NCBI RefSeq assembly: GCF_022565915.1
Contig: NZ_JAJOYX010000005.1
Location: 62,001-126,000 of the forward strand
Direction: 5' to 3'
Source of the DNA: Nesterenkonia sp. LB17
GTDB lineage: Bacteria > Actinomycetota > Actinomycetes > Actinomycetales > Micrococcaceae
DNA: 64,000 nucleotides
Positions 1 to 64,000 of the stretch are shown here, piece after piece. Position 1 is the stretch's first letter. Every line of letters starts with the position of its first letter. The position numbers were made by a program, and so were the translations under genes. The notes beneath the pieces are model-generated. The model was not told where the DNA came from. It saw only the letters and a program-made list of their open reading frames with translations, and did no database searches.

Positions 1-849
1 AATGATCGTGTCGAAATCCATAGTTCCTCCGTAGCCCAGAATGCCGCTTGTGACCCACAGTATCTTCGGCGCATACGAACGCGCGGCTGCTCCCGACTGG
101 GATCTGGATCTGAGAAACGCCAGCTGCGCGGAAACAACGTCGCGCGTTGCCTGAGGGAGGAAGGTGGATGCGGTCCTGGGTCAGGCAGCCATCATGATCG
201 ATGGGCAGGGGACCGGGAAGCAGTTCGGTGGTCGGGTGCAACCAGCGCACGCGTGATGCCCGCTCAGCGGACAGATGGAGCAGGGGGGGACTTTGGGCCC
301 TAGGCGGCGATGGATCCATTGGATACGCTTCGGCCATAGCTCAAGCAGCCGGGCTCTTGTTACTTCAGACAAGGGTGCCCCATGGAGCACATTTCCCGAG
401 TAGTCATCAGCACCTCCGGGGCGTCTGGACCGATCATCGTGGGGTTGGCGGCGTTGGAGATGTATTTCGCTGGACACCGTGTTCCCAAGGGTCTTCCAGA
501 GATATCTCTGGCGACACCGCGTTTTCCGCGGCCGTGCGTGGTGGATGAGTCTGCCGCCATGAGAACTCGGGACCCGCAGTGGGACTCCGGCTCGCGCTCG
601 GAACCGCGGTCGGAGAACACCTACGAACGGCGCCCGTTCCTTCGCTGAAGTTCGCTGACGGGTGCGGCCCCGAGCAGAGAGAAGAATCTCCATCCCGTCT
701 GAAAGAACAAGAAGTTCCCGTTCCCATGACCTACCCGCGAGCAAGACCCCACGCTGACTTGTGGGGATCCTGCTGAACTGAGGATTGCGTCACTTCTTAT
801 CGGTGCTGCCTGTTGTGGGCTCCATCGGTGCCGCCAGAAGGAGATCTTG
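1..849. other. Gene-poor left edge, no supported gene
   Basis: Several overlapping reading frames on both strands cross this stretch, but none has a good ribosome binding site together with a recognisable family. The frame at 382-648 (+) begins with a glycine-rich segment, ISTSGASGPIIVG, that recalls the N-terminus of UbiX-type flavoproteins, but the similarity does not continue. Bases 9-20 (GTGTCGAAATCC) match the 3' end of the dispersed repeat found at 6.3 kb. I read the stretch as degraded or intergenic DNA upstream of the first GAF-ANTAR gene. Confidence 0.4.
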
Positions 850-1578
850 ATGCCGACTGAACTACCGCGTGATGAACTGTTTCTAGTGTTCGCCCGCGTC
901 GATGGCATGCTGCTCAGCGAGGAAACCGTTGAACACGCGGTTGAACTCCTCGCCCAGGCAGCCAAGAGAACTGTTCCGAGGGCCATCGGAGCCGGCGTGT
1001 CATTGATCAGCAGCGCCGGCAGCAGGGTGAGTGCCGGAAGCACTGACCGGGTGGTGCGCGAGGCCGATGATCTCCAGTACGCGACCGGCGAGGGCCCGTG
1101 CCTGAGTGCTTGGGCGTCGCGCATGATCGTCAACGTCAATGACGTCGAGTCCGATCGCCGCTGGCCGAACTGGTCTGCCGCCGTCGTCGGGCTGCCGGTC
1201 CGGTCGGTGCTGAGCACGCCGCTGCAGCACCAGGAGACCATTGTGGGTGCGATGAAGGTCTATTCCGCCGCGGAACATGCTTTCACACTGGAGAGTGCAC
1301 GGCTGTTGACGATGTTCGCCGGGCCGGCTGCCGCGCTGCTTGCGCATGTGCAGGCGAAAGACCTCCCGGTGAAGCTCAGCGAATCCATAAGCAACGCCAT
1401 GGGCCAGCGCGACATGATCAACATCGCCAAAGGCGTCGTGATGGACCAGCATGGGTTCGACAGAAACGCCGCCACCCGTCATCTGATCCAGGTGGCCCGA
1501 GCCGAATGCGTGACGATGGGGGAGACTGCGCAACGCATCATCGCCGCCGGTTGGCGGCAAGGCGGCAATCGGTCGTGA
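850..1578 (+). CDS. GAF-ANTAR domain transcription antitermination regulator
   Basis: A 242-residue protein with an N-terminal GAF sensor fold (roughly residues 15-170, including GEGPCLSAW, typical of actinobacterial GAF domains) and a C-terminal ANTAR RNA-binding domain (roughly 180-238, containing RDMINIAKGVVMDQHG). ANTAR proteins bind paired hairpins in nascent RNA and prevent termination; the GAF part presumably senses a small molecule or redox state. The ATG at 850 is preferred over the TTG at 847 because AGAAGGAG lies six bases upstream. The next gene starts on a GTGA overlap at its stop codon, which indicates an operon with translational coupling. The ligand and RNA targets cannot be told from the sequence. 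Confidence 0.88.
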   Translation: MPTELPRDELFLVFARVDGMLLSEETVEHAVELLAQAAKRTVPRAIGAGVSLISSAGSRVSAGSTDRVVREADDLQYATGEGPCLSAWASRMIVNVNDVESDRRWPNWSAAVVGLPVRSVLSTPLQHQETIVGAMKVYSAAEHAFTLESARLLTMFAGPAAALLAHVQAKDLPVKLSESISNAMGQRDMINIAKGVVMDQHGFDRNAATRHLIQVARAECVTMGETAQRIIAAGWRQGGNRS

Positions 1579-1913
1579 AGGATTCCAATTCACCAAAGCC
1601 GTCACGGCCTGACGGTCATCCGTCCTCGGCTGGGAGGGATGAGTCGCAGCGACAAAACCTGGGCAGAGCGGTGCGCCATTCCGCCCTTCCGCTGAAGAGG
1701 CTGTGGCTGCATTATTTCAGTATGGGCGGCACGGCCGGTGAGTACGAGCTCAATGCTTACATCCACAGCTTGTACTCGTTGCCCGAGTTCCAGCAGGACA
1801 TTCTGGCCCAGGCCGCCAACGAGATGATCGATATGCTCCCCTCGCCTCCCCGAGCGTCGTACAGCGATGAAGCAGATCACGACTGGGCGCCAAACGCAGA
1901 AATCCAGAGGTAG
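1575..1913 (+). CDS. Small conserved-looking protein between two GAF-ANTAR genes
   Basis: A 112-residue protein starting with the GTG that overlaps the stop of the preceding gene (GTGA). The first 40 residues are polar and low in complexity. The core, around LKRLWLHYFSMGGTAG and the acidic, leucine-rich segment after it, looks like a short all-helical domain. No signal peptide or membrane segment is visible. The next GAF-ANTAR gene begins only five bases after the stop. I do not recognise the family. Its position between two RNA-binding regulators suggests an accessory role in the same response, which is inference only. Confidence 0.7.
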   Translation: MKDSNSPKPSRPDGHPSSAGRDESQRQNLGRAVRHSALPLKRLWLHYFSMGGTAGEYELNAYIHSLYSLPEFQQDILAQAANEMIDMLPSPPRASYSDEADHDWAPNAEIQR

Positions 1914-1918
1914 GAACC

Positions 1919-2686
1919 ATGCATAACGGAGAAGGAATCCCGACTCCGAACGAGGCAAAACAGGGACAACCATCCGGGCACGACCAGGGGAGTGCCGCTG
2001 GTGAGCATCAGCTGGCCTCACAGCTCGGTGATCTGGTCCGTTCTCTCAACCAGGAGAGCCCGGAGGCGATCCTGGAGCTCGTGGTGGCCGCCGCCATCGA
2101 GCTGATTCCCGGTGCCGAAGAGGCCTCCCTGAGCGTCGTCACCGGGCGAGAGGAAGTCGAAACTGTGGCTCCCTCCAGCGAGCTGCTCAGACGATTGGAC
2201 GATCTGCAGGTGGAATTGACCGAAGGTCCTTGCCTCGAGGCGATCTACTCGGAACAAACCATCCGCGTGCGTGACATGGCGACCGAGGCGCGGTGGCCCG
2301 TCTTCGCTGAAAAGGCGACCGAAGCCGGAGTGGGCAGCATGTTGGCCTTCCAGCTCTATGTGGTCGGAGACAACCTGGGTGCGCTGAACCTCTACTCCAG
2401 TCAGGTCGACGCGTTCGACGATGACTCTGAGCATGTCGGGCTGATCGTCGCCTCACATGCCGCGGTTGCCCTCGCCGACGCCCAGCAGGTCAGCCAGCTC
2501 CACGAGGCGGTGCAGAGCCGGGACGTGATCGGACAGGCCAAGGGAATCCTGATGGAGCGCTATAAGATCACCGGCCATCAGGCTTTTCTCCTGCTGGCCA
2601 AGGCCAGTCAGCACTCCAACAAGAAGCTGCAAGTTCTTGCCGAAGACCTGGTCAACAGCGGCGAACTCAGCAGCGGGACCAAATGA
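1919..2686 (+). CDS. Second GAF-ANTAR domain regulator
   Basis: A 255-residue protein with a polar N-terminal tail (1-30), a GAF domain (about 35-190, with ELTEGPCLEAIYS) and a C-terminal ANTAR domain (about 195-250, RDVIGQAKGILMERYKI), a very typical ANTAR helix. AGGTAGGAA lies just ahead of the ATG, five bases after the previous stop, so it is the third gene of the operon starting at 850. It has the same architecture as the first protein but is clearly diverged from it, so this looks like an old duplication or two co-opted paralogues rather than a recent copy. Confidence 0.9.
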   Translation: MHNGEGIPTPNEAKQGQPSGHDQGSAAGEHQLASQLGDLVRSLNQESPEAILELVVAAAIELIPGAEEASLSVVTGREEVETVAPSSELLRRLDDLQVELTEGPCLEAIYSEQTIRVRDMATEARWPVFAEKATEAGVGSMLAFQLYVVGDNLGALNLYSSQVDAFDDDSEHVGLIVASHAAVALADAQQVSQLHEAVQSRDVIGQAKGILMERYKITGHQAFLLLAKASQHSNKKLQVLAEDLVNSGELSSGTK

Positions 2687-2799
2687 GTCTAGAAGCCAGA
2701 CTTGGGCGGGTCCGAGCAGTCGGGGACCGGAGACTGGTCAGGTGCAAGCACCCGTTCCGGGTCGTGTTGTGACACGACGAGGGCGATCCCGCCCATTGG

Positions 2800-2955
2800 T
2801 TACCAGTAGTGACGCCGTCCTCCGACAGCGCGGCCGAGAGAGCCCAAGATCCAGAGGATGGCACCGGCCACAACCAGGATGATGCCGATCGTCCAGAGGA
2901 TGGAGATGTCAATGACGGCTCCCACGATCAATAGGATGATGCCCAGAATAATCAC
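2800..2955 (-). CDS. DUF6131-like 51-residue membrane protein
   Basis: A very small gene read on the minus strand from GTG at 2955 to TAA at 2800. The product begins VIILGIILLIVGAVIDISIL and ends GRAVGGRRHYW. Two hydrophobic helices (about 2-20 and 23-40) are joined by a short turn, and a basic C-terminus follows. This matches the two-helix layout of the DUF6131 family common in actinobacteria. AAAGGA upstream of the GTG supports the start. Function is unknown. It is transcribed convergently with the GAF-ANTAR operon. Confidence 0.75.
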   Translation of the reverse strand: MIILGIILLIVGAVIDISILWTIGIILVVAGAILWILGSLGRAVGGRRHYW

Positions 2956-3351
2956 GAGGTAATTCCTTTCCGTGGGGCGCGGAATTGGCCCCTCACTCGT
3001 TGAGGTTACCGCTGGAGATCAAACGTCGGAAGAGGCGAATGGCGAAAGTTTCCCCTCATGGGGCGGGAGAACAGCGTTGAGCCCCCGATACGGCGCCGAA
3101 GCGGGGCCCGCCGCGTGGACACCCGGTTTGAATGCTGGGCAGTCTTCTGTGATGCCGAGTTCCGCGAGATGAAGACCAGTCCGATCGACCCGCGGGCACC
3201 TGAGTGGGTATCCATCGCAGGGCCCCATAAGCTGCGCATTCTCTGAGCACCGTCATGCCCGGACTTTCCACAACGTCGTCGTCGCAGTGGCTGGATCACT
3301 GTCCATCTTGTGGATCAAGGCGGTGGCGCTTCTGGTTTCCTCGTCTGGTGA
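2956..3351. other. Intergenic, no supported gene
   Basis: About 400 bases between the DUF6131-like gene and the b5 lipoprotein gene. Open frames exist on both strands (for example 3058-3246 +), but they are short, lack a good ribosome binding site and resemble nothing I know. The right part presumably carries the 3' end of the b5 transcript and the left part the promoter of the DUF6131-like gene. Confidence 0.4.
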
Positions 3352-3840
3352 TCAGCCCTCAAGGGTGCCGATCTCGAATTCCGCGAGTTGTCCTTCGGGG
3401 CGCTCGGCGCCGCCGTGCTGAGCTTCGAAGGCTTCTGCTGCGTCGGTGCCGCACAGTCCTTCGATCCGGTCGGCTCCTCCTGGATGATCTTCGATCCAGT
3501 CTGTGAGGTCGTAGACGGTCCCGTCCATGACTGCCCAGCACGAGTCGGGGGAATCATTCTGCTCTACTTGATCCATGGTCAGGACATCGTCAGAAGGTTC
3601 CGGCTGCTCTTCCGCTTCGCTGTCCTCAGTTGGGTTCTCATCTGTGTCGGTGTTCTCGTTCTCTGCCTGATCGGTGTCGGTCTCCTGAGTGCTCTCGGTC
3701 TCCTCTGCCGATTCAGTCTCGGGGGCTTCTTGATCTTGGTCTGCGCCTTGCCCACATGCGGAGAGGAGCAGCAAGCTTCCGGCTGCGACGGGGGCCAGGA
3801 GAGATCGTCTCCAGTTGGTCTTTCGCGCGAGGGTGTTCAT
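3352..3840 (-). CDS. Secreted cytochrome b5-like heme-binding lipoprotein
   Basis: 162 residues. A lipoprotein signal peptide with lipobox LSAC (Cys29) is followed by a long Glu/Asp/Thr/Asn-rich linker (about 30-85) and then a cytochrome b5-type domain (about 87-160). The two expected heme ligands are visible: His119 in DHPGG and His142 in AQHGG. Cys101 and Cys130 lie inside the domain and could form a disulfide, suitable for an extracytoplasmic protein. The likely role is electron transfer or heme holding outside the membrane. Its ATG overlaps the stop of the upstream membrane-protein gene (ATGA), so the two are translationally coupled and probably form a redox pair. Confidence 0.85.
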   Translation of the reverse strand: MNTLARKTNWRRSLLAPVAAGSLLLLSACGQGADQDQEAPETESAEETESTQETDTDQAENENTDTDENPTEDSEAEEQPEPSDDVLTMDQVEQNDSPDSCWAVMDGTVYDLTDWIEDHPGGADRIEGLCGTDAAEAFEAQHGGAERPEGQLAEFEIGTLEG

Positions 3841-4265
3841 GAGTGTGCTCCTTCTGGATAGTGATTACGAAGTTCGGGCGAACGTCGGGCGTCGCCGCTA
3901 CGTTCGCGGGAGAAGGCCCAAGCGATGAGCCACGTGGCCATCGCAGCGATCACCAAGGCTCCGCTGAAGTGGAGAGTCAGTGTCATGGCGCTGCCGACGA
4001 GAGCCTGGAGGAATGTCAGAACGAACAGCAACACCGCGGTGACCGCAGGAATCAGCCCGGTCTTGGTCCCCCACGCACGGAGAACGAGGGCCAGCGCCAG
4101 CGCACCAGAGGTGATGTGGAGTCCGACGGCTGCCACGCCATGGACATCGAGTCCGCGAAAGTCTTGGACGTAGAGACCTGCCGCAGCAAAAAGAAGGCCT
4201 AGGGCGACGAAATTAGCCAGGGCCAGGCACCGAGCCGCGCGGAGAAGAGCTGGGGAGGAGAACAT
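3837..4265 (-). CDS. Four-helix membrane protein, possible heme partner of the b5 lipoprotein
   Basis: 142 residues with four predicted membrane helices (roughly 10-32, 42-64, 70-92, 97-118). Histidines 42, 50 and 99 lie in or at the edge of helices 2 and 4, an arrangement that could bind heme b as in small b-type cytochromes. I cannot place it in a named family. The stop codon overlaps the start of the b5 lipoprotein, which argues that it passes electrons to or from that protein. An alternative is a general DoxX- or DUF-type membrane protein without heme. Confidence 0.65.
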   Translation of the reverse strand: MFSSPALLRAARCLALANFVALGLLFAAAGLYVQDFRGLDVHGVAAVGLHITSGALALALVLRAWGTKTGLIPAVTAVLLFVLTFLQALVGSAMTLTLHFSGALVIAAMATWLIAWAFSRERSGDARRSPELRNHYPEGAHS

Positions 4266-4591
4266 GGGATCTACAGCTCACATTCTGTTCTGGTCTGGGA
4301 CTCGCGCAGGGAGTTCGGAGCCTCGGGTGGGGATCCCCGCCGGGGAGAGCAATTGAGCGGGGCATCCGTGGAATAGCTGAGTACCGCTTGATTTCGTCTG
4401 AGGAAGGGGTGTTCTGCAGCGGGTGCCGGAAAGGGGGCGGTATTTGATGGCCCGTTATGACGGTGGCCCCACAGAACCTGGAGGGATCTGTAGGGCCACC
4501 ACTCTGTCTTCACCATGATCTGCGCCGTTGAAGCAATATGGGTCACGACCCGCGAGGGAGGTCGATCACCCTGCTGGTTAGGCGCGAAGGA
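4266..4591. other. Intergenic region containing a stem-loop
   Basis: No gene is seen. It lies downstream of the CHRD gene and upstream of the four-helix membrane protein, all on the minus strand. The notable item is the stem-loop at 4462-4500, listed separately. Confidence 0.5.
4462..4500 (-). terminator. Stem-loop after the CHRD gene
   Basis: GGTGGCCC (4462-4469) pairs with GGGCCACC (4493-4500). A second helix, ACAGA (4471-4475) with TCTGT (4487-4491), stacks inside and leaves an 11-base loop. It lies about 90 bases downstream of the CHRD stop codon and could end that transcript or act in the leader of the next operon. No clear U-tract follows. Confidence 0.45.
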
Positions 4592-5410
4592 TCAGGACTC
4601 GACGGTGCGCTGGCGCATGAAGAAGGCACCGGCACCGATGGCTCCGAGGGCGAGTGCGCCGCCGCCGGCGGCCATGGCCACACTGGCGCCCTGTGAGCCG
4701 CCGGAGACGCCGGTGTCGGCGCCGCCTTCAGGCATTTCGTCCATCTGTGAGGCGGTCAGGGTGCCGCAGGCAGCGGGAAGAGTCGCAGCGTTGGGCAGGG
4801 ACTCATCGAGCTCGCTCTGCTTGTTCGCGGCTTCCTCGGTCAGCACTGCTGGGTCCACGCCGTGGACCACGACGACGCCGGTGCCGTCGACGATGGAGGC
4901 CAGCACGTCATCGGGGATCTCCAGGCTGCGCTCGTAGGTGTAGCTGCTGCCCCCGGGGAACCGCTCCACCGCAAGACCGGAGTCGGGTGAGGTGTCGCCT
5001 TCGGTGGTCAGTGAGGTGCCGATTCCGCCGTAGAAGGGTGCGCCTTCTTCGACGTTGATGGCGCCGTCGCCGTCGACGTCAGCCTCGGGGCCGGGGCAGG
5101 TGCCCTGGGCGCCGAAGTGGATGTGCTGGGCGTGGGGGAAGGGTCCGTCCATGAAGGTCTCGGCTGCGCCGTCGACGGTCATGTAGACCGTGGCCTGGTT
5201 GCCCTGGCCCTCGATGAGCACGTCACCGACGGTGCCGCTGTTGTTCAGCGGGTCCAGGTTGGCCTGGAAGGACCAGGACTCGCTGGAGGTCGAGGTGGCG
5301 GCGCCATCGGTTGCTCCGCCGTGCTCGGAGTGGGCCATGGCTGGGCCTGCGCCCAGGAGCATTGCGCCGAGCGCGAGGGTGGGGACGGCGAACAGTTTGG
5401 ATTTAAACAT
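4592..5410 (-). CDS. Secreted, membrane-anchored CHRD-like domain protein
   Basis: 272 residues with a Sec signal peptide (cleavage likely after GPAMA) and a CHRD-like beta domain (about 45-205) containing the His-rich FPHAQHIHFG. Inside it is a calcium-loop-like segment, DVDGDGAINVEEG, of EF-hand or dockerin type. The C-terminus has a glycine/alanine membrane helix followed by RQR, as in cell-surface proteins held by a C-terminal tail. No LPXTG motif is present. CHRD domains are extracellular and of largely unknown function in bacteria. GAGGAG precedes the ATG. The protein may share the envelope with the b5 lipoprotein encoded just downstream, but an intergenic hairpin separates the genes. 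Confidence 0.75.
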   Translation of the reverse strand: MFKSKLFAVPTLALGAMLLGAGPAMAHSEHGGATDGAATSTSSESWSFQANLDPLNNSGTVGDVLIEGQGNQATVYMTVDGAAETFMDGPFPHAQHIHFGAQGTCPGPEADVDGDGAINVEEGAPFYGGIGTSLTTEGDTSPDSGLAVERFPGGSSYTYERSLEIPDDVLASIVDGTGVVVVHGVDPAVLTEEAANKQSELDESLPNAATLPAACGTLTASQMDEMPEGGADTGVSGGSQGASVAMAAGGGALALGAIGAGAFFMRQRTVES

Positions 5411-6669
5411 TTGAGGGACTCCTCGTCACAGTGATGTTGTCATACGGCCTCTGATCGTGGTCGCGTCCAGGCCATGTACGCGGAGTTCGGAGCGACATCC
5501 GGATCGGATGGTGAAAAACCGAAAAAAGTTTCTCAGCTCACCGATCCGCTTCACCCGGAGGTTCCCGCCTGCTCGGCATTGGCAAAGATTCGGACCGTCA
5601 TCCTTTTGAAGATGATGGTGTGAAACGGGACCATACGTCCCGGGGCCCCAGAGGCGACGATCTCAGAGCAACCCAGATCACCCATACTGCGAAGATCTTT
5701 CTCTGGCCTAACTTTCAAGTAATAAATGTGTAACTCAGCGTCTCTTTGAAACTGTATCGATATCGAAAGACTGCCTTTCTTTGGCGCGGGGTGTGCGGGT
5801 GGTGGCTTCGTGGTGTTGCTGAGGCAGAGGAGACATGGAGGTTCCCTTTCGGGTTGGACCTTCTGGGCGGCAGCGATGTCATTCGGCTTGTCACTGTCCG
5901 CTCCGGGGTGAGGGCCCGAATACGGCAGGCCAAGGGCGAACCGCAGCATGGAGCTCGCACAATCTCTTTGTTAATGAGGAAAGGCCGCTGGAGATGAATG
6001 GAGCCTAGGAGCCACGAACCGTTGCCCCAGGCTCCATCTCGGAAGAGTCCGTGAACGGTTGGGTGGGGTTCGGATCGGGAGACCCGCGACGGTCAGGTCG
6101 GCACGTGCCTGTTCCCAAGTCGTCGCGACGTCGTCACCGACGACTGTGCAGCATCGGAGGGACACATCGTGTCCGCCCACACCCCTAGAGCGCCGGTATG
6201 ACCGGTCTTTGAGAAATCTGACACGCGGTGGCCAATTAATTGGGACAAGTCCGCCCTAAGCGGGAACCTTCACCTGACGGATCTCGCGGTCCTGTCACAT
6301 GCAGCCCGAGCTGCCATGGGATGGGACATCTCGATGGAACGCGGTCTGTCTCACTAGCGTGTCGAAATCCTCAGAGTTGTCCTACTCGAGCCCTCTGGGT
6401 CTGGCCCCATATTGGCAACCCCGAAAGTCGTAGGGTGAGTCCAGGGGTACCCCTGATTATGGTCCCGACCTGCGTGAAGACGTAGGGCACAAGGAACTCT
6501 TCCTGCCCTGCGTGACTTGCGTGGTGATTCGGCGCCCTCGGCCAGGAGGAGAAGTGGGTACGCAGGAGCTGACCCTATGGGTAACGCCCGAGAGGCAGCG
6601 GTCCTCCGGCAGGTAGTGCATTGCTGCCCGACTTGCTAGAGGGCTATTGCGAGGCCAATGATGCCGGCG
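5411..6669. other. Long gene-free stretch with transposon-end-like repeat
   Basis: Some 1.26 kb without a convincing gene. The 132-residue frame at 5551-5949 (-) has no family resemblance and atypical composition. From about 6.2 kb the sequence contains a perfect 12-base palindrome (6232-6243) and copy A of the dispersed repeat (6291-6374). It lies downstream of the rhodopsin gene. I interpret it as decayed mobile DNA. Confidence 0.5.
6291..6374 (+). repeat. Dispersed ~90-bp repeat, copy A
   Basis: Shares with copies B and C the ordered blocks TGTCACATG, GACAT, a shared 13-base block GCGGTCTGTCTCA (with C) and GTGTCGAAATCCTCAG, in the same orientation. The repeated GTCA/TGACA submotifs resemble multiple transposase-binding sites at the end of a Tn7/Tn402-type element. 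This copy lies downstream of the rhodopsin gene. Confidence 0.6.
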
Positions 6670-7488
6670 TCAGGCGGTTTCCCGCGCGGGGACGCCGTGG
6701 GACAGCTCACGGTCCGCGAACGCGGGGTCGTCGGCGAAGGACTTGATCCGGGCCACCCGGTAGATGATCAGCGCATATACCGCCTTGGCAGTGATGTCAG
6801 CCACCGAGTAGCCGATCTGTTGGCCGACCCAGGCATCCGCCCCGGAGACGTTGAGCATCGGCAGTAGGTAGGCGACAGGGTAGACCGCCCAGCTGCCCAG
6901 CAGAAGCCAGCGCAGGTTGCTCAGCGAACGACGTACGCCTGCCGGTTGCAGGTCGAGAGAGGCGGTCAGCTGGACGAACAGCACGTAGAGGATGTAGAGG
7001 AACGGGATCATCGAGAGCCCGAAGAAGACTCCCCGGACAGTGTTGTCGTCGCTGATCTCGCCTGGGTATCCGAGGGCGATCATCAGTACTGCTGCAGGGA
7101 CCAGTCGCCACAGCAATTTGGACTGCAAGGCGCTGGCCAGTGCTAGCACCGCGATCAGCTCGACCAGCAGCAGTGGCACCGTCAAGAGCCAGTCCACGTA
7201 CCGGTAGCCCTCGTTGAACGAGGCACCTGCCGCCTGGGTGTAGATGCCGTCGCCACCGACGGCGTCAGAGACGAAGGCCTCCTTGAAGGAGTCGAAGATG
7301 CGGAAGTAGTGGTATGCCGCGATGCCGCAGACCACGATGGCCACGGTGATGGCCTGCCGGTAGCGGGGCAGGATCCGGGGCAGGCAGATGAGCAGGAACA
7401 CGGCGGTGAAGAGTTGCGAGGCGATGACCAGTGACAGGAAGTTGTAGACGGTGTCGAACTGTCCTTGCGTCAGGGTTTCGGGTATCAC
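6670..7488 (-). CDS. Microbial rhodopsin, predicted green-light outward proton pump (xanthorhodopsin-like)
   Basis: 272 residues, seven membrane helices. Helix C reads RYVDWLLTVPLLLVEL: Asp99 is the Schiff-base counter-ion and proton acceptor, Thr103 the middle residue and Glu110 the cytoplasmic proton donor, giving the DTE pattern of proteorhodopsin-type proton pumps. Lys235 in helix G (DITAKAVY) binds retinal, with Asp231 as second counter-ion. His60 in helix B (AYHYFRI) matches the conserved histidine that pairs with the acceptor. Leu107 at the spectral-tuning position predicts green absorption. The long B-C loop and YHYFRI/FNEGYRYVDW wording resemble the xanthorhodopsin group. I chose the GTG at 7488, preceded by GGAGG, over the GTG at 7518, which has no such site. 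No retinal-forming oxygenase or carotenoid gene is in the window. Confidence 0.93.
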   Translation of the reverse strand: MIPETLTQGQFDTVYNFLSLVIASQLFTAVFLLICLPRILPRYRQAITVAIVVCGIAAYHYFRIFDSFKEAFVSDAVGGDGIYTQAAGASFNEGYRYVDWLLTVPLLLVELIAVLALASALQSKLLWRLVPAAVLMIALGYPGEISDDNTVRGVFFGLSMIPFLYILYVLFVQLTASLDLQPAGVRRSLSNLRWLLLGSWAVYPVAYLLPMLNVSGADAWVGQQIGYSVADITAKAVYALIIYRVARIKSFADDPAFADRELSHGVPARETA

Positions 7489-7538
7489 GAGTCCTCCATC
7501 GGGAAGGCCGCGCTCCACTTTGCAAGCCGCGGCGATAC

Positions 7539-7563
7539 TTTAGTGGATATTTGACATACTAAA
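7539..7563. promoter_or_regulatory. Candidate MarR operator between rhodopsin and marR-like gene
   Basis: TTTAGT (7539-7544) and ACTAAA (7558-7563) form an inverted repeat with a 13-base spacer, in an A/T-rich island within otherwise GC-rich DNA. It lies in the only space between the divergent rhodopsin and MarR-type genes, as expected for a MarR operator controlling both. Confidence 0.5.
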
Positions 7564-7661
7564 CTATATGCCGACGATCGATCAACCAGCTGTCGTAGGA
7601 TCAGGCGGAACACGATGGCCGAGCGGGTAGTGCACATGTCCTAGCCTCGACAGGAGGAAAG

Positions 7662-8153
7662 ATGCCCCAGAACCAGCACGACAGGCACATACTGACAGGC
7701 TTCCCCAACGCGGCCATCCACCTCCTGAGGGCCCTTGAGGAAGAGCGGGAACGCCTCGCAGAGGCGCATTCCCTCTCCACCACGGACCTCCGAGGCCTCT
7801 TTCGCATCGCCGAATCGGGAGACCTGACCCCCAAGGAGCTGGCTGGTCATCTCGCCTTGACCGGCGGGGCGGTCACCGGCATCTCAAGACGCCTCGTCGC
7901 CGCAGGGTTGCTGCGACGCGTCACCCACCCGGAGGACCGGCGTAGCGTGCGACTGCAGCTGACCAGCGAAGGACACCGGACCATCTCTGCGATCCACGCC
8001 GACTTCATCGCTATGGTGGCTCGAGCGACCCACGGGCTCTCGCAGGAGGATGTGAAGACTGCGAACGATGTCCTGTGGCGGGTCACCGGCGCATTGGGGG
8101 AACGGCAGTCCGCGCTCCGTGCCGGGCGCTCCCTCCCGGCCGACACCCCCTGA
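7662..8153 (+). CDS. MarR-family transcriptional regulator
   Basis: 163 residues with a winged helix-turn-helix of MarR type: recognition helix region LTPKELAGHLALTGGAVTGISRRL followed by the wing GLLRRVTHPEDRRSVRLQLT, the hallmark DxRxxxxxLT. Helices at both ends should make the dimer. AGGAGG precedes the ATG. It is divergent from the rhodopsin gene with an inverted repeat between them, so it is the prime candidate regulator of rhodopsin expression. What it senses is unknown. The repeat is long but the family assignment is secure. Confidence 0.9.
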   Translation: MPQNQHDRHILTGFPNAAIHLLRALEEERERLAEAHSLSTTDLRGLFRIAESGDLTPKELAGHLALTGGAVTGISRRLVAAGLLRRVTHPEDRRSVRLQLTSEGHRTISAIHADFIAMVARATHGLSQEDVKTANDVLWRVTGALGERQSALRAGRSLPADTP

Positions 8154-8955
8154 GGCGTGCTGGTCGCGGCCGCTGATTCTGGTAGCTACGGATAGTTCGA
8201 ACAGGCAGGCCTCGTGTGAGTCGTGACTCGTGCACTTGCCCCAGAGTCATAAGTGTCCGAACGCCGACAGAATCGACGTATTCGAGGGTGGTCTCAAGAA
8301 GTGCGCCAGAGCGACTCGTGTGACAAGTGTCATTCTTCGCCAGATGAGTGGGACGACCGACAGGTTGTGCGACTTCCTGCGCAAGTGTGGGATCCCGCGG
8401 ATCTTGTCACATGGGCCAGGCGCTGACGTGGGAAGTGACGTTTCTCGCGGGCATGGGCAGTCTCTTCAACTTGTGGCAATGCTCAGGTTCGTTTGCGGTT
8501 ACGTCCCGACTACCCCAGGTGAGGGTGCAGCAGTGTCTCTATTGCCTGAGGGTCCCTAAGTATGGAGATAGGTGTAGCGGATAGGGCACCCCTGCGGGCA
8601 TCTTTGTCGGGCGGGGTAAACGGGCATCCCAGCGATGACAGGGGCGCAAGACGTCGATTAGGTGGATCACGCGCGGTTACCGACCGACTTGCGGGCAGCG
8701 TGAAGGATTCTCCTTAGGCTAGATCGGACCTGCTGCGCGATCACGTGTCAACTGCTCCACGCCCTAGGCGGGGTCCGCGTTTCAGCTGGTCGTGGAGCGT
8801 GTCCGCGCCGGCTAGCGAAGCTCCGGCCCGTTCGTTGCTGACATCATCGTGTTCATGGTTGTCCTCGCTTCAGTGGTGCTCCACGCTCTCGCCGTCTGAC
8901 TCAGCGCTCCGCGCAGCCACTGCCATCAGAGATTCGTCCATCAAGGAGAGAGACC
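8154..8955. other. Gene-free stretch with repeat copy B
   Basis: About 800 bases with no supported gene. The frames are short and shifting. The part at 8318-8335 has TGACA and TGTCA motifs close together, and 8390-8486 is copy B of the dispersed repeat. The last 60 bases supply the ribosome binding site of the SDR gene. Confidence 0.5.
8390..8486 (+). repeat. Dispersed ~90-bp repeat, copy B
   Basis: Aligns with copy C over its whole length, starting with GCGGATCTTGTCACA and continuing through GCTGACGTGGG and AGTGACGTT. The 3' end has diverged (TGTGGCAATGCTCAG). It has the same orientation as copies A and C and lies between the marR-like and SDR genes, so copies A and B bracket the rhodopsin/MarR pair. 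Confidence 0.6.
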
Positions 8956-9798
8956 ATGCTCGAAAAAACCATCATCCTCACTGGGGCCAGCGACGGGATC
9001 GGAGCTGCAGCTGCCCGCCAGCTCGTCGCAGACGGCCATAAGGTCGCCCTTGTGGGTCGCTCGAAGCACAAGACCGAAACCCTGGCGCTCGAGCTCGACA
9101 CCGAGTTCTTCCTCGCTGACTTCACCAGGCTCTCCGAGGTCAGGACACTTGCTGCGCGTTTGAAGCACCAATATCCCCGGATAGACGTTCTTGTCAACAA
9201 CGCCGGCGGCATCTTCGGGGATCAGACTCGCACTGAAGATGGGTTCGAGAAGACGCTGCAGGTGAACCACCTCGCGCCGTTCCTGCTCACCAACCTCCTG
9301 ATGGACACGCTCACGGCGAGCAAAGCGTCGGTCATCAACACGTCCAGTGTGGGCGCGCGTTTCTTCGGCAGGATCGACCTCGATGACCTCAATAACGAGC
9401 GGAGGTACTCCGCGAACAAGGCCTATGGCGACGCGAAGTTGGCCAATATCCTCTTCGCCAAGGAACTCGACCGCAGGTTCTCCGACCAGGGAATCTCCGC
9501 GGTCGCCTTCCACCCCGGAAACGTGATGACAAGCTTCGCTTCAGATACCACCAGCGTGATGCGGTTCATCTATCAGACCCCCCTGGGACGAATGACTGGT
9601 CTCATCAGCCCCGAGCAGGGCGCGCTCCCCCTGGTGTGGCTTGCTGCGGGCGCGCCGGGCCGGGAGTGGGTCTCGGGTGAGTATTACGAGAAGCAGAAGA
9701 CCGCCAAGACCAACCCTCAAGCCGCGGACGTGCAACTGGCAGCCGGACTGTGGGACAAGAGCGCTGAGCTCGTAGGGCTCTCCACCGCCGCGCAGTAG
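8956..9798 (+). CDS. Short-chain dehydrogenase/reductase, retinol-dehydrogenase-like
   Basis: 280 residues, classical SDR: TGASDGIG cofactor loop at the N-terminus, NNAGG, catalytic Ser in INTSSVGAR and the YGDAKLAN catalytic Tyr/Lys motif. The overall wording and the ARF...DLDDLN segment resemble the RDH/WWOX-type SDRs that reduce or oxidise lipophilic alcohols and aldehydes with NAD(P). AAGGAGAGAGACC precedes the ATG. It stands alone between two transposon-scarred stretches. Proximity to the rhodopsin tempts one to assign retinal metabolism, but such SDRs are broadly distributed, so the substrate is open. Confidence 0.82.
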   Translation: MLEKTIILTGASDGIGAAAARQLVADGHKVALVGRSKHKTETLALELDTEFFLADFTRLSEVRTLAARLKHQYPRIDVLVNNAGGIFGDQTRTEDGFEKTLQVNHLAPFLLTNLLMDTLTASKASVINTSSVGARFFGRIDLDDLNNERRYSANKAYGDAKLANILFAKELDRRFSDQGISAVAFHPGNVMTSFASDTTSVMRFIYQTPLGRMTGLISPEQGALPLVWLAAGAPGREWVSGEYYEKQKTAKTNPQAADVQLAAGLWDKSAELVGLSTAAQ

Positions 9799-10070
9799 CC
9801 GTCTGGTCGGGTAGCAGGGCGTCTTGTCTGGGTTCGGCGGTGTTCAGGACGCGCTGGCCTCTGCGAGACCAGAACGCCGCGCACTCCGGGGTGAACCAGA
9901 GGCGCCACGAAACCCTCCACGAGACGAGAAGCTTTCCTCCGACGCACGGGCGCCCGTAGACCGGTCGCCTTGAGGACACTCATGGTCCACTCCAGGACTC
10001 GATGCCCGCATAGGGGTCTGAACCGTACTGGGATTGATGGAGAGTCTGGTCTGCCCCGGGTTTGATGGCG

Positions 10071-10358
10071 TCAGCGAATCCACATTGGTTGCGCTGCAAT
10101 CCACGAGACGAGTGGGTCAAAGTCTGCTACCCAAAGTCGGTCGAGTTCGAGGAGGCTTTCGTATGGCACGTGGCCTCGTGTGGTGCTCGACCAGAACAAG
10201 CCCGAGTAGTGGCGCTGATTGCGATAGGTGCGTGGTTCGCGGATCGGCAGGGCTCTTGACAGCCGGTGTTGATCTACAGCGCCCACAGTGGTTTCAACCA
10301 GGGTTCCCTCTTGGGAGAGGTGCTCCAGCTTGGTTCTCAAAAGAAGTTGAGCGTCCAT
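10071..10358 (-). pseudogene. Truncated TnsA-like transposase endonuclease subunit
   Basis: The minus-strand frame reads 95 residues with the typical core of actinobacterial TnsA-like heteromeric transposase endonucleases: REPRTYRNQRHYSGLFWSS, GHVPYESLLELDRLWVADFD and WIAAQPMWIR, and then a TGA. Intact relatives continue through the catalytic PD-(D/E)xK part and are followed by Mu-type transposase and AAA ATPase genes. None of those can be found in the 270 bases downstream or in other frames. I therefore call it a remnant. The gene points away from the GTGACACG cluster, as in an element whose end lies just upstream of its first gene. Confidence 0.65.
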
Positions 10359-10376
10359 GCCTTCACTATTCTCGCG

Positions 10377-10433
10377 GTGACACGATATCGGGAGGGTGAC
10401 ACGCACGTGACACGAAACTGAGACAGTGACACG
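10377..10433. repeat. Four GTGACACG motifs, probable transposon end
   Basis: Identical octamers at 10377-10384, 10396-10403, 10407-10414 and 10426-10433, with start-to-start spacings of 19, 11 and 19 bases. They sit directly upstream of the TnsA-like remnant. Multiple short transposase-binding repeats at the ends are a property of Tn7- and Tn402-like elements. Confidence 0.6.
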
Positions 10434-10452
10434 AAAAACGGGATCCTAATGT

Positions 10453-10550
10453 AGGGTCCTGCGGATCTTGTCACACGGGTCGGCCGCTGACATGGGGAAT
10501 GACATTGCGCTGAGACGCGGTCTGTCTCACTTACTTGTCGTAATCCCCAG
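10453..10550 (+). repeat. Dispersed ~90-bp repeat, copy C
   Basis: Contains GCGGATCTTGTCACACGGG shared with copy B and GCGGTCTGTCTCACT shared with copy A, so it links the other two copies as members of one family. It is located 20 bases from the GTGACACG cluster and in the same orientation as A and B. Confidence 0.65.
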
Positions 10551-11012
10551 GCGCGAACGCAGGGGAGCTCAAACAGTCGTCGCGAGGGGCTCGCTGAGAT
10601 GTTCTGTGGAGAAGCTGGCTCGCCCGGGACCGTTTGGTGAGCCACATGCGCAACTGAGGTGAAGGCTCGATGCGACGGGCGGGAAGCCGAACATGTGAAG
10701 TGTCCGATAAAGAGCGGCTAGTTGTTCCCGGCGAGAACTGCGACGTATTCAAGCTGGCTCCTATAACGCGATGATCATCGAGCCAGCAATATCTGGAATC
10801 TGGGTCTGCTGGCTGGGTCGACTGGTCTAACAATCGGCAACTCCGCGGGACTCTTGGGATGCTCACCCCGATAGAGTTCGAGAAGCTCCACAATCAGGCC
10901 CTCACTCGAGAGCCCGAACCCGCAAAGTAGCGGCATCGAACCTGGGCCGGTTCAGTTTGAATCCGAAAACGATGCGCTGTCCAGAAGGATTCACACCAGA
11001 AAGAGGGACGTC

Positions 11013-12329
11013 ATGACCAATTGGCGGATCAGGGACTTCTACTCAGCGGACCTTGACGGGATCCTGCACCTCTGGGAAACGCTCAAGTCCCACAATCTCG
11101 AACCGGTATACGCGATCTCTGAAGTAGTGGCCTCGTGCGAGAAGGACCATGCTGTGGTGGCGGTGCAGGGTGAGCAGGTGGTGGGCGCCGCCGTCGGCCG
11201 CGCGGCACATGATCAGGGCTGGATCGTATTCCTGGCCACCCTGCCCGAATACTCCGACCTGGGAGTCGGCACCGCGCTGTTGGCCGCTGTCGAGAACCGG
11301 ATGGCACCGCACGGGCTGAACAAGCTCTCGGCGCTGATCCCGGAATCCGAAACCCGCGTGGAGGCCTTCCTGGGCCGCGGCTTCGCCCTGAAGCAGAACC
11401 TGCGATACTTCGAACGGACCATACCCGTCCAACGCCAGGAACTCGGCGCACTCGGCCAGCTCGGCGGACGCGTCCTCGCCCGGGACCTATGGGATAACGT
11501 CGCGGGAATGCGCAAGGAGAAGGAACTGCTCGAGCGCCGGCTCGTCCTGCCTCTTGCCGAAGCGGACCTCGCGGACGAATTCGGCGTGGTGCCGCCGCGC
11601 GCCGTGGTTCTCTTCGGCCCGCCCGGCACCGGGAAGACCACTTTCGCCAAAGCCATCGCCTCCCGCCTCGAGTGGCCCTTCGTCGAAGTGTTTCCCTCCC
11701 GCCTCGCCGCCGACCCGCAGGGCCTGGCGGGAGCGTTGCGCGAAACGTTCCTCGAGATCGCCGACCTGGAGCACGCCGTGGTGTTCATCGACGAGGTGGA
11801 AGAAATCGCCTCCCAGCGCTCCGGCGAACCGCCCTCGCCGCTGCAGGGAGTCACCAACGAGCTCCTCAAGATCATCCCGGCCTTCCGCGAACAGCCCGGG
11901 CGCCTACTGGTCTGCGCTACCAACTTCATTCGCGCGCTGGACACCGCCTTCCTTCGCCACGGCCGTTTCGACTACGTCATCCCCATCGGACTGCCGGACC
12001 GGCAGGCCCGCGAAGCCATGTGGCAGCGCTTTATCCCGTCACCCGTAGTGGACGCCGTGAACGTGGAACTGCTCGTGGCACGCACCGAAGGATTCTCCCC
12101 TGCGGATATCGAATACGCGGCACGCAGTGCCTCCCAGCAGGCACTGGAAAAAGCAGTGTACGACGACGGCCGGCTGGCTTCAGTCGGTACGGCTTCGGCC
12201 CGGGAGGCGCTGCGGAAGGGACCTTCTACACAGGACTACCTCGACGCAATCTCTGAAACCCGCACCACCGTCAGCGCCGAAGTGCAGCAGGACTTCTTGG
12301 AAGATATCGACGCCCTAGGCCGTGTGTAG
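11013..12329 (+). CDS. GNAT acetyltransferase fused to an AAA+ ATPase
   Basis: 438 residues. Residues 1-140 form a GNAT-type domain with the acetyl-CoA loop region LPEYSDLGVGTALL (the usual Arg/Gln at its start is absent). Residues 155-400 form an AAA+ ATPase of the FtsH/Bcs1/ClpX-like classical type: Walker A GPPGTGKT (202-209), Walker B VVFIDEVEE (about 257-264), sensor ATN (302-304) and arginine-finger region RHGRFD (315-320). The order suggests an ATPase that remodels a partner whose lysines or termini are acetylated, or an ATPase gated by acetyl-CoA. It stands immediately upstream of clpB on the same strand but is separated by the heat-shock operator. The combination is unusual; each domain call is secure. 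Confidence 0.85.
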   Translation: MTNWRIRDFYSADLDGILHLWETLKSHNLEPVYAISEVVASCEKDHAVVAVQGEQVVGAAVGRAAHDQGWIVFLATLPEYSDLGVGTALLAAVENRMAPHGLNKLSALIPESETRVEAFLGRGFALKQNLRYFERTIPVQRQELGALGQLGGRVLARDLWDNVAGMRKEKELLERRLVLPLAEADLADEFGVVPPRAVVLFGPPGTGKTTFAKAIASRLEWPFVEVFPSRLAADPQGLAGALRETFLEIADLEHAVVFIDEVEEIASQRSGEPPSPLQGVTNELLKIIPAFREQPGRLLVCATNFIRALDTAFLRHGRFDYVIPIGLPDRQAREAMWQRFIPSPVVDAVNVELLVARTEGFSPADIEYAARSASQQALEKAVYDDGRLASVGTASAREALRKGPSTQDYLDAISETRTTVSAEVQQDFLEDIDALGRV

Positions 12330-12478
12330 TGGCTGGGGAGACTTGGCCGGTGCTTCTGAACTGTGGGCTGACGGCGTCAAAGCCGATAGCTAAACTCGCT
12401 GACCCTAGTCTTTTTGTTTCGGTGGTAAGTGATCGCGGGACCGCCTGCCGGCGATGGAATACTTCCGCCCAACTCAAA

Positions 12479-12499
12479 GTTGAGTACTATTGACTCAAG
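12479..12499. promoter_or_regulatory. HAIR operator for HspR upstream of clpB
   Basis: GTTGAGT-N7-ACTCAAG, one mismatch from the HspR consensus CTTGAGT-N7-ACTCAAG. A further ACTCAA half-site at 12472-12477 forms an overlapping palindrome with the left arm. HspR repression of clpB and dnaK operons through HAIR is established in actinobacteria. Confidence 0.85.
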
Positions 12500-12552
12500 T
12501 TTATTCGGCGCCGTCGTGCAACCGGCGTCACCACGCACTGGGAGGGGCAGAC

Positions 12553-15162
<2,610 letters not shown>

Positions 15163-15177
15163 CCCCTACCCTCCCCG

Positions 15178-15227
15178 GGTGGTTGAGTTCTCGGGTCGGT
15201 ACGTAACCGCCGGAGAACTCAGCCACC
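15178..15227. terminator. Palindromic repeat 1, between clpB and the RibD-like gene
   Basis: Fifteen-base arms (15178-15192 and 15213-15227) pair with a single G-U wobble around a 20-base centre. It lies 15 bases after the clpB stop and 20 before the end of the convergent RibD-like gene, so it can terminate both. The sequence recurs at 15912-15958. Confidence 0.65.
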
Positions 15228-15246
15228 TGGGAGTAGAGGCCAGGCT

Positions 15247-15822
15247 TCAGCGGTGGACGTCGTAGACCGCCTTGAGGACTCCGTTGGGGTAGTGGGCAGA
15301 TTCGCGCAGGGTCAGCTTCGTCGCCGGACGCTCCTCGGCGGTGAAGAGCCGCTTTCCTGCGCCGAGCAGCACCGGGAAGATCAGCAGGTTGTAGCGATCG
15401 ATCAGGCGCGCGTGCATCAGGCTTCGCGCCAGTGCGGCGCTGCCGTGGATGAAGACTGCACCGCCGTCCTCCTGTTTGACGGCGGCCACGTCCTTGGTGG
15501 AGCGCAGCAGTGTGATCGGTCCCCAGCCCTCGATGGTCGCGTCCTCCTCCAGACAGGTCGAGACCACGTACTTCGGCAGATCCCTGTACGCCGCGTGATC
15601 CTCGGATCCTGGCCAGATCAGGGCGAAGGCCTCGTAGCTGCGGCGGCCGAACATCAGCGCCGTCGTCTCCTCCAGCTCCTCGTCCTTGAGCGAGAACGCC
15701 TCGGGCAGAAACTCTGTGCGGGGCACCCACCCGCCGCTGGGGTGCCCTTCGCTGATGGCGCCCGGGGAGTCAACCACGCCATCAAGGGACACGAAGCCTG
15801 TCCATACCAATTCCCTGGCCAT
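15247..15822 (-). CDS. Dihydrofolate reductase family protein (RibD C-terminal-like)
   Basis: 191 residues. The N-terminal VWTGFVSLDGVVDSPG is the typical opening of the small stand-alone RibD_C/YyaP-type reductases; LMFGRRSYEAF and HGSAALARSLMHARLIDRYNLLIFPVLLGAGKRLF complete the fold. Such proteins bind NADPH and are mostly of unknown substrate. Complete, with an ATG at 15822. It is bracketed by two copies of the same palindromic repeat, which isolates it from clpB and ogt and may mark it as an inserted unit. Confidence 0.85.
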   Translation of the reverse strand: MARELVWTGFVSLDGVVDSPGAISEGHPSGGWVPRTEFLPEAFSLKDEELEETTALMFGRRSYEAFALIWPGSEDHAAYRDLPKYVVSTCLEEDATIEGWGPITLLRSTKDVAAVKQEDGGAVFIHGSAALARSLMHARLIDRYNLLIFPVLLGAGKRLFTAEERPATKLTLRESAHYPNGVLKAVYDVHR

Positions 15823-15911
15823 GCGTCCTCCAGTGCCGAAAAGCCCGAGTCTGCACCAGCGATCTGCAAGCTGTCACGGCCCGGAGGCCTCGTGTGCGCG
15901 CCAATCCTCAT

Positions 15912-15958
15912 GGTTGGTTGAGTTCTCCGGTCGGTACGTAACCGCCGGAGAACTCAAC
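15912..15958. repeat. Palindromic repeat 2, between ogt and the RibD-like gene
   Basis: Perfect 14-base arms (15917-15930 and 15945-15958) around a 14-base loop TCGGTACGTAACCG. The core is nearly identical to the repeat at 15178-15227. It probably ends the ogt transcript, which reads from the right. Confidence 0.65.
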
Positions 15959-15983
15959 TGCGCAGGTTGGGCAGCCAGGAAGG

Positions 15984-16589
15984 TTAGCGGCTCAGGAGGA
16001 GGCCTTCGCGGGCCAGCAGCGCCCGCTTGGTCTCGATGCCGCCGAAGCCGTAGCCGCCGAGGCCGCCGTCGGAGCGGATCACGCGGTGACACGGCACCGC
16101 GAAGGCGACCAGATTGTTCGCACAGGCGCTTGCCGCGGCTCGGTGTGCCATCGGGCGGCCGGCCATCTGGGCGAGCTCCGCGTAGGAGACCGTCTCCCCG
16201 GCCGGAACGTCGCGCAGCGCCGCCCAGACCTCCTGGCGGTAGGCCGAACCGGGCTGCACCACGGCCAGCTCATCCAGGGCCGCATGGTCGCCCGCGGCAT
16301 AGGCCGCCACCGCTTCAGCAATCCGTCCGGTGCCCGCAGGCAGCGGCTTCATCTCCCGGGCCGCGGTGGCCGGGGCCAACACCTCAAGCTGGTCCATCAG
16401 CTGCTCCAACACCCGCCCGATCGCAGCCACCTCCGGCTCGTCACCGGCAGCCTGGGCCAGCGAAGCGGCCCGGATCGTGTCGTCCTCGGGGGAGTAGATC
16501 GCCACGATGGCGCCGAGCCCGTCCAGGGAGGCCGAGCACCAGCGCAGCTCGGGCAGGTCGGACTCCGGCAGAAGCGGTAGATCAGTCAT
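15984..16589 (-). CDS. ogt: Methylated-DNA-protein-cysteine methyltransferase
   Basis: 201 residues. The C-terminal DNA-binding/active-site domain carries the suicide cysteine Cys167 in AVPCHRVI, preceded by the helix-turn-helix YAELAQMAGRPMAHRAAASACANN, where the Asn-Asn pair is typical. The N-terminal 100 residues form the ribonuclease-like domain. It repairs O6-alkylguanine and O4-alkylthymine by taking the alkyl group onto the cysteine. Stand-alone gene with its own upstream region. No Ada-type regulatory zinc domain is present, so it is the constitutive Ogt type. Confidence 0.93.
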   Translation of the reverse strand: MTDLPLLPESDLPELRWCSASLDGLGAIVAIYSPEDDTIRAASLAQAAGDEPEVAAIGRVLEQLMDQLEVLAPATAAREMKPLPAGTGRIAEAVAAYAAGDHAALDELAVVQPGSAYRQEVWAALRDVPAGETVSYAELAQMAGRPMAHRAAASACANNLVAFAVPCHRVIRSDGGLGGYGFGGIETKRALLAREGLLLSR

Positions 16590-16649
16590 AGACCGAATTC
16601 TCCACCGCCCGCCGAGTAAGGTCCACCTCCCCGACTTCCGCGAGGGCCG

Positions 16650-17882
16650 CTAGGCCGAGACTTCGGCCGATACCCCGTGCGCTGCAGCCGTCGCCCCTGG
16701 CGCCTTCGCTGCCGCAGCCGCGTCCATCACGGCTCGAGCCACGGCGGGAGCCACGCGTGCATCCAACGGAGAGGGCACGATGTGCTCCGGAGTGAGCTCA
16801 TCTCCCACGAGGTCCGCCAGCGCGGTCGCCGCCGCGATCTTCATCTCCTGGGTGATCCGGCGTGCTCCTGCGTCCAGCGCCCCGCGGAAGATTCCCGGGA
16901 ATGCCAGCACATTGTTGATCTGATTGGGGTAGTCCGAGCGGCCGGTGGCCACCACAGCTGCGTGGCGCTTGGCGACCTCGGGCATCACCTCGGGGTCCGG
17001 ATTGGACAGGGCGAAGACGATCGCACGATCGTTCATCCGGGCCAGCTCCTCCTCGGGGACCCTGGAGGAGGAGACGCCGATGAACACATCGGCCCCGTCC
17101 AGCGCCTCGGCGAGCTGACCGCTGACCTGTCTGCGGTTGGTGCACTGCGCATACTGGGTCTTGATCTCGCTGAGCCCCTCGCGGCCCTCATGGATCACTC
17201 CGCGCGAGTCGGTCAGGATCACCTCGCCGACGCCGGCGCCGAGCAGGATCTCGGTGACCGCGATGCCAGCGGCTCCCGCCCCGGCGATCACGACGCGGAT
17301 CGAAGCGAACTCGCGTTCGGTGACGCGTGCGGCGTTGGTCAGAGCGGCCAGGACGACGACGGCGGTGCCGTGCTGGTCGTCGTGCATCACCGGACAGTCC
17401 AGCGCCTCGATCAGGCGAGCTTCGAGCTCGAAGCAGCGTGGAGCCGCCACATCCTCGAGATTCACCGCCCCGAAGCTGGGGCGCAGCCGCACCATGGTCT
17501 CTACAATCTCATCCACATCGTTGGTATCGATCACCAGGGGAATCGAGTTGAGGCCACCGAAAGCCTTGAACAGCGCCGACTTGCCCTCCATGACGGGCAG
17601 CGAGGCGGCCGGGCCGATGTCGCCCAGCCCGAGGACGGCGGTGCCGTCGGAGAGCACCACCACCAGGCGGTCGGCCCAGGTGTGGGTGGCCTGCAGCTGC
17701 GGCGTCTCGTGGATGGCGCGCGAGACCTGCGCCACGCCCGGGGTGTATGCGATTGAGAGTGCGCGCGTGGAGTCCAGCGGCATGGTGGTCTCGACACTGA
17801 GCTTGCCGCCCTCGTGGGCAGCGAAGATCTCATCAGTGGTGGGGGCCGTGGGCGCCGTCGCCGCGCGGTCATTTGTGGACAT
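16650..17882 (-). CDS. NAD(P)-dependent malic enzyme
   Basis: 410 residues, of the short bacterial type. Oxidatively decarboxylates malate to pyruvate. Visible signatures are TPGVAQVSRAI, DRLVVVLSDGTAVLGLGDIGP, the metal site region VNLEDVAAPRCFELE, MHDDQHGTAVVVLAAL and the Rossmann loop VIAGAGAAGIAV. No phosphotransacetylase-like extension follows, so it is not the MaeB fusion. I chose the ATG at 17882, preceded by AGGAG, rather than the longer frame to 17936. Single-gene unit. Confidence 0.93.
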   Translation of the reverse strand: MSTNDRAATAPTAPTTDEIFAAHEGGKLSVETTMPLDSTRALSIAYTPGVAQVSRAIHETPQLQATHTWADRLVVVLSDGTAVLGLGDIGPAASLPVMEGKSALFKAFGGLNSIPLVIDTNDVDEIVETMVRLRPSFGAVNLEDVAAPRCFELEARLIEALDCPVMHDDQHGTAVVVLAALTNAARVTEREFASIRVVIAGAGAAGIAVTEILLGAGVGEVILTDSRGVIHEGREGLSEIKTQYAQCTNRRQVSGQLAEALDGADVFIGVSSSRVPEEELARMNDRAIVFALSNPDPEVMPEVAKRHAAVVATGRSDYPNQINNVLAFPGIFRGALDAGARRITQEMKIAAATALADLVGDELTPEHIVPSPLDARVAPAVARAVMDAAAAAKAPGATAAAHGVSAEVSA

Positions 17883-18243
17883 GGAGGTGTCTCCTGGAAG
17901 AAGTGTGATGGGGCTGCACGCGCAGAGCTGGCCCATCGCGGCCGCACCCGCGGTTCACGGCGGGGGCCAGGGGCTCAGCTCAGGTGCATCGTCTGCCGCG
18001 CCACCGAGATCGTCGGATGGCGTTGTCGCAGCGGTCGGTACTTTCTTTGGACCGTGCGGAACAGAGTACGCCATCTTGGCGTTGAAAGGTGTGATCGTGC
18101 TCGCTCGAAGGACAGTTCGGACGACGGCGCAGCGCCAGTCATGTTAACCTAGGATCACGAACTACTTCATACACAGATAATCCCGCGATAGCCCCTGCCC
18201 GGCATCGCACCAGGGATACGAGAAGACAGAGGGGGTCTCGCTT
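17883..18243. other. Divergent promoter region, no gene
   Basis: About 360 bases between the malic enzyme gene and the DUF3073 gene. No coding frame is supported. It must hold both promoters; I cannot fix -10/-35 boxes with confidence, although TAGGAT near 18150 is possible. GAGGGGG near 18227 is the ribosome binding site of the DUF3073 gene. Confidence 0.4.
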
Positions 18244-18447
18244 ATGGGGCGTGGCCGTCAGAAGGCGAAAGCTACGAAGCAGGCTCGGGAGATCAAGTAC
18301 TACACTCCGGACACCGACCTGACCGCTCTTGAGAGAGAGCTCGCCAAAACCCGTGGTGACAGGGATTCGTCCAGCCGCCCAGCGCGCGCGGACGCCGAAG
18401 AGCGCAGCAGCGGCTTTGACCCGTACGAGGACAAGTACGGGCGCTGA
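18244..18447 (+). CDS. DUF3073 family small basic protein
   Basis: 67 residues beginning MGRGRQKAKATKQAREIKYY, the invariant start of the actinobacterial DUF3073 family. The N-terminus is very basic and the C-terminal part acidic and charged (FDPYEDKYGR). The family is nearly universal in actinobacteria and of unknown function; the basic start suggests contact with nucleic acid or the ribosome. GAGGGGGTCTCGCTT precedes the ATG. The sirtuin gene follows after three bases, so they probably share a transcript. Confidence 0.92.
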   Translation: MGRGRQKAKATKQAREIKYYTPDTDLTALERELAKTRGDRDSSSRPARADAEERSSGFDPYEDKYGR

Positions 18448-18450
18448 CCC

Positions 18451-19410
18451 GTGGAAGAGCCCACTCCAGCGGCCTTCACCAAACCCGTCGAGAACGCCCA
18501 TAGGGCAGCGCTCCGATCCATAGCCCGGGTGGTGAAGGACACCGCCGAGCCCCAGCCCGACGAGATCGCCCGTGAGGGCATCCGGCGGATGCTCGAGCTG
18601 GGCGACGTCCTCTGCGTCACCGGGGCGGGCGTCTCCACGGATTCCGGCATCCCGGATTATCGCGGCCCCCAGGGGTCCCTGCATCGTCACCGTCCGATGA
18701 CCTACCAGGAGTTCCAGCACGACGCCGCCTCGCGCCGTCGCTACTGGGCCCGTGGCTTCGTCGGATGGCGCCAGATGCACCAGGCCGAGCCCAACTCGGC
18801 CCACCAGCTGCTCGCCGACTGGCAGTCTGAAGGGCTGCTCAGCGGACTGATCACCCAGAACGTGGACGGTCTCCACCGCGCCGCCGGGGCCGATCCGGTG
18901 GTCCACCTGCACGGTGACATGGACTCCGTGATCTGCCTGACCTGCGGCAACCGCGAGGCCCGCTCCTCGCTGGATGCCCGGCTGCAGGAGGCCAACCCCG
19001 GCTACGCCGAGGCCGCCTTCGCCGCCGCCGAGAACGTGAACCCCGACGGCGACGTCACCCTGGATCAGTCCTGGGTGGAGAAGTTTCACATGGTCACCTG
19101 CCTGGTCTGCGGCTCCGAGAAGCTCAAGCCCGACGTCGTCTATTTCGGCGAATCGGTGCCCGCCGAGCGCAAGGCCGCGGTCGAGGAACTCGTCGCCGCG
19201 TCCTCGGCGCTGCTGGTGGTGGGCAGCTCGATGGCGGTGATGAGCGGATTCAAGATCGCGCTGACCATGCACCAGTCGGATCGGCCCATCGGTGTGATCA
19301 ACGGCGGTCCCTCCCGTGCCGACCCCAAGGCGGACTGGCGCTGGAGGACCCGGATCACCCCGGCGCTGCAGACGCTGGACACCCTGCTGAGTGATCAACC
19401 TCACCAGTAA
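18451..19410 (+). CDS. Sir2-family NAD-dependent protein deacylase
   Basis: 319 residues. NAD-binding GAGVSTDSGIPDYRG (58-72), TQNVDGLHRAAG (135-146), catalytic His154 in HLHGD, and four zinc cysteines (162, 165, 217, 220) as two CxxC pairs separated by an unusually long acidic insert. Removes acyl groups from lysines with NAD; a likely client in such genomes is acetyl-CoA synthetase, whose gene lies at the window's right edge. It starts at a GTG three bases after the DUF3073 stop. Confidence 0.92.
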   Translation: MEEPTPAAFTKPVENAHRAALRSIARVVKDTAEPQPDEIAREGIRRMLELGDVLCVTGAGVSTDSGIPDYRGPQGSLHRHRPMTYQEFQHDAASRRRYWARGFVGWRQMHQAEPNSAHQLLADWQSEGLLSGLITQNVDGLHRAAGADPVVHLHGDMDSVICLTCGNREARSSLDARLQEANPGYAEAAFAAAENVNPDGDVTLDQSWVEKFHMVTCLVCGSEKLKPDVVYFGESVPAERKAAVEELVAASSALLVVGSSMAVMSGFKIALTMHQSDRPIGVINGGPSRADPKADWRWRTRITPALQTLDTLLSDQPHQ

Positions 19411-19433
19411 CTATACCGGACGTATAGTATAGT
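19411..19433 (+). promoter_or_regulatory. TetR-type operator and leaderless promoter of the MFS gene
   Basis: CTATAC (19411-19416) and GTATAG (19422-19427) form a perfect 6-5-6 inverted repeat. TATAGT (19428-19433) fits a -10 box seven bases before the GTG at 19441, so the mRNA probably begins at the start codon. The palindrome overlaps the promoter, as expected for repression by the TetR protein encoded downstream. Confidence 0.55.
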
Positions 19434-19440
19434 AACTCGG

Positions 19441-20982
19441 GTGATGACCCTTCCTTCTCCTGTGCATGTCGATCGCCATGCCCTCAGCGCGTGGCAGCGC
19501 TGGACCCTGCTCGCCATCGTCTCCTCGGCGCTGTTCCTGATCGCCCTGGACAACACGATCCTCTACACCGCCCTGCCCACCCTGACCGCAGAGCTCGGCG
19601 CCTCCTCCTCTCAGCAGCTGTGGATCATCAATGCCTACCCGCTGGTGATCGCCGGGCTGCTGCCCGGATCCGGCGCGCTGGGCGACCGGTTCGGGCACAA
19701 ACGGATCTTCCAGGTCGGCCTCGGCATCTTCGGAGTGGCCTCGATCCTGGCCGCTTTCTCCGGCAGCTCCGAGATGCTCATCGCCTCCCGCGCGCTCCTA
19801 GCCGTGGGTGCCGCCGCAATGATGCCCGCCACGCTCGCGCTGATCCGGCTGACGTTCTCAGTGGAGCGTGAGCGCAATATGGCCATCGCCATCTGGGCCG
19901 CCGTGGCCACCGTGGGCATGGCCCTGGGCCCGATCGTGTCCGGAGTGCTGCTGGAGTTCTTCTGGTGGGGCTCGGTGTTCCTGGTCAACGTCCCGATCGT
20001 CGCCGCCGCCCTGGTGCTGATGCTGTTGGTGGGCCCGCCGAACCTGGCCAACCCCGGCCGGCACTGGGACTGGCTCTCCTCCGCCCAGGTGATGCTTGGG
20101 CTCACCGCCGCGGTGCTGGCGATCAAGACCATCGCCGAGACCCCGGTGGACTGGCTGCGCTTCATCGTCTCCGTCGTGGTCGCCGCCGTCATGCTCACCG
20201 TCTTCGCCCGGCGCCAGATGCGACTCAACCGCACCGCCGAGCCCCTGGTGGACTTCACGATCTTCCGCAACCGCGGATTCAGCGGCGGTGTCATCGCCGC
20301 AGGCGCCAGCATCTTCGCCATCGTCGGGGTCCAGCTGGGCACCACCCAGCGCTTCCAGCTGGTCGAGGGCTTCTCCCCGCTGGAGGCCGGGCTGATCGTC
20401 TCCGCGCTGGCCCTGGGCTCACTGCCCTTCGCGCTCTTCGGCGGGGCGATCCTGCACCGCGCCGGCCTGCTCACGCTGATCGGCGGCGGCATGGTCCTCG
20501 CCGCGATCGGCGCACTGGTCTCCATCTATGCCGTCATCGATGACTCGCTGGTGCTGCTGGTGGTCAGCTTCGGCGTGCTCGGCGCCGGCCTGGGCGCCTC
20601 GATGTCGGTGGCCTCGACCGCGATCATGGGCAACGTCCCACCGCGCCGCGCCGGCATGGCGGCCTCCATCGAGGAGGTCTCCTACGAGTTCGGCGGTCTG
20701 GTCGGGGTGGCCATGCTGGGAAGCCTGCTCACCTTCGTCTACACCCGGGTCCTGGTGCTGCCCGCAGGTGCCGAGCAGTACGCGGGCCAGGCCCCGGCCG
20801 CGGTGCTCGAATCCGGGGACGCCCCGGCGATGGCGGCAGCGGCCGAGGCCTTCGACGTCGCCTACCTTGGCGTGCTGATCGGCGTCGCCGTGGTGATGGT
20901 GCTCGCCGCCGTCGCGTCGTCCTGGATGCTGCGCCGCTACACCCCGGGCACCGAATCCCAGGCCTATCCCGACAACCACTGA
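19441..20982 (+). CDS. MFS drug-efflux transporter, DHA2-like
   Basis: 513 residues with about 14 membrane helices. Helix 1 carries LDNTILYTALPTL, the DHA2 signature, and loop 2-3 carries GDRFGHKRIF, the MFS motif A. The long two-helix insert in the middle and the length are usual for 14-helix multidrug pumps of the EmrB/QacA type, which export lipophilic cations or antibiotics using the proton gradient. GTG 19441 or ATG 19444 may be the start; the leaderless promoter favours GTG. It forms a unit with the TetR gene that follows after 77 bases. Confidence 0.9.
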   Translation: MMTLPSPVHVDRHALSAWQRWTLLAIVSSALFLIALDNTILYTALPTLTAELGASSSQQLWIINAYPLVIAGLLPGSGALGDRFGHKRIFQVGLGIFGVASILAAFSGSSEMLIASRALLAVGAAAMMPATLALIRLTFSVERERNMAIAIWAAVATVGMALGPIVSGVLLEFFWWGSVFLVNVPIVAAALVLMLLVGPPNLANPGRHWDWLSSAQVMLGLTAAVLAIKTIAETPVDWLRFIVSVVVAAVMLTVFARRQMRLNRTAEPLVDFTIFRNRGFSGGVIAAGASIFAIVGVQLGTTQRFQLVEGFSPLEAGLIVSALALGSLPFALFGGAILHRAGLLTLIGGGMVLAAIGALVSIYAVIDDSLVLLVVSFGVLGAGLGASMSVASTAIMGNVPPRRAGMAASIEEVSYEFGGLVGVAMLGSLLTFVYTRVLVLPAGAEQYAGQAPAAVLESGDAPAMAAAAEAFDVAYLGVLIGVAVVMVLAAVASSWMLRRYTPGTESQAYPDNH

Positions 20983-21059
20983 GAATCCCCGACGACCACT
21001 GCGGACCCTCGAGAAGACCGCGAAGCACATGAGCATCCACCGATCGGAGATCCAACCCT

Positions 21060-21674
21060 GTGCGACCTTCCAAACGCCGCGAGATCCTCGACGCCGCCAC
21101 CCGGGTGGTCCAGCGTGAAGGCGTGACCACGCTGACCTACGAGTCGGTGGCCGCCGAGGCCGGCATGACCAAGGGTGGGCTGCTCTACCACTTCCCCTCA
21201 CGGGAGGAGCTGCTGCTGGGCCTGCACCGGCATGTGGCGCAGAACTGGGAGCTGGCGCTGGAGGCCCAGGCCGGAGGCACGGCCCAGGAGCTCAGCCGCG
21301 ACGAACGCTTCCGGGCCTTCGTGCGGCTCTCCCAGAACCCCGAGCGCGCGGAGCTGCTGCTGATGCTCGAGGCCTCCGAGGATCCGGTGGCCAACGCCGC
21401 CTGGGACGAGGTCTTCGGCCGCTGGGCGCCGCAGCCGCCGGGAGTCCCCCGGCCCGCTGAAGCTCCGCTGTCCACGGGCACCCAAGAGACCCAGGCCCTC
21501 GACGACGACGCCGCGGAGGCCGCTGCGGTCCAGCGCTTCATCGCGCGGCTCGCCGCCGACGGGCTGTGGTTCTACGAGGCGCTCTCCACCGAGCGGCTGG
21601 ACCCGCGACTGCGCGAACGGGTGACCGAGGAGATCATCGCGCTCGCGCAGAGCGCCGAGGTGCTGGCAGAGTAG
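21060..21674 (+). CDS. TetR-family regulator
   Basis: 204 residues. The N-terminal helix-turn-helix is KRREILDAATRVVQREGV...TYESVAAEAGMTKGGLLYHFPSREEL. Its position directly after the pump gene and the palindrome in the pump promoter make it the likely repressor of both, released by pump substrates. GTG start. The ligand-binding part is rich in Ala/Glu and gives no clue to the ligand. Confidence 0.9.
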   Translation: MRPSKRREILDAATRVVQREGVTTLTYESVAAEAGMTKGGLLYHFPSREELLLGLHRHVAQNWELALEAQAGGTAQELSRDERFRAFVRLSQNPERAELLLMLEASEDPVANAAWDEVFGRWAPQPPGVPRPAEAPLSTGTQETQALDDDAAEAAAVQRFIARLAADGLWFYEALSTERLDPRLRERVTEEIIALAQSAEVLAE

Positions 21675-21683
21675 TCTCGTCCA

Positions 21684-22295
21684 GTGGCGATTCTCTCTCT
21701 GATGCTCTTCGTGGTGGCCGGCGCCGGCACCCCCGGGCCGAACAACACCATCGTGATGGCCTCCGGAGCCGCCTACGGCTTCAAGCGGACGCTGCCGGCG
21801 ATCCTGGGAGTGAACCTCGGCTTCCCGTCCATGGTGCTGCTGGTGGGGATCGGCCTCGGCCAGGCGCTCGAGCAGTGGCCGGTGATCCTCGACATCCTGC
21901 GCCCCGTCGGGATCCTCTACCTGCTCTGGCTCGCCTTCAAGATCGCCAACGGACCCACCACGCTGACCCCGAACCCCGGAGCCAAGCCGCCGGGGTTCGT
22001 GCAGATGGCGCTGTTCCAGTTCGTCAACCCCAAGGCGTGGACCCTCTCAGTGGCCGCGCTGAGCACCTTCACCGGCTTCTGGGACTCCTTCATGCTGGAG
22101 GTTGCGGTGATCGCGCTGGTGGCCTGCACCTTCGGCGCCCCCTTCACCGTGGCGTGGACGCTGCTGGGCGTGGGCGCAGGCCGGATCATCTCGCAGCCCG
22201 CGCACATGCTGATCTTCAACCTGGTCATGGCCGGGCTGCTGGTCGTCTCGGTGGTGCCCGCCATGGTGGACACCTGGGAATCACTGCCTCTCTAG
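21684..22295 (+). CDS. LysE-family amino-acid exporter
   Basis: 203 residues, six helices. The N-terminal TPGPNNTIVMASGAAYGFKRTLPAILG is the LysE/RhtB signature and FQFVNPKAW is the conserved mid-protein motif. It exports amino acids or small polar metabolites. It starts with GTG ten bases after the TetR stop and therefore belongs to the same operon. The last four bases of the gene overlap the convergent ECF ATPase gene. Confidence 0.9.
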   Translation: MAILSLMLFVVAGAGTPGPNNTIVMASGAAYGFKRTLPAILGVNLGFPSMVLLVGIGLGQALEQWPVILDILRPVGILYLLWLAFKIANGPTTLTPNPGAKPPGFVQMALFQFVNPKAWTLSVAALSTFTGFWDSFMLEVAVIALVACTFGAPFTVAWTLLGVGAGRIISQPAHMLIFNLVMAGLLVVSVVPAMVDTWESLPL

Positions 22296-23824
22296 CTGCT
22301 CGCGTCCAGGCGCAGCTGGTGATCGCTGATCTCGGACGCCCAGCGCTGATCGTGGGTCGCCACCAGCACCGCACCTCCCGCGGCGGTGAACCCGCGGACC
22401 AGAGAGCTCAATCGGTGCATCCCGGCGGCATCACGGCCCAGCGTGGGTTCATCGAGCAGGAGCACCGCGGGCTTCAGCAGCAGCGCGGACGCGATCACAC
22501 AGTCCTTGCGCTGGGCGGGCACCAGATCATAGGGATGCTCCTCGGCGTCAGTGCTGAGCCCTGCGGTCTCCATCACCTGTTCCACGTCCAGCTCTCGCTG
22601 CGCCCGTGCGCGCCGCCGGTCTTCGCGTCTGAGCCGGCGTCCCCCCGGGCCCAGCGGGGCCGCGCGCATCAGCTCCGCGCGCACCGTGGAGGCGGAGAGC
22701 TGGTCTCCGGGATCCTGCCCCACCCAGGCCAGGTGGTCCGCGCGGCGATGCGCCGGTGCAGCGGCGAGCTCGACGCCGCCTGGTCCGATGATCCTGGTCC
22801 CAGGCTCTGCAGGAAGAAGTCCCGCCAGGGCGCTGAGCAGCGTGGACTTCCCCGACCCGTTGGCGCCGAACAGGACGGCCACCTCCCCGGCGCGCAGGTC
22901 CAGCGCGACGCCGTCCAGCACCCGGATGGCGTCGCGCTGGACGGAGAGCTCCCGCACGCGCAGCAACACCTCCTGGCCAGGGTCGGGCGCCGGCGCGGAT
23001 GGCTCGCTCTGCGCAGCCGGGGTGCGGCGAACGTCCCAGATCTCGTGCTCGTCCAACTGCGCCCGGGTCAGCTCCGCCACCGGCAGCAGACCCCCCGGGG
23101 TCATCGTGGCAGGGCGCCCCTGGTCGAGGAACAACACCTCGTCGCAGGCGGCGGTGAGGTCATCGTGCTGATGCCCCGTCAGCAGCACCGCGCCCCCGGC
23201 GTCACGGAACTCGCGCAGGGACCGGGCCAGGCGCCGTCGTGCGCTGGCATCGAGGGCCTGGGAGGGCTGATCGAGCACCAGGACGCTCGGGCGCAGGGTG
23301 AGCAGCCCGGCCAGGGCGGTGAGCTGCCGTTCCCCGCCGGAGAGCGTGGAGAGGTCTCGTTCAGCCAGGCCAGCGATGCCCAGCGCCTGCAGGCTGGCAT
23401 CGGCGCGCTCCAGGCACTCGGGCAGGGGCAGCCCCAGCAGCCGCCCAGGAAGCGCGGCCTCGTCTCGGACGGTGCGGGTCAGCCCGGTGAGCTGGGCCTC
23501 CGGGTCGTCGCCGAGCATCCCCACCCCGCCGCGCACGTGAGCACCGTCGTGCTCGCCGCTGGAGGAGTGCCCTCCATCGGTCTGGTCACGCAGCTCGCGC
23601 ACGCCGGTGCTGTGCCCGTGTTCGCCGAGCAGTCCGGCGGCGGCACGGGCCAGGGTGGAGGTGCCCGCTCCCTGCGGGCCCAGGACCGCGACGGCATCAC
23701 CGGGGCGAAGACCCAAGTCCACGGCCTCCAGAGCGGGAGTCTCGGCGCCGCGGTAATGGAACCCGAAGTCGGTCAGACGCAGCAGCGGCTGCAGGGCGGA
23801 GGAGGACGGCGCGGGGTCAGGCAT
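22292..23824 (-). CDS. ECF transporter energising ATPase, two ABC domains fused, first site degenerate
   Basis: 510 residues with two ABC ATPase domains. Domain 1 (15-245): Walker A is GPQGAGTST, so the catalytic lysine is Thr55; signature LSGGERQ (161-167) is intact; Walker B ends in LDQP, with Gln186 replacing the catalytic glutamate. Domain 2 (285-500): Walker A GANGSGKST (Lys326) and LLLDEP (Glu459) are intact, but its signature reads DLVPAQR instead of LSGGQ. One nucleotide site is therefore complete and the other degenerate. The ATG at 23824 overlaps the EcfT stop by eight bases, and the upstream extension of the frame is antisense-like noise. Confidence 0.88.
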   Translation of the reverse strand: MPDPAPSSSALQPLLRLTDFGFHYRGAETPALEAVDLGLRPGDAVAVLGPQGAGTSTLARAAAGLLGEHGHSTGVRELRDQTDGGHSSSGEHDGAHVRGGVGMLGDDPEAQLTGLTRTVRDEAALPGRLLGLPLPECLERADASLQALGIAGLAERDLSTLSGGERQLTALAGLLTLRPSVLVLDQPSQALDASARRRLARSLREFRDAGGAVLLTGHQHDDLTAACDEVLFLDQGRPATMTPGGLLPVAELTRAQLDEHEIWDVRRTPAAQSEPSAPAPDPGQEVLLRVRELSVQRDAIRVLDGVALDLRAGEVAVLFGANGSGKSTLLSALAGLLPAEPGTRIIGPGGVELAAAPAHRRADHLAWVGQDPGDQLSASTVRAELMRAAPLGPGGRRLRREDRRRARAQRELDVEQVMETAGLSTDAEEHPYDLVPAQRKDCVIASALLLKPAVLLLDEPTLGRDAAGMHRLSSLVRGFTAAGGAVLVATHDQRWASEISDHQLRLDASS

Positions 23825-24599
23825 CGAAGACTCCGAGGATCTCGGTGGCAGAAGGCAGCGGCAGCAGTCCGGCCAGAGAGGCGACCACCAGCAGAGCTGA
23901 GCCGACGACGGCGCCCCAGCGCAGTCCGCGCTGGCCCGCGCCCTGGGGATAGAACCGGGCCGGGGTGGGGTGAGCGGCCTGGCCGAACCCGCGCTGAGAA
24001 AGGGCGTCATGGCGCTGATCGAGCTGTGTGATCGCGGTGACCAGCAGTCCGGTGAGCACCCCGGTGAGCAGGCGCAGCCGCACGAGCAGCCGGTCGGTGT
24101 CCCAGCCGCGGGCGGAGCGGGCTGTCAGGGCGGCGCGGACCCGGTGCTGGGCCAGCGGTATCAGGCTCATCGCGGCGGCGCACACATAGGCCAGGGACAG
24201 GGGCAGGCGCAGGGTCAGCAGGCCGTCGAAGGCACGCGTCGGGTCAGACCCGAAGGCGAACAGCGCGCAGACGGCCACCATCGCGGCGACCCGGAGCCAG
24301 AGCTGGATCGCCAGCGCGACGCCCTCCACGGTGACCGCGGCGGGTCCGAACTCGGCGAGGACCTCGACCTGCTCGCCGGGGTAGAAGAGCCCCTGGATGA
24401 TGCCGACCATGACCAGCATGGGTCCGGCCAGCACCACCAGGGTCAGCAGCCAGCTGCGGAAGCGGACCCGCGGGGAGGCCGCGGCTGTGACCACCGCGCA
24501 GATGAGCACGGCGGCCGGGATCAGCGGGGAGGGGACTCCGTAGACGAGCAGCAGCGCACAGCCGAGCAGGACCAGCTCAGTGGCTGGATGCAGCCGCAT
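23817..24599 (-). CDS. ecfT: ECF transporter transmembrane component EcfT
   Basis: 260 residues. Several hydrophobic helices, and the two coupling-helix motifs of EcfT are visible as ARSARGWD and SQRGFG. EcfT transmits ATPase movement to the substrate-binding S component. Overlaps the ATPase gene downstream and the S-component gene upstream (23 bases), giving a tight operon from 26659 to 22292. Confidence 0.88.
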   Translation of the reverse strand: MRLHPATELVLLGCALLLVYGVPSPLIPAAVLICAVVTAAASPRVRFRSWLLTLVVLAGPMLVMVGIIQGLFYPGEQVEVLAEFGPAAVTVEGVALAIQLWLRVAAMVAVCALFAFGSDPTRAFDGLLTLRLPLSLAYVCAAAMSLIPLAQHRVRAALTARSARGWDTDRLLVRLRLLTGVLTGLLVTAITQLDQRHDALSQRGFGQAAHPTPARFYPQGAGQRGLRWGAVVGSALLVVASLAGLLPLPSATEILGVFDA

Positions 24600-25596
24600 G
24601 CGACGATCCTGCGGTGTCCGGCGGCGTGCCCTGCGCCGCAGACCGCTTCGCGGCGGCGCGTTTCGCAGCCGAGCTCTTCACCTTGGAGTGCTCGGTGAAG
24701 GGGAACCTGCTGCGCAGCCGGCTCGGCAGCGCAGCGATCACCAGGAAGGCCAGCGCGAAGATGATCGCCTTATCGGCGATGTCGCTGCCCAGTCCCTGGA
24801 TGGTGGCGGCGCCGAGCATCGAGGCGCCCGCGCCCTGCAGGGCGGCGACGACGCTGCCGGTGCCCACGCCGAGTCCGCCGCCGTAGATGAAGGCGGCCAC
24901 CGGGGTGGCGATCAGGCCGGCGGGGATCCCTGCCAGGGCGCCGGCGATGACGGCCCACCAGATGCGGCGGAAGCCGCCGAGCCGAGCAGCCCAGCCAGCG
25001 GCGGCGCCGATGAACGCGGCGCCGGCGGTGAAGGCGATGACGGTCGGGTTGATCGTCACGCCCCAGATGACGTTGGTCAGGATGCCGGTCAGCGCGCCGG
25101 CGGCGGGGCCGGCGATGACACCGATGATGACGGTGCCCAGGGAGTCCAGGTAGAGCGGGATGGGGGTCATCGTGCCGACGATCTGTCCGGTGGCGATGTT
25201 CAGCGCGATCATCACCGGCATCAGGGCGAGCACGCTGCGCGGGATTCGCGGGAGCGTGCCGGCGGCGATGAGCACGGCGCCGAGCAGGTATCCGACCATC
25301 ACACCGAGGGTGGTGTTGCCCAGGTCGGCGCCGAGAGTGGCGGGCTGGGTGGTGAGCACCCAGAGGTAGGTGCCGACGATCACGGCGGCACCGGCGGTGA
25401 GCGCCAGGACGGACCACAGCGGGGGAGCGGGCCTGATGTGGTTCCCGGCGCGATCTGTCGTGGACGCCTGGGGCGTGCGGGCCTTGGAGGCGCGGGAGCG
25501 GGTGGTGCGGGATTCAGCAGCGCGAGTCTTCGGGGTTTCTCCGGGATCCGCCGCGGTGACGGACCCCTGCCCAGAGTGCGGGTCAGTGTGAGCCAT
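24577..25596 (-). CDS. ECF transporter substrate-binding S component
   Basis: 339 residues. A basic, Ser/Thr-rich N-terminal tail (about 1-58) precedes six hydrophobic helices (about 60-295) and another Lys/Ala-rich tail. The segment NIATGQIVGTMTPIPLYLDSLGT is typical for S components. The substrate is not evident from residues alone. The nucleoside hydrolase in the same operon points to nucleosides or a modified base; a queuosine/deazapurine salvage role is an alternative. Overlaps the hydrolase gene by 14 bases. Confidence 0.82.
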   Translation of the reverse strand: MAHTDPHSGQGSVTAADPGETPKTRAAESRTTRSRASKARTPQASTTDRAGNHIRPAPPLWSVLALTAGAAVIVGTYLWVLTTQPATLGADLGNTTLGVMVGYLLGAVLIAAGTLPRIPRSVLALMPVMIALNIATGQIVGTMTPIPLYLDSLGTVIIGVIAGPAAGALTGILTNVIWGVTINPTVIAFTAGAAFIGAAAGWAARLGGFRRIWWAVIAGALAGIPAGLIATPVAAFIYGGGLGVGTGSVVAALQGAGASMLGAATIQGLGSDIADKAIIFALAFLVIAALPSRLRSRFPFTEHSKVKSSAAKRAAAKRSAAQGTPPDTAGSSHAAASSH

Positions 25597-26659
25597 GATG
25601 TTGTGGTCCTCTTCTCAAGGTGATGGTCAGGTGATCCAGGAACGCCTCGGCGTCCAGGCTGCGGATGATCTCCGCATTGGGCGCACGGCCCCAGCGGCCG
25701 AGCCAGTCGGCCACGGTCTCGCCACGGGTCAGCGTGCCGATGAGTTCGACGTCGACCGCTGCCTTCTCGGTCTTGCGCGCCCAGGGAATTATCCCGTCTG
25801 TGGCGCGCGGGAACGAATCCCGCTCAGGTCCTGCCGCCGGGGAGGGGCTTTCGCCGTGGTTCTGGATCCGGGCCCAGGCCACCGCGGCGGCGGTGACATA
25901 GGGATCATGGACATGGGCGAGGTAGCCGTGGCCATCTGCCTCGTGGAACTCGAAGTAGAACCGCAGCGCCTCCGCGAGCTGGGCCAGCCAGGCCGACCAG
26001 ACCGCCGAGCTGGTCCCGTCGAGGATCTGCTGCAGCCGCACCGGGGTCAGCGCCACCGCTTCGGTGGCCTCTATCGGGCCGATCACCGGCAGGTGGGTGG
26101 ACTCGCCGAAGGCGTCGATCACGGCCTTGGTGGCTTCGGGGTCGTAGCTGACGTTCCACTCAGTGGTGGGTCGGGTGTTGCCCCGGTAGTTGAATGCTCC
26201 GCCCATGATGAAGAGCCGCCTCAGCAGCTGTGGAAGCTTCGGTTCCAGCCGCAGCGCCAGGGCCAGGTTGGTGGCCGGGCCGGTGAGCACACCGATCAGC
26301 TCGCCCGGGTGTGCGTGGGCCGCTCGGACCCAGGCCTGCGCGGCGGGAAGCTCATCGGCGGTGATCCTGCCGGTGGGCAGCCGGGCGTAGCCGGCGCCGG
26401 TGTCCCCGTGGGTCTCCTCCGCGTATTCGGACACCCCGGCGAGCGGGTGTTCAGCCCCGACGTGGACCGACAGGTCGGTGCGGCCGGCCAGCTGCAGCCA
26501 GCCCAGCGTGTTCGCAAGCACCTGGGCGGTGGAGACATTGCCGCCGCTGGCGGCGAGACCGGTGATCTCGACGTCGTCCTGACAGAAGAGCCAGCCCAGC
26601 GCGAGGGCGTCATCGATGCCGGGGTCACAGTCCAGGAAGAGGGGGATCACCTGCACCAT
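25583..26659 (-). CDS. Inosine-uridine type nucleoside hydrolase
   Basis: 358 residues. The N-terminal DCDPGIDDALALG is the calcium-binding DxDxxxDD motif of the family, followed by GGNVSTAQV and TGPATNLALAL. The protein cleaves the N-glycosidic bond of ribonucleosides to base and ribose. As first gene of the ECF operon it probably processes what the transporter brings in. Complete, ATG start at 26659. The promoter must lie in the 150-base divergent gap shared with the iron operon. Confidence 0.92.
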   Translation of the reverse strand: MVQVIPLFLDCDPGIDDALALGWLFCQDDVEITGLAASGGNVSTAQVLANTLGWLQLAGRTDLSVHVGAEHPLAGVSEYAEETHGDTGAGYARLPTGRITADELPAAQAWVRAAHAHPGELIGVLTGPATNLALALRLEPKLPQLLRRLFIMGGAFNYRGNTRPTTEWNVSYDPEATKAVIDAFGESTHLPVIGPIEATEAVALTPVRLQQILDGTSSAVWSAWLAQLAEALRFYFEFHEADGHGYLAHVHDPYVTAAAVAWARIQNHGESPSPAAGPERDSFPRATDGIIPWARKTEKAAVDVELIGTLTRGETVADWLGRWGRAPNAEIIRSLDAEAFLDHLTITLRRGPQHHGSH

Positions 26660-26724
26660 TGTGCCGGGTGCGCCTGGGTCTCCTCGCTCAACATAGAGCC
26701 TTATTCAATTAAGACACACCAACC

Positions 26725-26753
26725 TTGCGTATCTTAGGGTAGCCTTGTATCAG
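26725..26753 (+). promoter_or_regulatory. Iron-responsive promoter with DtxR-like box
   Basis: TTGCGT (26725-26730) and TATCAG (26748-26753) are spaced 17 bases. Between and over them, 26734-26752 reads TTAGGGTAGCCTTGTATCA, about 13 of 19 matches to the DtxR/IdeR consensus. It precedes a ferric-iron ABC operon, so repression by iron-loaded DtxR is expected. Confidence 0.65.
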
Positions 26754-26811
26754 ACCAGTCAGGGCCGCATCGGCGAGCCCCCCCCCGATGCGAGACGAAG
26801 GAACACCATCC

Positions 26812-27858
26812 ATGCGCAGAACCTCCGTGGCGGTCTCCCTGGGCGCACTTGTCGCCCTGACCGCGACCTCCTGTGGCGATACCGCTGAGCCGGCGTCGAA
26901 CGGTGACGAGACCTCCGCCGAGCAGGAGAGCCTGGTGCTCTATTCCGGGCGCAACGAGGAACTGATCCAGCCGCTCATCGACACCTTCTCGGAAGAGACC
27001 GGCATCGAGGTCGAGGTGCGCTATGGCGACACCGCCGAGCTGGCCGCCCAGCTGCTGGAGGAGGCAGAAGGCTCCCCAGCCGACGTCTTCCTCGCCCAGG
27101 ATGCAGGCGCCCTCGGCGCCGTGGCTGAAGCGGGCCTCTTCGAGGAGCTCGACGCCGAGCTGCTCGAGCAGGTGCCGGAGGCCTACCGTGACGCCGAGAA
27201 CCAGTGGGTGGGCGTCTCCGGACGAGCACGCACGCTGATCTATAACACCGACGCGGTGGAGGAGGCCGACCTGCCCGAGAGTGTGGATGAGCTGACAGCG
27301 CCCGAGTACGCCGGTCGCGTCGGAGTGGCCCCCACCAATGCGTCCTTCCAGTCCTTCGTGACCGCTCACCGCGAGCTTGAAGGCGAAGAGGCCACTCAGA
27401 CCTTCCTCGACGACCTGGCCGCGAACGACCCGCAGATCCGCGAGGGCAACGGCGAGATCGTCACCGACGTCGCCAACGGGGTCATCGAGATGGGCCTGGT
27501 GAACCACTACTACCTCTACGGCCGCGCCAAGGAGCTCGGCGAGGACCCGGCCGAGCTGAACGTGGCGAACCACCTCTTCAGCGGTGGTGACGTCGGGTCC
27601 CTGGTCAACGTGGCGGGAGTCGGGGTGCTGAACTCCGAGAACGAAGCCGCCGCCACACTGGCCGAGTTCATGCTCAGCACCGAGGGTCAGACCTACTTCG
27701 CTGAGGAGACCGCGGAGTACCCGATGATCGAAGGCGTGGACGGACCTGAGGGCATGCCGAGCCTCGAGGAGCTCGACGCGCCGGACATCGATCTCAACCG
27801 TCTCGATGACCTGGAGACCTCTGTGGAGATGATCGTCGAATCGGGTCTGGTGGGCTGA
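26812..27858 (+). CDS. fbpA: Ferric-iron ABC transporter substrate-binding lipoprotein
   Basis: 348 residues. Lipoprotein signal with ATSC before the mature Cys; the binding protein starts at LVLYSGRNEELIQPL, the FbpA/FutA signature, with ADVFLAQDAGALGAV and NHYYLYGRAKELG. The tyrosine pair in NHYYLY matches the iron-coordinating tyrosines of this family. Captures Fe(III) outside the membrane. I prefer the ATG at 26812 with AAGGAACACC ahead over the frame start at 26788. First gene of fbpABC. Confidence 0.9.
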   Translation: MRRTSVAVSLGALVALTATSCGDTAEPASNGDETSAEQESLVLYSGRNEELIQPLIDTFSEETGIEVEVRYGDTAELAAQLLEEAEGSPADVFLAQDAGALGAVAEAGLFEELDAELLEQVPEAYRDAENQWVGVSGRARTLIYNTDAVEEADLPESVDELTAPEYAGRVGVAPTNASFQSFVTAHRELEGEEATQTFLDDLAANDPQIREGNGEIVTDVANGVIEMGLVNHYYLYGRAKELGEDPAELNVANHLFSGGDVGSLVNVAGVGVLNSENEAAATLAEFMLSTEGQTYFAEETAEYPMIEGVDGPEGMPSLEELDAPDIDLNRLDDLETSVEMIVESGLVG

Positions 27859-27927
27859 CCCATCACCGCCCCGGCCAAAGCTCCAGCGCGCACCGCCGCC
27901 CGTTCCCGCTCCGCAGGGAACGGGCGT

Positions 27928-29463
27928 GTGGCGGTGCCGCTGTGGCTGCGCGCCGCCGCGGTCCTCGCCACGCTGGTGGCGCTGCTGCCGCTGTTCTACC
28001 TCGTCATCCGGCTGGCCCAGTTCCCGCTTCCGGACTTCCTGGACACCGTGTTCAGCGCGCGCAGCGCCCGGCTTGCCTACACCTCGCTGACGCTGACCTT
28101 TACGGTCACCGTGCTGTGCCTGGTCCTCGGCGTGGGCCTGGCGTTCCTGGTCACCCGCACACAGCTCCCGGGACGACTGATCCTCGGCGTCGCCGCGGCA
28201 CTGCCCCTGGCGGTCCCAAGCTATGTCGCCGCGTTCGGCTGGCAGTCGATGAACGCCCTGATCAACCCGGGCACCAGCTTCGAGGGGTTCCTGGCCGCGG
28301 CGATCGTGATCACCTCGGTGACCTACCCCTACATCTACCTGCCGGTGGTCGCCGCGCTGGTCTCGGTGGATCCCGCCCAGGAAGAGGCCGCCCGGGCGCT
28401 GGGCCGCGGCCCCATCGACACCTTCTTCAGCGTCACCGTTCGGCAGGCCGCCCCTGCGATCACCGCCGGCACCCTGCTCTGCGCCATCTACGTCATCGCC
28501 GACTTCGGCGCCGTCTCGATCCTGCGCGTGGACACCTTCACCCGCGCTGTGTTCACCAGCTTCTCGATGGGCTTCGACCGGCTCGGAGGAGTCGCGCTGT
28601 CCTCGATCCTGCTGGTCTTCACGCTGTGCCTGCTCATCCTCGAAGGCCGGGTCCGCCGCACCGGCACCCGCTACTCCACCATGTCCGGTGAGGGGCGAGC
28701 CCGCCCCGCCCGCTTCCAGATAGGACGCTGGACGCTGCCGATCCTCGCGCTGGCCTGGACCCCGGTGCTCGTCGCACTGATGGTCCCGCTCTCGGCACTG
28801 CTGGTCTGGAGCCTGCGCGGGGTCTCTCGCCCGGGTTCACTGGCGGAGATCGGGTCGGCGCTGCTGAACTCGCTCTGGGCCGCCGGGCTCGCGGCGCTGG
28901 CCACCACGGCGATCGCGATCCCGCTGGCCCTGTGGCTGGCGCGGCGGCCCTCGAAGCTCGCTCGGCTGCTGGAACGCACCGCCTACCTGGCGCACTCGCT
29001 GCCCGGCGTCGTCATCGGACTCTCGGTGGTGATGCTCGGGATCGCGGTGCTGCCGGCGCTGTACCAGACCATGTGGATGCTGACCCTGGCCTACTGCGCG
29101 CTGATGCTGCCGCTGGCCCTGGGCCCGGTGCTCGCCTCCGCGCTCTCGGCGCCCCCGGAGCTGGAGGAGGCCGCCCAGTCCCTGGGCAGCAGCCCCGGCG
29201 TGGGCTACCTGCGCGTGACGCTGCCGCTGATGCTTCCCGGGATCCTCTCCGGGGCGCTGCTGGTGCTCCTGACCACGATCAAGGAGCTTCCGGCCACGCT
29301 GATGCTGCGACCCACAGGGTTCGACACCCTCGCCACGCGGCTCTGGACCTACACCGGCGGAGAGTCCTATGCGGCCGCCGCGCCCTTCGCCGCGCTGCTG
29401 GTGCTCGTCGCCGCGGTCCCCGCCTGGATGATGATTTCGCGACTACTCAAGGAGGTCCGATGA
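27928..29463 (+). CDS. fbpB: Ferric-iron ABC transporter permease
   Basis: 511 residues with about 12 membrane helices in two homologous halves. Each half has the EAA-type ATPase-contact loop (EEAARALGRGPIDTFFSVTVRQ and EEAAQSLGSSPGVGYLRVTLP). This internal duplication is normal for FbpB/HitB permeases. GTG at 27928 has AGGGAA five bases upstream; the same frame is open back to the fbpA stop with no better start. Confidence 0.9.
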   Translation: MAVPLWLRAAAVLATLVALLPLFYLVIRLAQFPLPDFLDTVFSARSARLAYTSLTLTFTVTVLCLVLGVGLAFLVTRTQLPGRLILGVAAALPLAVPSYVAAFGWQSMNALINPGTSFEGFLAAAIVITSVTYPYIYLPVVAALVSVDPAQEEAARALGRGPIDTFFSVTVRQAAPAITAGTLLCAIYVIADFGAVSILRVDTFTRAVFTSFSMGFDRLGGVALSSILLVFTLCLLILEGRVRRTGTRYSTMSGEGRARPARFQIGRWTLPILALAWTPVLVALMVPLSALLVWSLRGVSRPGSLAEIGSALLNSLWAAGLAALATTAIAIPLALWLARRPSKLARLLERTAYLAHSLPGVVIGLSVVMLGIAVLPALYQTMWMLTLAYCALMLPLALGPVLASALSAPPELEEAAQSLGSSPGVGYLRVTLPLMLPGILSGALLVLLTTIKELPATLMLRPTGFDTLATRLWTYTGGESYAAAAPFAALLVLVAAVPAWMMISRLLKEVR

Positions 29464-30683
29464 CTGCAACGGACATTGACGCCACGGACACTGGCATCAC
29501 GGACACTGACACCACGATGCTCCAGGTCTCCGGGGTCGAGGTGCGATTCGGCGATCAGCCGGTCCTCCACGACATCGATCTGCGCGTGAAGGCTGGGACG
29601 ACCACGGCGATCGTCGGCCCCTCCGGCTCGGGCAAGACCTCGCTGCTGCGCGTCATCGCGGGGTTCCTGGCCCCCGAACACGGGGAGGTCCGACTCCACG
29701 GCGCGGATGTGACAGAGGTTCCCGCCCATCGGCGCAGCATCGGACTGGTCGCCCAGGACGGAGCGCTGTTCCCGCATCTCGACGTCGCCGGCAACATCGC
29801 GTTCGGCCTGCCGCGCGGAACTCCCCGGCGCGAGCGGCGCCGCAGGGTCGCGGAGCTTCTCGAGCTGGTCAGCCTCACCGGTGATCACGCCTCCCGGCGT
29901 CCGGACCAGCTCTCGGGTGGTCAGCGCCAGCGGGTGGCGCTGGCCCGGGCGCTGGCCCGCCAGCCGGAGATGATCCTGCTCGACGAGCCGTTCTCCGCCC
30001 TGGACGCTGGGCTGCGCGAGAGCACCCGGCAGGCGATCCGGGAGATCCTGCGGATCACCGGGACCACGACGATCCTGGTCACCCACGACCAGGACGAGGC
30101 GCTGTCCTTCGCCGATCAGGTCGCGGTGCTCAAGGATGGGCGGCTGCGCCAGATCGGTGCCCCCGAAGAGGTCTACACCAGGCCCTGCGACGTGGAGACC
30201 GCCCAGTTCCTCGGCGACGCCGTGCTGCTGCCCGGCCAGCTGACCAGCCAGCTTCCAGAGCCGCTCTCCGGACAGGCTGGGGCGGTGTGGGATTCGTCGA
30301 CTCCGCTGGGCAGCGTGAACGTGGAGCTGGTCTGCCCGAACCTGGCCATCGCTCATCGGACGGCGAGCGGATCAACGGGGCAGGTGATGCTGCGCCCTGA
30401 ACAGATCACACTCAGCGAGGAGGGTGTGGCAGGAACCGTGCTCAGCTCCCAGTACTTCGGTCATGACACCACTGCGCTGGTCCAGCTCGAGGGCGTGGAG
30501 TCCCCGCTGCGGCTGCGCCAGCTCAACGCGGTGCCCCTGACGCCTGGCACACAGGTCCACCTCGCCGTCCAGGGTGCGGGCGTCTTCTACCCGGCCTTCA
30601 CCGAGTGCCATGCCTGCTCGGCGAGGCCCGCACGGGTCAGCATCGAGAGACGGGGTGCGACGCTGATGCCCAGCTTCCTCTGA
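29460..30683 (+). CDS. fbpC: Ferric-iron ABC transporter ATPase
   Basis: 407 residues. The ATG overlaps the permease stop (ATGA) with AGGAGG before it. A repetitive Asp/Thr N-tail (residues 2-19) precedes an ordinary ABC ATPase: Walker A GPSGSGKTS, LSGGQRQRVALARAL, Walker B ILLDEPFSALD and H-loop VTHDQDEAL. The C-terminal 150 residues are a TOBE/regulatory domain containing VMLRPEQITL. All catalytic residues are present, unlike in the ECF ATPase nearby. Confidence 0.92.
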   Translation: MTATDIDATDTGITDTDTTMLQVSGVEVRFGDQPVLHDIDLRVKAGTTTAIVGPSGSGKTSLLRVIAGFLAPEHGEVRLHGADVTEVPAHRRSIGLVAQDGALFPHLDVAGNIAFGLPRGTPRRERRRRVAELLELVSLTGDHASRRPDQLSGGQRQRVALARALARQPEMILLDEPFSALDAGLRESTRQAIREILRITGTTTILVTHDQDEALSFADQVAVLKDGRLRQIGAPEEVYTRPCDVETAQFLGDAVLLPGQLTSQLPEPLSGQAGAVWDSSTPLGSVNVELVCPNLAIAHRTASGSTGQVMLRPEQITLSEEGVAGTVLSSQYFGHDTTALVQLEGVESPLRLRQLNAVPLTPGTQVHLAVQGAGVFYPAFTECHACSARPARVSIERRGATLMPSFL

Positions 30684-30753
30684 CCCGCGCAGCGGGCCAG
30701 AGGAGCAGGCACATCCTGCCGAACGGGTCCCCTGACTGTTCGCCCGGCAGTGC

Positions 30754-31401
30754 TCACAAAGGCCGCGCCACAGCTCGGATGGGTGACCCGTCCATGCCTG
30801 GCAGTCGCAGCGGGAGCCCTACGAACTCGACGCGGGCTGGCAGCTGTGTGAGTTGCCTCAGGTTTTCGATGATCAGCCGCCCCTTGCCGAGCACGATGTC
30901 GTGCACAGGCAGGCCTTGGTCGGCCGCACGGGTGGAATCGGGATTCAGCGTGTCCACGCCGATGACCCTGGCGCCGAGCTCCAGCAGATGCTCGGCGAGG
31001 GTGGGCTCGAGGACCGGGTGATCGAGATACCGTTCGGAACTCCAGTGTCGGTCCCAACCAGTTGCCACCAATACGATGCGGGCATCTCCCAGACCGCCGG
31101 CGAGCTGATCTGCGACACTCTCAAGAGTCACGGTGGCCCCTGCGCTCAGCTCTCCGGCGCGAAGCACCATCGCTTCGCCGATGAGGTCCTCCACGTCGAT
31201 AGCGTCGACGGTGTGACCGCCGGGAATGACATGGGCTGGTGCGTCCACATGGGTGCCGGAATGCGTTCCCAGATGCAACGCGTGCACTTCGAATCCGTCT
31301 ACGGCGACTGTCGCGGCAGGCTGGATCGACACCTGCGGGTCGCCGGGGAACACCGGCATCCCAGAACTCAGGTCGTGAGACAGATCAGCCCACCGCGACA
31401 T
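30754..31401 (-). CDS. Cyclase / kynurenine-formamidase-like amidohydrolase
   Basis: 215 residues. The metal-binding motif HSGTHVDAPAH defines the cyclase family (KynB, isatin hydrolase, arylformamidase). The start MSRWADLSHDLSSGMPVFPGDP is also typical. Hydrolyses a formamide or cyclic amide. It follows the NCS1 permease gene after ten bases on the same strand, so the substrate is likely the compound the permease imports. It is not enough to call KynB, since no other tryptophan catabolism gene is present. Confidence 0.88.
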   Translation of the reverse strand: MSRWADLSHDLSSGMPVFPGDPQVSIQPAATVAVDGFEVHALHLGTHSGTHVDAPAHVIPGGHTVDAIDVEDLIGEAMVLRAGELSAGATVTLESVADQLAGGLGDARIVLVATGWDRHWSSERYLDHPVLEPTLAEHLLELGARVIGVDTLNPDSTRAADQGLPVHDIVLGKGRLIIENLRQLTQLPARVEFVGLPLRLPGMDGSPIRAVARPL

Positions 31402-31411
31402 CTCCAGCCTC

Positions 31412-32803
31412 CTACTTCTCAGTCGCGAGTTCGAGCTGGTCCGCGAGGTGTCGAGATTCGACGCCCCGGGGTTCAGAGATTCTCGCGATCCTCGTCCACA
31501 GCCAGTACATCAAGCCCGAGAACAACACCGTCGGGAGGGCCGCTCCAACGGGAGAGAACCACACGGTCGTCAAGAGCGTGTACAGACCGGCGCCAGTCGC
31601 CCAGACAACGATCGCGCCGATGTTCCACCCACCGGTGAACCAGTACTTCCCACCTTTATAGTTCAGAATCTCGCGGTTGTAGCTGCGCCGACGAGCCAAG
31701 TAGTAGTCCACGATCATCACGGCGAAGACGGGGATGAACAGGGCGCCGATCGTTGCCAGGAAGTTCGTGAACTGCTCGAGCAGCCCGAGCCAGGTAGAGC
31801 CGATCACAGCCACGACGCCGAGCCCGAGCGCAGTGGGAAGGAACGGCAGCGGCCGGCGACGGGGAAACGCGTGCTGAAGCGAGAGCGTCATGCCGTACAT
31901 GACCATTGTGTTCGTCGCCATGACAGACAGGAACATCACGGCGGCCAGGGGCGCTCCGAACGCAGTGATGATCACGGTCGGATCGAATGCAACAGCCTCG
32001 TTGCCCTCGAGCAGGACGTAGGAGATCGCAGTGGCGCCGAGTGCCATCGTGAGAATCGTCGACGTGGTGTAACCAATGGCTGCGCCTGCTGCTCCGGCGC
32101 GGACGCTGCGCGCCGTGCGGGTGAGGTCGGCGCTGAGCACCGTCCAGGAGATCGCGGTGGCGAACACGATGTCGAATACGAGCGCGCCGTCCATTCCCAG
32201 TGCAGGGTCAATCGCGATGGCGAGGTACTCGGCAGGGGGATGGGTCGAGAAGGCGACGGCAAAGACGTAGATGATGATGCTCACAATGACGAGCCCGAAG
32301 AGCGGTTCGATGCGCGCGATTCCGACGTGGCCAAAGATCGCCAGGAACACGACGAACGCCTGACACAGCGCGGCGAACAGGATCGGGTTGGAGTACCCGG
32401 TCCACGCGTGAACGAGGTAGTCGACCGAGATGCCGGCGAGCATGGCCTGCACCCACGACCAGCCCATCAGAATGATCAAGTTCGACAGCGAGGGAACGAT
32501 CGAACCGCGCAGCCCGAAGGATCCCTTTGTAAGTGCCATGGTCGAAAGGCCGGTGCGAACACCCATGACAGCGACAAGGGTCAGGACGCCAGCGCCCATA
32601 ACGGTGCCGCAGACGATCCAGAGGAGCGAGTCGCCGAATGAGATGCCTGGAACAAACAGGGTGCCGGTCAGCAGCGTCGTGACGACCAGGTTCGCCGCCA
32701 GCCAGATCAGCATGATTCGGCCGCCCCCGAGGGTGCCTCGAAGCGGCACCTGTTCTTCGTCTGGGTCTGCGGTCAAGGTTGCGCTCTGCTGGGAGTTTTT
32801 CAC
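31412..32803 (-). CDS. NCS1-family (CodB-like) nucleobase or cyclic-amide permease
   Basis: 463 residues, about 12 helices. GTLGGGRIMLIWLAANLVV and the segments QHAFPRRR and MIVDYYLARRR identify an NCS1/cytosine-permease-type secondary transporter. Family members take up cytosine, hydantoins, allantoin, thiamine or similar small nitrogen heterocycles with protons or sodium. The start overlaps the stop of the NTF2-like gene (ATGA), and the cyclase gene follows, so the three make an operon read leftward from 33207. Confidence 0.88.
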   Translation of the reverse strand: MKNSQQSATLTADPDEEQVPLRGTLGGGRIMLIWLAANLVVTTLLTGTLFVPGISFGDSLLWIVCGTVMGAGVLTLVAVMGVRTGLSTMALTKGSFGLRGSIVPSLSNLIILMGWSWVQAMLAGISVDYLVHAWTGYSNPILFAALCQAFVVFLAIFGHVGIARIEPLFGLVIVSIIIYVFAVAFSTHPPAEYLAIAIDPALGMDGALVFDIVFATAISWTVLSADLTRTARSVRAGAAGAAIGYTTSTILTMALGATAISYVLLEGNEAVAFDPTVIITAFGAPLAAVMFLSVMATNTMVMYGMTLSLQHAFPRRRPLPFLPTALGLGVVAVIGSTWLGLLEQFTNFLATIGALFIPVFAVMIVDYYLARRRSYNREILNYKGGKYWFTGGWNIGAIVVWATGAGLYTLLTTVWFSPVGAALPTVLFSGLMYWLWTRIARISEPRGVESRHLADQLELATEK

Positions 32804-33207
32804 AGGGAAGTACCTTCCTCGGTCACCGAGGAAAGGTGTTCATGGACCGCGAGCAGCCCCTCCTGGGTATTTTCAAAGACTATGGTTTCGCGTTCGCGGT
32901 ACGTCTGGGTCACGCCCTCGACGAGCGCGGTCGTCTCCAGCACGTGCCAGAAGACGCCGCCGCCGGCGAGTACTCGGACTCCTGATTCGAGCGTGCGGCA
33001 CGCGATGACGCGCCAGCCGGCTTCCTGGAGCTTGCCCCACGCGGCGTGCCAGCTCGCACGGTCAGCGTGAACGGTATTGTCGGGAGCAAATATGAAGGTA
33101 CATGTAGGAGAGAATCGGCTGAAGTAATCATTTTCATCATTGTTCTCAAACGCCCGCACTATCGCTTCTGCAGCCGACGAGATGTGCTGTGGAAGTAATT
33201 CAGTCAT
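32800..33207 (-). CDS. NTF2-like (SnoaL/DUF4440-type) protein
   Basis: 135 residues with the alpha+beta cone layout of the NTF2 superfamily: N-terminal helix AEAIVRAFENNDENDYFSRFSPTC, then alternating strands ending in YRERETIVFENTQEGLLAVHEHLS. Often such proteins bind or isomerise small molecules, and in operons with amidohydrolases they may be accessory enzymes. First gene of the permease/cyclase operon; AAGGGG precedes the ATG. Confidence 0.75.
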   Translation of the reverse strand: MTELLPQHISSAAEAIVRAFENNDENDYFSRFSPTCTFIFAPDNTVHADRASWHAAWGKLQEAGWRVIACRTLESGVRVLAGGGVFWHVLETTALVEGVTQTYRERETIVFENTQEGLLAVHEHLSSVTEEGTSL

Positions 33208-33362
33208 TGGATCTACCCCTTCAGTGCGGCACCCGACTCCGCTGTGGGTCGATTGATGTGACGCTCGATACAGAGGTCAGCATGCAACAAGAGTTGTACA
33301 TGAGTCAACATTGTTCCGCTGCGCGATACGCTGGAGTCTCGGCTCGACGAAAAAGAGGATGA

Positions 33363-33941
33363 ATGCGAAACGTCAATCCCGCCGCGAGCGACTCGCCACC
33401 CCCTATTGGTGCGAAGCTTCGTGCCGCTCGACAGGCTCAACACCTCACGCTCGACGTCGTGGCGAAGCAGGCGAATCTCACCAAGGGTTACATCTCGCGT
33501 GTGGAGCGTGACGACACATCGCCGAGCGTCGCGTCGCTGATGTCTATCTGCCAGGTGCTGGGGCTGTCGCTGGGTCAGCTGTTCGAGGAGCCGGACAGTG
33601 CAATCGTGCGTTTCGACGATGCGCCCTTGATCAACCTGGGGGGAACTGGAGCGGTGGAGCACATGGTCACGCCGCGCGGCCAGTCCCAGGTGCAGGTGAT
33701 CCACTCGGAGATCGCCAGCGGCGCTCACGGTGGAGAGAATCTCTACACGATCAACTGCAAAGTCGAGTCTCTGCACATCATCCGCGGCGAGCTGCACATT
33801 CGCTTCGCAGCGTCGAGCGAGGTGCTCTACGCCGGGGATACCATCACGTTTCCAGGCAATGAGCCGCATAGCTGGTGGGCGCCGGTGGAGAGCGCGGCGC
33901 TCTGGGTGCTCGTGCCTGCGCCGTGGAGCGGGCTCGTCTGA
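33363..33941 (+). CDS. XRE-cupin transcriptional regulator
   Basis: 192 residues. N-terminal helix-turn-helix (about 16-72; LRAARQAQHLTLDVVAKQANLTKGYISRVERDD) and C-terminal cupin (about 110-187; ENLYTINCKVESLHIIRGEL, FPGNEPHSW). Such proteins sense small metabolites through the cupin and often control polyamine, amino-acid or nitrogen-catabolic genes, for example PuuR. Divergent from the permease operon and followed by the ureohydrolase gene, so it probably controls both. Confidence 0.9.
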   Translation: MRNVNPAASDSPPPIGAKLRAARQAQHLTLDVVAKQANLTKGYISRVERDDTSPSVASLMSICQVLGLSLGQLFEEPDSAIVRFDDAPLINLGGTGAVEHMVTPRGQSQVQVIHSEIASGAHGGENLYTINCKVESLHIIRGELHIRFAASSEVLYAGDTITFPGNEPHSWWAPVESAALWVLVPAPWSGLV

Positions 33942-33985
33942 TCGATCACCGCTGAGACTGTCGGTTCTTCCATACAAGGTGTCTA

Positions 33986-34007
33986 ATAGAGTACAAATAT
34001 TCTCTAT
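33986..34007. promoter_or_regulatory. Inverted repeat upstream of the ureohydrolase gene
   Basis: ATAGAG (33986-33991) and CTCTAT (34002-34007) are perfect 6-base arms with a 10-base A/T-rich spacer, located between the XRE-cupin gene and the ureohydrolase gene. A plausible operator for the XRE-cupin protein. Confidence 0.4.
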
Positions 34008-34049
34008 AACTATTCCTGGCCCGAAAGTGGCGAGAGATCGGATGTACCC

Positions 34050-35018
34050 ATGTCAGCAACGGAATATGTGCAGTTCGATTCGGGGAACATCGGCCCCGCA
34101 GATGCGAGCAAGTCGCCCAGGTTCGCGGGAATCGCGACGTTCGCACGGCTCCCCAGGGCAGAGGAGGTCGACCATGTCGATATCGCGGTGGTGGGGGTGC
34201 CCTTCGACTCTGGGGTGAGTTACCGCCCGGGCGCACGGTTCGGTCCGGCGCACGTGCGCGAAGCGTCCCGGCTTCTGCGTCCATACAATCCCGCCGCCGA
34301 TATCTCTCCCTTCGCCCAGGTGCAGGTGGCCGATGCGGGTGACATCTCGGTGAATCCGTTCAGCCTCGACGAGGCTGTCCTCGATATAGAACGCGCCGCT
34401 GACGAACTCCGGGCTGGAGGCACGCGGCTCCTTGCGATCGGCGGTGACCACACACTCGCTCTTCCGATGCTTCGTTCAGTGGCAAAGACGCACGGCCCTG
34501 TCGCCGTCGTTCACTTTGACGCGCACCTCGACACCTGGGACACCTACTTCGGTGCACCCGTCACCCACGGCACTCCGTTCCGGAGGGCATCGGAGGAGGG
34601 CCTCATCGACATGGAGGCCAGTCTGCATGTCGGCATCCGCGGTCCGTTGTACGGCAAGGAGGACCTTCGAGATGATGAGCGTCTGGGATTCGCCATCATC
34701 TCGACCCACGACATCGAGGTCGAGGGCGTCGAAATGGCCATCGAACGGATGCACCGTCGCATCGGTGACCGGCCGGTATATCTATCGATCGACATAGACG
34801 TCCTTGATCCTGCACACGCTCCGGGCACCGGCACGCCGGAGGCCGGCGGTATGACGAGTCGAGAACTGCTGCGGATGCTGCGCGCCTTCTCGAACACGTC
34901 GATCGTCGGTGCCGACGTCGTCGAGGTCTCGCCCCCCTATGACCACGCTCAGCTCACGGCTGTCGCGGGCTCGCATGTCGCCTACGAGGTGATCTCTGCC
35001 ATGGCGGCGCGTCCCTGA
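34050..35018 (+). CDS. Agmatinase / guanidinobutyrase-type ureohydrolase
   Basis: 322 residues. The binuclear manganese ligands are all present: [17 protein letters not shown] and SIDIDVLDP. The [30 protein letters not shown] segment is typical of the agmatinase branch, not arginase. The enzyme releases urea from a guanidino compound. Nearby GABA transaminase and succinate-semialdehyde dehydrogenases favour 4-guanidinobutyrate or agmatine as substrate, but the specificity loop cannot be read with certainty. No strong ribosome binding site precedes the ATG. Confidence 0.88.
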
Positions 35019-35109
35019 TGCGTCGAGCCTCGGTCCGACCGGCGTCCGGTCCGGACTGACACGACAGACGGATACCCCGCTTCGCGAGCTGCAAACTAGG
35101 AGATGAGCC

Positions 35110-36495
35110 ATGACACGATCGCACGCCTACCACGTCACGAATCCTGCGACAGGGGAGACGCTGGAAGACTTTCCAGCTACGACCCCGGAGGAGGTGGAGG
35201 TGGCCTTGGCCAAGGCCACAGAGGCCTTCGCCACGTGGAGAAGGACCTCTTTGGAGAGTCGAGCAAGGACAGCCCTGCGCGTCTCAGAGCTCTTCGCCGA
35301 ACGAATCGATGAGCTGGCGAGGATGATCAGCATCGAGATGGGGAAGCCGCTGAGCGAGGGCGAAGAAGAAGTCGAGTTCGCCTCCGCCATCTTCGCCTAC
35401 TACGCGGAGAAGGCGGCCGAGCTCACCGCGGATCGGGAGATCGAAAGCTACTCCGGCGGACGAGCCGTCATCGAGCACCTGCCGATCGGTCCGTTGCTGG
35501 GGATCATGCCCTGGAACTTTCCGTATTACCAGGTCGCCCGCTTCGTTGCGCCCAACCTGATTCTGGGCAACCCGATAATTCTGAAGCACGCGGAGTCATG
35601 CCCAAGATCAGCTCTCGCTATCGAGCAGCTGCTGCACGACGCTGGGGTGCCAGTTGGCGTGTATGCCAATGTCTTCGCCACTCACGAGCAGGTCGCGACG
35701 ATGATCGCTGATCCACGACTGCGCGGCGTCTCGCTCACCGGATCTGAGCGCGCGGGATCCGCAGTCGCGCGGCAGGCGGGGGCGCACCTCAAGAAGGTGG
35801 TGCTGGAACTCGGCGGATCGGACCCCTACATCGTGCTGGATTCCGAGGATGTAGCCGGTGCAGCGGACACCGCGTGGGAGACGCGCGTCTACAACATGGG
35901 CCAGGTGTGCAACTCGAATAAGCGGATCATCGTCCACGAAGACATCTACGAGGCATTCGTCGATCAACTGACTGCTCGAGCTGCGGGCCTGCGGCCTGGA
36001 GATCCCTCAGACCCGACTCCCGGAACGTATTCGCCGATGTCCTCGGAGGGTGCTGTGCATCTGCTCAAGGAGCAGGTCGACGATGCTGTGTCGAAGGGTG
36101 CGCGGCTGCATGCGGGCGGAGAGATCCCCGACTCCTCGGGATTCTACTATTCTCCAGCAGTGCTGACTGGGGTCACACCGGAGATGCGAGCCTACAGCGA
36201 AGAGCTCTTCGGCCCAGTCGCCGTGGTCTATCGGTGCGAGAGCGACGAGGAGGCGATCCGACTCGCCAACGAGAGCCAGTATGGCCTCGGCGGTGCGGTC
36301 TTCTCCGTGGACGCCGAACGCGCAGCGGCAGTCGCCGCTCAGCTCGAGGTCGGGATGGCCAGTGTCAACACGCCCGCTGCGGAGGGTCCGGAGATGCCGT
36401 TCGGGGGCGTGAAGAACTCGGGCTATGGCCGCGAGCTTGGGCCGCTCGGCATGGATGAGTTCGTCAACAGACGACTTCTCTACATCGCGGACTGA
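35110..36495 (+). CDS. Aldehyde dehydrogenase, succinate-semialdehyde/aminobutyraldehyde type
   Basis: 461 residues. ALDH catalytic residues are visible: PWNFPYYQ, LELGGSDPYIVL with the general-base Glu, and nucleophile Cys in NMGQVCNSNKR. The short length without the N-terminal arm and the closing FGGVKNSGYGRELG resemble the SadA/GabD2 group; this protein is strongly similar in layout to the ALDH at 46.7 kb. AGGAG precedes the ATG. Probably oxidises the aldehyde produced after the ureohydrolase step. Confidence 0.88.
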   Translation: MTRSHAYHVTNPATGETLEDFPATTPEEVEVALAKATEAFATWRRTSLESRARTALRVSELFAERIDELARMISIEMGKPLSEGEEEVEFASAIFAYYAEKAAELTADREIESYSGGRAVIEHLPIGPLLGIMPWNFPYYQVARFVAPNLILGNPIILKHAESCPRSALAIEQLLHDAGVPVGVYANVFATHEQVATMIADPRLRGVSLTGSERAGSAVARQAGAHLKKVVLELGGSDPYIVLDSEDVAGAADTAWETRVYNMGQVCNSNKRIIVHEDIYEAFVDQLTARAAGLRPGDPSDPTPGTYSPMSSEGAVHLLKEQVDDAVSKGARLHAGGEIPDSSGFYYSPAVLTGVTPEMRAYSEELFGPVAVVYRCESDEEAIRLANESQYGLGGAVFSVDAERAAAVAAQLEVGMASVNTPAAEGPEMPFGGVKNSGYGRELGPLGMDEFVNRRLLYIAD

Positions 36496-36533
36496 GCGCC
36501 ACTGACCACGGTCCCTGATGCTCGGCGGATTCT

Positions 36534-37508
36534 TCAATGACCAGGTCTGTGAGCAGTGGAACTCTCTCGCTGCGCATCGTCGTCCGGTGCTGAGGCCAGG
36601 GTCGGGCCGTATCGGAGCTGACAGAAGTCGCGCAGCCGCTGCGCCATGCTGAACAGCTCCGCGCTTCCGTGATGATCCCGACGCCAGGCTGCATGAAGGT
36701 GAAATTGAAGAGCGTAACCCCGTTCGTCAAGAATCCTCAAGGGGTGCAATGCGAAGTGGGCGTCGTCCGAGAGAACGGCGACGCCCCGTCCGGCCGCGGC
36801 GAGGGCCTGCGCCAGCCGCCCCTGTGAGACTTCGATCGTGCCGCGCGCTGCGAGGTCGGCGAGGCTCAGCGCGGCGTCGAGGATCTGTCGAGACTTCTGC
36901 GCTGCTGGCACGAGGATCAATGCGTGTTCACACAGGGAGGCCAGGTCGATCGCCTCTCGCTGCGCCCATGCGTGGGTCTGGGGAACGTAGGCCCAGACGG
37001 GAAGAGCGGCAAGCGACAGCGTTTCATGATCGTCTGCCGGTCTCTGCGGCGTGACGATCAGATCGTAGTCGGAGCTGTTCTGGGTGGGTTCCGGGCTGAG
37101 TGAAATCTCGGAGACGTGCGGGGTTGGATCGTGCTGGGAGAAGGTCGCGACGAAGGGGGCGACGATGTCGATCAAGGTGGTCTGCGGCGCGCCGATGGAG
37201 ACATTGCGCATGCTGCCTGAGGCGAGCGTCTCGGCGATCAGCTCGGCATGGCTGTGCACGCGCAGCACCTCGCGGGTGACCGAGAGGAACTCTGTGCCCT
37301 CTGATGTGAGAATCAGTCGGTTGCCCGTGCGGCGGAACAGCTGGAGTCGGAGCTTGCTCTCGAGCTCCCGGATCTGTCGCGAGAGCGCTGGCTGCGTGAT
37401 GTGCAGGGATTCCGCGGCCGCTGAGACAGTCCCTTCATCAGCGACAGCGGCGAAGTACCTGAGAAGTCGATGGTCCACAACTGACAGTGTGGCATGCTCT
37501 GTAGGCAT
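36534..37508 (-). CDS. LysR-family regulator
   Basis: 324 residues. N-terminal helix-turn-helix LLRYFAAVADEGTVSAAAESLHITQPALSRQIRELE, and a periplasmic-binding-like effector domain. Divergent from gabT, hence likely its activator, with an effector such as GABA or a related amino acid. An ordinary length for the family; it is convergent with the ALDH gene. Confidence 0.9.
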   Translation of the reverse strand: MPTEHATLSVVDHRLLRYFAAVADEGTVSAAAESLHITQPALSRQIRELESKLRLQLFRRTGNRLILTSEGTEFLSVTREVLRVHSHAELIAETLASGSMRNVSIGAPQTTLIDIVAPFVATFSQHDPTPHVSEISLSPEPTQNSSDYDLIVTPQRPADDHETLSLAALPVWAYVPQTHAWAQREAIDLASLCEHALILVPAAQKSRQILDAALSLADLAARGTIEVSQGRLAQALAAAGRGVAVLSDDAHFALHPLRILDERGYALQFHLHAAWRRDHHGSAELFSMAQRLRDFCQLRYGPTLASAPDDDAQRESSTAHRPGH

Positions 37509-37604
37509 GCCTTGTATCCGCAGCGGGCATTAGACAGTATGGTTCCGGGTGGACGAGTATCAGAGTCACAGATCATTTGATTGCGTCGCCTCAAGGAGCC
37601 CTGC

Positions 37605-38915
37605 ATGGAACAGACCCGACACCTCGCGACTGAACTGCCCGGCCCGAAGGCCAAGGCACTCATGGAGCGTCAGCACGCCGCAGTGGCCCGTGGGGTCTCG
37701 ACCTTGATGCCCACCTTTGCCGTCCGCGCCCAGGATGGAATCCTCGAGGATGTCGACGGGAACAGGCTCATCGACCTCGGAGCAGGCATCGCTGTGACCA
37801 GCGTCGGCGCCAGTGCACCCAAGGTGGTCGAAGCGGTGCAGCGGCAGGTCGCTGAGTTCACCCACACCTGCTTCATGGTGACCCCCTATGAGGGCTACGT
37901 GGCCGTGGCCGAGAAGCTCGCGGAGATCACCCCCGTCTCAGGTCCGGCACGCACCGCTCTGTTCAACTCCGGAGCCGAGGCAGTGGAGAACGCGGTCAAG
38001 ATCGCCAGGGCGTACACCGGAAAACAGGCCGTCGCTGCCTTCGATCATGCGTACCACGGCCGCACCACGCTCACGATGGCGCTGACCGCGAAGTCCATGC
38101 CCTATAAGCACAGCTTCGGACCCTTCGCCCCGGAGGTGTATCGGGTATCGGGCTCGTACCCCTACCGCGACCAGCTCGATGGCCATACCGCCGCGGCCCG
38201 TGCCATCGAACAGCTGGAGACACAGATCCGCGCCGAGAACCTCGCGGCGGTCATCATGGAACCGATCCAGGGTGAGGGTGGATTCATCGTTCCAGCGCCT
38301 GGGTTCCTCAAGAAGATCGTTCAATGGTGCAATGCGAACGATGTCGTGTTCATCGCCGATGAGATCCAGACTGGTTTTGCCCGCACCGGTCGTTGGTTCG
38401 CCTCAGAATACGAGGACGTGCAGCCAGACATCATCACCACCGCCAAGGGCATCGCAGGCGGAATGCCGCTCTCGGCGGTCACCGGGCGAGCAGAGATCAT
38501 GGACGCTGCTCACCCTGGCGGCCTCGGGGGGACCTACGGCGGTAACCCCGTCGCATGTGCTGCCGCCTTGGCTGCTATCGAGACCATTGAAGAGGGGCAT
38601 CTGGATCAGGAGGCGCTGCGGATCGAGAAACTGGTGCGCGCCCATCTGGAGGAGGTCCAGCGCCGAGATCCCCGCATCGGGGATATCCGCGGTCGCGGTG
38701 CGATGCTGGCCTTCGAACTGGTGGACCCTGAGACGAAGGCTCCAGACGCGGGGCTGACCTCTGCTGTCGCGACCGCAGCGCGCCAAGCCGGGGTCATCGC
38801 CCTGACCTGTGGGACCTATGGCAACGTGGTTCGACTGCTTCCACCTCTGACCATCAGCGATGCGCTCCTCGAAGAAGGCCTGAGCATCATCACCGACGCG
38901 CTGGCCGCAGCCTGA
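37605..38915 (+). CDS. gabT: 4-aminobutyrate (GABA) transaminase
   Basis: 436 residues, class III PLP aminotransferase. PLP lysine in TTAKGIAGGMPLSAV; NSGAEAVENAVKIAR and FDHAYHGRTTLTMALTAK are typical for GabT. Transfers the amino group of GABA to 2-oxoglutarate to give succinate semialdehyde. The ATG at 37605 is preceded by AAGGAG; the longer frame start at 37581 lies upstream of that site. Operon with gabD downstream, controlled probably by the divergent LysR. Confidence 0.94.
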   Translation: MEQTRHLATELPGPKAKALMERQHAAVARGVSTLMPTFAVRAQDGILEDVDGNRLIDLGAGIAVTSVGASAPKVVEAVQRQVAEFTHTCFMVTPYEGYVAVAEKLAEITPVSGPARTALFNSGAEAVENAVKIARAYTGKQAVAAFDHAYHGRTTLTMALTAKSMPYKHSFGPFAPEVYRVSGSYPYRDQLDGHTAAARAIEQLETQIRAENLAAVIMEPIQGEGGFIVPAPGFLKKIVQWCNANDVVFIADEIQTGFARTGRWFASEYEDVQPDIITTAKGIAGGMPLSAVTGRAEIMDAAHPGGLGGTYGGNPVACAAALAAIETIEEGHLDQEALRIEKLVRAHLEEVQRRDPRIGDIRGRGAMLAFELVDPETKAPDAGLTSAVATAARQAGVIALTCGTYGNVVRLLPPLTISDALLEEGLSIITDALAAA

Positions 38916-38999
38916 AGCTGCCGGTCACACCTCCAGTCCAGCGCCGCGGATCGCCATCCCGTTCGGATGCGCCGCGGTGCCGATCAGAAAGTCTCACAG

Positions 39000-40502
39000 A
39001 TGAACACCCCAGACCAGACCCTTGTCACGCAGGACCGCATCCAGGCGTTGCTCGCCGCGACCCCCAAGGGGCTGCTGATCGACGGTGCATGGAGGGAGTC
39101 CTCCGACGGTGCCACCTTCGAGGTGGAGAACCCGGCCACCCAGGAAGTCATCGCGAAGATGTCCTCGGCCACCTCAGACGATGCCCGCGCGGCCATGGAC
39201 GCCGCCGCCGATGCTCAGGAATCATGGGCGCGAACTCCCTCGCGTGAGCGGGCCGAGATCCTCCGCCGGGCCTTCGACCTGGTCCAGGACCGGGCCGAGG
39301 AGCTGGCGCTGCTGATGACCCTGGAGATGGGCAAACCACTCGCCCAGTCCCGGGGAGAGGTCGCCTACGGCGGGGAGTTCCTGCGCTGGTTCTCCGAGGA
39401 GGCCGTCCGAGACTATGGCCGCTATGCGGCCACCCCCGAGGGTAATCTGCGGATGCTGGTCACCCGCAAACCAGTCGGCCCCTGCCTGCTGATCACTCCG
39501 TGGAACTTCCCGCTGGCCATGGCCACCCGCAAGGTCGCGCCGGCCCTCGCGGCAGGGTGCACGATGATCCTCAAACCTGCAGCGTTGACGCCGCTGACCG
39601 CGCACTATTTTGCGCAGATCATGCTCGATGCGGGGCTCCCCGACGGAGTGCTCAACGTCGTCTCGACCAGCTCTGCGTCAGCGATCTCCGAGCCGATCAT
39701 GGGTGATCGCCGGCTGCGGAAGGTATCCTTCACCGGTTCGACACCGGTGGGCAAGCACCTGATGAAGATGGCTGCCGAGAACGTGTTGCGCACCTCTATG
39801 GAGCTCGGCGGCAACGGACCGCTGATCGTGTTTGAAGATGCCGATCTGGACAAGGCCGTGGCCGGAGCGATGGCCGCGAAGATGCGCAACATGGGGGAGG
39901 CCTGCACGGCCGCGAACCGCCTGTTGGTCCATGAATCGGTGGCGGAGGATTTCACTGCTCGGCTCGCGGAGAAGATGTCTGCGCTGAGGCTGGGTTCCGG
40001 AGTCGAGGACGGCGTCGACGTCGGGCCGCTGATCGATGCCAAGGCCCGCGACTCGATGGAGGCACTCGTGGCTGATGCTGTGGCCGGTGGGGCGCGGGTG
40101 GTCACCGGAGGCAAGCGCACTGAAGGCGCCGGGTACTTCTTCGAACCGACAGTGCTGCGCAACATCGCCCCCGATGCTCGAGTGCTGCGGGAGGAGATCT
40201 TTGGTCCAGTCGCCCCGGTGATCACGTTCCGCGATGAAGCCGAAGCGGTCGCTCTGGCCAACGACACCGAATACGGCCTGGCCTCGTATGTGTTCACCGA
40301 AGACATCTCGCGTGGGCTGCGCATCGGAGACCGGATCGAGTTCGGGCTGATGGGTCTCAACGTCGGAGTGATCTCCAACGCGGCCGCCCCTTTCGGCGGG
40401 GTGAAGCAGTCTGGGCTGGGTCGCGAGGGAGGAGCCGAAGGCATTGCGGAGTACACCAGCACCCAGTACATCGGTGTGGAGAACCCCTGGAGCGCTGTCT
40501 GA
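39000..40502 (+). CDS. gabD: Succinate-semialdehyde dehydrogenase
   Basis: 500 residues. ALDH motifs PWNFPLAMATRKVAPALAAGC, ELGGNGPLIVFEDADLD and catalytic Cys in NMGEACTAANR; C-terminal FGGVKQSGLGREGG. Length and wording match GabD. Oxidises succinate semialdehyde to succinate for entry in the citric-acid cycle. It follows gabT after 84 bases; the ATG at 39000 starts MNTPDQTL. Confidence 0.93.
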   Translation: MNTPDQTLVTQDRIQALLAATPKGLLIDGAWRESSDGATFEVENPATQEVIAKMSSATSDDARAAMDAAADAQESWARTPSRERAEILRRAFDLVQDRAEELALLMTLEMGKPLAQSRGEVAYGGEFLRWFSEEAVRDYGRYAATPEGNLRMLVTRKPVGPCLLITPWNFPLAMATRKVAPALAAGCTMILKPAALTPLTAHYFAQIMLDAGLPDGVLNVVSTSSASAISEPIMGDRRLRKVSFTGSTPVGKHLMKMAAENVLRTSMELGGNGPLIVFEDADLDKAVAGAMAAKMRNMGEACTAANRLLVHESVAEDFTARLAEKMSALRLGSGVEDGVDVGPLIDAKARDSMEALVADAVAGGARVVTGGKRTEGAGYFFEPTVLRNIAPDARVLREEIFGPVAPVITFRDEAEAVALANDTEYGLASYVFTEDISRGLRIGDRIEFGLMGLNVGVISNAAAPFGGVKQSGLGREGGAEGIAEYTSTQYIGVENPWSAV

Positions 40503-40650
40503 AGGCTACGGCGCGATGCGGCAACGCGGCATCGGGGAGCCCCCGACCTGGACCCCGGGGTGCCGCGCGGATCAGTTCCTGAGCGACGACCGTAATGGGC
40601 CCAGCAGGACCTCTCTATACAGCCGGATGATTCCGGAGTATCAATGAGGC

Positions 40651-42579
40651 ATGTGGAAGACCGTCCTCGGCTTGGCGCGCTACCCGGTGGTCTTGGCGAC
40701 CCTGGTCATCGGGATGCTCGGCGGGGCCCTCGAGTTCAGCGGTCAGGGACCTGCGGCGCGCTGGGTGATCTCCGGATTCGCCGTGGTCGTCGCGCTGCTG
40801 CAGGCCCGTCGGATGATCACGGATCTGCGCGCCGGAACCTACGGCATCGACCTGCTGGCGGTCACCGCCATCGGTTCCACCGTGGCGGTGGGAGAATACT
40901 GGGCTGCGCTTGTCGTGTGCCTGATGCTCTCCGGCGGTGAAGCCCTGGAGAACTACGCCGCCGGTCGAGCTCGGCGGGAGCTGACCGGGCTGCTGGAGAA
41001 TGCCCCGCACACCGCGCACCTGTTGCGCGGGGACAGCGGCCCCGCAGATGTGCCGGTGGAAGAGGTCAGCGTCGGTGACCGGCTGCTGGTGCGGCCCTTC
41101 GAGGTGGTGCCGGTGGACAGTGTGCTCAAGTCCGCCTCGGCGACATTCGACGAGTCCTCGCTCACCGGAGAATCCCTGCCGGTGGAACGCGCTCAGGGAG
41201 AGGAGCTGCTCTCCGGGGCCGTGAACGGTGGCGAGGCCATCGAGATCCGCGCCACCGCCAACGCCTCCGAGTCCCAGTACCAGCGGATCATCGAGCTGGT
41301 CCGCGAGGCACAGGAGTCGAAGGCTCCCTTCGTCCGGCTCGCCGACCGGGTCGCGGTGCCCTTCACCCTGGGAGCGCTCGGACTCGCCGTGGGGGCCTGG
41401 GCGTTCTCCGGCGACCCCACGCGCGCGGCAGAGGTGCTCGTCGTCGCGACTCCCTGCCCGCTGATCATCGCGGCGCCGGTGGCATTCATGGCCGGGATGT
41501 CCCGCGCGGCCAGCAACGGCATCATCGTCAAGAGCAGCGGCACGCTGGAACAGCTGGCCCGGGTGAGGACCGCAGCCTTCGACAAGACCGGAACCCTGAC
41601 CCACGGCAAGCCTGAGGTGACACACGTCCATGCCGTCGGACTCGAACCAGAACGGATGCTCGCGCTCGCCGCGGCAGTCGAGCAGTACTCCTCACATCCG
41701 CTGGCAGCCGCCGTGGTCGAAGCTGCCAGCGCGAACGCGCAGGGCGTGCCGAGCGCCGAGGACGTGATCGAGGTGCCCGCCAACGGGGTGCGCGGGAGGG
41801 TCGAGGGGCGCGCCGTCGTCGTCGGCAGCGTCCGCTTCATCGGCCGGGAGACCTCCACGACGCCGGACACTCCGCCGGTGGGTCACAGTGGTGTGCACGT
41901 GGCCGTGGACGGCACCTACGCGGGGTACATCGCCCTCGCCGATGAGCTGCGCGTCGAGACCCGGGCCACGATGGCCTCGCTTCACCGGGCCGGGGTCAGC
42001 ACCACGATGATGCTCACCGGCGACGGTGAACACGTGGCCCGCCACATCGCGCAGCAGGCAGGCATCGACGACGTGCGCGCAGACCTGCTCCCCGAGGACA
42101 AGGTATCCGCAGTGCAGGCGGCGCACCCGCGCCCGGTGATGATGGTCGGCGACGGCGTCAACGATGCGCCGGTGCTGGCGGTCGCTGACGTGGGAGTGGC
42201 CATGGGCGCGCGCGGTTCCAGTGCTGCCAGTGAGTCCGCCGACATCGTGATCACCGTCGATGACCTCGGACGCAGTGCTCGGGCCGTGCACATCGGGCGG
42301 CGCACCATGCGGGTCGCCTGGCAGGCGATCTGGATCGGCGTCGGCATGTCGGTGGTCCTGATGCTCATCGCCGCGGCGGGCATGCTGCCTGCCATCGTCG
42401 GCGCCTGGCTGCAGGAGGTGGACGATCTCGCCTCCATCCTGTGGGCGCTGCGGGCCATGCGTCCGAGCCGGAGGGAGCGGGCGGAGGCTGCGCAGGTGGC
42501 GCGGGAGCTGGAGGCGGCCCGCGGCGGACAGCTCGGCCCCACCGACGCGGCGTCCCACGATGTCTCGAGAAAGATCTGA
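40651..42579 (+). CDS. P1B-type heavy-metal ATPase with TPC motif and no metal-binding domain
   Basis: 642 residues. Phosphorylation motif DKTGTLT (Asp311), actuator TGES (172-175), SHPLA and GDGVNDAP are all present. The metal-passage motif in the sixth helix reads TPCP (267-270), not the CPC of copper and zinc pumps. No N-terminal CxxC or His-rich domain. This could be a P1B-4/5-like exporter for iron, cobalt, zinc or manganese; the metal cannot be called. Stand-alone gene, GGAG upstream. Confidence 0.85.
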   Translation: MWKTVLGLARYPVVLATLVIGMLGGALEFSGQGPAARWVISGFAVVVALLQARRMITDLRAGTYGIDLLAVTAIGSTVAVGEYWAALVVCLMLSGGEALENYAAGRARRELTGLLENAPHTAHLLRGDSGPADVPVEEVSVGDRLLVRPFEVVPVDSVLKSASATFDESSLTGESLPVERAQGEELLSGAVNGGEAIEIRATANASESQYQRIIELVREAQESKAPFVRLADRVAVPFTLGALGLAVGAWAFSGDPTRAAEVLVVATPCPLIIAAPVAFMAGMSRAASNGIIVKSSGTLEQLARVRTAAFDKTGTLTHGKPEVTHVHAVGLEPERMLALAAAVEQYSSHPLAAAVVEAASANAQGVPSAEDVIEVPANGVRGRVEGRAVVVGSVRFIGRETSTTPDTPPVGHSGVHVAVDGTYAGYIALADELRVETRATMASLHRAGVSTTMMLTGDGEHVARHIAQQAGIDDVRADLLPEDKVSAVQAAHPRPVMMVGDGVNDAPVLAVADVGVAMGARGSSAASESADIVITVDDLGRSARAVHIGRRTMRVAWQAIWIGVGMSVVLMLIAAAGMLPAIVGAWLQEVDDLASILWALRAMRPSRRERAEAAQVARELEAARGGQLGPTDAASHDVSRKI

Positions 42580-42697
42580 GAATCCGCGTGAGGATCCTCG
42601 GGCAGGTGCGTCCCCGCCTAGGTCCGACCGACAGGGTCAGAGATCCTTGACTGCACCGAGCGCTCCCTGAGCGCTCAGCGATCTGAAGGAGAGCGCA

Positions 42698-43249
42698 ATG
42701 ACCGAGAACACCTCCGCCAGCACGCATGGCACGGACCAGGCAGAACCTGCCCCCGGGCGCCAGAACTCCGCAGCCCAGAGCCCGGCAGCCCAGAGCCCGC
42801 TGTTGACCGCGTTCGGCGCCACCACGGTGGAAGAGACCGTGGTGCAGAAACTCTCCGGGATCGCCGCCCGCGAGGTCCCCGGCGTGTGCGCGGTGGGCAA
42901 CATCGCCCGGCGCACCCTCGACGCGATCTCCGAGCGCATCCCCGGCGCGCGCACCCAGGTCAGCGGCGGCGTCTCGGTGGAGAAGGGTGACCGTCAGACC
43001 GCCATCGACCTGACCGTGATCGTCGAGTACGGCGCATCCATCGTGGAGGTCACCGAGAACGTCCGGCGCAACGTCATCCGCGCCGTCGAGCACGGCACAG
43101 GGCTGGAGGTCGTGGAGGTCAACATCAGCGTGGCCGATGTGCACCTGCCCGAAGATGACGAACAGCCCCGGGAGATCGCTCCCGGGGCCCCCAGTCATTC
43201 GTCCCGGCGGGCTGCCGAGGTCAGAGGGTCAACGGTTCAGGAGCCGTAG
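42698..43249 (+). CDS. Asp23/Gls24 family envelope stress protein
   Basis: 183 residues. A disordered Ala/Gln/Pro N-tail (1-38) and an Asp23/Gls24 domain (about 40-150; VVQKLSGIAAREVPGV and GVSVEKGDRQTAIDLTVIVEYG). Homologues in Firmicutes and actinobacteria accumulate near the membrane under alkaline or envelope stress. GAAGGAGAG precedes the ATG. The 3' end overlaps the convergent purM by 13 bases. Confidence 0.88.
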   Translation: MTENTSASTHGTDQAEPAPGRQNSAAQSPAAQSPLLTAFGATTVEETVVQKLSGIAAREVPGVCAVGNIARRTLDAISERIPGARTQVSGGVSVEKGDRQTAIDLTVIVEYGASIVEVTENVRRNVIRAVEHGTGLEVVEVNISVADVHLPEDDEQPREIAPGAPSHSSRRAAEVRGSTVQEP

Positions 43250-44424
43250 CGGCCGGTCAGCAGCACGCCGCCGCCGTCGACTCCCTTGGCGCCCTGGACG
43301 AAGTCCAGACCGGCACCGGCCACCCGGGCCTCCTCGGGGCGGTAGGCGCTGACCTCACCCATCACCCAGGCGGTCTGGCCCGAGGCGGTCAGGTGAGCCA
43401 GGGCGTCGTCGGCCTTCTCGGCGGAGACCACAGCGATCATGCCCACGCCCAGGTTCAGCGTGCGCTCCAGGTCGGCCTGCGGGACCGAGCCAAGCCGCGC
43501 AATCAGCGAGAACACCGCGGGCCAGGACCAGGTCGAGCGGTCCACGGTCGCCATCAGCCCGGTGGGGAGCACACGCGCCAGGTTCGCCGCGAGACCACCG
43601 CCGGTGACATGGCTGAACCCGCGCACCGGGGCCTCGGGCGAGATCTCAGCCTCGGCGGGGTCGCCGTTGAGTGCGGTGACCAGGTCCAGACAGGGCGTGG
43701 TGTAGAGCCGGGTCGGTTCCAGCAGCTCCTGGCCCAGGGTGCGGCCGAACTCCTCGACCTCGCGCTCATAGCCCCAGCCGGCGGAAGAGACCACGCGGCG
43801 GACCAGCGAGTAGCCGTTCGAGTGGATGCCGGAGGAGGCCATGCCGATGATCACGTCACCGGCACGGACCCGCTCTGGGCCCAGCACGGCGGAGGCGTCG
43901 ACGACGCCGGTGGCCGCGCCCGCGACGTCGTACTCATCGGCTGCCAGCAGTCCGGGGTGCTCGGCGGTCTCGCCGCCGATCAGAGCGGTGCCGGTCTCGG
44001 CGGCGGCCTTGGCGATGCCGGAGACCACCGCAGCGATCCGGGTGGGCTCCACCTTGCCGGTGGCGATGTAGTCGGTCATGAACAGCGGCTTCGCGCCCAT
44101 GACCACGATGTCGTCGACGACCATGCCGACCAGGTCGAAGCCGATGGTGTCGTGGATGTCCATCGCCTGGGCGATGGCGACCTTGGTGCCGACCCCGTCG
44201 GTGGAGGTGGCCAGCAGCGGGCGGGGAAGCCGCTTGAGCTCGCTGGCGTCGTAGAGCCCGGCGAACCCGCCGACCCCGCCGATGACCTGTGGCGTGTGCG
44301 TAGCCTCGATGTGGGCCTTCATCAGCTCCACGGCGCGGTCACCGGCCTCCACGTCGACGCCGGCGGAGGCATAGGTGATCGGAGCGCCGGAGTGGGAATC
44401 GGCGCTGGTGTGTTCAGAAGTCAC
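43237..44424 (-). CDS. purM: Phosphoribosylformylglycinamidine cyclo-ligase
   Basis: 395 residues. ITYASAGVDVEAGDRAVELMK, ATSTDGVGTKVAIAQ and GMASSGIHSNGYSLVRRV are PurM signatures. Fifth step of purine synthesis, FGAM to AIR with ATP. The GTG at 44424 overlaps the purF stop (GTGA). The C-terminal 40 residues past the usual end are somewhat long. Confidence 0.96.
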   Translation of the reverse strand: MTSEHTSADSHSGAPITYASAGVDVEAGDRAVELMKAHIEATHTPQVIGGVGGFAGLYDASELKRLPRPLLATSTDGVGTKVAIAQAMDIHDTIGFDLVGMVVDDIVVMGAKPLFMTDYIATGKVEPTRIAAVVSGIAKAAAETGTALIGGETAEHPGLLAADEYDVAGAATGVVDASAVLGPERVRAGDVIIGMASSGIHSNGYSLVRRVVSSAGWGYEREVEEFGRTLGQELLEPTRLYTTPCLDLVTALNGDPAEAEISPEAPVRGFSHVTGGGLAANLARVLPTGLMATVDRSTWSWPAVFSLIARLGSVPQADLERTLNLGVGMIAVVSAEKADDALAHLTASGQTAWVMGEVSAYRPEEARVAGAGLDFVQGAKGVDGGGVLLTGRYGS

Positions 44425-45977
44425 TTCTTGGCCTCCGCGAGGGGGATCTCGTCGAGTTCGAATTCGGCATCGGGTCCTGGCTCGCAGCCACCGGCCGGAG
44501 TCAGGGTGGAATCGGCGGGCTGTTCCAGCAGCATCTTCCCGCGTCGGCTCTCCGGCGGCAGCTTGATCGGGTAGACCCCGGAGAAGCAGGCGGTGCACAG
44601 CGTGGAGCGCGGCTGCTGGGTGGCGGCGATCATCCCGTCCTCGGAGATGTAGGCCAGCGAATCGGCCCCCACGGCCTGGGTGATCTCGTCCATGGTGGCC
44701 CCGTTGGCGATCAGCTCGGCGCGGGAGGCGAAGTCGATGCCGTAGAAGCAGGGCCACTTCACCGGCGGGGAGGAGATCTTCACGTGGATCTCGGCGGCGC
44801 CGGCCTCCTTGAGCATCCGCACGATGGCGCGCTGGGTGTTGCCGCGCACGATCGAGTCATCGACGACCACCACGCGCTTGCCGCGGACCACGTGGTCCTG
44901 GACGTTGAGCTTGAGCCGGATGCCGAGCTGGCGCAGCGTCTGCGAGGGCTCGATGAAGGTCCGGCCCACATAGGCGTTCTTGATGAAGCCCAGCGCGAAG
45001 GGAAGCCCGGAGGCCTCGGCGTAGCCCACCGCCGCCGGGGTCCCGGATTCTGGGACCGGGATCACGATATCGGCGTCGTGGGTGTCCTCGCGGGCCAGCT
45101 GACGGCCCATCTCGACCCGCGACTCATAGACCGAGCGGCCGTTGATGTTCGCATCCGGGCGGGCCAGGTAGACATATTCGAAGACGCAGCGCGAAGGGGT
45201 CGCGGCGGCGAAGCGGTGGGAGCGCACGCCGTCGGAATCGATGGCGATCAGCTCCCCGGGCTCGATCTCGCGGATCACCGAGGCCCCCACGGTGGCCAGC
45301 GCCGACTGCTCGGAGGCGACCACCCAGCCGCGGGCCAGACGGCCCAGCACCAGCGGGCGCACGCCATGCGGGTCCCGGGCGGCATAGAGCGTGTTCTCAT
45401 TCATGAACACCAGGCAGAACGCGCCCTCCAGGGTGGGCAGCAGGGCCATCGCCTGATCTTCGAGACTGTCCCCGGGCTGTTCCTTCAACAGCGCGGTGAC
45501 CAGCGCCGTGTCGGTGGTGTTGCCCTGGTTGAGCTCGCCGAAGTCGGCTCGTCCGTGGCGTTCGATGATGCGGTCGCGCAGGTCCGCGGAGTTCGTGAGG
45601 TTGCCGTTGTGCCCCAGCGCGACGGTCCCGTGCGGGGTGTCCCCGAGGGTCGGCTGGGCGTTGGACCACTGGCTGGCTCCGGTGGTGGAGTATCGGCAGT
45701 GTCCGACGGCGATGTGCCCGGTCAGCGAGTTGAGCGTGGACTCGTCGAAGACCTGGGAGACCAGGCCGAGGTCCTTATAGACCCGGATGCTCTTGCCGTC
45801 GGAGGCAGCGATCCCGGCGGACTCCTGGCCGCGGTGCTGCAGCGCGTAGAGCCCGTAATAGGCCAGTTTGGAGACTTCCTCCCCGGGGGCCCAGACGCCG
45901 AAGACTCCGCATTCGTCCTGCGGCAGCGGGTCCTCGTCGAGGAGATTGAAGTTCAGCTGACCATCATTGTGGGCCAT
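44421..45977 (-). CDS. purF: Amidophosphoribosyltransferase
   Basis: 518 residues. Short propeptide MAHNDGQLNFNLLDEDPLPQ-DE then nucleophile Cys23 (CGVFGVWAPG) of the Ntn glutaminase. PRPP-binding VVVVDDSIVRGNTQ, and Fe-S cysteines in PCFYGIDFASR and LCTACFSG as in the B. subtilis-type enzyme. Catalyses the first committed step, PRPP plus glutamine to phosphoribosylamine. The ATG at 45977 is preceded by GAGAGGAC and lies inside the end of the upstream membrane-protein gene. Confidence 0.97.
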   Translation of the reverse strand: MAHNDGQLNFNLLDEDPLPQDECGVFGVWAPGEEVSKLAYYGLYALQHRGQESAGIAASDGKSIRVYKDLGLVSQVFDESTLNSLTGHIAVGHCRYSTTGASQWSNAQPTLGDTPHGTVALGHNGNLTNSADLRDRIIERHGRADFGELNQGNTTDTALVTALLKEQPGDSLEDQAMALLPTLEGAFCLVFMNENTLYAARDPHGVRPLVLGRLARGWVVASEQSALATVGASVIREIEPGELIAIDSDGVRSHRFAAATPSRCVFEYVYLARPDANINGRSVYESRVEMGRQLAREDTHDADIVIPVPESGTPAAVGYAEASGLPFALGFIKNAYVGRTFIEPSQTLRQLGIRLKLNVQDHVVRGKRVVVVDDSIVRGNTQRAIVRMLKEAGAAEIHVKISSPPVKWPCFYGIDFASRAELIANGATMDEITQAVGADSLAYISEDGMIAATQQPRSTLCTACFSGVYPIKLPPESRRGKMLLEQPADSTLTPAGGCEPGPDAEFELDEIPLAEAKK

Positions 45978-46287
45978 TCGCAGAAGTCCTCTCTGCAGAG
46001 TCGATCTTCTGCAGGTCATAAGTGCGGGTGCGCTTCCGTGAGCGCCAGTCGATGAAGAGCCAGGTCACGGCGCCCAGGGCCAGCCCTGGCATCGCGAAGG
46101 CGACGGTGAGATATCCCAGCGAACCGCGGAGCGAATAGTCGTCCGCGGGGCCGGTGACCAGCACCACGACGACGGCGGCCACAACTGCCGCCAACACTCC
46201 TGCGATGAGGAAGGGGCTCAGCCTGGGGGTAGGACGAACGGTCACCTGCCGACGCTCCGACTCGCCCGTCTGCTCGCGTGAAGACAT
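45964..46287 (-). CDS. Small two-helix membrane protein upstream of purF
   Basis: 107 residues with two hydrophobic helices (about 26-46 and 58-80) and a basic segment WRSRKRTRTYDLQK after the second. The end overlaps purF by 14 bases. A membrane protein of this kind is commonly found in front of purF in Micrococcales; its function is unknown. Confidence 0.78.
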   Translation of the reverse strand: MSSREQTGESERRQVTVRPTPRLSPFLIAGVLAAVVAAVVVVLVTGPADDYSLRGSLGYLTVAFAMPGLALGAVTWLFIDWRSRKRTRTYDLQKIDSAERTSANGPQ

Positions 46288-46346
46288 ACCACCATGCTAC
46301 CGGCCCAGCCTGGGTGCCGGGCACGTGGGAGCTGGTGCCCCGCGGT

Positions 46347-46703
46347 TCACCGGCGAAGTGGCAGCAGCGCCGAGAGGTCGGCGCGGGTGCCCGATGCGGA
46401 GATCCGCCCGGCGGCGCGTGCCGTCTCCCATCCGGTGACCCCGGTGGCGAGCTCCAACCAGTCCTGCGGGGCGAGCTCGACCACGTTCGGGGGAGTGCCC
46501 CGGGAATGGGAGGGGCCTTCGACGCACTGGGTCACCCCGAAGGGCGGGACCCGGACCTCCACGGAGTTCCCCGGAGCCACCTCGGCGAGCTCCTCGAGGC
46601 AATACCGCACAGCGGTGGCCACGGTCCGGCGGTCGGAGTCTCCTGACTCCCACGCGCGGACCGCGGCCATGCCGTTGACGGCGGTGATGCGACGTCGTGC
46701 CAT
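46347..46703 (-). CDS. Sterol-carrier-family (MDMPI/SCP-2-like) small protein
   Basis: 118 residues. VRYCLEELAEVAPGNSVEVRVPPFGVTQCVEGPSHSRGTPPNVVEL matches the actinobacterial sterol carrier family protein encoded next to purF. The fold can hold a lipid or hydrophobic ligand; the role here is unknown. In the same direction as the purF group and 59 bases ahead of it. Confidence 0.8.
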   Translation of the reverse strand: MARRRITAVNGMAAVRAWESGDSDRRTVATAVRYCLEELAEVAPGNSVEVRVPPFGVTQCVEGPSHSRGTPPNVVELAPQDWLELATGVTGWETARAAGRISASGTRADLSALLPLRR

Positions 46704-46713
46704 GCTCAGCCGC

Positions 46714-48093
46714 TCATCTTCCGGCGATCTTGACCAGGCGCTTGTTGACGAACTCCGCCATGCCGTAGGGGCCGAGCTCGCGGCCCACGCCGGAGCGCTT
46801 CACGCCGCCGAAGGGCAGCTGGGCGGAGGTGCCGGCGGGCTCGTTGACGAAGATCATGCCGGTGTGGATCTGCTCGCCGATCCGCTGAGCGTGCTCCACG
46901 TCGGTGGCGAACACCGAGGCGGAGAGACCGTACTGGGTGTCGTTGGCCAGCTTCACGGCCTCTTCCTCATCGGCGACCTTGTAGACCATCGCCACCGGCC
47001 CGAAGAGCTCTTCGCCGTAGGCGCGCATCTCACGGGTGATCCCGGTCAGCAGGGTGGGCTGGTACCAGGCGCCCCGGCGCTGGTCGAAGTCGCCGCCCAG
47101 GTGCAGGGTGGCGCCCTTCTCCACGGCGTCCTGGACCTGCTCGTGCAGATCCTCGGCGGCCTGGGCCGAGGACATCGGGCCGATGAAGGCCTCCTCGGAG
47201 AGCGGGTCGAGCAGCTTGATCTCGGACAGCGCCTGCTGGAACTGCTCGAGGAAATCGTCGTAGAACTCTGCCGGGACGATGACGCGCTTGGCGGCGTTGC
47301 AGGCCTGTCCGGCGTTGGCCATCCGGCCCTGCACGGCGCCCTTGACCGCTGCGGGCAGGATCTCGCGATCCAGGACCAGCAGCGGATCATTGCCGCCCAG
47401 CTCAAGGACGACCTTCTTGAGGTTCTCACCGGCGACGGCTGCGACCTTGGTGCCGGCCCGCTCGGAGCCGGTCAGTGAGATGCCCGCCACGCGGGGGTCC
47501 GGGATCACGATGTCTGCGATCTGCGCGCTGGAGGCATACACGTTGGTGTAGGCGTGCTGCGGGAAGCCGGCATCGCGGAAGATCTGTTCCATCGCCGCCG
47601 CGGATTCGGGGCACTGCGAGGCGTGCTTGAGCATGATCGTGTTGCCGATCATCAGGTTCGGCACCGCGAAGCGGGCCACCTGGTAGTACGGGAAGTTCCA
47701 GGGCATGATGCCCAGCAGCACGCCGACGGGCCGGCTCTGCATGACGGCGCTTCCGTCTGGGGAGTCGGTGATCGGCTCATCGGCGAGGAACTCGGCACCG
47801 TGATCGGCGTAGTAGTGGAAGATCGAGATCACGATGTCCAGCTCGGAGCGGGCCTGGGTCATCGGCTTGCCCATCTCGCGGGTGATGATCGTGGCCAGCT
47901 CGTCCTTGCGCTCTTCGTAGATCGCCGCCGCGCGGCGCAGCAGGTCGGCGCGCTCGGAGAGCTCGGTCTTCGACCAGCTGGTGAAGGTCTCGGCGGCGTG
48001 ATCGAGTGTCGCGCTCAGCTGATCGTCGGTGAGGGTGGCGAACTCCGCCTCGACCTCACCGGTGGCAGGGTTGGTGACTTTGTAGTCGGCCAT
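46714..48093 (-). CDS. NAD-dependent succinate-semialdehyde dehydrogenase
   Basis: 459 residues. ALDH with PWNFPYYQVARFAVPNLMIGN, ELGGNDPLLVLD and Cys nucleophile in NAGQACNAAKR, closing FGGVKRSGVGRELG. Belongs to the short SSADH group, like the protein at 35.1 kb. It stands near the purF group but is separated from it in function. Its presence together with gabD gives the cell at least two further routes for succinate semialdehyde. Confidence 0.88.
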   Translation of the reverse strand: MADYKVTNPATGEVEAEFATLTDDQLSATLDHAAETFTSWSKTELSERADLLRRAAAIYEERKDELATIITREMGKPMTQARSELDIVISIFHYYADHGAEFLADEPITDSPDGSAVMQSRPVGVLLGIMPWNFPYYQVARFAVPNLMIGNTIMLKHASQCPESAAAMEQIFRDAGFPQHAYTNVYASSAQIADIVIPDPRVAGISLTGSERAGTKVAAVAGENLKKVVLELGGNDPLLVLDREILPAAVKGAVQGRMANAGQACNAAKRVIVPAEFYDDFLEQFQQALSEIKLLDPLSEEAFIGPMSSAQAAEDLHEQVQDAVEKGATLHLGGDFDQRRGAWYQPTLLTGITREMRAYGEELFGPVAMVYKVADEEEAVKLANDTQYGLSASVFATDVEHAQRIGEQIHTGMIFVNEPAGTSAQLPFGGVKRSGVGRELGPYGMAEFVNKRLVKIAGR

Positions 48094-48298
48094 GGAAATC
48101 TGTGCCTCGCTTGTCAGTGGTCGATCGGTGACCTGCCCGCCGAAGCGGCGGACTCCTCGACGCTATGACCCTGCGCGGTGCGGCACAAGCTGATCAGGCG
48201 CTGGGCCGGGTAGTTCACCAATACGCGAAACCGGGACGATGTGTGGAATAAAAACCCGGTTGGTGCTGGCACCCGTGCGCTTCAGTCGACGGGAGGCC

Positions 48299-49375
48299 TC
48301 AGAGGCGTTCGAGCAGCGCGGGGGCCAGGCGGATGCTGCCCACCTGCTCCGCGGCGAGTCCTCCGGTGATCGGCTTGACGATCTTGCGCAGCACCGGGCC
48401 CAGAGCGTCGAGCTCGATCACCCCGCGGGCGGCCAGCAGGCTCAGCGCGACAAGGTTCGTGGCGCGGGAGGATCCGTCGAGGACCTTGACCGCGGCGGCG
48501 GTGCCGTCCGGGGCCGCGACCACCAGGACGCCCTCGGCGCCGAGCTTCGCGGTCAGGCCCAGCTCTTCGAGCACCACGGTGTTGGCCTCGCCGCGGCCGT
48601 GCACCGCCCAGGGGTAGTCGAGCATCGCCTGGTTCACGGTGAACGCGTGGACCTCGGCGTCGCGGCGCGAGGTGGAGGCGGCCAGCTTGGAGAATCCGCG
48701 GGCCAGTCCGGTGAGTGAGAGCGCCGGGGCGGGGGCTCCGCAGCCGTCGATCCCGACCACGGTCGGCTCCTCGCCGCAGTATTCGGTGATCACGTCCATG
48801 ATCACCCGCTGCAGCGGGTGGGAACGCTCGAGGTAGGTGTTGAGTCGCCAGCCGTTGGTCCGGGTGGCGGCGAGGAACGCGACATGCTTGCCGGAGCAGT
48901 TGAAGGCCAGCGGCGTCTCGGTCTTGCCGGCCTCCAGATGCACGCGCAGGTCATGGTTGCGGGAGGGCCAGGCCGACGGGCATTTCAGCGCCGACTCGTC
49001 CAGGCCCTCGGCGGCGAGGATGCTCGCGGCGAGCTCCTGGTGCTTGCGCGAGCCCACATGGGAGCCGCAGGCCAGGGCGACCGCCTCCGGTGAGATCAGC
49101 GCGCCGGAGCGCAGCGAGGCGATGGCCTGGAAGGGCTTCAGCGTGGAGCGCGGGAACATCAGCCGCTCGGGAGCGCCGATGGACTCCAGCACCGCACCGT
49201 CAGGTCCCACCACCACGGCGGAGCCGATGTGCCGGGACTCGACGACGCCGGCGCGGGTCACCACTGCCAGTTCGGCCGATTCCGCCACCGAGGCCGCGTG
49301 CAGGTCCTGCTGTTCGGCGGATCCGGGGAGGGGCGGCACCGAGGGTGCTTCGGCAGAGAGGCGCGCATCAGTCAT
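48299..49375 (-). CDS. Class 3 (Rhizobium etli-type) L-asparaginase
   Basis: 358 residues. The serine-lysine motif PRSTLKPFQA and CSGKHVAFL are characteristic of the third asparaginase class, unrelated to E. coli AnsA/B. Converts asparagine to aspartate and ammonia in the cytoplasm. Divergent from purDC with a 78-base gap. The N-terminal 35 residues are a variable tail. Confidence 0.88.
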   Translation of the reverse strand: MTDARLSAEAPSVPPLPGSAEQQDLHAASVAESAELAVVTRAGVVESRHIGSAVVVGPDGAVLESIGAPERLMFPRSTLKPFQAIASLRSGALISPEAVALACGSHVGSRKHQELAASILAAEGLDESALKCPSAWPSRNHDLRVHLEAGKTETPLAFNCSGKHVAFLAATRTNGWRLNTYLERSHPLQRVIMDVITEYCGEEPTVVGIDGCGAPAPALSLTGLARGFSKLAASTSRRDAEVHAFTVNQAMLDYPWAVHGRGEANTVVLEELGLTAKLGAEGVLVVAAPDGTAAAVKVLDGSSRATNLVALSLLAARGVIELDALGPVLRKIVKPITGGLAAEQVGSIRLAPALLERL

Positions 49376-49412
49376 GGGCTCAGTCTACGGAGTGAGGGCC
49401 GCGCGCGGCCGA

Positions 49413-49446
49413 GGCGGACCCGCGGGAGTCCGCCGTTCGATAGGCT
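49413..49446. promoter_or_regulatory. Inverted repeat and leaderless promoter of purDC
   Basis: GGCGGAC (49413-49419) and GTCCGCC (49428-49434) are perfect 7-base arms with an 8-base spacer. TAGGCT (49441-49446) could be a -10 box seven bases before the GTG, giving a leaderless mRNA. The repeat sits in the divergent gap with the asparaginase gene and may be an operator. Confidence 0.4.
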
Positions 49447-49453
49447 GAGCGGC

Positions 49454-51733
49454 GTGAAGGTACTTGTAGTCGGCCCCGGAGGCCGCGAGCACGCCATCGT
49501 CCGAGCACTGCTGCGCGATGAAGCAGTCACCACCGTGGAGGCCGCGCCGGGCAACGCCGGCATCGCAGCGCAGGTCCGCTGCCACAGCGTCGACGCCCAG
49601 GACGGGGCCGCGGTGGCAGCGCTCGCCGTCGCCGGCGGCTTCGACCTGGTGGTCATCGGTCCCGAGGCGCCGCTGGCCGCAGGAGTGGCCGACGCCGTCC
49701 GCGAGGCAGGGATCCCGGCCTTCGGGCCCTCCGCTTCCGCCGCGCGGCTGGAAGCCTCCAAGGCCTTCGCCAAGGAGATCATGGCCGCCGCCGAGGTGCC
49801 CACCGCCGGAGCGGTGCACGTCAGCGACCTCGCCGCGGCGCAAGACGCCGTCGACCGGTTCGGCGCGCCCTATGTCGTCAAGGACGACGGGCTCGCCGCC
49901 GGCAAGGGCGTGGTGGTCACCGAGGACCGCGCCGAGGCGCTGGCCCACGCCCAGGCCTGTTTCGCCGCCGGCGGCTCGGTGGTCATCGAGGAGTTCCTCG
50001 ACGGACCCGAGGTCTCGCTCTTCGTCCTCTCCGACGGGGTGAACCTGGTGCCGCTGTCCCCGGCGCAGGACTTCAAACGCATCTTCAACGACGACGCCGG
50101 CCCCAACACCGGCGGCATGGGCGCCTACACCCCGCTGGACTGGTTGACCGGGTACACCGAGACCGACGCCGCCGGCGCCCAGCGCGACTTCGTGCAGATC
50201 GTGGTGGACACCGTCGCCGCCCCGACCCTGGCCGAGATGTCCCGCCGCGGCACCCCCTTCGTCGGGGTGCTCTACTGCGGGCTGGCCGTCACCTCCCGCG
50301 GGGTCCGGGTCATCGAGTTCAACGCCCGCTTCGGCGACCCCGAGACCCAGGCGGTGCTCGAACGCCTGGCCACACCGCTGGGTCAGCTGCTGCTGGACTG
50401 CGCCACCGGCTCGCTCGGCCGCGCCCGCACCCTTGACTGGGCGCAGGGCTACGCCGCCGACGTCGTGATGGCCGCGGAGAACTACCCGGAGACCCCGCGC
50501 AGGGGTGACGTGATCACCGGCACCGCGCAGGCCGAGAACCTCGACGGCGTGGCAGTGCTGCACGCCGGCACCGCCGCAGACGACCAGGGCCGGCTGACCA
50601 CCGACGGCGGGCGGGTGCTCGCCGTCGTCGGCACCGGTGACTCGCTGGCTGAGGCTGTGCAGCGCGCCTACGCCGGGGTGCAGGAGCTCTCCTGGGAGGG
50701 CGAGCAGCACCGCACCGACATCGCCGCGAAGGCGCTCGCCGGAGAGATCCAGCTCCGCAGTGACGTCCAGCTGGACGCGGGACCGAGCGAGTCGGCCGCG
50801 CGCCTCCCGGTGCACCCCGCCGGCGAAACAGCCGACCAGTCAGCCGAAGACCTGCCCGGCTGGGTGCACGTGTCCTCCGGGAAGGTCCGCGAGCTCTACC
50901 GGCCCGCCCCCGGATCCCCCTGGGACGGTCAGGACGTGATCCTGATGGTCGCCAGCGACCGGATCAGCGCCTACGACCACGTGCTCTCCAGCCCCATCCC
51001 CGACAAGGGCATCATCCTCACCCAGCTCAGCCTGTGGTGGTTCGATCAGCTCGAGGCCGCCGGGATCTCGCATCACGTGGTCTCGGTCGAGGTGCCCGAA
51101 GCTGTCGCCGGGCGCGCGATGATCTGCCGGAACCTGCAGATGATCCAGGCCGAATGCATCGCCCGCGGCTACCTCACCGGGTCCGGGCTCGCCGATTATC
51201 GGGAGACCGGCGGCGTGACCGGGCTGGTGCTGCCGGAGGGCCTCACCGACGGCTCCGCGCTGCCCGAGCCGATCTTCACCCCGTCCTCGAAGGCCGCCCA
51301 GGGTGATCACGACGAGAACATCAGCTTCGAGACGCTCACCGAGACCGTGGGCGTGCAGGTGGCGACGCAGCTGCGCGACGCGACGCTGCGGATCTACGTC
51401 TTGGCCGAGGAGATCTGCCGCGAGGCCGGGGTGATCCTGGCGGACACCAAGCTCGAGTTCGGCTTCGACCCCGGCGGCGCGCTCACCGTGGCCGATGAGG
51501 TCCTGACCCCTGACTCATCACGCTTCTGGCCCGCCGAGAGCTGGGAGCCCGGGGCCGCACAGCCCTCCTTCGACAAGCAGTTCGTCCGCGACTGGCTGAC
51601 CTCGGCCGCGTCCGGATGGGACCGCAGCGCCGGGCAGGCACCGCCGGCGCTTCCGCAGGAGGTCATCGGCGCCACACGACAGCGCTACCTGGACGCCTAC
51701 CAGCGCCTCACCGGGACCGAACTGGTCTTCTGA
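49454..51733 (+). CDS. PurD-PurC fusion: GAR synthetase plus SAICAR synthetase in one chain
   Basis: A single uninterrupted 759-residue frame. Residues 1-430 are a full PurD (phosphoribosylamine-glycine ligase): VLVVGPGGREHAIVRAL, ATP-grasp VVKDDGLAAGKGVVV, EEFLDGPEVSLF, GGMGAYTP and the closing HRTDIAAKAL. Residues 431-470 form an acidic Pro/Ala/Ser linker. Residues 471-759 are a full PurC (SAICAR synthetase): SGKVRELY, SDRISAYDHV, ECIARGYLTGS and the signature LADTKLEFG. The two enzymes catalyse the second and the seventh/eighth step of purine synthesis and are not consecutive. In relatives they are usually separate neighbouring genes. GTG start at 49454. Confidence 0.93.
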   Translation: MKVLVVGPGGREHAIVRALLRDEAVTTVEAAPGNAGIAAQVRCHSVDAQDGAAVAALAVAGGFDLVVIGPEAPLAAGVADAVREAGIPAFGPSASAARLEASKAFAKEIMAAAEVPTAGAVHVSDLAAAQDAVDRFGAPYVVKDDGLAAGKGVVVTEDRAEALAHAQACFAAGGSVVIEEFLDGPEVSLFVLSDGVNLVPLSPAQDFKRIFNDDAGPNTGGMGAYTPLDWLTGYTETDAAGAQRDFVQIVVDTVAAPTLAEMSRRGTPFVGVLYCGLAVTSRGVRVIEFNARFGDPETQAVLERLATPLGQLLLDCATGSLGRARTLDWAQGYAADVVMAAENYPETPRRGDVITGTAQAENLDGVAVLHAGTAADDQGRLTTDGGRVLAVVGTGDSLAEAVQRAYAGVQELSWEGEQHRTDIAAKALAGEIQLRSDVQLDAGPSESAARLPVHPAGETADQSAEDLPGWVHVSSGKVRELYRPAPGSPWDGQDVILMVASDRISAYDHVLSSPIPDKGIILTQLSLWWFDQLEAAGISHHVVSVEVPEAVAGRAMICRNLQMIQAECIARGYLTGSGLADYRETGGVTGLVLPEGLTDGSALPEPIFTPSSKAAQGDHDENISFETLTETVGVQVATQLRDATLRIYVLAEEICREAGVILADTKLEFGFDPGGALTVADEVLTPDSSRFWPAESWEPGAAQPSFDKQFVRDWLTSAASGWDRSAGQAPPALPQEVIGATRQRYLDAYQRLTGTELVF

Positions 51734-51809
51734 CCCCTGGGGCTGCCCGACTCGGGGGCATCGACCCTGGGATTCCGCTCCTGGGGCTCCGCACCTCAGG
51801 GAGCTGTGT

Positions 51810-52985
51810 TCAGCGGTCGGTGCACTGCCCGGTGGAGACGGTCTCGGAGTAGCGATCCGGATCGGTCAGAACATCCCCTGCCTGGTCCGCGGTGATCGCG
51901 AAGCCGACGTTGCTGCCCTCCACGGCGCGGGCGAACACGACGCCGGCCACGTCCCCGGCCCGATCGATCAACGGCCCGCCCGAGTTGCCCTGCCGGACAT
52001 CGGCGCTGAGCTGGAAGATCTCCAGGGTGCTCGGCGAGCTGCCGTAGATGTTGTTCACCTGGGAGACGTCGCGCGCCTGGATCACCGCACTGCCCGCGGA
52101 GAACGGCCCGCCCGCGGGGTGTCCCATCACGTAGCCCGAATCTCCGACGTCGACCCCCTCGCTCATCTGAAGCGGCGCCACATCGAGGCCGTCCACTGCG
52201 ATCAGGGCCAGGTCGGAGGCGGGATCGAAGTGCACCGCGCGGCCGGTGAGCACCTCGCCGTCCGGCATCTCCACCGCAGGCTCGGCCACACCGGCGATGA
52301 CATGGGCGTTGGTCACCACCCGGGTGGGGGAGACGGCGAAGCCGGACCCCGACTGGGACTGCCCACACTGCTCCGCGACCCCGGTGATCCTCCCCACCGA
52401 GGCGGCGGAGGCGACGCCGGCGTCATTGAGGTCCTGGTTCTCCGGCAGCTCCGCAGGCTCGGGCACCAGCTGTGCGAGCTCCGGGATGTCGGAGTCCAGC
52501 ACCGCGGAGCGGACCTGGGCGAACCAGGACTCTGCCTGATCGGGCACAGCGGAGTCGACGGTGCTCAGCACGGTGGACTGCTTCATCGCCTGGTTCACTG
52601 CGGGGAAGCCCATGGCGGAGATCGAGAAGGAGAGCAGCGCGATCACGAACACGGCGACCACCACGTTGACCACACCGCCGACCAGCGAGCTCAGGCCGCG
52701 CACCGCGCGGGACTTGAACATCCTCTGGATCTCGGCCCCGGCGGCGGATCCCAGCCCGTGCCCGGCGGCCACCAGCACGATGGCGGCGGCGAGCACCGCG
52801 ATCACCCGCCAGAGCGGATCAGGGACCCAGGATGCGACCAGCGGGATCGCGAAGAACGCCGCGGTCGCGCCGATGAGGAATCCGAAGACACCGCCGAGGG
52901 TGGCCCAGACGCCCCTGCGCAGGCCTGCGATGAGGAAGCCCAGAAGCACCACCACCAAGATCACGTCGAGTATGGTGATTCCCAT
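51810..52985 (-). CDS. MarP-type membrane serine protease (CvpA plus trypsin-like)
   Basis: 391 residues. Four N-terminal helices of CvpA type (about 5-120) anchor a trypsin-like protease with the triad His in TNAHVIAG, Asp in ASDLALI and Ser in QGNSGGPL. A Cys pair (CGQSQ and TGQC) frames the protease, as in MarP, where a disulfide controls activity. Homologues in mycobacteria maintain internal pH under acid stress by processing peptidoglycan hydrolases. Divergent from the GlxR-like gene. Confidence 0.92.
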   Translation of the reverse strand: MGITILDVILVVVLLGFLIAGLRRGVWATLGGVFGFLIGATAAFFAIPLVASWVPDPLWRVIAVLAAAIVLVAAGHGLGSAAGAEIQRMFKSRAVRGLSSLVGGVVNVVVAVFVIALLSFSISAMGFPAVNQAMKQSTVLSTVDSAVPDQAESWFAQVRSAVLDSDIPELAQLVPEPAELPENQDLNDAGVASAASVGRITGVAEQCGQSQSGSGFAVSPTRVVTNAHVIAGVAEPAVEMPDGEVLTGRAVHFDPASDLALIAVDGLDVAPLQMSEGVDVGDSGYVMGHPAGGPFSAGSAVIQARDVSQVNNIYGSSPSTLEIFQLSADVRQGNSGGPLIDRAGDVAGVVFARAVEGSNVGFAITADQAGDVLTDPDRYSETVSTGQCTDR

Positions 52986-53207
52986 CGGCGGCGGGCTCCT
53001 TATGGTTCAGGGGGATCGTGGCTCTGCGGTTCGGGACTGCTGCTCTGGGACCGCTGGGCCTGGCTGTCGGCCGACGGAATCGGTCCCCAAAGAATGACAT
53101 AGAATCCCTGGCCGCTTGCTGAACGTTTCCGCACGTCGAGGCGAACTGGTAACTTCTAAGCAACGAGACTCTGTTTATCTCACACATCCAGGAAGAACGG
53201 ATCGCCC

Positions 53208-53885
53208 ATGGACCTTGAAGTACTGCGCCGCGCACCGCTGTTCGCCACGCTCGACGACGACGTCTTCAGCGCCCTCATCAAAGAGCTCAACGAGGTCGAC
53301 CTGTCCCGCGGGTCATCCGTCTTCCACGAGGGTGACCAGGGTGATCAGCTGTACTTCATCATCTCCGGCAAGATCAAGCTGGGACGCACCACCCCGGACG
53401 GCCGTGAGAACCTGCTTGCCGTCCTCGGCCCGGGCGAGATCTTCGGCGAGATGGCGCTGTTCAACCCCGCGCCACGCACCGCCACGGCGACTGCCGTGTC
53501 CGAGACGCGACTGGCCGGCCTGCGCCATGACAGCCTGCGCAACGTCATCACCACCAACCCAGAGGTCTCGGTGCAGCTGCTCCAGGCACTGGCCAAGCGG
53601 CTGACCCGGACCAACGAGTCCCTCGCGGACCTCGTCTTCTCCGACGTCCCCGGACGCGTCGCCAAGGCGCTGCTGGACCTGGCTGACCGCTTCGGCCGCC
53701 CGGCTCCGGACGGCGTGCTGGTGGCGCACGAGCTCACCCAGGAGGAGCTGGCCCAGCTGGTCGGCGCCTCCCGCGAGACCGTGAACAAGGCGCTGGCCGA
53801 GTTCGTCCAGCGCGGCTGGCTGCGCCTGGAGGCGCGCGCCGTGGTGATCCTGGACATCCAGCGGATCCGCCAGCGCTCCCGCTGA
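53208..53885 (+). CDS. Crp/Fnr family global regulator, GlxR-like
   Basis: 225 residues. cAMP-binding domain (about 10-125, with GEIFGEMALFNPAPRTATATA, the phosphate-binding cassette) and Crp helix-turn-helix (about 165-215, LTQEELAQLVGASRETVNKALAEF). Very close in wording to GlxR/Crp of actinobacteria, which binds TGTGA-N6-TCACA sites and controls hundreds of genes. CAGGAAGAACGG precedes the ATG. Confidence 0.95.
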   Translation: MDLEVLRRAPLFATLDDDVFSALIKELNEVDLSRGSSVFHEGDQGDQLYFIISGKIKLGRTTPDGRENLLAVLGPGEIFGEMALFNPAPRTATATAVSETRLAGLRHDSLRNVITTNPEVSVQLLQALAKRLTRTNESLADLVFSDVPGRVAKALLDLADRFGRPAPDGVLVAHELTQEELAQLVGASRETVNKALAEFVQRGWLRLEARAVVILDIQRIRQRSR

Positions 53886-53919
53886 GCCGAACCCGCTGGT
53901 CTCCACCAGCACTGATCCC

Positions 53920-53968
53920 AGACATAGAAGGAGCGCCCGGCGAATCGCCGGGCGCTCCTTCTATGTCT
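53920..53968. terminator. Perfect 49-base palindromic terminator
   Basis: Two 24-base arms are exact reverse complements around the single base 53944. The hairpin is GC-rich in the middle and A/T-richer at its base. It lies 35 bases after the GlxR-like stop and between convergent genes, so it can terminate from both sides. Confidence 0.85.
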
Positions 53969-54011
53969 GCGCCTGATCTGCGCCTGATCTGCGCCTGATC
54001 TGCGCCTGATC
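53968..54011. repeat. Four tandem copies of an 11-base unit
   Basis: TGCGCCTGATC is repeated four times exactly, followed by a partial fifth unit (TGCG). It lies between the long palindrome and the stop of the ATP-grasp gene. The unit is not a multiple of three and is outside coding sequence, so copy number can vary freely between strains. Confidence 0.85.
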
Positions 54012-54030
54012 TGCGGGTGACGCTCGGAGG

Positions 54031-55362
54031 CTACTCCCCGGTGACCCGTGAGGGCGGATAGAAGCGGAGGAACTTGCGCACCAGGGAGGCCTGCGCGGCC
54101 AGCAGGAGCGCCACCCGGCGCGGGCTGCGATCAGCCGCGTAGAAGAACGGGTTCCGCGCACCGCCCGAGCGCAGGATCCCTGCGACCCGGCGTCGTCGCT
54201 GCGGGTCAGAGACATACCGGCCGGCCAGCCAGCCCGGCAGCACGGTGTAGACCGTCTCCTGCTGATCCTCCACGCGGGATGTGTCGCCATCGGCTGAGAG
54301 CTCGCCGCGGATGAAGTCCCGCACGTAGTACTCCACCGGATTGTTGCCCGCCCCGGTGATGTAGTAGCTGGAGCGACCCAGCCGGGGATTGAGCTCGAAG
54401 AACTTCGTCTTTCCGTCGCGCGGATCGAATTTCAGGTCGAAGTTCGCGTAACCCACCCAACCCAGCTCGGTGAGCAGCTTCTGCGCCTGATCCACCGCTT
54501 CGGAGTTCTTCGTGGTGAGGATCACCGAAGGGTTGCCCAGCGCGGCGGGGGAGTGATCCTCCACCACGGTCTCGCCCCAGGAGGCGAAGCGGATCACCGA
54601 GTTCTGATCGGCGTAGCAGGTCAGCACCCGCATGTTCTGGTCATCGCCCGGGACCTCCTCCTGCACCACGAAGCGCGCCCGGTACCCGGCCGCGTGGACC
54701 TTGGCGAAGAGATCGGCCAGATCCTCGGAAGTCTCCACCCGGTGCACTTTGTGCTTGCCCTCGAACTCGGTCCAATACCAGGCCGTGACATCAGCAGGCT
54801 TCGCCCATACCGGAAAGCTGAGATCCAGCGGGAGCTGGGTGTCCAGAGCGGCGCCGAAGTCCACCACCCGGGTGACCGGGTGATCCACGCCGAGCCTCTC
54901 GGCCAGCGCGGTGAAGTTGTCCTTGACGGTGGCCGCGTCGAAACGGGCCCGGTCCACATAGGGCACGACGACGTCGTCGCCCAGGTCCTCAGGGTGCGCC
55001 TCGCGCAGCTCGATGATCGCCTGCACGGTGGAGTCGATCGCGCCCAGCAGCAGGATCGGGATCCCCTGATCGCGCAGCCGCCGGATCGGTGCGAGGTTCA
55101 GCCCGGTGCGCACATGCTCCATCACCGTGCCGTTCTCGATCTCCAGGTGGGTGATGATCTTCGAATGCGCGATCATCCACATCTGGTGCTTCGAGAGCAC
55201 CAGCGACGTGATGCCGTAGGCCTCATGGAAGGCCCGTGCTGCGCCATAGGCTCCGGCGTCGCCGCCGATGATCACCGGGGCGAAGCCGACGGCGGCCCAG
55301 CGGCGCTCCTGGTCCTGCCAGCGTCTGTCCTGGGTGAAGACCGGGGAGGCCTCAGCGGACAT
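54031..55362 (-). CDS. ATP-grasp carboxylate-amine ligase
   Basis: 443 residues. ATP-grasp type with VVQEEVPGDDQNMRVLTCYAD, VGYANFDLKFDPRDGKTKFFELNPRLGRSSYY as magnesium/ATP-binding region (Glu and Asn in ELNPR). The N-terminal part APVIIGGDAGAYGAARAFHEAYGI is a pre-ATP-grasp domain. Similar proteins join an amino acid to a carboxylate, such as D-aspartate ligases in peptidoglycan cross-bridge formation; the substrates here are unknown. The ATG at 55362 overlaps the RidA gene end by 11 bases, so the longer frame to 55566 is rejected. Confidence 0.82.
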   Translation of the reverse strand: MSAEASPVFTQDRRWQDQERRWAAVGFAPVIIGGDAGAYGAARAFHEAYGITSLVLSKHQMWMIAHSKIITHLEIENGTVMEHVRTGLNLAPIRRLRDQGIPILLLGAIDSTVQAIIELREAHPEDLGDDVVVPYVDRARFDAATVKDNFTALAERLGVDHPVTRVVDFGAALDTQLPLDLSFPVWAKPADVTAWYWTEFEGKHKVHRVETSEDLADLFAKVHAAGYRARFVVQEEVPGDDQNMRVLTCYADQNSVIRFASWGETVVEDHSPAALGNPSVILTTKNSEAVDQAQKLLTELGWVGYANFDLKFDPRDGKTKFFELNPRLGRSSYYITGAGNNPVEYYVRDFIRGELSADGDTSRVEDQQETVYTVLPGWLAGRYVSDPQRRRRVAGILRSGGARNPFFYAADRSPRRVALLLAAQASLVRKFLRFYPPSRVTGE

Positions 55363-55825
55363 GGGCGATGAGGTCGACTTCCACCGGGGTGTCCAGCGGC
55401 AGCACCGACACGCCCACGGCGCTGCGGGCATGCTGCCCGGCGTCGCCGAAGGCCGCACCGAGCAGCTCCGAGGCGCCGTTGAGCACCTTGGGCTGACCGG
55501 TGAAGCTCGGAACCGAGGCGACGAAGCCGCCCACCTTGGCGATCCGGGTGATCCGGTCGAGATCACCCACGGCCGCCTTCAGCGCGCCGATGCAGTTCAG
55601 CGCACACTGCCGGGCGAGCTCGTAGGCCTGGTCTTCTGAGACCTCGGCGCCGACCTTGCCGGTCAACGGCAGCGCGCCGTCGACGAAGGGCAGCTGCCCG
55701 GAGACGTAGACCACGCCGTCGGCGATGACCGCCGGCTGATAGGAGGCGACCGGGGGGACCACCTCGGGAACGCTCAGGCCGAGTTCGGCCAGGCGCGTTT
55801 CAACTGCAGAGATCTGCTCAGCCAT
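55352..55825 (-). CDS. RidA-family enamine/imine deaminase
   Basis: 157 residues. VVYVSGQLPFVDG, RQCALNCIGALKAAVGDLDRITRI and the C-terminal VEVDLIAHV fit the YjgF/YER057c/UK114 (RidA) trimers that hydrolyse reactive enamines from PLP enzymes. This is the longer actinobacterial type. In an operon between the DUF4177-like gene and the ATP-grasp ligase, ten bases after the former. Confidence 0.9.
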   Translation of the reverse strand: MAEQISAVETRLAELGLSVPEVVPPVASYQPAVIADGVVYVSGQLPFVDGALPLTGKVGAEVSEDQAYELARQCALNCIGALKAAVGDLDRITRIAKVGGFVASVPSFTGQPKVLNGASELLGAAFGDAGQHARSAVGVSVLPLDTPVEVDLIAHVR

Positions 55826-55835
55826 GGTGTGTGAC

Positions 55836-56003
55836 TCAGTTCCGCGGCCGCTTGAGGTAGGCCACGGGGGCGTTGCCCTCCGGGCCGGGAAGCACGGTGA
55901 CCAGCTCCCAGCCGTCCTCGCCCCACTGGTCCAGGATGCCCTTGGTGTTGTGGATGATCAGCGGAATCGTCGCGTATTCCCATTGGGTCTCAGATGCACT
56001 CAT
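55836..56003 (-). CDS. DUF4177-like 55-residue protein
   Basis: A small gene, ATG at 56003 to TGA at 55836. The product begins MSASETQWEYATIPLI and contains DQWGEDGWELVTVLPG, the common core of DUF4177-like peptides that typically precede ridA in actinobacteria. About 55 residues with one beta-beta-alpha unit. Function unknown. The RidA gene follows after ten bases. Confidence 0.82.
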   Translation of the reverse strand: MSASETQWEYATIPLIIHNTKGILDQWGEDGWELVTVLPGPEGNAPVAYLKRPRN

Positions 56004-56107
56004 ATTCTCAGACTAACGGACGCCCGCCGGGACCAAGAAGAGCCCGCCCAGATCCGCGTGACGTCACCTCGCGCAGGCGCACAGACCGTGCCGCTAAGAT
56101 GAAGCCC

Positions 56108-58384
56108 ATGGCGTCACGTAAATCTCCCCTGTTTGATACTGCCACCACGGTCGGCAAGATCATGTCCTTCCTGGGCGTGAGTGCTCTCTGCGGCCTGCTG
56201 GCAGCAGGGCTGATCTTCCCGCTGGCGGCCTCCGGCGGCGCCGCCGCGGCCGCCGGCACAGACATCCTCGAAGACATCCCCGCCGAGCTGGCGGAGGAGC
56301 CGCTCAGCGTGCCCTCCTACATCTATGCCTCCGACGGCACAGAGCTGGCGACCTTCTATGCGGAGAACCGGCAGCCGGTCGCGCTGGAGGACATCTCCCA
56401 GGAGATGATCGACGCCATCATCGCGATCGAGGACGAGCGCTTCTATGAGCACGGCGGCGTCGACCCCCGCGGCTTGTCCCGTGCGCTGGTGCACAACGCC
56501 ACTTCTGATACCCAGCAGGGCGCCTCGACGATCACCCAGCAGTACGTGAACAACATGCTGATCAACGCGGTGGTGATCAGCGGCGAGGGCCGCCTGACCA
56601 TCTCCGGCACCGGCGAGAAGACCTACGCCGACAAGCTGCGCGAGATGAAGCTCGCCGTCGCGGTCGAGCAGGAGATGACCAAGGACGAGATCCTCGAGGG
56701 CTACCTGAACATCGTGCTCCTCGGTGGCCGCACCTACGGCGTCGAGGCCGCCGCCCAGTACTACTGGGGTATCCCGGCCTCCGAGCTCGACGTGGCCCAG
56801 TCCGCAGTCCTGGCCGGCATGGTGCAGTCACCGAACGGCTACAACCCCGAGGTCTTCCCCGAAGCCTCCCAGGCCCGCCGGGACATCGTGCTCGGCTCGA
56901 TGCTCGACGAGGAACTCATCACCCAGGAGGAATACGACGAGGCCCTCGGCTCCGGGCTCGGACTGGATGTCAACCGCGAAGAGGTCGGCTGCGTCTCCGC
57001 CAGCATGGCTGCCTACTTCTGTGACTACGTGCGTCGCGAGATCCTGGCCAGCGACACCTTCGGCCCCGATGAGGCTGCCCGCGAAGAGCTGCTCGACCGC
57101 GGTGGACTCCGGATCACCACCACGCTGGACCCGGACGCCCAGACCGCCGCAGAGGAGGGCGTCATGGAGACCGTTCCCGCGGATGACAGCTCCGGTGCCG
57201 GTGCCGCGATCTCTTCGGTGGAGCCAGGCACCGGCAACATCCTCGCCATGGCGCAGAACCGCAACTTCACTCCTGAACAGGGTGACGGCAACACCACGCT
57301 GAACTACAACGTCGACGCGGAGGACGGCGGTGGAAACGGCTTCCAGCCCGGATCCTCGCTGAAGCCCTTCGTCGTCGCGGCATACCTCGAAGAAGGCGGC
57401 GAGACCGACGACGTCGTCGATGCCTCCGTCGATGAATGGGGTGACACTGCGCGCTGGGAGGCAAGCTGCCTCGAGCGCGGCTACACCACTTCGGATCAGG
57501 ACTGGAGCGTCGGCAACGTCGAGGAAGACTCCAATCGCCGGATGACCATCGACTATGGCGTCTACTTCTCGGTGAACACTGCGACCCTGGCCACCGCGGC
57601 GGACATGGACCTCTGCGCCATCACCGATCTCACCGACCGCTTGGGCGTCCACCGGGCGACCGATACCAGCCAGGGGCTCTCTCCACAGAACCCCTCGTTC
57701 GTGCTGGGCACCGACGAGATCGCGCCCCTGACTCAGGCCGCCGCCTATGCCGCCTTCGCCGCCGACGGGACCTTCTGCGAGCCCCGCGCGATCCTCGAGG
57801 TCACCGACACCCATGGCAACGAGTACGACGTCCCCGAGGCCAACTGTGAGCAGGTCGTCGACGAGGACATCGTCGCGCAGGTCAACGACATCACCATCAA
57901 CATCGCCGAGGGCACCATCGCCGCAGGCGACCCGCCGTTCCCGATGGCTGGCAAGACCGGCACCACCGACGAGGCGGCCCACACCTGGTTCGTCGGCTAC
58001 TCCTCGGGTGTGTCCACCGCAAGCTGGATCGGCAACCCCGAGAGCAACCAGGGCTACCGTGGGCGCACCGTCGCCGGTGAGTTCTACGAAGAGTTCTTCG
58101 GCTCCACCCTGGCGGCCCCGATGTGGCTGGAGTACATGGAGCAGGTCGGGGACGACTATGACACCTCCGACTTCCGCGAGGCCGATGACTCCCCGTTCGA
58201 GGACCGGCGCGACCGCGCCCGGTATCGCGACGGCGGCACCGTGTCCGAGGGTGGAGACCCCGGCACCGACGGTTCCGCCGTTGACCTCGACGACGATTCC
58301 GACGGCGGAGACTCCGACAACAACGACAGCAACAACGACAGCAACAACGGCGGCTCCAACAACGGCGGCGGAGACGACAACTGA
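56108..58384 (+). CDS. Class A penicillin-binding protein (transglycosylase/transpeptidase)
   Basis: 758 residues. A membrane helix (about 18-42), a GT51 transglycosylase domain (EDERFYEHGGVDPRG with catalytic Glu, TITQQYV, KLAVAVEQEMTKDEILEGYLN) and a transpeptidase domain with SxxK as GSSLKPF, SVN and AGKTGTT. The tail is Asp/Asn/Gly-rich low-complexity. It makes peptidoglycan at the membrane. ATG at 56108 lies seven bases after TAAGAT, so the mRNA may be leaderless; the ATG at 56099 overlaps that -10 box. Confidence 0.94.
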   Translation: MASRKSPLFDTATTVGKIMSFLGVSALCGLLAAGLIFPLAASGGAAAAAGTDILEDIPAELAEEPLSVPSYIYASDGTELATFYAENRQPVALEDISQEMIDAIIAIEDERFYEHGGVDPRGLSRALVHNATSDTQQGASTITQQYVNNMLINAVVISGEGRLTISGTGEKTYADKLREMKLAVAVEQEMTKDEILEGYLNIVLLGGRTYGVEAAAQYYWGIPASELDVAQSAVLAGMVQSPNGYNPEVFPEASQARRDIVLGSMLDEELITQEEYDEALGSGLGLDVNREEVGCVSASMAAYFCDYVRREILASDTFGPDEAAREELLDRGGLRITTTLDPDAQTAAEEGVMETVPADDSSGAGAAISSVEPGTGNILAMAQNRNFTPEQGDGNTTLNYNVDAEDGGGNGFQPGSSLKPFVVAAYLEEGGETDDVVDASVDEWGDTARWEASCLERGYTTSDQDWSVGNVEEDSNRRMTIDYGVYFSVNTATLATAADMDLCAITDLTDRLGVHRATDTSQGLSPQNPSFVLGTDEIAPLTQAAAYAAFAADGTFCEPRAILEVTDTHGNEYDVPEANCEQVVDEDIVAQVNDITINIAEGTIAAGDPPFPMAGKTGTTDEAAHTWFVGYSSGVSTASWIGNPESNQGYRGRTVAGEFYEEFFGSTLAAPMWLEYMEQVGDDYDTSDFREADDSPFEDRRDRARYRDGGTVSEGGDPGTDGSAVDLDDDSDGGDSDNNDSNNDSNNGGSNNGGGDDN

Positions 58385-58404
58385 GCGCCACCGCATCCCT
58401 GAAG

Positions 58405-59292
58405 GTGGTGGGCCTGGGCGTCAATGACTTCCGGACCCGCCACGTGACCGTGCCGCTGCGCGCCGGGGCAGGGCTTCGCATCCTGCACATCTCAGACATC
58501 CACTACGTCCCGGGCCAGCGCAAGAAGTTCGCCTGGCTGCAGTCGCTGGCGGACCTGAAGCCCGACCTGGTCATCAACACCGGTGACAACCTCTCCCACC
58601 CGGACGCCGTGGGCGAGGTCCTCCAGGCGCTGGAGCCGCTGCGCCGGTTCCCCGGAGTCTTCGTGGGGGGATCCAACGACTACTACGCGCCCACCTGGAA
58701 GAACCCGCTGCGTTACTTCCGCGGCCCCTCCAGTCTGGATGCGCACCCCAAGGAGCTCGACTGGCAGCGCCTCTTCGGCGGCTTCGAATCCAGCGGCTGG
58801 AAGAACCTGAACAACCAGACCGCCCAGCTGACCGTGGCCGGACGGCCCCTGGCCTTCTCCGGAGTGGATGATCCGCATATCGCCCGAGACGAGTTCCAGG
58901 GCTGGCCCGCGCCCGGGGAGTCGGTCCAGGTGCAGGGCTCGATCCCCGATCCGCTGCGCATCGGTCTGGCCCACGCCCCGGTCTCCGCGGCGCTGGCCAC
59001 ACTGGCCGGCAGCGGAGCCGAGCTGATCCTCGCCGGCCACACCCACGGTGGACAGATCTGCCTGCCCGGCGGGCGCGCGCTGGTGACCAACTGCGACCTG
59101 CCGCGGCCCCAGGCCAAGGGTCTGAGTTCTGTGCAGGTGCCGGCGCAGTCGGTGCCGGGCCAGCCGGGGGAGCCTGCCCGGCAGGTCCCGCTCCACGTCT
59201 CAGCGGGCATCGGAACCTCCCGCACAGCCCCGGTGCGGCTGTTCTGCCCGCCGGAGGCCACACTCATTGAAGTTCAGCACGAAACGACATAG
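58405..59292 (+). CDS. Calcineurin-like metallophosphoesterase
   Basis: 295 residues. Metal-binding motifs DIHYVPGQR, NTGDN, GGSNDYY (replacing GNHD with SND) and GHTHGGQICLPGG are in family order. The wording is that of the actinobacterial YkuE-type phosphoesterase encoded beside ponA. No signal peptide. It may be a lipid or nucleotide phosphatase linked to envelope synthesis. GTG start 20 bases after the PBP stop, so the genes share an operon. Confidence 0.9.
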   Translation: MVGLGVNDFRTRHVTVPLRAGAGLRILHISDIHYVPGQRKKFAWLQSLADLKPDLVINTGDNLSHPDAVGEVLQALEPLRRFPGVFVGGSNDYYAPTWKNPLRYFRGPSSLDAHPKELDWQRLFGGFESSGWKNLNNQTAQLTVAGRPLAFSGVDDPHIARDEFQGWPAPGESVQVQGSIPDPLRIGLAHAPVSAALATLAGSGAELILAGHTHGGQICLPGGRALVTNCDLPRPQAKGLSSVQVPAQSVPGQPGEPARQVPLHVSAGIGTSRTAPVRLFCPPEATLIEVQHETT

Positions 59293-59328
59293 GTTAGTTG
59301 CTTGATGCAACGAGCTGCAGGAGTTGAG

Positions 59329-61188
59329 ATGACTGAGTCCCCCGGGCGCAGTCGTACGCTCTGGCAGGCCCTGGCCCGGCTCGGGCCCTACCTCGAAGGC
59401 CTCAAGCTGCGTTGGACCCTGGGTCTGATCGCGGCGATCGGCGCCGGCGTCGTCGCACTGTCCATCCCGCAGGTGCTTCAGGTCCTGGTGAACTCCCTAC
59501 TGGATGACAACGCACAGGTCAGCGCCGTCTGGACCGCGGGTGCGGTGATCCTCGGGCTGGGCGTGCTGGAGGCTGGGCTGGTCTACCTGCGCCGATTCTT
59601 CGTGATCCCGCCGGCCTCGGACGCCGAGACCTCCATGCGGACGCGGCTCTTCGACAAGCTCCAGGACCTCTCCGCGTCCTTCCATTCGGCATGGGGTGCC
59701 GGACAGCTCCAGTCCCGCGCGATCGCCGACCTGAACCTGCTGCGCCGCTGGTTCGCGTTCGGCTCGCTGATGCTCATCACCTCGGTGGTCAGCCTGCTGG
59801 TGGGCTTCACCCTGATGGCCACGCTCTCCCCGCTGCTGGCGGTGGTCTTCCTCGGCGCCGCGCTGCCGATCATGATCATCGGACCGCGGTTCCGGAAGAA
59901 GTTCGTGCACTACTCGCGCGCCTCGCAGGACCAGGCCGGAGATGTGGCCACCAAGGTCGAAGAATCGGTCCACGGGATCCGCGTGCTGAAGGCTTTCGGC
60001 CGCGGAGACTATGCCCAGGAGGGCTTCACCGAGGAGGCCGACGAGCTGCGCGACCTCGAGGTCTCCAAGGCCCGCACGCTGGCGAAGTTCCTGATGGCCA
60101 TGGTGATCCTGCCCGAGGGCATCCTCGGACTGTGCCTGCTGATCGGGCTCTGGCAGGTCGCGAACCAGGAGACCACCGGTGTGACCATCGGTGCCCTGGC
60201 CGCGTTCTTCGCCACCGCCGCGGTGCTCAAGGGTCCGATCGAAGGCGTAGGCATGATGCTGGGGATGACCTTCACCGCGAAGACCGCGATCGACCGGCAC
60301 GCCGACGTGATGGACACCGCCACCGAGATCACCTCACCCCACGCGCCTGTGGTGGCCCCGGAGCGCGGCGTGCTGGAGTTCGACGACGTGCACTTCCGCT
60401 ACCCCGACACCAAGGCCGGGGACCGTGACCTGATCGACGGGGTCACCCTGCAGGTCCGGCCCGGAGAGACCATGGCGCTGGTCTCCGCCACCGGCGGGGG
60501 CACCTCCACGCTGCTGAACCTGATCCCCAGGCTCTACGAGACCACCGGCGGCGCCATCCGGATCGACGGGGTGGACGTGAAGGACTACAGCCTCGCAGAC
60601 CTGCGCTCACGGATCGGCGTCGCCTTCGAGGACCCGATCCTGTTCTCCACCTCGGTGAAGTCCAATGTGCTGCTGGGCACCTCACACCTGCGCGACGTCG
60701 ACGACCCGCAGCACCCGCACCGTGACGCCGCACCTGCGCCAGATCAGCTCGACGAGGTGCTGCGCCGGACGTTGATCACGGCCGACGCAGAATTTGTGGA
60801 GACCCTGCCCCAGGGTGTGGACACCCCGGTCGGTGAGGAGGGGCTCAGCCTCTCCGGCGGCCAGCGCCAGCGCCTGGCGCTGGCCCGCGCGATCGCCTCC
60901 GCGCCTTCTGTGCTGCTGCTCGATGATCCGCTCTCCGCCCTCGATGTCCGCACCGAGGAGGCCGTGACGCACCGGCTGCGCGAGGTGCTGAACCGGACCA
61001 CCACGCTGATCGTCGCGCACCGCCCCTCCACCGTCGCTATGGCGGACCGGGTGGCGCTGCTCGAGCACGGGCGGATCAGCGACGTCGGCACCCACTCGGA
61101 GCTGCTGGAGCGCAGCCGGGCCTATCGCGAGGTCATGAGCGCCAGCGTTCGTCCCGTCAGTGCCGAGGAGGTGCTCGGCCGTGAGTGA
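59329..61188 (+). CDS. ABC exporter subunit 1, degenerate nucleotide site
   Basis: 619 residues: six membrane helices and one ATPase domain. Walker A reads SATGGGTST (386-394): the first Gly is Ser386 and the catalytic lysine is Thr392. Walker B ends LLLDDP, with Asp533 in place of the catalytic glutamate. The signature LSGGQRQR (508-515) and the H-loop VAHRPS are intact. It is thus the degenerate-site partner of a heterodimeric exporter of TM287/288 type. The ATG at 59329 has GCAGGAG upstream. Substrate unknown. Confidence 0.9.
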   Translation: MTESPGRSRTLWQALARLGPYLEGLKLRWTLGLIAAIGAGVVALSIPQVLQVLVNSLLDDNAQVSAVWTAGAVILGLGVLEAGLVYLRRFFVIPPASDAETSMRTRLFDKLQDLSASFHSAWGAGQLQSRAIADLNLLRRWFAFGSLMLITSVVSLLVGFTLMATLSPLLAVVFLGAALPIMIIGPRFRKKFVHYSRASQDQAGDVATKVEESVHGIRVLKAFGRGDYAQEGFTEEADELRDLEVSKARTLAKFLMAMVILPEGILGLCLLIGLWQVANQETTGVTIGALAAFFATAAVLKGPIEGVGMMLGMTFTAKTAIDRHADVMDTATEITSPHAPVVAPERGVLEFDDVHFRYPDTKAGDRDLIDGVTLQVRPGETMALVSATGGGTSTLLNLIPRLYETTGGAIRIDGVDVKDYSLADLRSRIGVAFEDPILFSTSVKSNVLLGTSHLRDVDDPQHPHRDAAPAPDQLDEVLRRTLITADAEFVETLPQGVDTPVGEEGLSLSGGQRQRLALARAIASAPSVLLLDDPLSALDVRTEEAVTHRLREVLNRTTTLIVAHRPSTVAMADRVALLEHGRISDVGTHSELLERSRAYREVMSASVRPVSAEEVLGRE

Positions 61189-63067
61189 AGCCACCAGCAG
61201 AGCCGGCGGCGTCGCCGCCAACGTTGCCACGGACGACGCCATGAGCGACCGCTTCGCGCACCTGCGCGGGACCGCGGGCGAGGAGCAGATCGAGCTCGAC
61301 AAGGAGGAGCGCGGGTTCATCCGGCGTCGCTCCTGGAAGCTGCTGGTCCAGCTCTCCGTCGGGGTCCGGCGCAAGCTGCTGATCACCGCGCTCTTCGTGG
61401 TGATCGCACAGGCCGCCCAGGCCTCCATCCCGCTGATCGTCGCCTGGGCCATCGACTGGGGGCTGCCTCGGATGATCGAGGGGCAGAGCTCCGGCATGTG
61501 GCTGCCCGGTCTGTCCTACATCGCCTGCGCGGTGACCGCTGGGATCCTGATCTTCCACTACACCCGGATGACCGCTGAGGCCTCGCAGCAGATGCTGTTC
61601 ACCCTGCGCGGGGAGGTCTTCCGCAAGACCCAGGCGCTGAGCCTGGACTTCCACGAGGACTACACCTCGGGCAAGGTGATCTCTCGGCAGACCTCCGACC
61701 TGGAGTCTCTGCGCGAGCTGCTCGACGGCGGGATCAACTCGCTGGTCCAGGGCGTGATGTTCATGTTCTTCACCGGGGTGACCATCTGGATCATGGACTT
61801 TCGCTCGGGCCTGGTCCTGGTCGCGGCGCTGATTCCGATCGCGATGCTCGGCCGCTGGTACCAGCGCAACTCCGAGGTGGCGTATCGGCGCACCCGGGTC
61901 TCCTCGGCCAAGATGATCGTGCACTTCGTGGAGTCCATGACCGGCATCCGCGCCGTGCAGGCATTCCGCCGGGAAGACTCCCGGTCCAGGCAGTACCGGC
62001 GTCTGGCGGCCCGCTACCGCGAGGACATGGTGCGCTCGATCTCGCTGTTCGGGGTGCTGCAGCCCTCCCTGATGCTCATCGGCAACATCACGGTCACCGT
62101 GGTCCTGCTCTGGGGCGGATACCGGGTGCTCGAGGGTGATCTCGGCATCGGGGTGCTGGTCGCCCTGGTGCTGGCGACCAAACGGGTCTTCCAGCCGCTG
62201 GACATGATCGCGATGTTCTACAACTCGCTGCAGTCAGCCACCGCGGCGCTGGAGAAGGTCTCCGGGCTGCTGGAGGAGAGCCCCACGGTCACCGAGGCCC
62301 ACCACCCGCGGCACCTGCCCGAGGCCCGTGGAGAGCTGGAGTTCACCCAGGCCTCGTTCCGCTACGACGAGGACGGCCCGGTGGTGCTCCACGCCCTTGA
62401 CCTGCACATCCCCGCAGGCCAGACCGTGGCAGTGGTGGGACGCACCGGAGCGGGCAAGTCCACGCTGGCGAAGCTGCTGGCGCGGTTCTATGACGTGAGC
62501 AGCGGCGCGGTGAGCCTGGACGGGGTGGACCTGCGGGACCTGGCCGTGACCGATCATCACCGCCACGTGGCCATGGTGACCCAGGAGGCGTTCCTGTTCT
62601 CCGGGACCATCCGCGGCAACATCGCGCTGGGCCGCCCGGAGGCCTCCGAGCAGGAGATCATCGCCGCGGCCAAGGCGGTGGGCTGTCACGACCTGATCAT
62701 GGAGCTGCCCGAGGGCTACGCCACCGATGTGAACAAGCGGGGCGGCAGGCTCTCGGCCGGACAGCGTCAGCTGATCTCCTTCGCACGCGCGTTCCTGGCG
62801 GACCCTGCGGTGCTGATCCTCGATGAGGCGACCTCTTCGCTGGACCTGCCCAGCGAGGCGCTGGTGCAGCAGGGGCTCGAGCGGCTGCTGGGCAACCGCA
62901 CCGCGCTGATCATCGCTCACCGGCTCTCCACCGTGGCCATCGCGGACCGGGTCCTGGTGATCGACGACGGCCGGGTGGTGGAGGACGGAGCTCCTGCCGA
63001 GCTGGCGGCCCAGGGCGGCTACTACGCCAAGCTGGACGCGGCGTGGCAGAGCTCCATGGGAGCCTGA
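61181..63067 (+). CDS. ABC exporter subunit 2, consensus nucleotide site
   Basis: 628 residues with six helices and an ATPase domain. Walker A GRTGAGKST (Lys426) and Walker B LILDEAT (Glu549) are intact, but the signature reads LSAGQRQL (524-531), with Ala replacing the second residue Gly. The degenerate site is therefore made of subunit 1 Walker A/B and this subunit's altered signature; the complete site is made of this Walker A/B and subunit 1's LSGGQ. GTG overlaps the subunit 1 stop. Confidence 0.92.
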   Translation: MSEATSRAGGVAANVATDDAMSDRFAHLRGTAGEEQIELDKEERGFIRRRSWKLLVQLSVGVRRKLLITALFVVIAQAAQASIPLIVAWAIDWGLPRMIEGQSSGMWLPGLSYIACAVTAGILIFHYTRMTAEASQQMLFTLRGEVFRKTQALSLDFHEDYTSGKVISRQTSDLESLRELLDGGINSLVQGVMFMFFTGVTIWIMDFRSGLVLVAALIPIAMLGRWYQRNSEVAYRRTRVSSAKMIVHFVESMTGIRAVQAFRREDSRSRQYRRLAARYREDMVRSISLFGVLQPSLMLIGNITVTVVLLWGGYRVLEGDLGIGVLVALVLATKRVFQPLDMIAMFYNSLQSATAALEKVSGLLEESPTVTEAHHPRHLPEARGELEFTQASFRYDEDGPVVLHALDLHIPAGQTVAVVGRTGAGKSTLAKLLARFYDVSSGAVSLDGVDLRDLAVTDHHRHVAMVTQEAFLFSGTIRGNIALGRPEASEQEIIAAAKAVGCHDLIMELPEGYATDVNKRGGRLSAGQRQLISFARAFLADPAVLILDEATSSLDLPSEALVQQGLERLLGNRTALIIAHRLSTVAIADRVLVIDDGRVVEDGAPAELAAQGGYYAKLDAAWQSSMGA

Positions 63068-63072
63068 GCGGC

Positions 63073-63525
63073 TCAGCTCTCGCGCAGCAGCGACGCCAGG
63101 TGATCGATCGCGTAGCGGTATCCGTTGAGTCCGGCACCGGCGATCACCGCCGCCGCGGCGGGGGACACATAGGAATGCCGGCGGAACTCCTCACGGGCGT
63201 GGACGTTGGAGATATGGACCTCCACCACCGGAAGGTCCACTGCGCGCAGGGCATCCGCGATCGCCACCGACGTGTGGGTATAGGCCGCGGGGTTGATGAC
63301 GATCCCGGAGGCGCTGCCCTTCGCGGCCTGGATCGCGTCGATGATGGTGCCCTCATGGTTGGACTGCAGCAGCTCCGCGGCGAAGCCGAGCGCGGCGGCG
63401 GACTCGCGGCACAGCTGCTCGATGTCGGCCAGCGTGGCGGCCCCGTAGATCCCGGGCTCACGAGTGCCCAGCATGTTCAGGTTGGGACCGTTGATGATCA
63501 GCAGGCGGGGAGTCTCAGAGGGCAT
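63073..63525 (-). CDS. aroQ: Type II 3-dehydroquinate dehydratase
   Basis: 150 residues. [48 protein letters not shown] and [15 protein letters not shown](R)HS are the AroQ motifs; the catalytic Tyr is in the GIYG segment and the His in VHISN. Third step of the shikimate pathway. I start it at ATG 63525, since AGTAGGG is better spaced to it than to the GTG at 63531. Confidence 0.96.
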
Positions 63526-63556
63526 GGTCACACCCTACTGTCCCCCCAACGCCGAA

Positions 63557-63616
63557 TGGCGGATTCTCCGTGCAGTTCGCCCCTCTGAGGGGAGAACATG
63601 CCCGGAGAATCCGCCA
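63557..63616. terminator. Nested hairpin between acs and aroQ
   Basis: Outer arms TGGCGGATTCTCCG (63557-63570) and CGGAGAATCCGCCA (63603-63616) pair perfectly. Inside, GTTC...GAAC and CCCCTC...GAGGGG (63575-63597) form a second stem. It sits 45 bases after the acs stop and just upstream of aroQ, so it probably ends the acs transcript. Confidence 0.65.
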
Positions 63617-63660
63617 CTCAGGCGTCTTCGGGTTGTTCAGCGGTGTTCAGCCGTGGGAGG

Positions 63661-64000
63661 TCAGGACGCGCCATGCTTGGCGCGCATGTCCTCCGCGATC
63701 TGCAGCATCACCGTGGGATCGGCCAGGGTGGAGGCGTCTCCGGCCTCACGGCCCTCGGCCACGTCCTTGAGCAAACGCCGCATGATCTTGCCCGAGCGGG
63801 TCTTCGGCAGCTCAGGGACCACCAGCACGTTGCGCGGCTTGGCGATCGGGCCGATCTCCTTGCCCACATGGGCGCGCAGATCCTGCTCCATCTGCTCCTT
63901 GTCCCCACCCTCGGAGTCGCCGCGCAGGATCACGAATGCCACGACAGCCTCGCCGGTGGTCGCGTCCTTGGCCCCGACGACGGCGGCCTCGGCGACCGAC
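63661..64000 (-). CDS. acs: Acetyl-CoA synthetase, 3' end only
   Basis: The gene runs off the right edge; about 113 C-terminal residues are seen. VAEAAVVGAKDATTGEAVVAFV and the PKTRSGKIMRRLLKDVAEG motif belong to the mobile C-terminal domain of Acs; the Lys in SGKIMRR is the residue that is acetylated to inactivate the enzyme and deacetylated by sirtuins. A sirtuin gene is at 18.5 kb. The start codon lies outside the window. Confidence 0.93.
   Translation of the reverse strand, partial: SVAEAAVVGAKDATTGEAVVAFVILRGDSEGGDKEQMEQDLRAHVGKEIGPIAKPRNVLVVPELPKTRSGKIMRRLLKDVAEGREAGDASTLADPTVMLQIAEDMRAKHGAS

Follow-up and report, generated by a model that had tools for sequence, protein, structure and literature searches.

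The analysis identified a genuine PurD-PurC fusion in Nesterenkonia sp. LB17, in which two complete predicted domains lie in one uninterrupted reading frame of the window (i.e., the whole 64,000-nucleotide [nt] stretch of DNA that was analyzed). The fusion is ordinary among the relatives of this organism, and it is real but little described in the open-access literature. We consider it very probable that its product is a single chain of ~80 kDa, comprising independently folded PurD and PurC parts on a disposable tether, which arose by repeated joining of adjacent purD and purC genes and is near-neutral or mildly useful.

The fused frame and its two domains

The frame (window positions 49454-51733, plus strand) encodes 759 amino acids (aa), starts with GTG, ends with TGA, and contains no internal stop. 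Residues 2-428 matched the NCBIfam model TIGR00877 (purD) over model positions 2-424 of 425, at 448.9 bits versus a cut-off of 288, and residues 464-756 matched NF010568 (purC) over model positions 7-295 of 297, at 380.3 bits (cut-off, 251). Likewise, residues 473-756 matched a second purC model, TIGR00081, at 229.4 bits (cut-off, 189.9). The Pfam domains follow one another in the order GARS_N, GARS_A, GARS_C, and SAICAR_synt, with the three GARS domains exceeding their gathering scores, and PDB relatives match the two halves separately. The PurD part also carries RFGDPE at residue 292, which corresponds to the conserved R[LF]GDPE motif given for PurD in a passage of PMC3261824. An alternative, longer open reading frame of 834 aa begins upstream at 49229; because the PurD match starts at residue 2 when counted from 49454, the latter position is the likely start. 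The sequence-only reading had proposed one frame with a complete PurD, an acidic linker, and a complete PurC, and the NCBIfam and Pfam matches over their cut-offs bear this out. Its placement of a 40-residue linker and of PurC from residue 471 was about right, our own estimate being a mildly acidic linker of ~36 aa (Table 1). As a separate observation, an insertion of ~10-11 residues following GAYTPLDWL (PurD residues ~231-245) was present in all four aligned Nesterenkonia rows (P0001, L012, L013, and L014) and absent from the five fused PurD sequences of other genera in that alignment.

Table 1. Parts of the fused gene and neighboring genes, in window coordinates
Feature	Position	Strand	Residues, basis or arrangement
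PurD (GAR synthetase) part	49454..50743	+	residues 1-430, GTG start; TIGR00877 and Pfam GARS_N/A/C
Linker	50744..50851	+	residues ~431-466; pLDDT, NG86 ratio, start codon scan
PurC (SAICAR synthetase) part	50852..51730	+	residues 467-759; NF010568 and TIGR00081
TGA stop codon	51731..51733	+	
Asparaginase II	48299-49375	minus	upstream neighbor, divergent
MarP-type protease	51810-52985	minus	downstream neighbor, convergent
purF	44421-46019	minus	~3.4 kb upstream of purDC

An AlphaFold2 model built on a shallow alignment of nine fused sequences (mean pLDDT, 79.9; pTM, 0.56) showed two folded parts, each predicted with moderate to high confidence. Its pLDDT values fell below 50 at residues 433-463, as well as in several stretches inside the domains (147-151, 209-220, 598-603, and 611-619). 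Such a model agrees with two domains that are independent of each other and connected by a flexible tether, itself predicted to be disordered. This linker has a net charge of -4 over 33 aa (residues 431-463), and its DNA is 72% G+C. When the window gene was compared with those of the four nearest species, the NG86 ratio was 0.17-0.27 for PurD and 0.14-0.19 for PurC, as opposed to 0.40-0.81 for the linker, a rough figure given that it stems from 19-26 codons with high silent divergence. These ratios suggest that both halves are under purifying selection and that the tether drifts far more freely. Consistently, linkers in Nesterenkonia vary from 4 to 58 aa (a gap of 12-174 nt), and neither a general linker motif nor a conserved linker length was found among the 22 fused junctions of the genus, which makes a precisely built scaffold or channel less likely. 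Only in the sister species L006-L009 was part of the linker conserved (GVRSTELPPSSEDPP), whereas the linkers of the other species drift; this stretch is common to the four-species subclade alone, and a conserved motif was therefore rejected as a general feature.

In the window genome (2.82 Mb in 10 contigs, 99.71% complete), the PurD-PurC protein appeared as one match. Of seven matches to the purD family, one exceeded the cut-off, and the purC family had a single match, such that the family profile search of this 99.71% complete genome yielded no separate purD or purC over cut-off elsewhere. With a single purD and a single purC found, the fused chain would have to supply both activities if the organism makes purines de novo. 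Since the upstream gene is divergent and the downstream gene convergent, purDC stands alone on its own strand between its neighbors. Further along the minus strand, a 511-aa frame at 54031-55566 had no NCBIfam match at 1e-10 and resembled ATP-grasp proteins only weakly (CPSase_L_D2, 20.9 bits); it overlaps a RidA/YjgF-like gene at 55352-55825, and its true start is thus probably further in.

Fused and split genes among relatives

All 30 Nesterenkonia genomes contained a match, and the purD-purC junction was fused in 22 and split in 8 of them. The four nearest species, whose proteins are 89-90% identical to that of the window, are all fused, with linkers that differ from the window's. In nine fused Nesterenkonia, an identical 12-nt gap separates the domain boundaries used, with QLPGW two codons beyond it, and the other 13 fused junctions range from 30 to 174 nt, each a multiple of three. 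In contrast, the eight split junctions measure 17 to 92 nt and are all 2 modulo 3. Two of the fused junctions occur in genes with frameshifts, namely, L028, with a frameshift in PurD near residues 57-63, and L030, with frameshifts in both the PurD and PurC parts; the latter genome is 62% complete, and assembly error is likely.

At the level of the family, stop-free joined matches were detected in at least 35 of 395 genomes and in 4 of 32 genera, the 22 Nesterenkonia included; this sample was searched with two queries having different linkers, and fusions whose linkers are very long may have escaped the search. More specifically, 7 of 11 genomes of the Micrococcus-like genus g14 and all four genomes of g11 were fused, and stop-free joins were present in at least 2 of 27 genomes of g6 (one of the 27 had no match, and three junctions were parsed). 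The likeness of g14 to Micrococcus is seen in the junctions of L123 and L162, the latter on a named Micrococcus contig, which are identical. In the order sample (396 genomes), Brevibacterium (g37) was stop-free in 15 of 17 matched genomes, only genomes with a joined match being counted; nine of these 15 junctions were parsed as fused and six come from the search table alone. Genus g81 was fused in two of six. No stop-free joined match occurred outside the order in the class sample (384 genomes, order members included) at E <= 1e-150, a threshold at which weaker fusions, or those with long linkers, would go undetected. Among the matches listed for named genomes, 80 loci comprised 3 fused pairs, all from Brevibacterium, 31 split pairs, and 46 without purC on the stretch examined; these loci were found with two PurD patterns only and do not constitute a census.

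The search of relatives that had been recommended thus recovered the fusion in Nesterenkonia, g14, g11, g6, Brevibacterium, and g81. The earlier claim that purD and purC are normally separate in related genomes is wrong for Nesterenkonia, where 22 of 30 junctions are fused; in the rest of the family, only three other genera of the 32 showed stop-free joins. Nor did the implied rarity survive, as the fusion is common in Nesterenkonia and extends to six or more genera of the order. Two further observations emerged from these samples. In many species of g22, g23, g24, and g10, a single stop separates purD from an in-frame purC, and in g22 a TAA or TAG is directly followed by ATG, i.e., the genes are one base change from fusion, yet split. 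In addition, the Micrococcus-like genome G148 (g14; one contig, 100% complete) lacked any purC match and had no purD match above the cut-off, and since the other 10 of the 11 g14 genomes possess both genes, it is a likely purine auxotroph.

Junction sequences and the history of the fusion

In all eight split Nesterenkonia, a candidate purC start lies out of frame in a 4-nt overlap with the purD stop (ATGA in five, GTGA in three), which suggests that small indels probably switch the fused and split forms. The same overlap was seen in three of three split g14 and two of four split g81, and three overlap species (L015, L017, and L123) have a further candidate purC start slightly downstream. A different trace was found in g6, where the fused linker retains residues of the PurC N terminus of split relatives (RPEHPEFPGHPAPPELPGW in L086 versus RPEHPVFPGHPAPPQLDGW in L088), and likewise in g11, where the linkers of L035 and L036 were compared with the PurC N terminus in L034 and L040 of g23; in-frame loss of the stop would leave such residues behind. 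We considered whether the 4-nt overlap marks fusion-prone genera and rejected this idea. The first outgroup set was biased toward same-frame pairs. A wider set of 100 loci, consisting of the 80 named loci (46 without purC on the stretch examined, 3 fused) and 20 family loci, displayed the overlap at 15 of 51 split junctions; the family loci had been picked from rows with unjoined purD and purC matches, a bias opposite to that of the first set. As 13 of these junctions lie outside Nesterenkonia and Micrococcus, and 2 inside, the association between overlap and fusion has to be tempered: within the order, a 4-nt purD-purC overlap occurs fairly often and is no special mark of the genera prone to fusion.

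A tree of 74 rows required 10 changes of state, 6 of them forced by starred branches. On a tree of 54 rows (29 Nesterenkonia, 10 g14, and 15 outgroup; L030 left out), there were nine changes, with six forced by starred branches and four inside Nesterenkonia. Under a two-state model on the 54-row tree, the probability of the fused state, P(fused), was 0.96-0.98 at the root of Nesterenkonia, and the common ancestor of Nesterenkonia and g14 leaned toward the split state (P[fused], 0.11-0.26). The split Nesterenkonia are all placed inside one clade of 14 (support, 98/99; P[fused] at its root, 0.79-0.88) and, within it, in an inner clade of 12 whose root had a P(fused) of 0.20-0.48. Several fissions, or one fission and later re-fusions, would fit this inner clade, and some of its fused species may be re-fusions. 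A gain-only model was ~2 log units worse than a model with reversal, the treatment of the root differing between the two, and this comparison alone lends mild support to reversal. The junctions provide a stronger argument than the model: the identical 12-nt junction with QLPGW, eight of whose nine species are on the 54-row tree, is spread over the genus, which argues for one ancestral fusion in Nesterenkonia and later fission. From these sequence comparisons, the fused state looks ancestral in Nesterenkonia, and across the order the PurD-PurC fusion seems to have undergone both gains and losses, with several changes of state in all.

Product and possible role of the fused gene

Vertebrates and yeast provide the familiar multifunctional purine enzymes. 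Yeast Ade5,7 is a PurD-PurM protein and, like the protein described here, has PurD inside a multifunctional enzyme, but its partner is PurM and the enzyme is eukaryotic. The same applies to the vertebrate trifunctional GART (steps 2, 3, and 5; PMC10912719, in the passage concerned), in which PurD is joined to PurM and PurN instead of PurC. Conversely, vertebrate PAICS (steps 6 and 7; PMC10912719) resembles our case in having PurC activity in a bifunctional enzyme, although its partner is AIR carboxylase and its steps are consecutive. Two non-consecutive purine enzymes are also combined in the halobacterial PurN-PurH1 fusion (PMC3261824), which is archaeal and involves other enzymes, both folate-using. 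A parallel with the same pair comes from Francisella, where purCD (FTL_0396/FTT_0894) is presented in passages of PMC3796476, PMC2933595, and PMC3660459 as a single gene, whose one locus tag stands for both enzymes. In contrast to the gene described here, its name implies PurC followed by PurD, and these passages convey the arrangement through gene naming, none using "fused" outright. PurCD is listed among the Francisella enzymes needed (PMC13192272), and purCD mutants are mentioned in PMC2675058 and PMC5963219. The name alone proves little, as a Vibrio paper (PMC10930458) uses purCD as a mere label on a PurC protein. Nevertheless, the PurD-PurC pair, in the opposite name order, already has a published precedent in Francisella purCD. 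No paper on a PurD-PurC fusion in actinobacteria was apparent among the matches listed in the open-access literature, and annotators may well have recorded it. Also close are the split purD-purC pairs of Nesterenkonia, g14, and other Micrococcales, which have the same genes in the same order, adjacent or with the 4-nt overlap, and differ in yielding two proteins from two starts.

A single full-length chain is the simplest reading of the frame. That an assembly or sequencing error joined two adjacent genes has next to no probability in our view: the frameshifts of L028 and L030 may be assembly errors, but the fusion recurs in separate genomes of many species, with differing linkers that are all in frame, and the window assembly is nearly complete in 10 contigs. 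A sequencing error or pseudogene was rejected in view of the fused relatives with other linkers together with the purifying selection on both halves. We also regard as very improbable that the fused frame yields two chains, whether because translation starts anew at a GTG close to the PurC boundary or because the linker is cut. The predicted disorder of the linker would suit cutting, and the window has in-frame GTG codons near the boundary at 50810, 50864, and 50870. However, the start codon scan found no Shine-Dalgarno-like site before GTG 50810, and the next two have only a 3- to 4-base, chance-level match upstream. Seven species of the window's clade (L002-L007 and L009) do carry AGGA or AGGAG before an in-frame GTG at the PurC boundary, and a minor separate PurC product may be made in these species. 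On the other hand, the ATG/GTG/TTG scan of the stretch around the junction revealed no such in-frame codon in L024 and L036, so that making PurC on its own in these two would take an unusual start codon or cleavage, and the nine species with just 12 nt between the domain boundaries used offer little to cut.

If full length and active in both parts, the single chain would supply the GAR synthetase and SAICAR synthetase activities of de novo purine synthesis at a fixed 1:1 ratio. In many Micrococcales, purC follows purD head to tail and either abuts or overlaps it, and it is from this arrangement that the fusion would arise, by in-frame loss of the stop, as best seen in g6 and g11, or presumably by a small indel at the 4-nt ATGA/GTGA overlap, where another small indel could part the genes again. 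Such joining would have occurred repeatedly, with the fused form ancestral in Nesterenkonia and the tether probably lengthened later in the window's clade. Channeling and a fixed ratio are discussed as general reasons for fusions in a passage of PMC1963479. The sequence-only reading had doubted channeling, with which we concur, as the steps are non-consecutive; it had instead favored fixed stoichiometry or a purinosome-like scaffold. The fixed 1:1 ratio is the only benefit that follows directly from fusion, and it is compatible with our data, but in split relatives the 4-nt overlaps should already couple PurD and PurC to nearly the same degree, with no fusion needed. The scaffold found no positive support, given a linker of unconstrained length and sequence and the presence of fused and split forms in one genus. 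Selection of the fusion for holding PurD and PurC in one assembly, be it a purinosome-like scaffold or a metabolon, rather than its arising by mere chance, seems to us quite unlikely. In its favor, this pair of enzymes has changed state, split or fused, several times within the order, purCD of Francisella is listed as a single gene, and a passage of PMC10912719 covers proposed bacterial metabolons and the kinetics of PurF-PurD channeling. Weighed against this, the steps of PurD and PurC are not consecutive (PMC10912719), the Nesterenkonia linker varies from 4 to 58 aa with no general motif, split species occur inside the same genera, the split Nesterenkonia looking at least partly secondary, and adjacency alone makes purD and purC easy to fuse. 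We infer that the fusion is near-neutral or mildly useful for co-synthesis, and prefer this to a channel or scaffold given the distance between the steps in the pathway, the lack of constraint on the tether, and the coexistence of fused with split species.

A bolder proposal is that selection for strict co-synthesis of steps 2 and 7/8, or for their co-location, makes Micrococcales switch purD-purC back and forth between a 4-nt overlap with translational coupling and a full fusion. We hold this to be unlikely; if true, nature would have provided, in the purD-purC pair, an experiment on a minimal assembly of purine enzymes in bacteria. For annotation, the finding carries a warning, as a lone PurD or PurC label would hide the second activity in fused genomes. 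Close relatives, some of them congeneric, carry the same enzymes either fused or on overlapping genes, and would allow the effect of fusion on expression and flux to be compared directly.
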